A stretch of DNA of 35,546 bases. Origin: Syntrophomonadaceae bacterium (GTDB taxonomy: Bacteria; Bacillota; Dethiobacteria; DTU022). Numbering within the stretch: the stretch's first letter is position 1; each line of letters starts with the position of its first letter. Location of the stretch: contig SKXC01000033.1 in the NCBI GenBank assembly GCA_007128625.1, positions 1 to 35,546 of the forward strand, written 5' to 3'. Both the position numbers and the translations under genes were made by a program. Shown one piece after another: positions 1-35,546 of the stretch. Under the pieces are notes generated by a model that worked only from the letters and a program-made list of their open reading frames with translations, was not told where the DNA came from and ran no database searches.

Positions 1-399
1 GAACAGCATCACAGTCGCAGCATGAAACTGATCAGCGATATTGGTTTTAGCCGTTTGCACGTTTTTAAATTTTCACCACGACCGGGGACAAAAGCGGCAA
101 ATTTATCCGGTCAACTACCCAGTAAAGTTAAAGATAGACGCAGCAAAGAAATGATCGAACTTGGTGAAAAGATGGCTTCTCTTTACAGGCAGAATTTTTT
201 AGGCACAATTCAACCGGTTCTGGTTGAAAAGGTGGTGCCTTACTGTTTCAGCGAAGGATTTACCTCTCATTACTTACGGGTTAGAATTATTTCTGATATT
301 AAGGGTCTGCACTGGCGGGGAAAACTGATTAATGCCCGCCTGGAAAAAGATGAAGGTCCTCATATCAGGGCTGTTCACATTAACAGAAAGCATATATAG
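1..399 (+). CDS. mtaB: tRNA t6A37 methylthiotransferase MtaB, C-terminal fragment (truncated by window start)
   Basis: Frame is open from base 1 (EQHHSRSMKLISDIGFSRLHVFKFSPRPGTKAA...); the GFSRLHVFxxSPRPGT motif and TRAM-like tail are typical of MtaB/YqeV. Position upstream of rpsU-yqeY fits synteny. Confidence 0.88.
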   Translation, partial: EQHHSRSMKLISDIGFSRLHVFKFSPRPGTKAANLSGQLPSKVKDRRSKEMIELGEKMASLYRQNFLGTIQPVLVEKVVPYCFSEGFTSHYLRVRIISDIKGLHWRGKLINARLEKDEGPHIRAVHINRKHI

Positions 400-435
400 C
401 AGAAATTAGGCTGTTGATCAAAACGGCAACAGAAT

Positions 436-1164
436 TTAGTCTTTAAGACTATCGATAAAAAAGGCCAAATCTTTTAAACTACCCCGGTAATTGCTGAAAG
501 GTTCTTCCTTACTGCGGTGCAGGATAAAATCTTCGACTAAAAAAGTATCGAGACCGGCTTCGGCGGCACTAAGGTCTTCGATAGTGTCATTTCCGGCCAT
601 CAGGCAGTTTTCCGGTAAGCAGTTTATGATATTGGTAATTTCAAGGTAATAGGCCGGGTTTGGCTTGCAAAAATGCATATTCTCCATGGTAGTAATCAAA
701 TCAAACAGCTCTTCAGATAAACCACCCCAGGAAAGACGCTGCAGGATCGCTGCTGCTGGAAAAATCGGATTTGTGGCCAGCACCAGGGTCAGGTTTTTCC
801 TCCGGGCTGCTTCAATCACTAAACGGGCACAGGGATGCTCCCGGCCCCAACAGCTTAAATATGGAAAATCATCACGGTAAAATTCTATTTCCAGAGGTTT
901 GATCTGTTTGTATGAGAGTCCCAGCAGCCGGCAAAATTCTTCGTAAAAGACCGTTTCGTTTTTTTTCAAAGGATCATTGTTTTGAATCACCTTATTAGTT
1001 GCCCTGAAAAGATATTGAACAAACCTGTCCCGGTTTACAAATCCGTTAAATTTAGCAGACAGGGCTTCGATATAGGCCGGTATAAATTTTTCAATATCGA
1101 GATCGAGCAAAGTGCCGTCTAAATCCAGAAGCAGGGCCTTATATTGTTTTTTTTTGCTAATCAA
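436..1164 (-). CDS. HAD-superfamily hydrolase
   Basis: Motif I LLLDLDGTLLDLD, motif II-like VLATNP, and C-terminal GNDTIEDLSAAEAGLDTFLV. Confidence 0.88.
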   Translation of the reverse strand: MISKKKQYKALLLDLDGTLLDLDIEKFIPAYIEALSAKFNGFVNRDRFVQYLFRATNKVIQNNDPLKKNETVFYEEFCRLLGLSYKQIKPLEIEFYRDDFPYLSCWGREHPCARLVIEAARRKNLTLVLATNPIFPAAAILQRLSWGGLSEELFDLITTMENMHFCKPNPAYYLEITNIINCLPENCLMAGNDTIEDLSAAEAGLDTFLVEDFILHRSKEEPFSNYRGSLKDLAFFIDSLKD

Positions 1165-1541
1165 GTTTCCTGATCACCGTTTTCGTCCGGGATACCCAAC
1201 AGTTCCGCATCGAATATTTCATTGGCCGCTTCACTGATAATATTTTGCACGTCCTGTAATAACACGGCTATCTTATACTCAGCCTGCAGGAAACGTTTGG
1301 CAATCATATTCATATTAACCACTTCAAGCAGTTTCTCTACTTTTTCTTCCTGTTCTTTTGAGACTTCAATGCCTGACAATTTTTGCTTTTGCAGTTCTAG
1401 CTGTTTATTGCGAAAATCGATCACCATTTTTTTGGCAGATGATTCGGCTTTTAAAGCCTCCTGGGCTTCCTTCATTTCCTTAAACTCAGGTGAGTCTCGC
1501 AAAGCTTTAGCCAGCCTGTGTGCGGCATCGTAAGGATTCAT
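1161..1541 (-). CDS. YlbF/YmcA family protein
   Basis: 126 aa helical protein with the family layout (AxxLAxALRDSPEFKEMKEAQEALKA...; FxxAExxIAxLLQDVQNIISEA). Overlaps the HAD ORF by 4 nt. Confidence 0.8.
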   Translation of the reverse strand: MNPYDAAHRLAKALRDSPEFKEMKEAQEALKAESSAKKMVIDFRNKQLELQKQKLSGIEVSKEQEEKVEKLLEVVNMNMIAKRFLQAEYKIAVLLQDVQNIISEAANEIFDAELLGIPDENGDQET

Positions 1542-1598
1542 TGTTTATTACTCTCCTTTCCTGGTTAAAATAAAATCTTCTGATATATTCTCGGCCTG

Positions 1599-2681
1599 TT
1601 ATCCACTACTTGAATGTACAGGGTGGGTAGAAACTGAGTATACATGTCTTATTTTATTAATTATCATTTCTACTGCCCTGTTAATATCAGTTGCATCGAT
1701 TGTTTCACTAAATTTTGAGTACTCCGGGCGGGAATCCCTGTAAAAAAGATCATAGTAGTCAGTGCATAATATTTCAACTGCTTTGTAATAATTTCCTTCG
1801 TCCAGCATTGAGGCAAGATAATCCGTTTTTTTGTGGCCCAGGTGGTTGTTTAAGGAGTAAAGAGCAGTTTTAAGCTGTCCTAACCTCATCTCGCTCATGG
1901 GGCTTTCAATGTAGGTGTCTACAATACGTTTAGCCCGGACTTCCAGCGGAGCGGTTAATAGGAAATGATTTCCTTTGTTCATGGCTTCAATCAAAAACCG
2001 GGGCAGGTATACATTGCCTATACGGCGCCCCTCCCCTTCAATGACCAGGTATGGTTTATTACTTATGCAGTCAAGATCCTGCAGCAAAAGTGTATCAAAA
2101 TCTTTTTGGGAGCGGGGCTTATCGATACCGATGGCCCCAAAAACAGATCCACGGTGCCGGGCCAGGCCTTCAAGATCGATGGTCGGTATTCCCTGGTGTC
2201 CGAGCTTGTCAAGAATAAGTGTTTTACCGACCCCGGTCAGTCCGTGAAGGACAAACAACTCATTTTTTAGATTATAGCTGTTGAGACGATGGTATATATA
2301 GCGGCGATAGCCCTTATAGCCGTATTTCAGCCGGAAAGCAGTAATTCCCATCAGGGATAACACCTCATAAAGGCTGAAACTGCGCATGCCGCCTCTTTTA
2401 CAGTATAACAAAGGGATTTTTCTACCGCATGATTCAGTTATTTTTTCGACCAAACCAGGCAGCCTTGGAGCAACCATTTCCAGTGCTGCTCTTCTTGCCT
2501 CATGCTCCCCAAGCTGATAATATATGATACTTAGTTGATCATGCTCCCGTTGGTCAAAAAGCGGTATATTAACAGCGCCCGGTATAGAGGCTTCTTTATA
2601 CTCCACCGGTGTGCGGACATCTACAAATAGAAGGTCTGAGCGTTTAAGAGCTTCATTAATTTCTATTTCCACCAGTGTCAC
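1599..2681 (-). CDS. mnmH: tRNA 2-selenouridine synthase (rhodanese + P-loop)
   Basis: N-terminal rhodanese domain (FVDVRTPVEYKEASIPGAVNIPLFDQREH; active-site-like YCKRGGMRS) followed by P-loop HGLTGVGKT; organisation of MnmH/SelU/YbbB. Confidence 0.93.
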   Translation of the reverse strand: MTLVEIEINEALKRSDLLFVDVRTPVEYKEASIPGAVNIPLFDQREHDQLSIIYYQLGEHEARRAALEMVAPRLPGLVEKITESCGRKIPLLYCKRGGMRSFSLYEVLSLMGITAFRLKYGYKGYRRYIYHRLNSYNLKNELFVLHGLTGVGKTLILDKLGHQGIPTIDLEGLARHRGSVFGAIGIDKPRSQKDFDTLLLQDLDCISNKPYLVIEGEGRRIGNVYLPRFLIEAMNKGNHFLLTAPLEVRAKRIVDTYIESPMSEMRLGQLKTALYSLNNHLGHKKTDYLASMLDEGNYYKAVEILCTDYYDLFYRDSRPEYSKFSETIDATDINRAVEMIINKIRHVYSVSTHPVHSSSG

Positions 2682-2770
2682 TTCCTTCCTGCTTCTAATT
2701 ATAGCTGATTATATCAAAGGTGTAAAAATATTTTACTGCTTAAAGGTAATACCCTATCTTTTAGCGAAGT

Positions 2771-2806
2771 ATAAAAAAAGATAATCAGTTATGATTATTT
2801 TTTTAT
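2771..2806. terminator. AT-rich near-perfect palindrome, possible bidirectional hairpin/operator
   Basis: ATAAAAAAAGATAATCA-GTTA-TGATTATTTTTTTAT between divergent mnmH and hit. Confidence 0.45.
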
Positions 2807-2854
2807 AGTCTTCTTGCATTTTGCTGCTTGCTTCTCAAGGCAAAATGGCTGTGT

Positions 2855-2860
2855 TATAAT
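2855..2860 (+). promoter_or_regulatory. Candidate extended -10 promoter of hit
   Basis: TGtTATAAT directly upstream of the AGGAGG RBS and hit start; -35 is weak. Confidence 0.45.
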
Positions 2861-2880
2861 ATTATCCAGGAGGAATCAAC

Positions 2881-3243
2881 ATGTCTGCTGATTGTATTTT
2901 TTGCAAGATCATCAAGCGGGAGCTAGATGCAGATATCGTGTATGAGGATGAATATGCAGTTGCTTTTAAAGATATTAATCCTGCTGCTCCCGTTCATATC
3001 CTGATAGTACCACGTGAACACATTCCGACAATAATGGATGTGGAAAAAAGCAATGAAAAATTGATTGGTCATTTGCATTTAGTTGCCAATGAAGTAGCCA
3101 GGGCTTTTAAACTGGGGAAAAAAGGTTACCGGTTGGTTATAAACTGTGGTGCTGATGCAGGTCAGATCGTATTTCATCTTCACCTCCACCTCCTGGGAGG
3201 AAGACCTTTGCTGCAAACCATAGCCAAGGGCAGGGGTGTTTAA
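2881..3243 (+). CDS. HIT-family (HINT-like) nucleotide-binding protein
   Basis: CIFCKIIKRE N-terminus and HIT motif HLHLHLLGGR; RBS AGGAGG. Confidence 0.95.
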   Translation: MSADCIFCKIIKRELDADIVYEDEYAVAFKDINPAAPVHILIVPREHIPTIMDVEKSNEKLIGHLHLVANEVARAFKLGKKGYRLVINCGADAGQIVFHLHLHLLGGRPLLQTIAKGRGV

Positions 3244-3297
3244 TCTAATGAAAGTAAGGCCTCTGGGCATTGGTTTTAAGGAGAGGGGGGAAGAGTT

Positions 3298-3471
3298 ATG
3301 GCAGAAGTAAAAATAGGTAAAAACGAAACCTTGGATAAGGCTTTGAAGAGGTTTAAAAAACAGTGTGCCCGCGCGGGAGTTATATCTGAAGCACGCAGGC
3401 GTGAACATTATGAAAAGCCAAGCGTTCGTCGGAAAAAAAAGGCTGATGCTGCACGTAAAAGGCGTCGTTAA
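3298..3471 (+). CDS. rpsU: 30S ribosomal protein S21
   Basis: 57-codon [60 protein letters not shown]; below the length limit of the supplied ORF track. RBS-like ggagagggggg upstream. Confidence 0.97.
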
Positions 3472-3496
3472 GTAAAGTAACAGGGAGGCATCGTTT

Positions 3497-3949
3497 ATGG
3501 CGAAAAAATCCTTGACTGAAAAGCTTTTTGAAGAGCAGAAAGAAGCTATGAAGGCAAAAGATCGTTTTCGCCTGTCTGTAATCAGGATGCTTAGGGCAGA
3601 ACTGCAAAACGGTGCTATTGCTAAAAATGATGCTCTTGATGAAAATGAAGAGCTGGCAATTTTAACCCGAGAAGTAAAAAAAAGACAGGAAGCCCTGAAC
3701 GATTATCAAAGAGCAAATCGTCAGGAGCTGCTTGATGACCTGAACCGGGAGATAGAAATTCTTAAAAAATATCTTCCCGAACAGCTTTCTGAAGATGAAT
3801 TAAACCAAATGGTTCGCGAAGCAATTGCTGAAAGCGGTGCCGAAACGAAGCGGGATATGGGGAAAGTGATGAGCCTGCTTATGCCTAAAGTTAAAGGAAA
3901 AGCTGACGGTGGTATGGTTCGTGAGATAGTTGAAAACCTGCTTCAATAA
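3497..3949 (+). CDS. yqeY: GatB/YqeY domain-containing protein
   Basis: LxEKLFEEQKEAMKAKDRFRLSVIRMLRAELQN...; KKYLPEQLSEDEL; directly downstream of rpsU. Confidence 0.95.
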   Translation: MAKKSLTEKLFEEQKEAMKAKDRFRLSVIRMLRAELQNGAIAKNDALDENEELAILTREVKKRQEALNDYQRANRQELLDDLNREIEILKKYLPEQLSEDELNQMVREAIAESGAETKRDMGKVMSLLMPKVKGKADGGMVREIVENLLQ

Positions 3950-3964
3950 TGTGCTGTAATTTTT

Positions 3965-3987
3965 GCCCGGCTAGAAAATTGCCGGGC
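3965..3987 (+). other. GC hairpin between yqeY and nfeD
   Basis: GCCCGGC-tagaaaatt-GCCGGGC inverted repeat; no strong T-tract follows. Confidence 0.4.
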
Positions 3988-4009
3988 TTATGTATAGGAG
4001 AGTCGGGTT

Positions 4010-5338
4010 GTGTCAGGACAAAAAAGATTTTTGCTTTGGCTGGCCTGTCTGGTTGCCGGACTTTTTATCATTATTCCTGTTACCGGCAGTTCAACTGGCA
4101 ACCAACAGGTTGTAGTGATCGAGATCGAAGGCACTATTGATCCGGGAACTAAAAGCTATGTCAGTTTTGCTCTTCAGGAAGCCCGGGCAGTGGATGCCGC
4201 TGCGGTAATTATGGAATTCAATACGCCGGGTGGATTTATAAACTCTGCTGAGGCGATTAGTAGCCTTATGGATGAATATGAGGGCCCAATTTATGCTTTT
4301 ATTCGTCCTAAGGCCATATCGGCCGGTGCTTACCTGGCTTTGGCCGCTGACGGAATTTATATGGTGCCGGGTAGTACCATTGGTGCTGCAGAATTGAGTA
4401 TCCTTGGTGTTGGTGAAGTTGATCAAAAGGCTGTAGATGTCTGGGAAGCAGAAATGAAGAGTATGGCCGAACGTCAGGATAGAGATCCTGAAATTGCTGC
4501 GGCCATGGTTCGCAGGGATATTGCCATTGACGGTTTGGTTGAATCGGGGATTTTGCTCACCCTGACTGCCAGTGAAGCCCTGGAAGTAGGTTACAGTGAG
4601 GGCACCGTGGATAACCAGGCAGTTTTGCTTCAGGCAATCGGCCTGGAACAGGCAGAATGGCATGTTATAGAGTCGCGCTTGAGTGACAGCCTGGTCAGCT
4701 GGACTACAAACCCGGTAGTGGGGACTATCCTGTTGCTTATCGGGTTTGGCGGTTTGGCTCTAGAAGTAATCACGGCCGGTTTTGGGGCTGCCGGTATTTT
4801 AAGCCTGGGTGCGTTTGCCATTTATTTCGGGGGTAATATCGCCGGCGGTATGGCTGAGTACTGGGTTTTACTCCTTTTTGCCCTGGGTATCGGTCTGATG
4901 CTGGTCGAAGTAGTTATGCCCGGTTTTGGCATTTTTGGGGTTTCCGGTTTGATTTTTACCATAGCATCAATTGTTCTGGCTGCCGTCTCTGTGCAGACCG
5001 GGCTGATCATGATCCTGATCTCAATAGCCCTGGCCGGTGTTTTCTCTGTAGTTGCTTTTCGTTTTTTTGCCCGCCGTGGGTTTTTACGTCATATTATCCT
5101 CTCAGAAGAAGAGACTGCAGATCTGGGTTATGTTGCCCCCCGTGATCAAAAAAATCTGGCCGGCAAAGAAGGAATCGCTGTTACATCATTGCGCCCTTCA
5201 GGCGCGGCTTTGATCGATAACCGGCGGATCGATGTTGTCAGCGAAGGTTCATTTATTCCCGAGGGAGAACCGGTAATCGTAGAAAGAGTTGAAGGGGTGC
5301 GGGTGATTGTCCGCCTTCTAGATAAACGCAGTCAGTAG
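4010..5338 (+). CDS. NfeD family membrane protein with ClpP-class serine protease domain
   Basis: VxEFNTPGGFINSAEAI, AISAGAYLALAADGIYMVPGSTIGAA serine-protease signature, several TM helices and C-terminal NfeD OB-like domain; upstream of floA. Confidence 0.92.
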   Translation: MSGQKRFLLWLACLVAGLFIIIPVTGSSTGNQQVVVIEIEGTIDPGTKSYVSFALQEARAVDAAAVIMEFNTPGGFINSAEAISSLMDEYEGPIYAFIRPKAISAGAYLALAADGIYMVPGSTIGAAELSILGVGEVDQKAVDVWEAEMKSMAERQDRDPEIAAAMVRRDIAIDGLVESGILLTLTASEALEVGYSEGTVDNQAVLLQAIGLEQAEWHVIESRLSDSLVSWTTNPVVGTILLLIGFGGLALEVITAGFGAAGILSLGAFAIYFGGNIAGGMAEYWVLLLFALGIGLMLVEVVMPGFGIFGVSGLIFTIASIVLAAVSVQTGLIMILISIALAGVFSVVAFRFFARRGFLRHIILSEEETADLGYVAPRDQKNLAGKEGIAVTSLRPSGAALIDNRRIDVVSEGSFIPEGEPVIVERVEGVRVIVRLLDKRSQ

Positions 5339-5404
5339 ATTGGCCTGAAAAAGGGGCTGCCTGCCCGAAGAGCTTTGTTTATCAATATATGAGGAGGTTT
5401 TATC

Positions 5405-6403
5405 ATGGTAGAAGGAATAATTCCTATACTGGCGCTTATTGTAGTAATTGTTATTTTTTTAGCGGTTGTTTTTAGCTTTATTCCCATTGGACTGTGGATT
5501 TCGGCCCTGGCGGCCCGTGTACCGGTGGGTATTTTTGCCCTGATCGGGATGCGTTTAAGGCGGGTTATCCCGGTTAAAATAGTTGCTCCGTTAATTAAAG
5601 CAACCAAGGCCGGGTTGGAGCTGAGCTCGAACAAGCTGGAAGGGCATTTCCTGGCCGGTGGAAATGTAGATCGGGTAGTTAATGCCTTGATTGCCGCACA
5701 GCGTGCTGAAATCCCCCTTTTGTTTGAAAGGGCAGCGGCAATTGACCTGGCCGGGCGAGATGTTCTGCAGGCTGTGCAGATGAGTGTCAATCCCAAGGTT
5801 ATTGAAACCCCGGTTGTTGCGGCAGTGGCAAAGGATGGAATTGAGGTTAAAGCCCGGGCCAAGGTTACGGTGAGAGCCAACATTGATCGTTTAGTCGGTG
5901 GTGCCGGTGAAGAAACCATAATTGCCAGGGTTGGCGAAGGAATTGTTACCACGATTGGTTCTTCAGAAAACCACAAGGTGGTTTTAGAGAACCCGGACAG
6001 TATTTCAAATACTGTATTAAAAAAAGGCCTTGATTCGGGAACTGCCTATGAAATTCTTTCTATTGATGTTGCCGATGTTGATGTTGGCAAAAATATCGGT
6101 GCCCAGCTGCAAACCGATCAGGCTGAAGCCGATAAAAGAATTGCCCAGGCAAAGGCTGAAGAACGTCGGGCAATGGCCGTGGCCAGGGAACAGGAAATGG
6201 TTGCCGCAGTTCAGGAGATGAGAGCCAAGGTTACCGAAGCAGAAGCTGAGGTGCCGCGGGCTATCTCCCAGGCCCTGCGTGAAGGCAATCTTGGAGCAAT
6301 GGATTACTATCAGCTTAAAAATGTTATGGCTGATACTGATATGCGTGATAGCATCAGCAAGTTAGGCCAGGAAGAACAACAAGAAGAAGATAAAAATAAA
6401 TAA
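5405..6403 (+). CDS. floA: Flotillin-like protein FloA
   Basis: [31 protein letters not shown]-terminus; SPFH-like central region; YqfA-type length (332 aa); downstream of nfeD. Confidence 0.96.
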
Positions 6404-6420
6404 GTTGGGAGCCTTCTTTT

Positions 6421-6912
6421 ATGGAAAGCATAATAGTCTTTATTATCATAATTATTGTTTTCAATCTGCTCAGACGCCTGGCGGATGCGAATAGAAGCAA
6501 GCAAGCAGGATCGAGGCGGCAGGGAACTGCTGCTTCTATGCCGTTTTCCACTACAAAGCCCACTGGTCAAAGGCTAGAGGGCCCTTTTTTTCACTCAACA
6601 CGGCTGGATGGTCCTTATGCTGATTACGATGATGGAGAAACAGTTGATCAGGGTTATGATGAAGATTTTCAAGATAAAGAAGGCGATGAGTATCCAACAG
6701 TAGCAATCAAGGAAGGGGCAAAAGCTCCAGAAAAGCCTGGTATGCCGGCTGCTGTAAAGAAAAGCGGCCTGCCCACTGCTGTTTCTAAAAATTTGCGACA
6801 AATACTAAGTAATAAAAATTCCCTGGTTGCGGCATTTATCTTTCATGAAATAATTGAACCACCTCTTGCCCAAAATAAGAGTAGGAAAAGCGCTTTTAAG
6901 CGGTATAGATAG
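6421..6912 (+). CDS. Hypothetical protein with a single N-terminal TM helix and acidic/low-complexity tail
   Basis: MESIIVFIIIIIVFNLLRRLAD...; 17 nt after floA with an RBS-like gggag; no family recognised. Confidence 0.65.
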   Translation: MESIIVFIIIIIVFNLLRRLADANRSKQAGSRRQGTAASMPFSTTKPTGQRLEGPFFHSTRLDGPYADYDDGETVDQGYDEDFQDKEGDEYPTVAIKEGAKAPEKPGMPAAVKKSGLPTAVSKNLRQILSNKNSLVAAFIFHEIIEPPLAQNKSRKSAFKRYR

Positions 6913-7426
6913 GTAGGGAGAAAATATACTATCCAGGGGCAGCCAATATAAAGGGATGAAAACCGGAATACCTTTGGATAGGGATATTCCCGGAAAGCCT
7001 TTTGATGGCGTGGTTAGCAGTTTTCATGCAGCAGCTGAAGGACCCGTTTTGTTAAAGAAGTTTTTAAAAAAAATCTCTTTTTTAAGAAATAGTAGTTTTA
7101 CATGCCTTAAGCCTTTTTATTCAAGGTTAAGTTCTATTTGAGCAGTACTGGAACAGTTAATACAGGAAGGTTAAAAAACAGGCTGCGGTTTGATTTTGCC
7201 TTGATGTTTATTGTGACCGCTTAAAACCGTAGTTCTATTCCTTGATTAACTTTAATTGTACCTCTCGCCCTACTTAAGAAATCTGCGTAATATTTTCTGC
7301 TGTAAACATTTTCCCAGGCACAGTGAAGTTTTATGGGAATAATCAATAAACATTTTATTACTACCCTAGTTAAGCTACAAATGATAAAATAGGGTTTGCA
7401 ATCAAAATAAGGGGGACTGCTGCTTA

Positions 7427-8413
7427 TTGGATGATAATAACACAAGCAGAACTGTAATGCTTACAGGGGGTGACGAGTCAGTCCAACTGTTGGGCAGGCA
7501 GGATCGTCATTTCAGCCTGATTGAAGATAAGTTTGCTGTTCACCTGATCCCGAAAGGGCATGAGCTGGTTATTGAAGGGGCACCTGAAGATGTAGAAGTG
7601 CTTTACACCATGTTTCAGGAATTAATTGCTCATATTCGTAAAGGGCACCTGTTAACCGGACGCGAGTTCGAGTATGCTTTAAAACTTGCTGAACAGGGTA
7701 ATGTGGCTTCAATTCGCTCTCTTTTTAGTGATTTGGTGTTGGTAACACCGCGAGGCAAGCAGATTCGCCCGAAAACTATTGGCCAAAAACGTTATCTGGA
7801 AGCTATACGCAGTTATGATATTGTACTTTCTATCGGGCCGGCCGGTACGGGTAAAACATACCTGGCTCTGGCCATGGCAGTCGATGCTCTTAAAAGCAAA
7901 CAGGTCCAGCGGTTAATTTTGACCCGTCCGGCGGTTGAAGCAGGTGAGCATCTCGGTTTTTTACCGGGGGATTTTCAGGAAAAGGTAGATCCATATTTGC
8001 GTCCCATATATGATGGTCTTTATGATTTGCTGGGAGTTGATGTATTTCAAAAATACAGGGAAAAAGGAATTATTGAAATTGCTCCTCTGGCCTATATGCG
8101 GGGCCGAACCCTGGATGACTCTTTTGTTATTCTTGACGAAGGACAAAATGCAACTACCGAGCAGATGAAAATGCTTCTGACCAGGCTTGGCTTCGGATCT
8201 AAAGCGGTAGTTACCGGTGATGTTACCCAGGTTGATCTACCGGGGGGACGGTTTTCAGGTTTGGAAGAAGCCTCACGTATACTATCCGGAATTGAGGGGA
8301 TCGGCCTGGTTTACCTTACCGATAAAGATGTTGTCCGTCATCCTCTGGTGCAGAGTATAATAAAAGCTTATGAAGCATACGAGGCCTCTAAGGAAAGGGG
8401 TAGCGATGGGTAA
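7427..8413 (+). CDS. phoH: PhoH family ATPase (TTG start)
   Basis: GPAGTGKTYLALAMAV Walker A, VILDEGQNATTEQMKMLLTRLGFGSKAVVTGD; upstream agggggac RBS. Confidence 0.95.
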   Translation: MDDNNTSRTVMLTGGDESVQLLGRQDRHFSLIEDKFAVHLIPKGHELVIEGAPEDVEVLYTMFQELIAHIRKGHLLTGREFEYALKLAEQGNVASIRSLFSDLVLVTPRGKQIRPKTIGQKRYLEAIRSYDIVLSIGPAGTGKTYLALAMAVDALKSKQVQRLILTRPAVEAGEHLGFLPGDFQEKVDPYLRPIYDGLYDLLGVDVFQKYREKGIIEIAPLAYMRGRTLDDSFVILDEGQNATTEQMKMLLTRLGFGSKAVVTGDVTQVDLPGGRFSGLEEASRILSGIEGIGLVYLTDKDVVRHPLVQSIIKAYEAYEASKERGSDG

Positions 8414-10562
8414 AAAAACACTTTTCAGTGAGTTTTTTGATCGCTCAAAGTCGTTTAAAGATAATATTCGTTTACAGAAACTGGTCCTGGTAGTAGGACT
8501 TTTTATAACTGTCTATCTTATACTGGCTTTTGTTAGCATGCCTGCACGCCTCGATCTTTCAGTTGGCAGGCCCAGTCCACGTACAATCTATGCTCCCCGT
8601 GATACTGAGGATTCTTATAAAACAGAACAGAAGCGCAAAGAGGCTGCAGAAGAAGTAAGAGATGTATATGACTATGATCCGGCAGTTTTAGATGAGGCAC
8701 TGAGCGAAATAGATGTTTTTTTCGATAGAGTTATAAAAATAAAAGATGAAGAAGTAGAGCTTGCAGAAGAAGCTGAAGAAGCCGGAGAAGCTGAGGAAAT
8801 TGATGAGGAGCTTAAGACCGCTGCAAGGGTGGAAAAATTACAAACATTGCTTCCCGAAGAATTATCCGAAGAGACTGTCGCTGCGCTTTTAACCAGTGAA
8901 AGCACATTAAGAGATTTACAGGGTCGCCTGAACAATACTCTAAAAGAGCTGTTTGAAGATGGTATTAAAGAAAACGAGGAAGATCAGGCGAAGAAAAAGC
9001 TTGCCGAAGAAATAGCTCCCTATCCTTTTAGTGCCAACCTGAAGCAAATTGCTGAAGTTTTAGGCATTTCTTTGATTGAGCCAAACTTGCATTATAACGA
9101 AGAAGCCACTGAACAAAATCGTGAGCTTGCCCGGCAACAGGTTGATCCGGTTATCATTATGCGCAATACCCTCATCGTCAGTGAGGGTGAACTAATCTCA
9201 GAACACCAGATGTCTCAACTGGAAGATCTGGGTCTGATTAGGGGTCAGCGGGCAGATTACCCGGCTTTTATCGGGTTATTTTTACTGCTGGTTATTTTGT
9301 TCGCCCTGGTCGGGATATATATGTCAATATTTGTTAGAGATGTTTTTACCAGTCCCAGGTTACTGTTATTGATGGGAATAGTTTTTGTTATTACTCTATT
9401 ATTTTGTGTGGCAGCCAGCTTTTTTTCGGGTTACCTGATTCCGGTAGCCATTGGTGTAATACTGATTACTGTTTTGTTTGGCTATAAATTAGCCTTGATC
9501 ATTAACCTTGTACTGATCCTGATGGTCGGATTAATAACCGGCGGCGATTTTTCATTTATGTTTGTGGCGATCGCAGGTGGATTAGTTTCGATCTATGTGG
9601 TTTCAAGACTAAGCCAGCGAAATGACCTGGCCCGTGCCGGTTTTTATGTTGCTGTTACAAACGCTGTGGTTATTTTATCTGCTTACCTGTTTTTCGGCCA
9701 TGTTAGCTTAGAATATGATTCGTTACTTAATTTCAGCTACAGTATGATGGCCGGTGTCGGCAATGGTATCCTTTCCTCAGTTGTGGCCATTGGTTTTCTG
9801 CCTTATCTGGAAAACTTTTTTGGAGTAACTACAGCTATTACTTTACTGGAAATGTCCAATCCCAACCATCCCTTGTTACGTGAAATGCTTATGAAAGCAC
9901 CGGGAACCTACTACCACAGTATGATGGTGTCTAATTTAGCCGAAACAGCTGCTGACTCAGTAAATGCCAATACATTATTAACCAGGGTAGGGGCCTACTA
10001 TCACGACATAGGAAAATTAAAACGTCCGTACTTTTTCTCAGAGAACCAGCTGTCAGGGGATAACCCCCATTCTAAGCTTTCTCCCAACCTGAGTACATTA
10101 ATAATAGGAGCTCATCCAAAGGATGGAGTAGAAATTGGGAAAAAACATCGTTTACCGGATCCAATTGTTGATATTGCCGGTCAGCATCATGGCACCAGCA
10201 TGATTTCCTTTTTCTTTCAAAAGGCCCTGGAGAACAACTGCCGTGAAGAGGTTTCTGCTGATAAGTATCGTTATGAAGGACCTAAACCGCAGACCAAAGA
10301 ATCGGCAATTATAATGCTTGCCGATGCTGTGGAAGCAGGTGTTCGTTCCCTTTCTAAACCTACAAGCAACCGTGTTGAAACGATGGTGCGCCGTGTGATT
10401 AAAGAAAAATTGGAAGACGGTCAGCTTGATCAGTCCGATTTAACCTTAAAAGAGATTGATCAGATTGCTGAATCATTTGTCCATATTTTCTCGGGCATTT
10501 ATCATCAAAGGATTGAGTATCCGGAAAAAGTACTCAAGGCGGAACTGGAAAAGGGGAAATAA
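8406..10562 (+). CDS. pgpH: 7TM-HD family protein, PgpH/YqfF-type (c-di-AMP phosphodiesterase family)
   Basis: Extracellular 7TMR-HDED-like region, 7 TM helices, HD domain APGTYYHSMMVSNLAE...GAYYHDIGK...GQHHGTS. Likely start ATG 8406 (MGKKTLFSEFF) with 8-nt overlap with phoH; the longer ORF begins at 8370. Confidence 0.93.
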   Translation: MGKKTLFSEFFDRSKSFKDNIRLQKLVLVVGLFITVYLILAFVSMPARLDLSVGRPSPRTIYAPRDTEDSYKTEQKRKEAAEEVRDVYDYDPAVLDEALSEIDVFFDRVIKIKDEEVELAEEAEEAGEAEEIDEELKTAARVEKLQTLLPEELSEETVAALLTSESTLRDLQGRLNNTLKELFEDGIKENEEDQAKKKLAEEIAPYPFSANLKQIAEVLGISLIEPNLHYNEEATEQNRELARQQVDPVIIMRNTLIVSEGELISEHQMSQLEDLGLIRGQRADYPAFIGLFLLLVILFALVGIYMSIFVRDVFTSPRLLLLMGIVFVITLLFCVAASFFSGYLIPVAIGVILITVLFGYKLALIINLVLILMVGLITGGDFSFMFVAIAGGLVSIYVVSRLSQRNDLARAGFYVAVTNAVVILSAYLFFGHVSLEYDSLLNFSYSMMAGVGNGILSSVVAIGFLPYLENFFGVTTAITLLEMSNPNHPLLREMLMKAPGTYYHSMMVSNLAETAADSVNANTLLTRVGAYYHDIGKLKRPYFFSENQLSGDNPHSKLSPNLSTLIIGAHPKDGVEIGKKHRLPDPIVDIAGQHHGTSMISFFFQKALENNCREEVSADKYRYEGPKPQTKESAIIMLADAVEAGVRSLSKPTSNRVETMVRRVIKEKLEDGQLDQSDLTLKEIDQIAESFVHIFSGIYHQRIEYPEKVLKAELEKGK

Positions 10563-10568
10563 GTTTAA

Positions 10569-11024
10569 ATGAGTGTCTGCATTACCTGCTTAACAGACGA
10601 AATAAAAATTTCCGAGACTTTTAGCAAACAATTGATAAAAGCAGTCGATCTGCTGTTAGAAGAATACAACCTGGCCGGAGGAGAGGTTGGAATTATTTTG
10701 AGCGATGATCAATACCTGGCCTCTCTGAATAAAAAATACCGGAACAAAGATGCTCCGACTGATGTCCTGTCTTTTTCATTTCTTGAGACAGCAGATGATA
10801 AAGTTGAGGGTGTTCAGGAATTTGCGGTTGGCGATATCTATATATCTGTTGAAAGGGCTTTAGAACAAAAAGAACAGGCCGGACACAGCCTGGAAAAAGA
10901 AGTTTTTCTGCTGGCTGTTCACGGTATGCTTCATCTTCTTGGTTTTGATCATGATGATGAAAAAGATAAGCATTTAATGCAGAATAAAGAGAAAGAATTA
11001 TTGAATGAATTTGCCGGGAACTAG
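10569..11024 (+). CDS. ybeY: Endoribonuclease YbeY (rRNA maturation factor)
   Basis: LNKKYRNKDAPTDVLSFSF and the zinc motif HGMLHLLGFDHD. Confidence 0.97.
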   Translation: MSVCITCLTDEIKISETFSKQLIKAVDLLLEEYNLAGGEVGIILSDDQYLASLNKKYRNKDAPTDVLSFSFLETADDKVEGVQEFAVGDIYISVERALEQKEQAGHSLEKEVFLLAVHGMLHLLGFDHDDEKDKHLMQNKEKELLNEFAGN

Positions 11025-11417
11025 GTGGTGGGTAAAGTGATCTATAAAGTGTTTCTTAGCCTAAAAAATGCATGCAATGGCCTGAAATACTGTTTTTTAA
11101 CTCAACGCAACATGGTTATTCATGCAGTTATTGGTACTATAGTCCTGGTTGCGGCATTATTATTGCAAGTTTCATTAACCGGTATGCTTTTGTTGTTTAC
11201 GGCAATTATGTTTGTTTTAACCGCGGAAGCTTTTAATACAGCCCTGGAGCAGACGATAGATCTGATTACCAGGGAACGTAACCTGCTAGCTCAGAATGCT
11301 AAAGATATTTCTTCCGGGGCTGTTCTGCTTACCTCATTATTTGCTGTTGTGATTGGCCTGTTCATACTTGGTCCGCCTTTATGGTTTTTATTTAAAGAAT
11401 TATTTCTATCTCATTAG
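11025..11417 (+). CDS. dgkA: Diacylglycerol/undecaprenol kinase family protein (GTG start)
   Basis: AxNGLKYCFLTQRNMVIHA, AEAFNTALEQTIDLIT..., AKDISSGAVLLTS; between ybeY and cdd. Confidence 0.93.
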   Translation: MVGKVIYKVFLSLKNACNGLKYCFLTQRNMVIHAVIGTIVLVAALLLQVSLTGMLLLFTAIMFVLTAEAFNTALEQTIDLITRERNLLAQNAKDISSGAVLLTSLFAVVIGLFILGPPLWFLFKELFLSH

Positions 11418-11490
11418 ACCCTGACTAAACCCTGGTTATTATTTAAGGTTAGCTTTTTCTTTTTGTAATTAACCCTAACTCTATTATTTG

Positions 11491-11544
11491 CGGCAGCTAT
11501 TTTTAAGCTTTCGATTAGTCCATTTTTAAGCTGCTGCCTTTTTT
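11491..11544 (+). terminator. Possible terminator/attenuator between dgkA and the cdd-trmO fusion
   Basis: GGCAGC...GCTGCC arms around a long loop, followed by TTTTTT. Confidence 0.4.
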
Positions 11545-11582
11545 AAGAACAGCGTTAAAAAAGATGTCAAGAGGTGTAAAAA

Positions 11583-12413
11583 ATGAATACCGGGGCTCTC
11601 CTAACAACAGCTAGTGCAGCCAGGATGAGAGCTTATGCTCCCTATTCAGGCAACCTGGTTGGAGCCGCCTTGCTTACTGAAGAAGGCGCAATTATTACAG
11701 GCGCCAATATCGAAAATGCTTCTTACGGTATAACAACCTGTGCAGAAAGAGTAGCGATTATGACGGCGGTACATGCCGGACACCAAAAGTTTAAAAGCAT
11801 TGCTGTTTTTTCTGATAATTCACCGCCAGTAACCCCCTGTGGAGCGTGTCGGCAGGTATTGTGGGAATTGGCCGGAAATATTGAAGTGATCATGGGAAAT
11901 TGTAATAATGAAGAAACAAAAATTATGCCCTTACAGGACTTACTACCGGAACCTTACGGGATTAATAAATGGATTGGTAATTCACCTGATCAAAAATTAC
12001 TTGGTAAAGAAGAAATGTGGCGTTTGCCGGTATTGTTTCACCCGATTGGCTATACGGCAAATAATTACCATGAACCCGGGATGATTCCTGAAAACTATAA
12101 AGAACTATTGTCACAGGTTATAATTAACCCGGAGATGGAAGACGGGCTTTACCGTCTGGAAGAAGAAGAGAGAATTAACATTATATCCTATTTACATCTG
12201 GCCGGAGGTTATCGGTTGAAAGACAGGGCCAGGGGCAGAGGTAATGAAGTATATGGTGTTTTTGCCTGTCGTACTCCCTTAAGACCTAATTCAATAGCGC
12301 AAACTACTGTTCAGCTTGTGGATAGAAAGGGGAATATACTTACTGTTAAAGGATTGGATCTGATTAACAGAACCCCTGTTCTTGATATTAAGACAGTTCT
12401 ACCGGGCAGGTAG
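11583..12413 (+). CDS. Cytidine deaminase fused to C-terminal TrmO/TsaA (UPF0066)-like domain
   Basis: N-terminal half: YAPYSGNLVGAALL, NIENASYGITTCAERVAI (CAE), PCGACRQVL. C-terminal half: LFHPIGYTAN...GNEVYGVFACRTPLRPNSIAQTTVQLV...VKGLDLINRTPVLDIKTVLP, matching the TrmO GVFATRSxxRPNPIG...LDxxdGTPVxDIKPYLP pattern. One uninterrupted 276-codon ORF. Confidence 0.88.
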   Translation: MNTGALLTTASAARMRAYAPYSGNLVGAALLTEEGAIITGANIENASYGITTCAERVAIMTAVHAGHQKFKSIAVFSDNSPPVTPCGACRQVLWELAGNIEVIMGNCNNEETKIMPLQDLLPEPYGINKWIGNSPDQKLLGKEEMWRLPVLFHPIGYTANNYHEPGMIPENYKELLSQVIINPEMEDGLYRLEEEERINIISYLHLAGGYRLKDRARGRGNEVYGVFACRTPLRPNSIAQTTVQLVDRKGNILTVKGLDLINRTPVLDIKTVLPGR

Positions 12414-12418
12414 AACAA

Positions 12419-12619
12419 TCATAATAGGTAAGTATAGATAATCGAAGCTGAGAAAACAATCAGGATCAAAGCGATCAGGGTCGCCAGACCTGAAAGAGGA
12501 ATAATGATTACTCCTCCGAAAAGGAGTGCAAAAAAAATAAGGTTGACAATCAAAGCTTTTCTGCTGGGCTTTTTTGTCTGTTCATTATTTTGGTTTCCCG
12601 TTCCAGTTCTCTGGTTCAT
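12419..12619 (-). CDS. Small hypothetical membrane protein (two TM segments)
   Basis: 66 aa: polar N-terminus then LIVNLIFFALLFGGVIIIPLSGLATLIALILIVFSASIIYTYLL; ggggtaac upstream of ATG. Opposite strand to neighbours. Confidence 0.5.
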   Translation of the reverse strand: MNQRTGTGNQNNEQTKKPSRKALIVNLIFFALLFGGVIIIPLSGLATLIALILIVFSASIIYTYLL

Positions 12620-12706
12620 TTATAGTTACCCCATGGAGAATTAATATGTTCGAAGAATGGCACCTTAAGTATACCTTATTTTAATGCGGCAGGGAAGGGT
12701 TAAACA

Positions 12707-13594
12707 ATGCACCGTTCAGGATTTGTGGCTCTAATTGGCAGGCCCAATGTTGGGAAATCAACCCTGCTCAATGCTCTGGTAGGCGAAAAAGTAGCCATAA
12801 TTTCTAAATGCCCCCAGACTACGCGAAATCAAATCCGTGCTGTTTTAACCAGGCCAGAAGAACAGATAATTTTTATTGATACACCCGGTTTGCATAAACC
12901 AAAACATAAGCTTGGATCAGCAATGGTTAAAAAAGCAAGAAATACGATGCAGGAAGTTGACCTGGTCTGTTTTATAGTAGAAGCCAACCATCCGCCGGGT
13001 GCTGGTGATGGCCATATTGCAGAACTATTAAACACAGTCGCCTGCCCTGTTTTTTTAATTCTAAACAAAATTGACCTGGTTACACCGGATAAGTATGTTA
13101 CCTACAGCGAACTCTATAAAGCCAAGCATCCATTTAAAGCGCATTTTCCCGTATCGGCACTGCAGAAAATTGATCTTGAACCTTTGATTGAAGCTGCTGT
13201 AGCTGTTCTTCCGGAAGGACCCCGCTATTACCCACCTGATATGGTGACTGATCAGCCTGAACGGTTTATCGCTGCGGAAATAATTCGTGAAAAAATTATC
13301 CCTTTAACCAGGCAGGAGATTCCTTTTTCTATAGCCGTGGTTATTGAAGAAATGAAATTTCGTAATGACAGCGATTTGCTTGATATTCGTGCTGAAATTT
13401 TTGTCGAGAGGAAATCACAGGTCGGCATTGTTGTGGGGAGGGGTGGTTCTTTACTTAAAGAAGTTGGGATTGAAGCCCGCAGGGAACTGGAAGCTTTGTT
13501 TGGACACCATATTCATCTTGATATACGGGTAAAAGTTAAACGCGAATGGCGCAACCATGAAGAGGACTTGCGCCGCCTTGGTTATAGTGATTAA
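12707..13594 (+). CDS. era: GTPase Era
   Basis: GRPNVGKSTLLN, DTPGLHKP, NKIDLV, C-terminal KH domain (VGRGGSLLKEVGIEARRELE). Confidence 0.97.
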   Translation: MHRSGFVALIGRPNVGKSTLLNALVGEKVAIISKCPQTTRNQIRAVLTRPEEQIIFIDTPGLHKPKHKLGSAMVKKARNTMQEVDLVCFIVEANHPPGAGDGHIAELLNTVACPVFLILNKIDLVTPDKYVTYSELYKAKHPFKAHFPVSALQKIDLEPLIEAAVAVLPEGPRYYPPDMVTDQPERFIAAEIIREKIIPLTRQEIPFSIAVVIEEMKFRNDSDLLDIRAEIFVERKSQVGIVVGRGGSLLKEVGIEARRELEALFGHHIHLDIRVKVKREWRNHEEDLRRLGYSD

Positions 13595-13617
13595 ACTGTT
13601 TCAAGAAAGGAAAACAC

Positions 13618-14352
13618 TTGACTAAGCGAATTTTTAAAGCCGAGGGCCTGGTTTTACGGACCAGGGTTCTGGGGGAAGCAGATCGCCTGGTTACCCTGCT
13701 CACTTTTGAAGAGGGAAAATTTGAAGCTGTAGCCCGGGGTGCACGTAAAATAAAGAGTAAGCTTGCTGCCGGAGTGGATCTTTTTACCTACGGTCACTAT
13801 ACTTTCCACCGGGGCCGAACCTGGCCGATTATAACCGGGCAGGAGCCCCTGGAAAGATTTGTTTGGTTTCGTGAAGACCCTGAACTCTATCCATACGGTC
13901 TGTACCTGGCTGAGCTTACCGACCGCCTTATCATTGGTGAAGAACCCTGTGTGGCAGTATGTCAATTGCTGCTTGACGGTTGGCGCATGCTGGGTCAGGG
14001 TGTGGACCGTTTTCTTTTGTGCCGGACTTTTGAGCTTAAATTGGCCCATTATACTGGTTACAGTCCCTATTTTGATCTATGTATAAGCTGTGGTTCAGAA
14101 AACACTCAGGGCTTCAGCCCCAGGGAGGGGGGACTTTTATGTCAAAAATGCCAGGTTCCAGATGTGCTTAAACTGGATGCAGGCACCCTGGCGCTGGCCA
14201 GACGTTTGCTTAAAACACCTTTATCGCAGGTGCGGATGATTCGGCCCAGTACATTGCAAAAAGAAGAGCTGGCCCAATTAAATAATGCTTTTCTTGCTTA
14301 TCACCTCGATCTGGGTGAACTTAAATCAAGACGACTGCTAGGTGAAAATTAA
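13618..14352 (+). CDS. recO: DNA repair protein RecO (TTG start)
   Basis: AEGLVLRTRVLGEADRLVTLLT..., OB fold, four-Cys zinc site CISCGS...CQKC; downstream of era. Confidence 0.95.
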   Translation: MTKRIFKAEGLVLRTRVLGEADRLVTLLTFEEGKFEAVARGARKIKSKLAAGVDLFTYGHYTFHRGRTWPIITGQEPLERFVWFREDPELYPYGLYLAELTDRLIIGEEPCVAVCQLLLDGWRMLGQGVDRFLLCRTFELKLAHYTGYSPYFDLCISCGSENTQGFSPREGGLLCQKCQVPDVLKLDAGTLALARRLLKTPLSQVRMIRPSTLQKEELAQLNNAFLAYHLDLGELKSRRLLGEN

Positions 14353-14539
14353 CCTGCAATAATTACTGACTTACATTAGACAGTTTTTCGGACATGGTTT
14401 CAGGTTTTAGCTTATTATTTATTTAGGCTGCAGGCCTCATTATTTTTAACCCGGGGCAGGATTATCGTGATCAGAATTGTTCTGGCAGCAGATCTGCACC
14501 TTTATTTCGTATATAATAAGAGGAGAGGGGATAAATCCA

Positions 14540-15007
14540 GTGAAAATCGGTATAATTTTTTATTCTCACACCAACAATACAGCTTTTGTTGCCCGGAAGC
14601 TGCAGGAAAAGCTTGATCAAGCCGGTCATCAGACCAGGCTTGAGCAGATAACCATTAAGGGAAAAACACCAGCACAGCCCGGCAGATTCGAATTAGATCA
14701 TGTTCCGGCTGTGGGCGGTTATGACGCAGTTATTTTTGGCTCGCCTGTTCAGGCCTTTTCCTTAAACCCGGTTATGAAGGAGTATCTTGAACAGCTTCCG
14801 CCCATGACTGGCAGCATAGTTGCCTGTTTTGTAACCAAACAGCTGCCTGTTAAATGGTCCGGGGGGACCCAGGCTACCTCAATGATGAAAAGTATATGTG
14901 AATCAAAAGGGACCGTGGTCCGGGGGGTGGAAATAATCTTCTGGTCGAAAGGAAAACGTGAACAAAGTATTACCCGGGGTGTAGAGAACCTGAGCAGCTT
15001 GTTTTAA
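14540..15007 (+). CDS. Flavodoxin-family protein
   Basis: MKIGIIFYSHTNNTAFVARKL FMN phosphate-loop motif; YDAVIFGSPVQAFS. GTG start preferred because of RBS aggagagggg at 14521-14530. Confidence 0.88.
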   Translation: MKIGIIFYSHTNNTAFVARKLQEKLDQAGHQTRLEQITIKGKTPAQPGRFELDHVPAVGGYDAVIFGSPVQAFSLNPVMKEYLEQLPPMTGSIVACFVTKQLPVKWSGGTQATSMMKSICESKGTVVRGVEIIFWSKGKREQSITRGVENLSSLF

Positions 15008-15123
15008 CTGTTGTATTACTCGTTTTAGAAGGCCGGTGAAGACGGTTACTTTTTCTTTTGCGCCAAATACTTGACAATAAAGCGGCCAGTTGTTAGTATC
15101 TCTATAATTAAATAGCTGATCAG

Positions 15124-15328
15124 GCAATGATGGAAAGAAGTAGCCGGGCCAATCCTGGATAATAATCAGCGAGTCGGGGATGGTGCAAGCCCGTCAGGAA
15201 ATTCGGTGAATGGCGTTCCTGAGCTTTAAATAATTAAGCGGATCCCGGATAATGAGGGATCAAGTAGGGTGGAACCGCGGGAGAACCTCCCGTCCCTATG
15301 GTTTTAGCAACCAGGGGCGGGGGGTTTT
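15124..15328 (+). promoter_or_regulatory. Glycine T-box riboswitch upstream of glyQS
   Basis: Stem I landmarks gatGGAAagaAGTA...AGCGA...ATGGTG, GGC in the specifier position at 15212-15214, T-box AGGGTGGAACCGCGG at 15266-15280, then terminator arms CCCGTCCCTATGG/CCAGGGGCGGG plus T-run. Confidence 0.95.
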
Positions 15329-15355
15329 ATATGTTTGTTAAAAGGAGGAATTATT

Positions 15356-16237
15356 TTGGACTTGCAAACGATCATTTTTAAGTTTCAGGAATATTGGGCC
15401 CAGCGAGGGTGCCTGATCTGGCAGCCCTATGATATTGAAAAAGGAGCCGGTACTATGAACCCCGCTACTTTTTTAAAATCTTTGGGGCCGGAACCCTGGT
15501 CGGTTGGCTATATTGAACCTTCAAGAAGACCTGCTGACGGTCGTTACGGTGAAAACCCGAACCGGCTTTACCAGCATTTACAGTACCAGGTTATAATCAA
15601 ACCTGCTCCGCCTGATATCCAGGATCAGTATCTCGACAGCCTGGCCTATCTTGGACTCAACCCGCTGGAGCATGACATCAGGTTCGTCGAAGACAACTGG
15701 GAGGCACCCACCCTGGGGGCCTGGGGTCTGGGCTGGGAAGTTTGGCTGGATGGAATGGAAATTACCCAGTTTACCTATTTTCAGCAGGTGGGTGGTTTTG
15801 ATGTTGAAAAGGTGCCGGTAGAGCTTACTTACGGACTCGAAAGAATTGCCATGTATTTGCAGGATCGCGATAATGTATTCGACTTGATCTGGACCGGGAA
15901 CATTACTTACGGTGAAGTATACAAGCGGGTGGAATGGGAACAATCCAGTTACAGCTTTGACTATGCCGACAGAGATTTGTTGTTTAACCTTTTTGGTTTA
16001 TACGAAACCGAGGCAAAGCGTTTGTTGGAACTGGACCTGGTTTACCCTGCTTACGATTATATTTTAAAGTGCTCGCACACATTCAACAATCTCGATGCAC
16101 GAGGAGCGATCAGTGTTACTGAAAGAGCTGCATATATAGCGCGGGTGCGTGTCCTGGCCAGGCTTTGTGCGGAATGTTACCTGAAGCAGCGTGAAGCGGC
16201 AGGGTATCCGTTATCGGCAGGAGGTGGAGTAAGTTGA
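15356..16237 (+). CDS. glyQ: Glycine--tRNA ligase alpha subunit
   Basis: [50 protein letters not shown] start at 15356 preceded by AAAGGAGG (ORF track start 15335 is longer). Confidence 0.97.
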
Positions 16238-18312
16238 CAGCTGCTTATGATCTGTTGCTGGAAATAGGCTGTGAAGAGATTCCCTCAAGGTTTTTACCGG
16301 GGGCTATGGAACAACTGGAAAAGGGTTCAGCAGCCTTATTGGAAGAATACAGGCTCAAGCATGAAAAAATTGAAACCTATGCCACACCGCGCCGCCTGGT
16401 TGTTATGGTCAAAGCACTTGAAGCCGGACAGGGAGATATTGTGGAAAAGGTAAAAGGACCACCAATTGATCGGGCTTATGATGATAACGGCAAACCGACC
16501 AGGGCATTAGAGGGTTTTGTGAAAAACCAGGGGGTTTCCACCAAGCAGTTGGAAGAAGAGACTATTAAGGGAGCCCGCTACGTATTCGCCCGCAGGGAGA
16601 TTCCGGGCAAACCGACAGAAGAACTGCTGCCAGATTTATTGCCGCAGTTGATTAAAAAGCTGTCATTTCCCCGCCCGATGTACTGGCAGAGCAAAGAGGT
16701 GCGTTTTGCCCGCCCTATCCGCTGGTTGTTGGCCCTCTATAACCAAAAACCGGTTACCTTTAAGTTTGCCGGCATTGAATCAGGCAACAGAACTTACGGG
16801 CATCGTTTCCTGGCCCCGGGACCTTTTGTAATTAACAATGTGGAGCATTTCTTTAGCTGCCTCGATGAAAAATATATTGTGCTTGATCAAAACCGCCGCC
16901 GGAAAATGATTTGTGATCAGCTGGAACAAAAGGCCGCAGAAAACGGCGGAGTGGCTTTAATCGATGATGATTTACTCGAAGAAGTCACCTACCTGGTCGA
17001 ATACCCGGTTGCTGTTGACGGTTTTTTCGATCAAGCCTATCTTGACCTGCCCCAGGAAGTGCCGATCACATCGATGCAGTATCACCAGCGCTACTTTCCC
17101 ATTGTGGAAAAAGAAAGCGGACGCCTGCTGCCCTGTTTTGTCGGGATCAGCAATAACCGTTTTCATCCCAATATCCGCAAGGGCTATGCCAAGGTCTTGC
17201 AGGCCCGCCTTGCTGATGGACGTTTTTTCTATAATGAAGATCGCAAAGTGCCACTGGAAAACTATGTTAGCAAGCTGGAAAGTGTAATATTTTTGGAATC
17301 CCTGGGAAACATGGATCAAAAACGTTCACGGTTAATTGATCTGGCTTCTACACTGGCACAGTCTCTTGATCTGTCAGCTGAGAAAATTGAAATAATAAGG
17401 CGAATTGCCCATTTATGCAAAGCCGACCTGGTAACCAGTATGGTTAAAGAGTTTCCTGAACTGCAGGGGGTGATGGGCCGTGAATATGCCCGGCTCAGCA
17501 ATGAAGGGGATGAGGTTGCCCTTGGCATATATGAGCACTACTTACCCCGCTATGCCGGAGACCGCCTGCCTTCATTTACAGAGGCGGCGATAGTATCGCT
17601 TGCCGATCGGATTGATACCCTGGCCGGATGTTTTGCCATTGGTATTCAACCCACGGGTTCCCAGGATCCCTATGCTTTGCGCAGGCAGGCCCAGGGTGTA
17701 ATCTACATTCTTTTGGACCTGGAGATTGATTTGAAGTTAACAGACCTGGTCAATCAGGCGCTTGATCTGCTGTCTCAAAACTTAAAACTGGATTCACAAC
17801 ACCGGGAAAAATTAGAAGTTAGTTTGCAGGAATTCCTGGTGCAGCGGATTCGTTTTGCCTTCCAGGAAAGAGGACTGGCTCACGATATTATCGAAGCTGT
17901 CCTGGCAGTGCCTTTTGATAACATTTCAGAGCTTTATAATCGGGCTGTTGTTCTTGAAGAATACCTGCAGGGTCCCCTTCTTGACGATGTAATTATTGCT
18001 TATAACCGGGTCGCCAACCTGACCAGGCAAGCGACTGCAAAAGATCTGGATCAAACCCTGCTTGCCGATCCGGCCGAAATAGAACTTTTCCAAAAATGGC
18101 AGGAAATCAAATCTGAATTGGAAGCCATAAACAGCCCCGATCAGTGGCTCAAAATGCTGCAGACTTTAAAGGTTCCTATTGATCAATATTTCGATACTGT
18201 TATGGTTATGGTCGAAGATAACCAGGTTCGTGAAAACAGGTTGTCCATGCTGGTTGAAATAAAAACTTTGTTTAATCGTTTGGCTGATTTTTCCAGGTTA
18301 CAGTCTTCTTAA
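16234..18312 (+). CDS. glyS: Glycine--tRNA ligase beta subunit
   Basis: [22 protein letters not shown]...; 4-nt overlap with glyQ; TTG start. Confidence 0.97.
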
Positions 18313-18437
18313 AACATGATCACTCCGGCAGGAAAAACACGGTTCTGTAGCGTATACAAGCTGTAATCTGTTTTGTCTGCTGCATGGTCGGGCCCAACTC
18401 AATAGAAGCCTGATATATTGCAGGGAGGAGCCTTTTA

Positions 18438-19262
18438 ATGGAAGAGTTTCCGGATAAGCCGATAGTTTATATAGTTTCCGATTCTATAGGTGATACGGCA
18501 GAGTTTGTGGTTAAGGCTGTAGCCAGCCAGTTTGATTCTGGACAGATTGAGATGCGCCGTATCCCTTTTGTCGAAGATAAAGCCCAGATTCAAGCAGTTT
18601 TTGAGGAAGCAAGTGGTACGAATGCAATAATAGCCTATACCCTGGTTGTTCCCAAGCTGCGCCTGGCCATGGCTGCGGAAGCTGAAAAGCATAATGTGCA
18701 AACTGCTGATATCCTCGGTTCGCTGATGGGAGCTTTTAACCGGGCAACCGGCAAAGAACCTCATAGTGAAGCGGGGCGGGTACGCCAGATGGGTAAAGAG
18801 TATTTCCGGCGTATTGCGGCAGTTGAATTTGCAGTTAAGCATGATGATGGTAAAAATCCACGCGGTTTAAGCAAAGCCGATGTTGTTCTGATCGGCATTT
18901 CCAGGACTTCAAAAACACCTCTGAGTATGTACCTTGCCCATCAGGGAGTTATGGTGGCCAACTTGCCGCTGGTTCCTGAAGTGGAACCTCCTGAAGAACT
19001 GTTCCGGGTATCCCCATCCAAAGTTTTCGGCCTGATTATTAATCCCGACCAACTGCGGCAAATCAGGATAGAGCGCCTTAAGGCTCTTGGTTTGGATGAA
19101 AGCTCTGATTATGTGGCTGTAGAAAGGATTGATCAAGAGCTTACCTATGCCCGCCGGTTGATGAAGAAAATTGGCTGCACAGTATTTGAGGTATCTGATA
19201 AGGCAGTCGAAGAGGTTGCAAAACGGATTATTCAGACAATCAAAGGAGGAGTAGAAATTTGA
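18438..19262 (+). CDS. Pyruvate, phosphate dikinase regulatory protein (kinase/pyrophosphorylase, DUF299)
   Basis: VYIVSDSIGDTAEFVVKAVASQF; ISRTSKTPLSMYLAHQGVMVANLPLVPE; directly upstream of ppdK. Confidence 0.96.
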   Translation: MEEFPDKPIVYIVSDSIGDTAEFVVKAVASQFDSGQIEMRRIPFVEDKAQIQAVFEEASGTNAIIAYTLVVPKLRLAMAAEAEKHNVQTADILGSLMGAFNRATGKEPHSEAGRVRQMGKEYFRRIAAVEFAVKHDDGKNPRGLSKADVVLIGISRTSKTPLSMYLAHQGVMVANLPLVPEVEPPEELFRVSPSKVFGLIINPDQLRQIRIERLKALGLDESSDYVAVERIDQELTYARRLMKKIGCTVFEVSDKAVEEVAKRIIQTIKGGVEI

Positions 19263-21916
19263 TGACCGGGCAATATGTATATCCTTTTGAAAAAGGCGAC
19301 AAGTCGATGAAAAGTATACTTGGTGGAAAGGGTGCAAATCTGTCCGAAATGGCCAAGATTGGCCTGCCGGTCCCCCCCGGTTTTATTGTCACAACCGAAG
19401 CATGTAACCGATATTTAAGTGAAGGTGAAAAACTCTGGCCGGAACTGGAGTCGGATATTCTTGAAAACCTGAAAGCTCTTGAACAGCGAGTTGAGCGTAG
19501 TTTTGGTGGTAATCCTCCCCTGCTTATATCAATCCGTTCGGGCGCGGTTCACTCCATGCCCGGTATGATGGACACTATTCTAAATTTAGGTTTAAACCCG
19601 ACAACGGTTGAACATTTGAGCCGGGAGGCCGGAGATCGCCATTTTGCCCTTGATTGTTACCGCCGTTTTCTGCAGATGTTTGGGGATGTGGTATTGAAAG
19701 TCGGGCATCATAATTTTGAAAATATCCTGACTGAAGCGAGGCGGGAAAAGCAGGTTAAAACCGACTCTGAATTGGACGAGGCGGCCCTGGAAAAGATCAT
19801 CGAAGATTTTTCGGCCCTGATTCTGAAAGAATCCGGCCGGGAATTTCCACTTGATGTCAAAGAACAGCTTTTCATGGCTGTTGAAGCGGTATTTAAGTCC
19901 TGGAATACGGATCGGGCCGTGGTTTACCGTCAGGCAAACCGGATTCCCGATGATCTTGGAACAGCCGTTAACGTTCAGGTTATGGTATTCGGCAATTTAG
20001 GAGAAGACAGCGCAACAGGCGTAGCTTTTACCCGAAATCCATCGAACGGTGAGCCAAAAATTTACGGTGAGTATTTACTCAATGCCCAGGGAGAAGATGT
20101 GGTGGCCGGTATCCGCACTCCCCGTCCCCTGGAAGGACTAAAAGAAGATCTCCCTGAAGCATACGAGCAGTTTATTGATACCTGCCGGATTCTTGAGAAG
20201 CACTATCTCGATATGCAGGATATCGAATTTACTATTGAGAGAAAAAAACTGTACATGCTGCAAACCCGGACTGGAAAGCGGACGGCCTCGGCAGCTATGC
20301 GTATTGCTGTAGACATGGTTGATGAGGGACTGATTGATAAAACTGAAGCCCTGCAAAGAATTGAGCCGGATCAGCTTGAGCAGCTGATGCACTGGCGTAT
20401 TGATCCGGATGTCGAACTTAATTATATAGCCAGCGGTCTGCCGGCTTCACCCGGGGCTGCTTCTGGAAAAGTTGTATTCGATGCCGATCGGACTCATGAC
20501 ATGGCCGAGGAAGGAGAAAAAGTGCTTCTGGTTCGCCCCGAGACTACCCCTGACGATATTCACGGCATTATTGCCGCTAAAGGTGTTTTGACCAGCCGGG
20601 GCGGAATGACCAGTCATGCAGCCGTAGTAGCTCGCGGTATGGGTAAGCCTTGTGTATGCGGCTGTGAAAAGCTGAGAATTGATCCCGGCAAAGGTACCTT
20701 TTATGTTGATGATCAAGAGTACCAGGAAGGAGAAATACTTTCCATTGACGGAACCACCGGCCAGGTTATCCTGGGTGAGGCACCTTTGATCGAACCGCAA
20801 TTTACTGATCAGTTCTATGAATTGTTAAGCTGGGCTGACGATATCCGCCGCCTGAAAGTCCGTGCCAATGTCGATAATCCTGATGATGCCCGACGCGCGG
20901 TAGAACTGGGAGCCCAGGGGATTGGACTTTGTCGTACCGAGCATATGTTTATGGCTGCTGAGCGTATACCGGTTGTTCAGAAAATGATTCTTTCCACCGA
21001 TCAGGAAAAGCGGGAGGCAGCATTAGAGGAGCTGCTGCCAATGCAGCAGGATGACTTTAAGGGAATTTTTAAAGAAATGGCCGGTTATCCGGTTACAATA
21101 CGCTTGCTGGATCCACCTCTGCACGAATTTTTACCTAACCGTGAAGAACTCCTGCTGGAAGTTGATCAGCTGCAGCGTAAAGGCAGTGATCAAGAGCAGC
21201 TGCGTGATAAAGAGAAGCTTTTGCAAAAAGTACAGTCTCTTTCAGAATATAACCCGATGCTCGGACATCGAGGCTGCCGGTTGGGGCTGGTATATCCGGA
21301 GATTTATCGCATGCAGGTAAGAGCAATTATCCTGGCTGCTTTCGAACTGTTAGAAGAAGGGATCGCACCGGAAAAACTGCAGCCAGAAATAATGATCCCA
21401 TTGGTCGGCCATCGAGAAGAAATGGACAGGATGAGGCAGCTCGTTGAAGAAACGGTATCTGAGTTGTTTGAAGAAAAAGGTAAACAGTTCCCTTACCTGG
21501 TGGGAACAATGATTGAACTGCCCCGGGCCTGCCTGGTTGCCGACCAGTTGGCCGGTTCAGCAGAATTTTTCTCATTCGGCACCAATGATTTAACGCAAAC
21601 CACCCTTGGTTACAGCCGGGATGATTCAGAAGGTAAATTTTTACCGTTCTACCTGCAGAAAAAGATATTAACAGCTAATCCCTTTGCTGAAATTGATCAG
21701 GAAGGAGTAGGTCAACTGGTGGATATTGCTATTCAAAAAGGAAAAGAAGCAAGGCCCGGGCTTAAAGTCGGCATTTGCGGCGAACATGGAGGCGATCCCG
21801 CTTCAATCCGGTTTTTTAATGCTGCCGGGCTTGATTATGTCAGCTGTTCTCCTTATCGCTTGCCGATTGCCCGTCTTTCTGCAGCAAGGGCAGTGATTAT
21901 GGAAAAAGAGAATTAA
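19262..21916 (+). CDS. ppdK: Pyruvate, phosphate dikinase
   Basis: LGGKGANLSEMAKIGLPVPPGF; phosphohistidine region VLTSRGGMTSHAAVVARGMGKPCVCG; C-terminal PEP-utilising domain SFGTNDLTQTTLG...GICGEHGGDP. The track lists 19259 (TTG); ATG is at 19262. Confidence 0.97.
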   Translation: MTGQYVYPFEKGDKSMKSILGGKGANLSEMAKIGLPVPPGFIVTTEACNRYLSEGEKLWPELESDILENLKALEQRVERSFGGNPPLLISIRSGAVHSMPGMMDTILNLGLNPTTVEHLSREAGDRHFALDCYRRFLQMFGDVVLKVGHHNFENILTEARREKQVKTDSELDEAALEKIIEDFSALILKESGREFPLDVKEQLFMAVEAVFKSWNTDRAVVYRQANRIPDDLGTAVNVQVMVFGNLGEDSATGVAFTRNPSNGEPKIYGEYLLNAQGEDVVAGIRTPRPLEGLKEDLPEAYEQFIDTCRILEKHYLDMQDIEFTIERKKLYMLQTRTGKRTASAAMRIAVDMVDEGLIDKTEALQRIEPDQLEQLMHWRIDPDVELNYIASGLPASPGAASGKVVFDADRTHDMAEEGEKVLLVRPETTPDDIHGIIAAKGVLTSRGGMTSHAAVVARGMGKPCVCGCEKLRIDPGKGTFYVDDQEYQEGEILSIDGTTGQVILGEAPLIEPQFTDQFYELLSWADDIRRLKVRANVDNPDDARRAVELGAQGIGLCRTEHMFMAAERIPVVQKMILSTDQEKREAALEELLPMQQDDFKGIFKEMAGYPVTIRLLDPPLHEFLPNREELLLEVDQLQRKGSDQEQLRDKEKLLQKVQSLSEYNPMLGHRGCRLGLVYPEIYRMQVRAIILAAFELLEEGIAPEKLQPEIMIPLVGHREEMDRMRQLVEETVSELFEEKGKQFPYLVGTMIELPRACLVADQLAGSAEFFSFGTNDLTQTTLGYSRDDSEGKFLPFYLQKKILTANPFAEIDQEGVGQLVDIAIQKGKEARPGLKVGICGEHGGDPASIRFFNAAGLDYVSCSPYRLPIARLSAARAVIMEKEN

Positions 21917-21921
21917 TAAAG

Positions 21922-22011
21922 ATGACCAGTAAAAAACGTCGAGTTATATTAACAGGAGAATATCATTTTATGGCGAATAATACAGTAGTTAAAAATAGCC
22001 GCAAGGAGTGA
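21922..22011 (+). CDS. Candidate 29-aa microprotein / leader ORF upstream of the flavoprotein
   Basis: ATG...TGA: MTSKKRRVILTGEYHFMANNTVVKNSRKE; internal ATG at 21970 is preceded by acaggagaa, and the stop overlaps the RBS (aaggagTGA) of the next gene. Confidence 0.35.
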   Translation: MTSKKRRVILTGEYHFMANNTVVKNSRKE

Positions 22012-22016
22012 TCTAA

Positions 22017-24104
22017 TTGACTCAGCATGGAAACCAGGATTTAACTTTGGATAACATTCATCCACCCTGTCAATCAGCATGCCCGCTGCACCAGGGCGTC
22101 CGTGATTATTTGTTGGCAATTGCCACCGGTGATTTTGACCGGTCGCTGGCAATAATCAAGGAAACAAACCCTTTACCATTTGTATGTGGCACCATCTGTG
22201 CCCATCATTGTGAAGACGAATGCCGCCGCAATGATGTAGATAAACCGCCTTCTATTCGCGGGTTAAAACGCTTTGCCATCGAGTACGGCAATGCCAAGGC
22301 ACCTTCACCTGCTGAAGGATCTAAAATCAGCGGGAAAGTAGCAGTGATCGGTGCCGGACCAGCAGGCCTTACTGCTGCTTATGATTTAGCCCGCATGGGT
22401 GCCGACGTAACAGTTTATGACAGCGATCAACAGGCCGGGGGTGCTGTTCGCCACTACATCCCCTTATACCGCTTGCCTGATGAAGCTATCGATCAGGATA
22501 TTGAAGAGATAGCCGAACAGGGAGTTAAGTTCAAATATGGAGTTGAACTGGGTAAAGATATTACGATCGAACAGCTTGAAAAAGAAGGTTACCAGTCCAT
22601 TTTACTGGCTATGGGTCTGCCTGTAAGCAGGGGCCTGAATATTCCCGGCTCTGAAGGGGAAGATATCATTTATGCCCTGCCGTTTTTAAAAAAGGTTAAA
22701 CGCGAAGGTTTTAAGTTTGAAGGAAGCCCGACTGTTATAGTCATCGGGGGCGGCAATGTGGCCATGGATGTTTCCCGCTCAGCCGTGCGGGCAGGAGCAG
22801 GCAAGGTTAAGTTGGCCTGTCTCGAATGCGATGAAGAAATGCCTGCTTTCAGCTGGGAAATTGAAGAAGCCCAGGAAGAAGGCGTTGAAATGAATCCTTC
22901 CTGGGGCCCGGATGAAATAATCAGGGAAAATGGAAAAATTAAAGGGCTTGGTTTGGTTGAATGCACCTGTGTTTTTGATGAACAGGGGCGCTTTAATCCT
23001 GAATTTGACAAAGAAAATAAAGAAATGCTCGAAGGTGATATTGTAATCTTTTCCATCGGACAGGGTGGAGACCCGGAACCGGTGCGTGGTGAAATTGATA
23101 TCGATGAACGTGGAAGAATTGTTTTTGATAATAGAACAATGAGTACCAGCCGACCCGGTGTTTTTGGCTGTGGTGAAGTGGTTACCGGTCCGGGCACCGC
23201 CGTCCAGTCAATGGCAAACGGCCGGGTAGCGGCAAAAGCGATTGCCTGCTACCTGGAAGGAATTCCTTTCGACAGTGCATCTCTTGAAGAAGTGCCGGAA
23301 CTCGAAAAACTTGATTCAGCTGTTGCAGAAGAAATTGATCGAATTGACCGCAATTCAATTCCGATGATGACCCCCGAGGAAAGAGTCCGTCACTTCAAAC
23401 AGGCTGAACTGGGTTACGACACGGAAACAGCGATTTGCGAAGCGCGCCGCTGCCTGACCTGTGCTGCGGGGGCCCAGCGTATTGACGAGCTTTGCGTCAA
23501 CTGCCTCAGCTGTGTGCGAATTTGTCCTTATGATGTACCGGTGATCAACGATGAAGGCACGGTAACTATTCGTAATGAACAGTGCCAGGCTTGCGGACTT
23601 TGCCTCGGTATATGCCCGGTTTATGCCATCAAGTTCCGTTCATCTTTAGTTGATGATGCTGCTGAATCTATTGAACCGGCTGTTCAGAAGCTGCTTGACC
23701 GGCGTAACGGCGAACCGGCCATGCTGGCGATCACCTGTGCTTACGGGGCTTTTGCTTTGCCTGAATTTCTGAACAAGGAGCATAAAAACACTGCCCTGGT
23801 TCGTTATCCCTGTGTGGGTAAGGTAGATGGTTTACATCTGCTTAAGGCTATTGAACAGGGGGTTGACGGTGTAGTTGTTGTGGGCTGCAGTGAAAGTGAT
23901 AAATATAACTGCCAGTACAAAGAGATTAGCCAGTGGGCCGAGAAGCGGGTTGGTCATGTGGGCGACCTGCTGGAAACAATTGGCCTGGAACGCGAGCGAG
24001 TATCTTTCACTGAGCTTTCCGGGGAAGAGATCGGTAAATTAGATCAGGTGATTGAAGAGGCTGCAGAACGGTTAAAACAAGCAGGTTCTTCTTCTGAAAG
24101 CTAG
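22017..24104 (+). CDS. NAD(P)-binding FAD oxidoreductase (GltD/NfnB-like) fused to 2x[4Fe-4S] ferredoxin and MvhD/FlxD-type domain (TTG start)
   Basis: PPCQSACPLHQGVRDYLLAIATGDF, CGTICAHHCEDECRR, GAGPAGLTAAYDLARMGADVTVYD, VIGGGNVAMDVSRSA; ferredoxin repeats CVNCLSCVRICPYDVP and CQACGLCLGICPVYAI; C-terminal ITCAYGAF...VRYPCVGKVDGLHLLKAIEQGVDGVVVVGCSESDKYNCQY. Confidence 0.9.
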   Translation: MTQHGNQDLTLDNIHPPCQSACPLHQGVRDYLLAIATGDFDRSLAIIKETNPLPFVCGTICAHHCEDECRRNDVDKPPSIRGLKRFAIEYGNAKAPSPAEGSKISGKVAVIGAGPAGLTAAYDLARMGADVTVYDSDQQAGGAVRHYIPLYRLPDEAIDQDIEEIAEQGVKFKYGVELGKDITIEQLEKEGYQSILLAMGLPVSRGLNIPGSEGEDIIYALPFLKKVKREGFKFEGSPTVIVIGGGNVAMDVSRSAVRAGAGKVKLACLECDEEMPAFSWEIEEAQEEGVEMNPSWGPDEIIRENGKIKGLGLVECTCVFDEQGRFNPEFDKENKEMLEGDIVIFSIGQGGDPEPVRGEIDIDERGRIVFDNRTMSTSRPGVFGCGEVVTGPGTAVQSMANGRVAAKAIACYLEGIPFDSASLEEVPELEKLDSAVAEEIDRIDRNSIPMMTPEERVRHFKQAELGYDTETAICEARRCLTCAAGAQRIDELCVNCLSCVRICPYDVPVINDEGTVTIRNEQCQACGLCLGICPVYAIKFRSSLVDDAAESIEPAVQKLLDRRNGEPAMLAITCAYGAFALPEFLNKEHKNTALVRYPCVGKVDGLHLLKAIEQGVDGVVVVGCSESDKYNCQYKEISQWAEKRVGHVGDLLETIGLERERVSFTELSGEEIGKLDQVIEEAAERLKQAGSSSES

Positions 24105-24130
24105 TCTTAATGCAGATTATTGATCCCATA

Positions 24131-24165
24131 GGCCCCGGTATGGTTCATCCATCCCGGGGCTTGTT
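24131..24165 (+). terminator. Probable intrinsic terminator after the flavoprotein gene
   Basis: GGCCCCGG...CCCGGGGC hairpin followed by TTGTT. Confidence 0.6.
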
Positions 24166-24360
24166 AATAGTAGCTGGAGAAATAATTAGGGGCTTTAAAA
24201 TGTTATAAATAAAGGCAGGGATATCAGAATAATTGTCGAATAAAAAGGGGTATATGGAACCATGTAAAAACGAATATTGTCTTAATAGTATAAGGAGGTT
24301 TTAGAGGCAGTTCTTTGTTGTTATCATCGGGATATCTGTATATTAAAGTAACCGGGTTTG

Positions 24361-24390
24361 CCTCGTCTCTTTGGTTGAGATGGGGTTTTT
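24361..24390 (+). terminator. Intrinsic terminator upstream of dnaG
   Basis: CCTCGTCTC-tttggtt-GAGATGGGG, 9-bp stem (two G:U) followed directly by TTTTT. Confidence 0.75.
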
Positions 24391-24459
24391 ATTATCTGTA
24401 TGAAGTTAGAGGTTTAATCGATTGTTTTTATAGATTGCAATAAAGTATAGAGCTGGCAG

Positions 24460-26304
24460 GTGTTAGCCATGTCACAGGGCATACCGGAAAATATTGTTGA
24501 TGAGATAAGACAGCATACCGACCTGGCAGAATTGGTGGGAGACTATTTAAAGCTTGAAAGAAGAGGAAAAAATATGGTCGGCCTGTGCCCTTTTCACAGT
24601 GAAAAGACCCCTTCTTTCACGGTGTCGCCGGATAAACAACTTTTTCATTGTTTTGGATGTGGTGTCTCCGGTAATGTTTTTAGTTTTATCATGCAGCTTG
24701 AAAACCTGACTTTTCCGGAAGCAGCTCGTGTCTTAGCTGCACGTTCAGGGGTGAAGATACCGGAGCAAAGAAGGTCTTCACCGGGTGCAGAAGACTTAAA
24801 AGAAAAAATATACAACCTCAATAATCTGGCAGCCCGGTTTTACTCTTATTGCCTGAATAATACTGATTCAGGGGAAAAGGCATTAGAATATTTGCAAAAA
24901 AGAGGAATTGCCCGGGAGACAATAGAACAGTTTATGATAGGATATGCGCCTAATGACTGGACCGGTTTTTTTAAATTTGCTCAGAAGAAAGGCTTCAGTC
25001 CCGAATTAATGGTCAAGGCCGGCCTTGTATCACCTGGCAGAGAAAAGGGTTACTATGATCGTTTCAGGAACAGAATTATTTTTCCGATTCATAATATCAG
25101 TGGAAAGATTGCCGGGTTTGGCGGCAGACTTCTTGATGAAGGAGGCAAAGAAGGGCCAAAATACCTGAATTCTCCGGAAACCCCGGTTTTTGATAAGAGC
25201 TCAATTCTTTACGGTTTAAACCTGGCCCGTGAAGCAATAAGGCATGATAAAAAAGCCATTGTTATGGAAGGGTATACTGATGTAGTTACTGCTCACCAGG
25301 CCGGGATTAATAACACGGTTGCCTCACTGGGTACTTCACTCACCCTGGCCCAGGCCCGTCACTTGAAATCACAGGCCGATACTGTGGTTACCGCATACGA
25401 TTCTGATAGTGCAGGTGAGGCGGCTACCTGGAGGGGATTGAGTATCCTGCAGTCTACCGGCTGCCTGGTGAAGGTGGCAGAGCTGCCCGAGGACAGTGAT
25501 CCCGATGATTATATTAGGAAAAATGGAGCAGATGCATTTATTGAAAACACTAATAATGCTCAACCCCTGATGGAATACCGCTTATCGCGGTTAAAGAAAA
25601 AATATGATATTACTTCAGATAAAGAAAGAATGGATTATACAGAAGAAGTGATGAATATTTTGCTGGCAGCCGTTAATTATGTGGAACAAGATTATTATCT
25701 GAAAAAGTCTGCTGAAGAACTTGGCGTTGACGAAGAGGCTTTACGCAGTGAACTGAAGAAAAGGCGAAAAAAAGGCGGCCGTACCCTTAGTCAGGAGAAA
25801 AAGAAAATACCGGTAGAAGAACAAAAGATAAAGATCAGGCCTGCTGAAAAAATATTAATATCTTTAATGCTTCAAAGCAAGGAAATAGCCAATAAAAGTC
25901 GAAATCATTTACAACTTGATTTCATTGAGGATCTGCGGGTAAGAGAAATTTTTGAAGAAATTTTTAAGCAAACTGCAGGGGAATCATTTGCCGAAGCAAA
26001 TAAATTGCTGGATTGTTTTGAAGACCGGCAGGTAATTAATTTAATTACAGAGGCAGTAACCGATCCTGCTTTGCAGGAATTACAGCCTCAAACCGCGAAG
26101 CGTATGGCAGAGGATTGTATCAATCAACTTTATGAGGTCTGGGTCAAACGCAGGCAGGTAGAACTGCAGAAAAAGATAAAAGAATTGGAAATGCAAGGCT
26201 CTGAAGAACAAATTGAAAAATTATTGAGAGAACATCAGCATATATTAAAAAGAAAAGACGATAGTATCTTAACTAAAGGAAAAGGAGGGGATTTCAATGG
26301 CTAA
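24460..26304 (+). CDS. dnaG: DNA primase
   Basis: Zinc ribbon [47 protein letters not shown]; alternative ATG start at 24469 ([18 protein letters not shown]). Confidence 0.97.
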
Positions 26305-27412
26305 AGATATAGAGAAAACAATTTCCCTGGAAGATGCTCAACAAGAGTTAATTGAGCGGGGTAAAACTAAGGGCTCACTCAACTATAAAGAGATCATTGA
26401 AACCCTTCAGCCCTATGAACTTTCAGTGGAGGCACTGGACAATTTTTATGATAAACTAGCCCAGCACGGGATAGATATAACCGATGATTCAACAGCTGAT
26501 ATTAAAGACAATGCCAAGGATGTTAATGCAGAGGAAGTAGTAAAAACTCAATCAAGCGAGCTTCTTACGGTTCCTGAAGGAGTCACGGTCAATGATCCGG
26601 TCCGTATGTACTTAAAAGAGATTGGTAAAATCCCCCTGCTTACCTCTGAAGAAGAAGTTGAATTGGCTAAGGCCATAGAACAAAACAGCGAAACAGCCAG
26701 GCGGCGCCTGGCCGAAGCCAATCTGCGTCTGGTTGTTAGCATAGCGAAAAAATATGTTGGACGGGGGATGCTTTTCCTGGATCTGATCCAGGAAGGCAAC
26801 CTGGGTCTGATTAAAGCGGTAGAGAAATTCGATTACCGTAAAGGTTATAAGTTTAGCACTTATGCTACCTGGTGGATTCGCCAGGCTATTACCAGGGCCA
26901 TAGCAGACCAGGCCCGAACAATCCGTATCCCGGTGCACATGGTTGAAACGATTAACAAGTTGATCCGTATCTCCCGTCAACTGGTTCAAGACCTGGGCAG
27001 AGAGCCTTTACCTGAAGAAATTGCCGAGGAAATGAACATCAGCGAAGATCGGGTCAGGGAAATTTTAAAAATTGCCCAGGAACCGGTATCACTGGAAACC
27101 CCGATCGGCGAGGAAGATGACAGCCACCTTGGTGATTTTATAGAAGACCACGAGGCCCAGGCCCCGGCCGATGCTGCTGCTTTTGAACTGCTTAAAGAGC
27201 AGCTGGAAGATGTTTTAGATACACTATCTGCCCGGGAAGAAAAAGTGCTGCGTCTGCGTTTCGGGCTCGATGACGGGCGCTCGCGAACTCTTGAAGAGGT
27301 CGGGCAGCATTTTGGGGTGACCAGGGAAAGAATTCGCCAAATTGAAGCTAAGGCCCTGCGTAAGCTGCGCCATCCAATGCGCAGCAAGCGTTTGCGTGAT
27401 TACCTGGAATAA
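26297..27412 (+). CDS. rpoD: RNA polymerase primary sigma factor RpoD/SigA
   Basis: [72 protein letters not shown]; region 4 [30 protein letters not shown]. Confidence 0.98.
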
Positions 27413-27423
27413 AAAAATAACCC

Positions 27424-27452
27424 TTGACGGGTATATCGCTTTTAAGTATAAT
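27424..27452 (+). promoter_or_regulatory. Sigma70/SigA promoter of tRNA-Asn
   Basis: TTGACG-N17-TATAAT ending 17 nt before the tRNA. Confidence 0.85.
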
Positions 27453-27469
27453 ACTGATGTCGATAAGGT

Positions 27470-27544
27470 TCCTCAGTAGCTCAACGGCAGAGCGACCGGC
27501 TGTTAACCGGTAGGTTGCAGGTTCGAATCCTGCCTGGGGAGCCA
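27470..27544 (+). tRNA. tRNA-Asn (GTT), CCA encoded
   Basis: Cloverleaf TCCTCAG...accgg-CTGTTAA-ccggt...GGTTCGAATCC...CTGGGGA-G-CCA. Confidence 0.96.
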
Positions 27545-27562
27545 ATTTTATGTCCTTTTTTA

Positions 27563-28243
27563 CTAACTGCTTTGCTTTTCCTTTCTCCATTCACAGCGGT
27601 TTCGTTTTGAGCAAAAGTCACAGGGCACTACACTGCTGCTCAGTTCTTTGCCTCTAGGGACAATAAAAGAAACAGATTTCCTGGGGATCATCAGGCAGCT
27701 TTCAGTTAAACGAACCCCAATTTTATCAGCAGGGAGAATGGAAAAAACCAGGCGCTGCTGTTCTATTGGCCACCCTTCCTGTCCGGGCTGAACGCGCATA
27801 CCCAAGGCTGTTTCAAGCTCGCAGGCCCTGGCGCTAATTATATCTTCCACCGTTTGTGATACTTTACGTACAGCGGCTATACCGGCCCCATCAAGCGCAA
27901 CTCCCATGATCGGGTTTTCACTCATTATTTCTTCCACTCTTTTTTCCAGTTCTCCACCAATCGTGCAGATGGCAATGTTTAGGTGCTCCGCGCCGGCCAT
28001 CGCTCTGCCAACCAGCGGTCCCTCAAAGCCTCCTCCTTCAAAGGTTATTTTCTGGTGCTCAAATCCGGTTACCTCGGTGATTGTGTAAACTGCAGCCGGT
28101 TTAATAAGCGAGTGAGTTTCTTCGATCACTTCTTCTGCCTGCTTAAAAAGTTTAGGGGAAGCCCGGTTTGGATCGATCCCCTGACCTTTTAATATGTCCT
28201 CTTCTGAAATGGTAAAATCAAATTCTTTGATCAGTTCATACAT
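27563..28243 (-). CDS. Stand-alone vitamin B12-dependent methionine synthase activation-domain protein
   Basis: VALDGAGIAAVRKVSQTVEDIISARA, RVQPGQEGWPIEQQRLVFSIL, IGVRLTESCLMIPRKSVSFIV; MetH activation-domain features plus C-terminal CDFCSKRNRC. Confidence 0.82.
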   Translation of the reverse strand: MYELIKEFDFTISEEDILKGQGIDPNRASPKLFKQAEEVIEETHSLIKPAAVYTITEVTGFEHQKITFEGGGFEGPLVGRAMAGAEHLNIAICTIGGELEKRVEEIMSENPIMGVALDGAGIAAVRKVSQTVEDIISARACELETALGMRVQPGQEGWPIEQQRLVFSILPADKIGVRLTESCLMIPRKSVSFIVPRGKELSSSVVPCDFCSKRNRCEWRKEKQSS

Positions 28244-28302
28244 GGGGTAAACCTCCTGCTATATAAACACTATGTTTTCTATTTTAACTTGCCTGCAGGT
28301 TC

Positions 28303-28332
28303 TTGACAACAATCTAAAGGGTATGTTAAACT
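28303..28332 (+). promoter_or_regulatory. Candidate promoter of the tRNA-Met-Glu-Val cluster
   Basis: TTGACA-N18-TAAACT about 40 nt upstream of tRNA-Met. Confidence 0.6.
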
Positions 28333-28370
28333 CATATAGCTGTTAAGGGTTGTTGAAATGCAGACGATGT

Positions 28371-28446
28371 GGGCCCATAGCTCAGCTGGAAGAGCTACCG
28401 GCTCATAACCGGTTGGTCCCAGGTTCGAGCCCTGGTGGGCCCACCA
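28371..28446 (+). tRNA. tRNA with CAT anticodon (Met elongator, or Ile2 if lysidinylated), CCA encoded
   Basis: GGGCCCA...accgg-CTCATAA-ccggt...TGGGCCC-A-CCA. Confidence 0.93.
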
Positions 28447-28453
28447 AAATTTT

Positions 28454-28529
28454 GGCCCCTTCGTCTAATCGGTTAGGACACCAGCCTTTCAAGCTGGCAA
28501 CAGGGGTTCGAATCCCCTAGGGGTCACCA
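28454..28529 (+). tRNA. tRNA-Glu (TTC), CCA encoded
   Basis: GGCCCCT...ccagc-CTTTCAA-gctgg...AGGGGTC-A-CCA. Confidence 0.96.
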
Positions 28530-28540
28530 TTTTATTTATT

Positions 28541-28615
28541 GGGCGAATAGCTCAGGGGGAGAGCACCTGCCTTACAAGCAGGGGGTCGCAGGTTCAAAAC
28601 CTGCTTCGCCCACCA
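28541..28615 (+). tRNA. tRNA-Val (TAC), CCA encoded
   Basis: GGGCGAA...cctgc-CTTACAA-gcagg...TTCGCCC-A-CCA. Confidence 0.95.
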
Positions 28616-28622
28616 ACAGGCA

Positions 28623-28662
28623 AGGGATTTCAGGGGTTTCATACTCTTGGAATCCTTTTTAA
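28623..28662 (+). terminator. Probable terminator of the tRNA cluster
   Basis: AAGGgATTTCA...TGGAATCCTT with one bulge, then TTTAAT. Confidence 0.5.
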
Positions 28663-28709
28663 TATATGGCTCTGGATGTATTTTAATCAGGGGAAGAAAT
28701 GGAGATTGA

Positions 28710-29198
28710 TTAATTATCATAGTCACCGATACCGGGTATTACTGTGATTTCCCCGAGATTGTTAACTTCAACAAAGTAGTTTGGCTTATTGTTGCCCTGG
28801 TCTTTGGCCCACCTGTCAATATCTTTCCTTACGGGATCTGGTACTACAGGTGGTTTGCCCTCAATGTAATTACCAAAATAGCTATCTTCTTTATCTGAGC
28901 CTAAAGCAGGCAAACCTTCTTCTGTTGTCCCATCTGCAGATTTATGGTAAAAATACCCATCATTCATTAAAATATAATTGCCCCCTGTTCCATGTGCTTT
29001 ATACCATAAAGCACCGGCCCCTTTCAATACATATACATTTGCGTCATGAGCACTTTCTGCCGCTTTGCGCTGGAGACTCGTGCTGTAAATCAGCATTGCA
29101 ATCGTGATCAATACAGCTATAATAACCACAATAACCATCAATTCAACGAGGGTGAAACCTTTTTTATTTTTATTCAGTGTTTCCTTAAATTCCTTCAT
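28710..29198 (-). CDS. Type IV pilin-like protein (prepilin N-terminal methylation motif)
   Basis: NKKGFTLVELMVIVVIIAVLITIAMLIYSTSLQRKAAESA: G|FTLVE cleavage site and hydrophobic helix; C-terminal 120 aa unrecognised. Confidence 0.9.
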   Translation of the reverse strand: MKEFKETLNKNKKGFTLVELMVIVVIIAVLITIAMLIYSTSLQRKAAESAHDANVYVLKGAGALWYKAHGTGGNYILMNDGYFYHKSADGTTEEGLPALGSDKEDSYFGNYIEGKPPVVPDPVRKDIDRWAKDQGNNKPNYFVEVNNLGEITVIPGIGDYDN

Positions 29199-29362
29199 GT
29201 AATTGCAGTTCCTTTCAAATCAAATATTCCTGAACAAAGCCTAAAAAATAAGGTGGCAATCGCTACCACCCTTTTATTTCTTGCTCCCATCACTATTTCC
29301 TGCCTCGATAATCATTTCTTCCATTTAGTTATATAATCCATTAAGATTAGGAGGCATTGATC

Positions 29363-29586
29363 ATGGATTCCTATGAACAATACGAGCAGGATTTTGCAAG
29401 AATCAGCGAAGACAATGAAATAATACTGGATGAATTTGAAAAATGGCTTTCTGTTAAAAAGCTGTCACAAAAACCATAGACAATCATCGTGATAACGTGG
29501 ATTTCTATAGATACGAATTCCTCTTTTATGAAGAAGGTATAGATACTTCAGAAGGGGTAGGTGCAATGGATTTTTTTGGCTGTTAA
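29363..29586 (+). pseudogene. Frameshifted/truncated remnant of an integrase SAM-like-domain small protein
   Basis: Frame 1: MDSYEQYEQDFARISEDNEIILDEFEKWLSVKKLSQKP*; shifting -1 at cacaaaaacc restores ...KKLSQKTIDNHRDNVDFYRYEFLFYEEGIDTSEGVGAMDFFGC*, resembling the xLSxKTIxxHxxNVxFxxxxxL pattern. RBS ggagg upstream. Confidence 0.6.
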
Positions 29587-29620
29587 TAACTTAGTTTTCA
29601 TGAAAACTGTTTTAGGTAAA

Positions 29621-29652
29621 ATACAGCCGGAGACTGCAGCCTCCGGCTGTAT
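29621..29652. terminator. Bidirectional hairpin between the remnant and the DUF4282-like gene
   Basis: Perfect 12-bp arms ATACAGCCGGAG / CTCCGGCTGTAT. Confidence 0.7.
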
Positions 29653-29679
29653 TATGGACACCATGAAAGTTTATGTTTG

Positions 29680-30189
29680 TTAGCGGTTTAAACTTCTTGT
29701 AATTTCTTTTAGTTGGTCATATATATTGAAAAGCAGCATGATTAATTCCAGGTAAACTCTTAAAATGATGATTCCGATCAAGGCGCCTATTGGTGCTGCA
29801 ATAAGAGTTAATAATACCACTCCTATGCCGGTTGCTCTTATGGTAATTATCGAGCTTATAATTGCGACCAGGGCGCCAAAAACTATGGCAATAATGCCTA
29901 TTACGAATATAACCCTGATTATTTTAGGGGTAATTACCTCTCGCATCTGTATATCAAACAAAGATTTAAAAAACCCTTTTCCCTGGTCCTGATAATTCAT
30001 TATTGCTTCCTGAGAAGGATAGCTTGTTTCCGGTGATGCTTCTTCCCGGGGAGGATAGCTGTCTGGAGTAGTCTTGTCCATATCGTGTTCTTCGCCAATA
30101 AATGAGTGGCAGTGCTTACACTTAACTGCTTTCAGCTTTATTTCTCCTCCGCATAATGGACAGTTTCTAGATTCTTTTTCGTTCATCAT
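29680..30189 (-). CDS. Zinc-ribbon membrane protein, DUF4282-like
   Basis: CPLCGGEIKLKAVKCKHC zinc ribbon, then GFFKSLFDIQMREVITPKIIRVIFVIGIIAI... with two TM segments. Confidence 0.75.
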   Translation of the reverse strand: MMNEKESRNCPLCGGEIKLKAVKCKHCHSFIGEEHDMDKTTPDSYPPREEASPETSYPSQEAIMNYQDQGKGFFKSLFDIQMREVITPKIIRVIFVIGIIAIVFGALVAIISSIITIRATGIGVVLLTLIAAPIGALIGIIILRVYLELIMLLFNIYDQLKEITRSLNR

Positions 30190-30484
30190 TCACCCTCCTG
30201 TTTTTTACAGATTAACTGGTTCAGAAATACCTTGATCACTTGAAAGAATTAGTTTCTTGTCTCGGTAAATAATATAACAAACAGATCAAGTTGTCTATTG
30301 TTGTTTAAGATTGAGTTGATCAAAAATGATTGTTCGCACAATTGCCAGGCAGGATTTTAAAAGCTTTAAAAGAACTTCATTATGTAAAGCGGTTTCAAAA
30401 TAAAAAAACTGGTCATAATTGATTACTGCACATCATCATGCTATGCTTGTTAGCCAAATTTTGAATAAGGAAGTGAGAATTAAG

Positions 30485-31066
30485 ATGGAAAAGAAGAAAC
30501 CAGACCGGGAAGAGGCTATGGCCCTTTTAAAAAAGCACAATAAAAACGATGCTTTAATCAAGCATGCCCTGGCAGTGGAAGCGGTTATGGGACATTTTGC
30601 CGAAAAATTTGGTGAAGAAGATCCGGAAAAATGGCGGGTTATAGGGCTGATCCATGATTTGGATTACGAAAAATATCCTGAGGAACACTGTATGAAAACA
30701 AAGGAGATCCTGGTGGAAGAAGGATGGCCGGAAGATTATATCAGGGCAGTCCAGAGCCATGGCTGGAAGATTTGTACGAATGTAGAGCCGGTGGAGAATA
30801 TGGAAAAAGTTCTTTATACCATAGATGAGCTTACCGGTTTAATTGTTGCCACTGTATTAATGCGTCCCAATAAAAGTATTATTGATCTTACCGCCAAATC
30901 GGTAAAGAAGAAATTTAAACAGAAAAATTTTGCTGCCGGTGTAAACCGTGAAGTGGTGGAAGAAGGGGTTAGTCTTTTAGGGATGGAATTAAATGAAGTT
31001 ATTGAAGATACAATCAAAGGGATGCAACCTGCTGCAGAAGAGCTGGGACTTAAAGGAGACCTGTAG
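30485..31066 (+). CDS. HD-domain phosphohydrolase family protein
   Basis: LIKHALAVEAVM, VIGLIHDLDYEKYPEEHCMK, IRAVQSHGW. ATG at 30485 preferred (MEKKKPDREEAM) over track start 30419. Confidence 0.85.
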   Translation: MEKKKPDREEAMALLKKHNKNDALIKHALAVEAVMGHFAEKFGEEDPEKWRVIGLIHDLDYEKYPEEHCMKTKEILVEEGWPEDYIRAVQSHGWKICTNVEPVENMEKVLYTIDELTGLIVATVLMRPNKSIIDLTAKSVKKKFKQKNFAAGVNREVVEEGVSLLGMELNEVIEDTIKGMQPAAEELGLKGDL

Positions 31067-31145
31067 ACTGGTTTACCCCGGTTCTATAACTTTTAGACTA
31101 TGAATGACCAAACGAATGAGCTAATAGAATTTGCTTTTGCTTCTT

Positions 31146-31823
31146 TTATTCATTGAGATTTCTTTTTTCTCCGGTAACCAAAAAAATAACTTCTTCGGCA
31201 ATGTTGGTGGCATGGTCGGATATTCTTTCCAGCCAGCGTCCAACAAATAGCAGATGTGTTGCCTGGGTTATTGTTTTAGGGTTTTCCATCATGATGGTCA
31301 GCAGCTCTCGGAAGATCTGCCCAAACAACATATCCACCTGATCATCATCTGTTCCCACCGCTATAGCCAATTCAACATTCTCTTGCACGTAGGCATCCAG
31401 GGACTGCTTGACCATTTTCTGGCTTAACACAGCCATCCGGGGGATGTCAACCAGGGGCTTAATCAGCGGCTGATCTGCTATCCGGAGGGTAATTTTGGAA
31501 ATGCTTGTGGCATAATCGGCCATCCGCTCCAGGTCATTAATCATTTTAAAAAGGGTGGCTACACGGCGTAGATCCTTGGCCATGGGCTGTTGAGTAGCGA
31601 TTACTTCCAGGCATTTTTCCTCTAATTCCTGTTCCAGCTGATCAATCTTATCGTCACCTTCAATTACAGCCCGGGCCAGGTTCATGTCCTGGTTTTTCAA
31701 GGCTTCGATAGAACGTCCGATGGCTTCTTCCACCAGACTGCCCATATATTGCAGATTATCCTGGAGCCAGTTCATTTTTTCAGCAAAAACGACTTTTCGA
31801 TTACCAGTTTCTAACCTGTTCAT
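31146..31823 (-). CDS. phoU: Phosphate signalling complex protein PhoU
   Basis: Two PhoU repeats (DLRRVATLFKMINDLERMADYATSISKI; FVGRWLERISDHATNIAEEVIFLVTGE). Confidence 0.95.
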   Translation of the reverse strand: MNRLETGNRKVVFAEKMNWLQDNLQYMGSLVEEAIGRSIEALKNQDMNLARAVIEGDDKIDQLEQELEEKCLEVIATQQPMAKDLRRVATLFKMINDLERMADYATSISKITLRIADQPLIKPLVDIPRMAVLSQKMVKQSLDAYVQENVELAIAVGTDDDQVDMLFGQIFRELLTIMMENPKTITQATHLLFVGRWLERISDHATNIAEEVIFLVTGEKRNLNE

Positions 31824-31873
31824 TTTTTATCTCCTTTTATATCAAGATTTATATCAAGACCTTGTATTGCAGT

Positions 31874-32725
31874 TTATCCAAAACGTCCGGTAATATAGTC
31901 TTCCGTGCGCTTATCCTGCGGGTTGGTAAATATGTTTGATGTAGTCCCCCATTCAATCATCTCTCCCTGCAGGAAAAACCCTGTATTATCAGAAATACGT
32001 GCAGCCTGCTGCATGTTATGGGTGACTATAATAATCGTGTAATCATTACAAAGATTCCTGACTAAGTCTTCAATGCGCTGGGTGGCTATCGGGTCAATGG
32101 CTGATGTTGGTTCATCCATGAGTAAAATACGGGGTTTAACCGCCAGGGCCCGGGCAATGCACAGCCGCTGCTGCTGGCCTCCGGATAAGGCTAAAGCCGG
32201 TTCATTTAAGCGGTCTTTAACTTCATCCCATAAAGCTGCCCCTTTTAGACTGTTCTCTACAATTTCAGTCAAAGCAGTCTTGTTTTTTAAACCATCAATC
32301 CGTGGACCATAAGCAATATTATCAAAAATACTCTTCGGAAACGGGTTTGGATGTTGAAAAACCATGCCCACTTTTTTCCGAAGATTTACTACATCAGTAT
32401 TTGGAGCATAAATATTCTTACCATGAATTTTTACTTTCCCTTCCAACCTGGTTCCAGGGATCAAATCATTCATGCGATTGAGAACTCTTAAAAAAGTAGA
32501 TTTGCCACATCCCGAAGGACCAATTAATGCAGCAACTCCTTTTTCCTGAACTTTTACCGTAACATTAAATAAGGCCTGAACGGGTCCATAAAAAAAGTTC
32601 AGGTTTTCTGCTTTTACTTCGCAGTACTCATTTTCAATACTTTTGTTTAATTTACCTATTCCATGTTTGGCAGTTTCCTGAATCCTGGTTTCCTCTATTG
32701 TGACTTTAGCATTTGTCGACATCAT
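31874..32725 (-). CDS. pstB: Phosphate ABC transporter ATP-binding protein PstB
   Basis: [56 protein letters not shown]. Confidence 0.97.
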
Positions 32726-32798
32726 TTTTTACTAAGCTCCCCTACGGGAACTTTTAACACTCCCCTCGTTTTAATTATTAATAATCTGACTAATTGTA

Positions 32799-33707
32799 TT
32801 AAAGTCCTTTTGCAACCCGTTCCCGATAACGCTTGCGCAGAAGCACCGCTGCCAGGTTAAGCAGGCAAACAAGAACCAGCAGGATCAGGGCGGTTCCATA
32901 GGCAATAGGGCGAACCTGGGAAATAGCATGGTGCTGGGTAGACATAATAAACAAATGGTAGGGCAGGGCCATGAACTGGCTTCTGATTGAGTCAGGCAGG
33001 TGCGGCAGAAAAAATGCTGCTCCGGTGGCCAGGATCGGAGCGGTTTCCCCCGCAGCCCGGGCCAGGCCGAGGATAGTACCGGTCAGGATTCCGGGTATAG
33101 CCCGTGGCAGGACAACTGTTCTAACTACCTGCCAGCGGGTTGCTCCCAGGGCAAATGAACCTTCACGGTAAGCTCTCGGAACAGTTCTCAATGCTTCTTC
33201 AGAAGCGGTAACTGTAACCGGCAGGGTTAGCAGCCCCAGGGTAAAACCGGCAGCAATCAAAGATGGACCAAAGCCAAAAATTTTAACAAATACGGCCATA
33301 CCGAAAAGGCCAAATACAATTGAAGGAACACCGGCCAGGTTCCGTACAGACATGCGCACCAGGCGGGTAAATTTACCCTGCACAGCATATTCATTAAGGT
33401 AAATTGCAGCTCCAACACCCAGAGGTACAGCAAAAGCAATTGTAATCAGGGTGACATAGAATGTACCTACAATAGCCGGGAAAATTCCACCTTCAGTCAT
33501 CCCGACCCGGGGTGGCTGGGTTAGGAATTCCCAGTTTATTACTCCTGCACCCTTGGAAACAATATCAAAAACTATTATGCCCAGGATGAAGAGAACCAGG
33601 ACCAGGGTTAAGCGAAGAGCCCAGAAACCAACCAGCTCATAGCTGTGCCATTCAGACGTCTTATGCTTTTTTACTGCAATACCTTGCTTAAGCACTTCTG
33701 CTTTCAT
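32799..33707 (-). CDS. pstA: Phosphate ABC transporter permease PstA
   Basis: NLAGVPSIVFGLFGMAVFV..., ALGATRWQVVRTVVLPRAIPGILTGTILGLARAAGETAPIL; overlaps pstC by 4 nt. Confidence 0.96.
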   Translation of the reverse strand: MKAEVLKQGIAVKKHKTSEWHSYELVGFWALRLTLVLVLFILGIIVFDIVSKGAGVINWEFLTQPPRVGMTEGGIFPAIVGTFYVTLITIAFAVPLGVGAAIYLNEYAVQGKFTRLVRMSVRNLAGVPSIVFGLFGMAVFVKIFGFGPSLIAAGFTLGLLTLPVTVTASEEALRTVPRAYREGSFALGATRWQVVRTVVLPRAIPGILTGTILGLARAAGETAPILATGAAFFLPHLPDSIRSQFMALPYHLFIMSTQHHAISQVRPIAYGTALILLVLVCLLNLAAVLLRKRYRERVAKGL

Positions 33708-34582
33708 TTATTCACCTCCGGCTTACGCTGGATTAAAATATCAGCTAAAAGGTTAACTAAAAAAGTTATCAGGAAAAGCAGTAAACCCGCCACAAACAAA
33801 GCATGGAAATGGGTGGAGTTAAAAACCACATCCCCGATATCAATGGCAATACCGGCGCTTAGGGTCCTGACCGAATCAAGGAATGATTCCGGCCGGGCAA
33901 CCATGTTGCCCGTTACCATTAAGACGGTCATTGTTTCGCCAATTGCCCTGCCCATCCCGAGCATGGCTGAAGCAGTGATCCCGGAAAAAGCGGCCGGAAT
34001 GGTAATTTTCCAGATGGTCTGCCAGCGGGTTCCGCCGAGGGCCAGTGAAGCATGGCGGTATTCTTTGGGCACTGCAGTAATGGCATCTTCAGCCAGGGTA
34101 ATAATTGTTGGTAAAGCCATTATTCCAACCAGGATTGCTCCGTTAAGTGCGGTCAGACCGCTGTTTAAGTTGAAGGTTCTGGCTATTAGTGGAGCAAGTA
34201 CCACCAGGCCAAAAAAGCCGAGTACTACAGAAGGCACACCGGCTAACACCTCAACAATCGGCTTAAAAACCTCCCTTTCCCAGGGTGAAGCGATTTCCGC
34301 CAGGTAGGCTGCTGCAGCAACACCTGTAGGCACTGCAAAGATTAATGCTCCCAGTGTTACCATTAAGGTGCCATAGATCATATTAAGCAGGCTGTAAGTC
34401 GGTTCACCATAAGCTCCCGGGTTCCATCTGTCTGCAGCAAAAAATGGGCCAATTCCCAGTTCAGTTAAACCGGGCATGCTGTTGGAAAACAAAATGTAAA
34501 GAATGCCGACCAGGAATAAAATAATTGCCAGTCCGCAGAGAGTAAATATTGTTCTCATTGCTTTTTCTGTAATGGCTGTCAA
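33704..34582 (-). CDS. pstC: Phosphate ABC transporter permease PstC
   Basis: VEVLAGVPSVVLGFFGLVVLAPLI..., SLALGGTRWQTIWKITIPAAFSGITASAMLGMGRAIGETMTVLMVTGN. Confidence 0.96.
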   Translation of the reverse strand: MTAITEKAMRTIFTLCGLAIILFLVGILYILFSNSMPGLTELGIGPFFAADRWNPGAYGEPTYSLLNMIYGTLMVTLGALIFAVPTGVAAAAYLAEIASPWEREVFKPIVEVLAGVPSVVLGFFGLVVLAPLIARTFNLNSGLTALNGAILVGIMALPTIITLAEDAITAVPKEYRHASLALGGTRWQTIWKITIPAAFSGITASAMLGMGRAIGETMTVLMVTGNMVARPESFLDSVRTLSAGIAIDIGDVVFNSTHFHALFVAGLLLFLITFLVNLLADILIQRKPEVNK

Positions 34583-34687
34583 ATCTATCCCACCCTTTAT
34601 CTTGAAGAGCTACAGCTGTTATTTAAACTGCCCTGCAGCCTTAAGTATGAAGCTGACCGCAGGGCTTTTATTATTATCCCTGGTTTT

Positions 34688-35546
34688 TTATTCCAGGGCG
34701 TTTTTATTAAACGCACGGTCTGCTTCTGTTATCGGATAAAATCCTTCCTCAAGCACTATGCTCTGACCGGCATCACTTACTTCGAAAAGGAGGAAATCGA
34801 GCAGGGCGCCTTCAGGTTTACCGGCCATGTACTGGTAAAGGGGGCGGGTCAGCGGATAGCTGCCGCTGGTAACATTCTCCAGCACAGTCGGATCGTATGC
34901 TTCAGAACCTTCATCTGCTGCTATTTTTAATGCCTTGACACCATCTTCATCAGCATAACCGATAGCAGCATAACCTATACCGCCCTTGTCGCCGATTACA
35001 GCTTCAACAATGTCTGAAGTGCCGGCCATGTTGCGCTTTCTTTCCGAATACTCGCCCTGGACTACCAGTTCCATGAAGAAAACATAGGTCCCGGAAGTGC
35101 TCTGCCTTCCATAAAGGGTTATTTCCTGGTCATTTCCGCCAACCTCGGACCAGTTGGTTATTTCACCACGGTAAATTGCACCGACCTGGTCAACAGTCAA
35201 AATTTCAACTGGGTTGGTATCATTTACCAGCACGGCAACCCCGTCCACGGCAAAGCGGACAGCATAAGGTTCTTCACCGTGATTATCCCTGAGAGCATCT
35301 TCTTCTGTATCTCTCATCGGGCGCGACGAGTTAGCCACATCAATATCGCCGTCAATCAGGGAAGAAATGCCAACACCGGAGCCACCACCGGTAACCGCGA
35401 TAGAAACATGGGGATTATCATTCATATATTCCTCTGCCAATCTAGCTACCACGTTAACTTCGGAATCAGAGCCGCCGAGCATTAATGAAGCTGCTTCCAG
35501 GGGTGCTTCTTCACCATTTGTATCTTCTGCTTCTTCAACCGGCTCA
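34688..35546 (-). CDS. pstS: Phosphate ABC transporter substrate-binding protein PstS (5' end outside window)
   Basis: GGSGVGISSLIDGDIDVANSSRPM, VDQVGAIYRGEITNWSEVGG, GRQSTSGTYVFF; the frame stays open through the window end (EPVEEAEDTNGEEAPLEAASLMLGG...). Confidence 0.93.
   Translation of the reverse strand, partial: EPVEEAEDTNGEEAPLEAASLMLGGSDSEVNVVARLAEEYMNDNPHVSIAVTGGGSGVGISSLIDGDIDVANSSRPMRDTEEDALRDNHGEEPYAVRFAVDGVAVLVNDTNPVEILTVDQVGAIYRGEITNWSEVGGNDQEITLYGRQSTSGTYVFFMELVVQGEYSERKRNMAGTSDIVEAVIGDKGGIGYAAIGYADEDGVKALKIAADEGSEAYDPTVLENVTSGSYPLTRPLYQYMAGKPEGALLDFLLFEVSDAGQSIVLEEGFYPITEADRAFNKNALE

Follow-up and report, generated by a model that had tools for sequence, protein, structure and literature searches.

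A family-wide fusion of a cytidine deaminase with a TrmO-like domain at the cdd locus of Syntrophomonadaceae bacteria

In the present work, we found a gene in which a cytidine deaminase (Cdd) is joined in frame to a domain of the TrmO superfamily, an architecture shared by 38 of the 43 genomes of its own family of uncultured Bacillota (G000-G042) and by 17 of the 18 genera therein. On balance, we lean towards an explanation in which a TrmO superfamily domain (UPF0066, class VIII SAM methyltransferases) would have become attached to the cdd gene already present in the family ancestor and the fusion then retained by selection. The N-terminal half would serve as the cell's ordinary cytidine/deoxycytidine deaminase; for the C-terminal half, both SAM binding and continued methyl transfer are probable, the latter to an acceptor that need not be t6A37 of tRNA, with RNA, a nucleoside or another small molecule as equal candidates. 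Both domain families are known; their pairing, as far as the paper library we searched can show (most subscription journals lie outside it), has not been described.

The window, i.e. the whole analysed stretch of 35,546 nucleotides, carries the fusion gene on its plus strand (11583..12413) as an ATG-initiated reading frame of 276 codons plus stop that is devoid of internal stop codons. The encoded protein consists of a cytidine deaminase domain (residues 1-127; 11583..11963, +), a variable linker (residues about 128-145; 11964..12017, +) and a TrmO_N/UPF0066-like domain (residues 148-276, or about 150-276; 12024..12410, +). Pfam profiles matched both halves (59 bits for dCMP_cyt_deam_1 and 77.2 bits for PF01980), in agreement with an initial annotation that had read the two domains from this one frame. 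An alignment of family members revealed that the linker is weakly conserved and differs between relatives in both sequence and length, and its pLDDT stayed below 50 in a full-length AF2 model. The initial annotation had also named an assembly error or a stop codon between the domains as a possible pitfall and had called for a search for homologues of the same architecture. Intact homologues occur family-wide, and an assembly artefact can be rejected, given that the same join and an open frame recur in 38 independent genomes; four of these copies are cut by contig ends, either at the gene start (G009, G032) or at the gene end (G026, G040).

The N-terminal half passed the TIGR01354 equivalog cut-off (130.4 bits vs 113.65). 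Its zinc motifs, C53-A-E55 and P85-C86-G-A-C89, are intact, as had been noted from the sequence, and C53, A54, E55, R56 and P85-C86-xx-C89 were invariant among 38 homologues; herein, C53, C86 and C89 are taken as zinc ligands and E55 as the catalytic residue. Besides, the substrate contacts N42 and E44 were conserved in all 37 members covering these columns, and Y125 takes the C-terminal aromatic position. The full-length AF2 model was confident in this half and found its best PDB matches among Bacillus subtilis Cdd structures (including 1jtk). Residues 1-127 thus resemble the tetrameric Bacillus-type Cdd in zinc and catalytic motifs, length and fold, as does the gene in its native place before era, whereas the linker and the second domain are additions. 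Judged by these features, the half is best taken as a tetrameric-type, ordinary salvage deaminase for cytidine and deoxycytidine. In the window's genome, a draft of 1.76 Mb in 175 contigs with an estimated completeness of 97%, the fusion was the sole Cdd-type match, in line with the expectation that it is the only cdd there; three further deaminase-family matches elsewhere were, by size, TadA-, dCMP-deaminase- and RibD-like. At the pocket position 24 (about 11652-11654), where B. subtilis Cdd has Phe24, Phe was found in 34 members and Asn only in the window protein (G000) and its nearest relative, G011, and we therefore rejected this substitution as a family trait.

The gene order ybeY-dgkA-fusion-era-recO is kept across the family, with dgkA (11025..11417, +) and era (12707..13594, +) flanking the fusion in the window, just as the dgkA-cdd-era arrangement had been read initially. 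An extra gene, read from its sequence as DUF881-like, separates dgkA from the fusion in many members, though not in the window. Two sister-family genomes (G045, G046) encode, at the same place before era, a Cdd of about 145 aa that has no second domain, and the simplest account of this arrangement would be that the TrmO-like domain joined the resident cdd once, in the family ancestor. Secondary loss was also observed. In G002, which is a member of the window's genus, the stretch from the DUF881-like gene to era (L217, contig 25, 4663-5001) contains neither the Cdd nor the TrmO part and is contiguous, so that the gene is truly absent. G019 retains, between the DUF881-like gene and era, merely a remnant matching residues 241-272 (L219, contig 53, about 1127-1213); a stand-alone Cdd lies on another contig of this genome, which could also be contamination. 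Given the loss in G002 and the remnant in G019, neither activity is indispensable. The G016 contig breaks off immediately upstream of era, and the fusion site could not be judged in G001 (era only partly found, with a frame open to 119 codons) and G030 (close era match not found).

These data bear on the proposal, raised initially, that the pairing marks a deaminase acting on RNA or modified nucleosides, the TrmO-like half bringing RNA to the deaminase and thereby creating a C-to-U editor or a modified-nucleoside deaminase. Two neighbouring genes, ybeY and era, encode proteins that act on rRNA, and this could be counted in its favour. However, cdd adjoins era also in the sister-family genomes that lack the fusion, and the neighbourhood is therefore uninformative. 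The proposal can further invoke a yeast Cdd relative whose PDB entry (1r5t) bears the title orphan C to U editase, as well as tRNA being the substrate of E. coli TrmO (PMC4132733). Yet, the deaminase half is ordinary, with the equivalog cut-off passed and the active-site residues invariant; it sits at the native cdd place and represents the only Cdd of its genome, and G019, left with a mere remnant of the fusion, has its stand-alone Cdd elsewhere. Beyond the pairing of names, nothing supports RNA editing, and we regard it as very improbable.

Outside its own family, the fusion was found in none of the 55 remaining genomes of the class, and in a sample of 399 genomes of the phylum, matches to both halves were restricted to the six members of this family. 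Searches of plasmid and phage collections returned matches to the Cdd half only, none of them covering 80% of the protein. As the scan across all prokaryotes relied on six exact peptide patterns, the fusion may occur in other phyla as well; where records with the fusion carry a name, they are metagenome-assembled genomes labelled Syntrophomonadaceae bacterium. With respect to TrmO itself, 42 of the 55 class genomes outside the family lacked a PF01980 match, and TrmO activity therefore does not seem to be generally needed in this class. In addition, G021 and G022 encode a PRQG-type, i.e. canonical-type, TrmO next to the fusion, which is hence no mere replacement for it.

Counting substitutions after Nei and Gojobori in ten pairs of related species, we obtained dN/dS values of 0.02-0.19 for the TrmO half in all ten pairs. 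For the Cdd half, eight of the ten pairs gave 0.03-0.19, one was not computable and one, the very close pair L005/L007 with a dS of only 0.07, gave 0.55. The linker usually ranked above the domains, with values of up to 0.41. Both halves are thus under strong purifying selection, with a looser linker in between, and the low ratios imply that both domains are maintained. We also considered a pseudogene or a drifting tail, and rejected it since dN/dS was as low in the TrmO half as in the Cdd half.

The PF01980 (TrmO_N) match in the C-terminal half spans residues 173-273 and lies above the cut-off of 26.8 bits. When this half was modelled alone, AF2 reached a mean pLDDT of 77 (model residues 69-90 being uncertain), and all ten Foldseek matches with E <0.001 were UPF0066/TrmO structures, the closest being 2nv4 (E 4.4e-9, TM 0.73). 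In the full-length model, the TrmO half mostly remained below a pLDDT of 60 and was unusable because the aligned sequences were too few; viral contigs scanned to deepen the alignments contributed few relatives. The initial assignment of residues ~150-276 to TrmO is hence corroborated by both profile and fold. However, the TrmO equivalog TIGR00104 (cut-off 93.25) was missed by the two fusion proteins scanned (69.9 for the window protein, 84.9 for G012), whereas five out of five scanned stand-alone relatives passed it.

Four residues contact SAM in the archaeal member AF0241 (2nv4), namely Gln22, Arg82, Asp111 and Lys122 (Kimura et al., PMC4132733), and correspond to Gln25, Arg92, Asp125 and Lys136 of E. 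coli TrmO, where R92A and K136A abolished m6t6A formation and Q25A and D125A sharply reduced it (PMC4132733). Aligned to both proteins, the fusion has R230, D259 and K270 as putative counterparts of three of the four (Arg92, Asp125 and Lys136 in E. coli). They are invariant or nearly so, the single exception being a His at R230 in G029. In the column of Gln25 (N171 in the window), whose position is uncertain since the alignment crosses a shortened loop, we counted 29 Asn, six Arg and one Gln among 38 proteins. This loop belongs to the region between HPIG and GVFA, which is indeed short and diverged, as had been suspected, with P-x-N-Y replacing the PRQG loop. The RPNSIA motif, by contrast, had been pointed out as a deviation and is present in the window, yet it represents a derived state; RPNP survives in five divergent members, and RPNS is therefore too weak to serve as proof of repurposing. 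In the window alone, residue 263 is Arg instead of Gly.

The comparison with known systems is similarly mixed. The fused domain has the N-terminal beta-barrel in common with TrmO/YaeB/TsaA (E. coli b0195, P. aeruginosa 7btu), but differs from the E. coli protein in its altered PRQG and RPNP motifs, in the Asn or Arg at the Gln25 column and in the absence of the C-terminal DPRxxY domain, the fusion protein stopping directly after the barrel. In E. coli TrmO, this C-terminal domain is likewise required for m6t6A (PMC4132733); it is also missing from archaeal and short bacterial members, including AF0241, a SAM-bound single-domain barrel that resembles the fused domain in this regard, but possesses the PRQG loop and groups with the PRQG type.

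In our trees, the fused domains formed one clade (support 100/99) and grouped with a set of twelve proteins that come from other families and likewise lack the PRQG glutamine (98/93 in an 85-row tree, 98/92 in a 63-row tree), although these twelve did not form a clade by themselves. A grouping of the fusion with the PRQG type was rejected (p-AU 0.02), one with the E. coli type was not (p-AU 0.44), leaving room for a tRNA role; with an alignment of 137 columns, the deep placement is provisional. The nearest relatives, found in other Bacillota families, differ from the fusion in that their domain stands alone or is partnered by FmdE instead of Cdd. Among the twelve, the open frames of L155, L160, L163 and L169 span 370-376 aa, and three scanned proteins of this type turned out to be TrmO-FmdE-zinc finger fusions; a UPF0066-FmdE architecture had been noted earlier (PMC2954224). 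Several relatives are located near ABC-type transport genes (names partly read from sequence), and one (G341) lies between genes read as obg and yhbY. The context of the FmdE-fused proteins suggests a role other than that of a t6A methylase. At L184, L189, L192 and L193 (the last by sequence resemblance), a TrmO-like domain is fused to FmdE and a zinc finger beside genes read as transport genes, and the one case of this fusion type scanned with NCBIfam passed the t6A methylase cut-off.

Taken together, the profile scores, the missing PRQG glutamine and the non-canonical relatives place the C-terminal half in what, by sequence, is a non-canonical and poorly characterised branch of the TrmO superfamily, in keeping with the earlier suggestion that the domain may have been repurposed. 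Alternatively, the half could simply provide tRNA m6t6A37 methylation in this lineage, its union with cdd being fortuitous and the two halves working independently. It is the only PF01980 protein of the draft genome, where the initial annotation had recommended looking for a separate trmO, it adopts the fold of TrmO, keeps most SAM residues and would be compatible with an E. coli-type affinity in the topology test. However, its scores fall below an equivalog cut-off that the stand-alone relatives pass, it lacks the DPRxxY domain and a Gln in the Gln25 column, the many class genomes without TrmO give no sign that the lineage needs m6t6A, and G021 and G022 hold a canonical-type TrmO in addition. 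We thus consider this explanation unlikely, and t6A37 is not the most likely target of the second domain.

Another serious rival, which we rate as similarly improbable, is that the TrmO-like half constitutes a non-enzymatic SAM-binding or dimerising module that serves to regulate or stabilise the deaminase. In its favour, Cdd of the Bacillus type forms oligomers. Both the missing Gln contact and the loss of RPNP would fit such a module, as would the dimeric state of TrmO proteins, which share a SAM site between subunits (PMC4132733). Against this stand R230, D259 and K270, all of which are kept, and the equally low dN/dS in this half and in the deaminase. Catalysis may have been lost, because the Gln25 column is occupied by Asn or Arg and loss of Gln25 sharply lowers the activity of the E. 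coli enzyme. Within our favoured account of a probable SAM methyltransferase appended to an ordinary Cdd, the fusion, its conservation, the selection on both halves, the fold and the three retained SAM-contact residues are observed, while catalysis by either half, SAM binding and any coupling between the halves are inferred. An active methyltransferase of new specificity coupled to cytidine deamination appears possible, if rather doubtful. If true, one polypeptide would unite nucleoside salvage with the methylation of a nucleoside, RNA or another small molecule. More generally, NCBIfam-style naming would label UPF0066 superfamily domains as tRNA t6A methyltransferases. The Cdd fusion and the FmdE-fused relatives suggest a different function for part of UPF0066, much as an m6t6A role has been doubted for archaeal members (PMC4132733), and a partner of known function that is kept family-wide offers a concrete handle on such an alternative role.

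Apart from the fusion itself, a 66-codon open reading frame with a hydrophobic stretch lies between the fusion gene and era on the minus strand (12419-12619), convergent to the fusion, and can be recognised at the corresponding position in several relatives, among them G002 and a sister-family genome.
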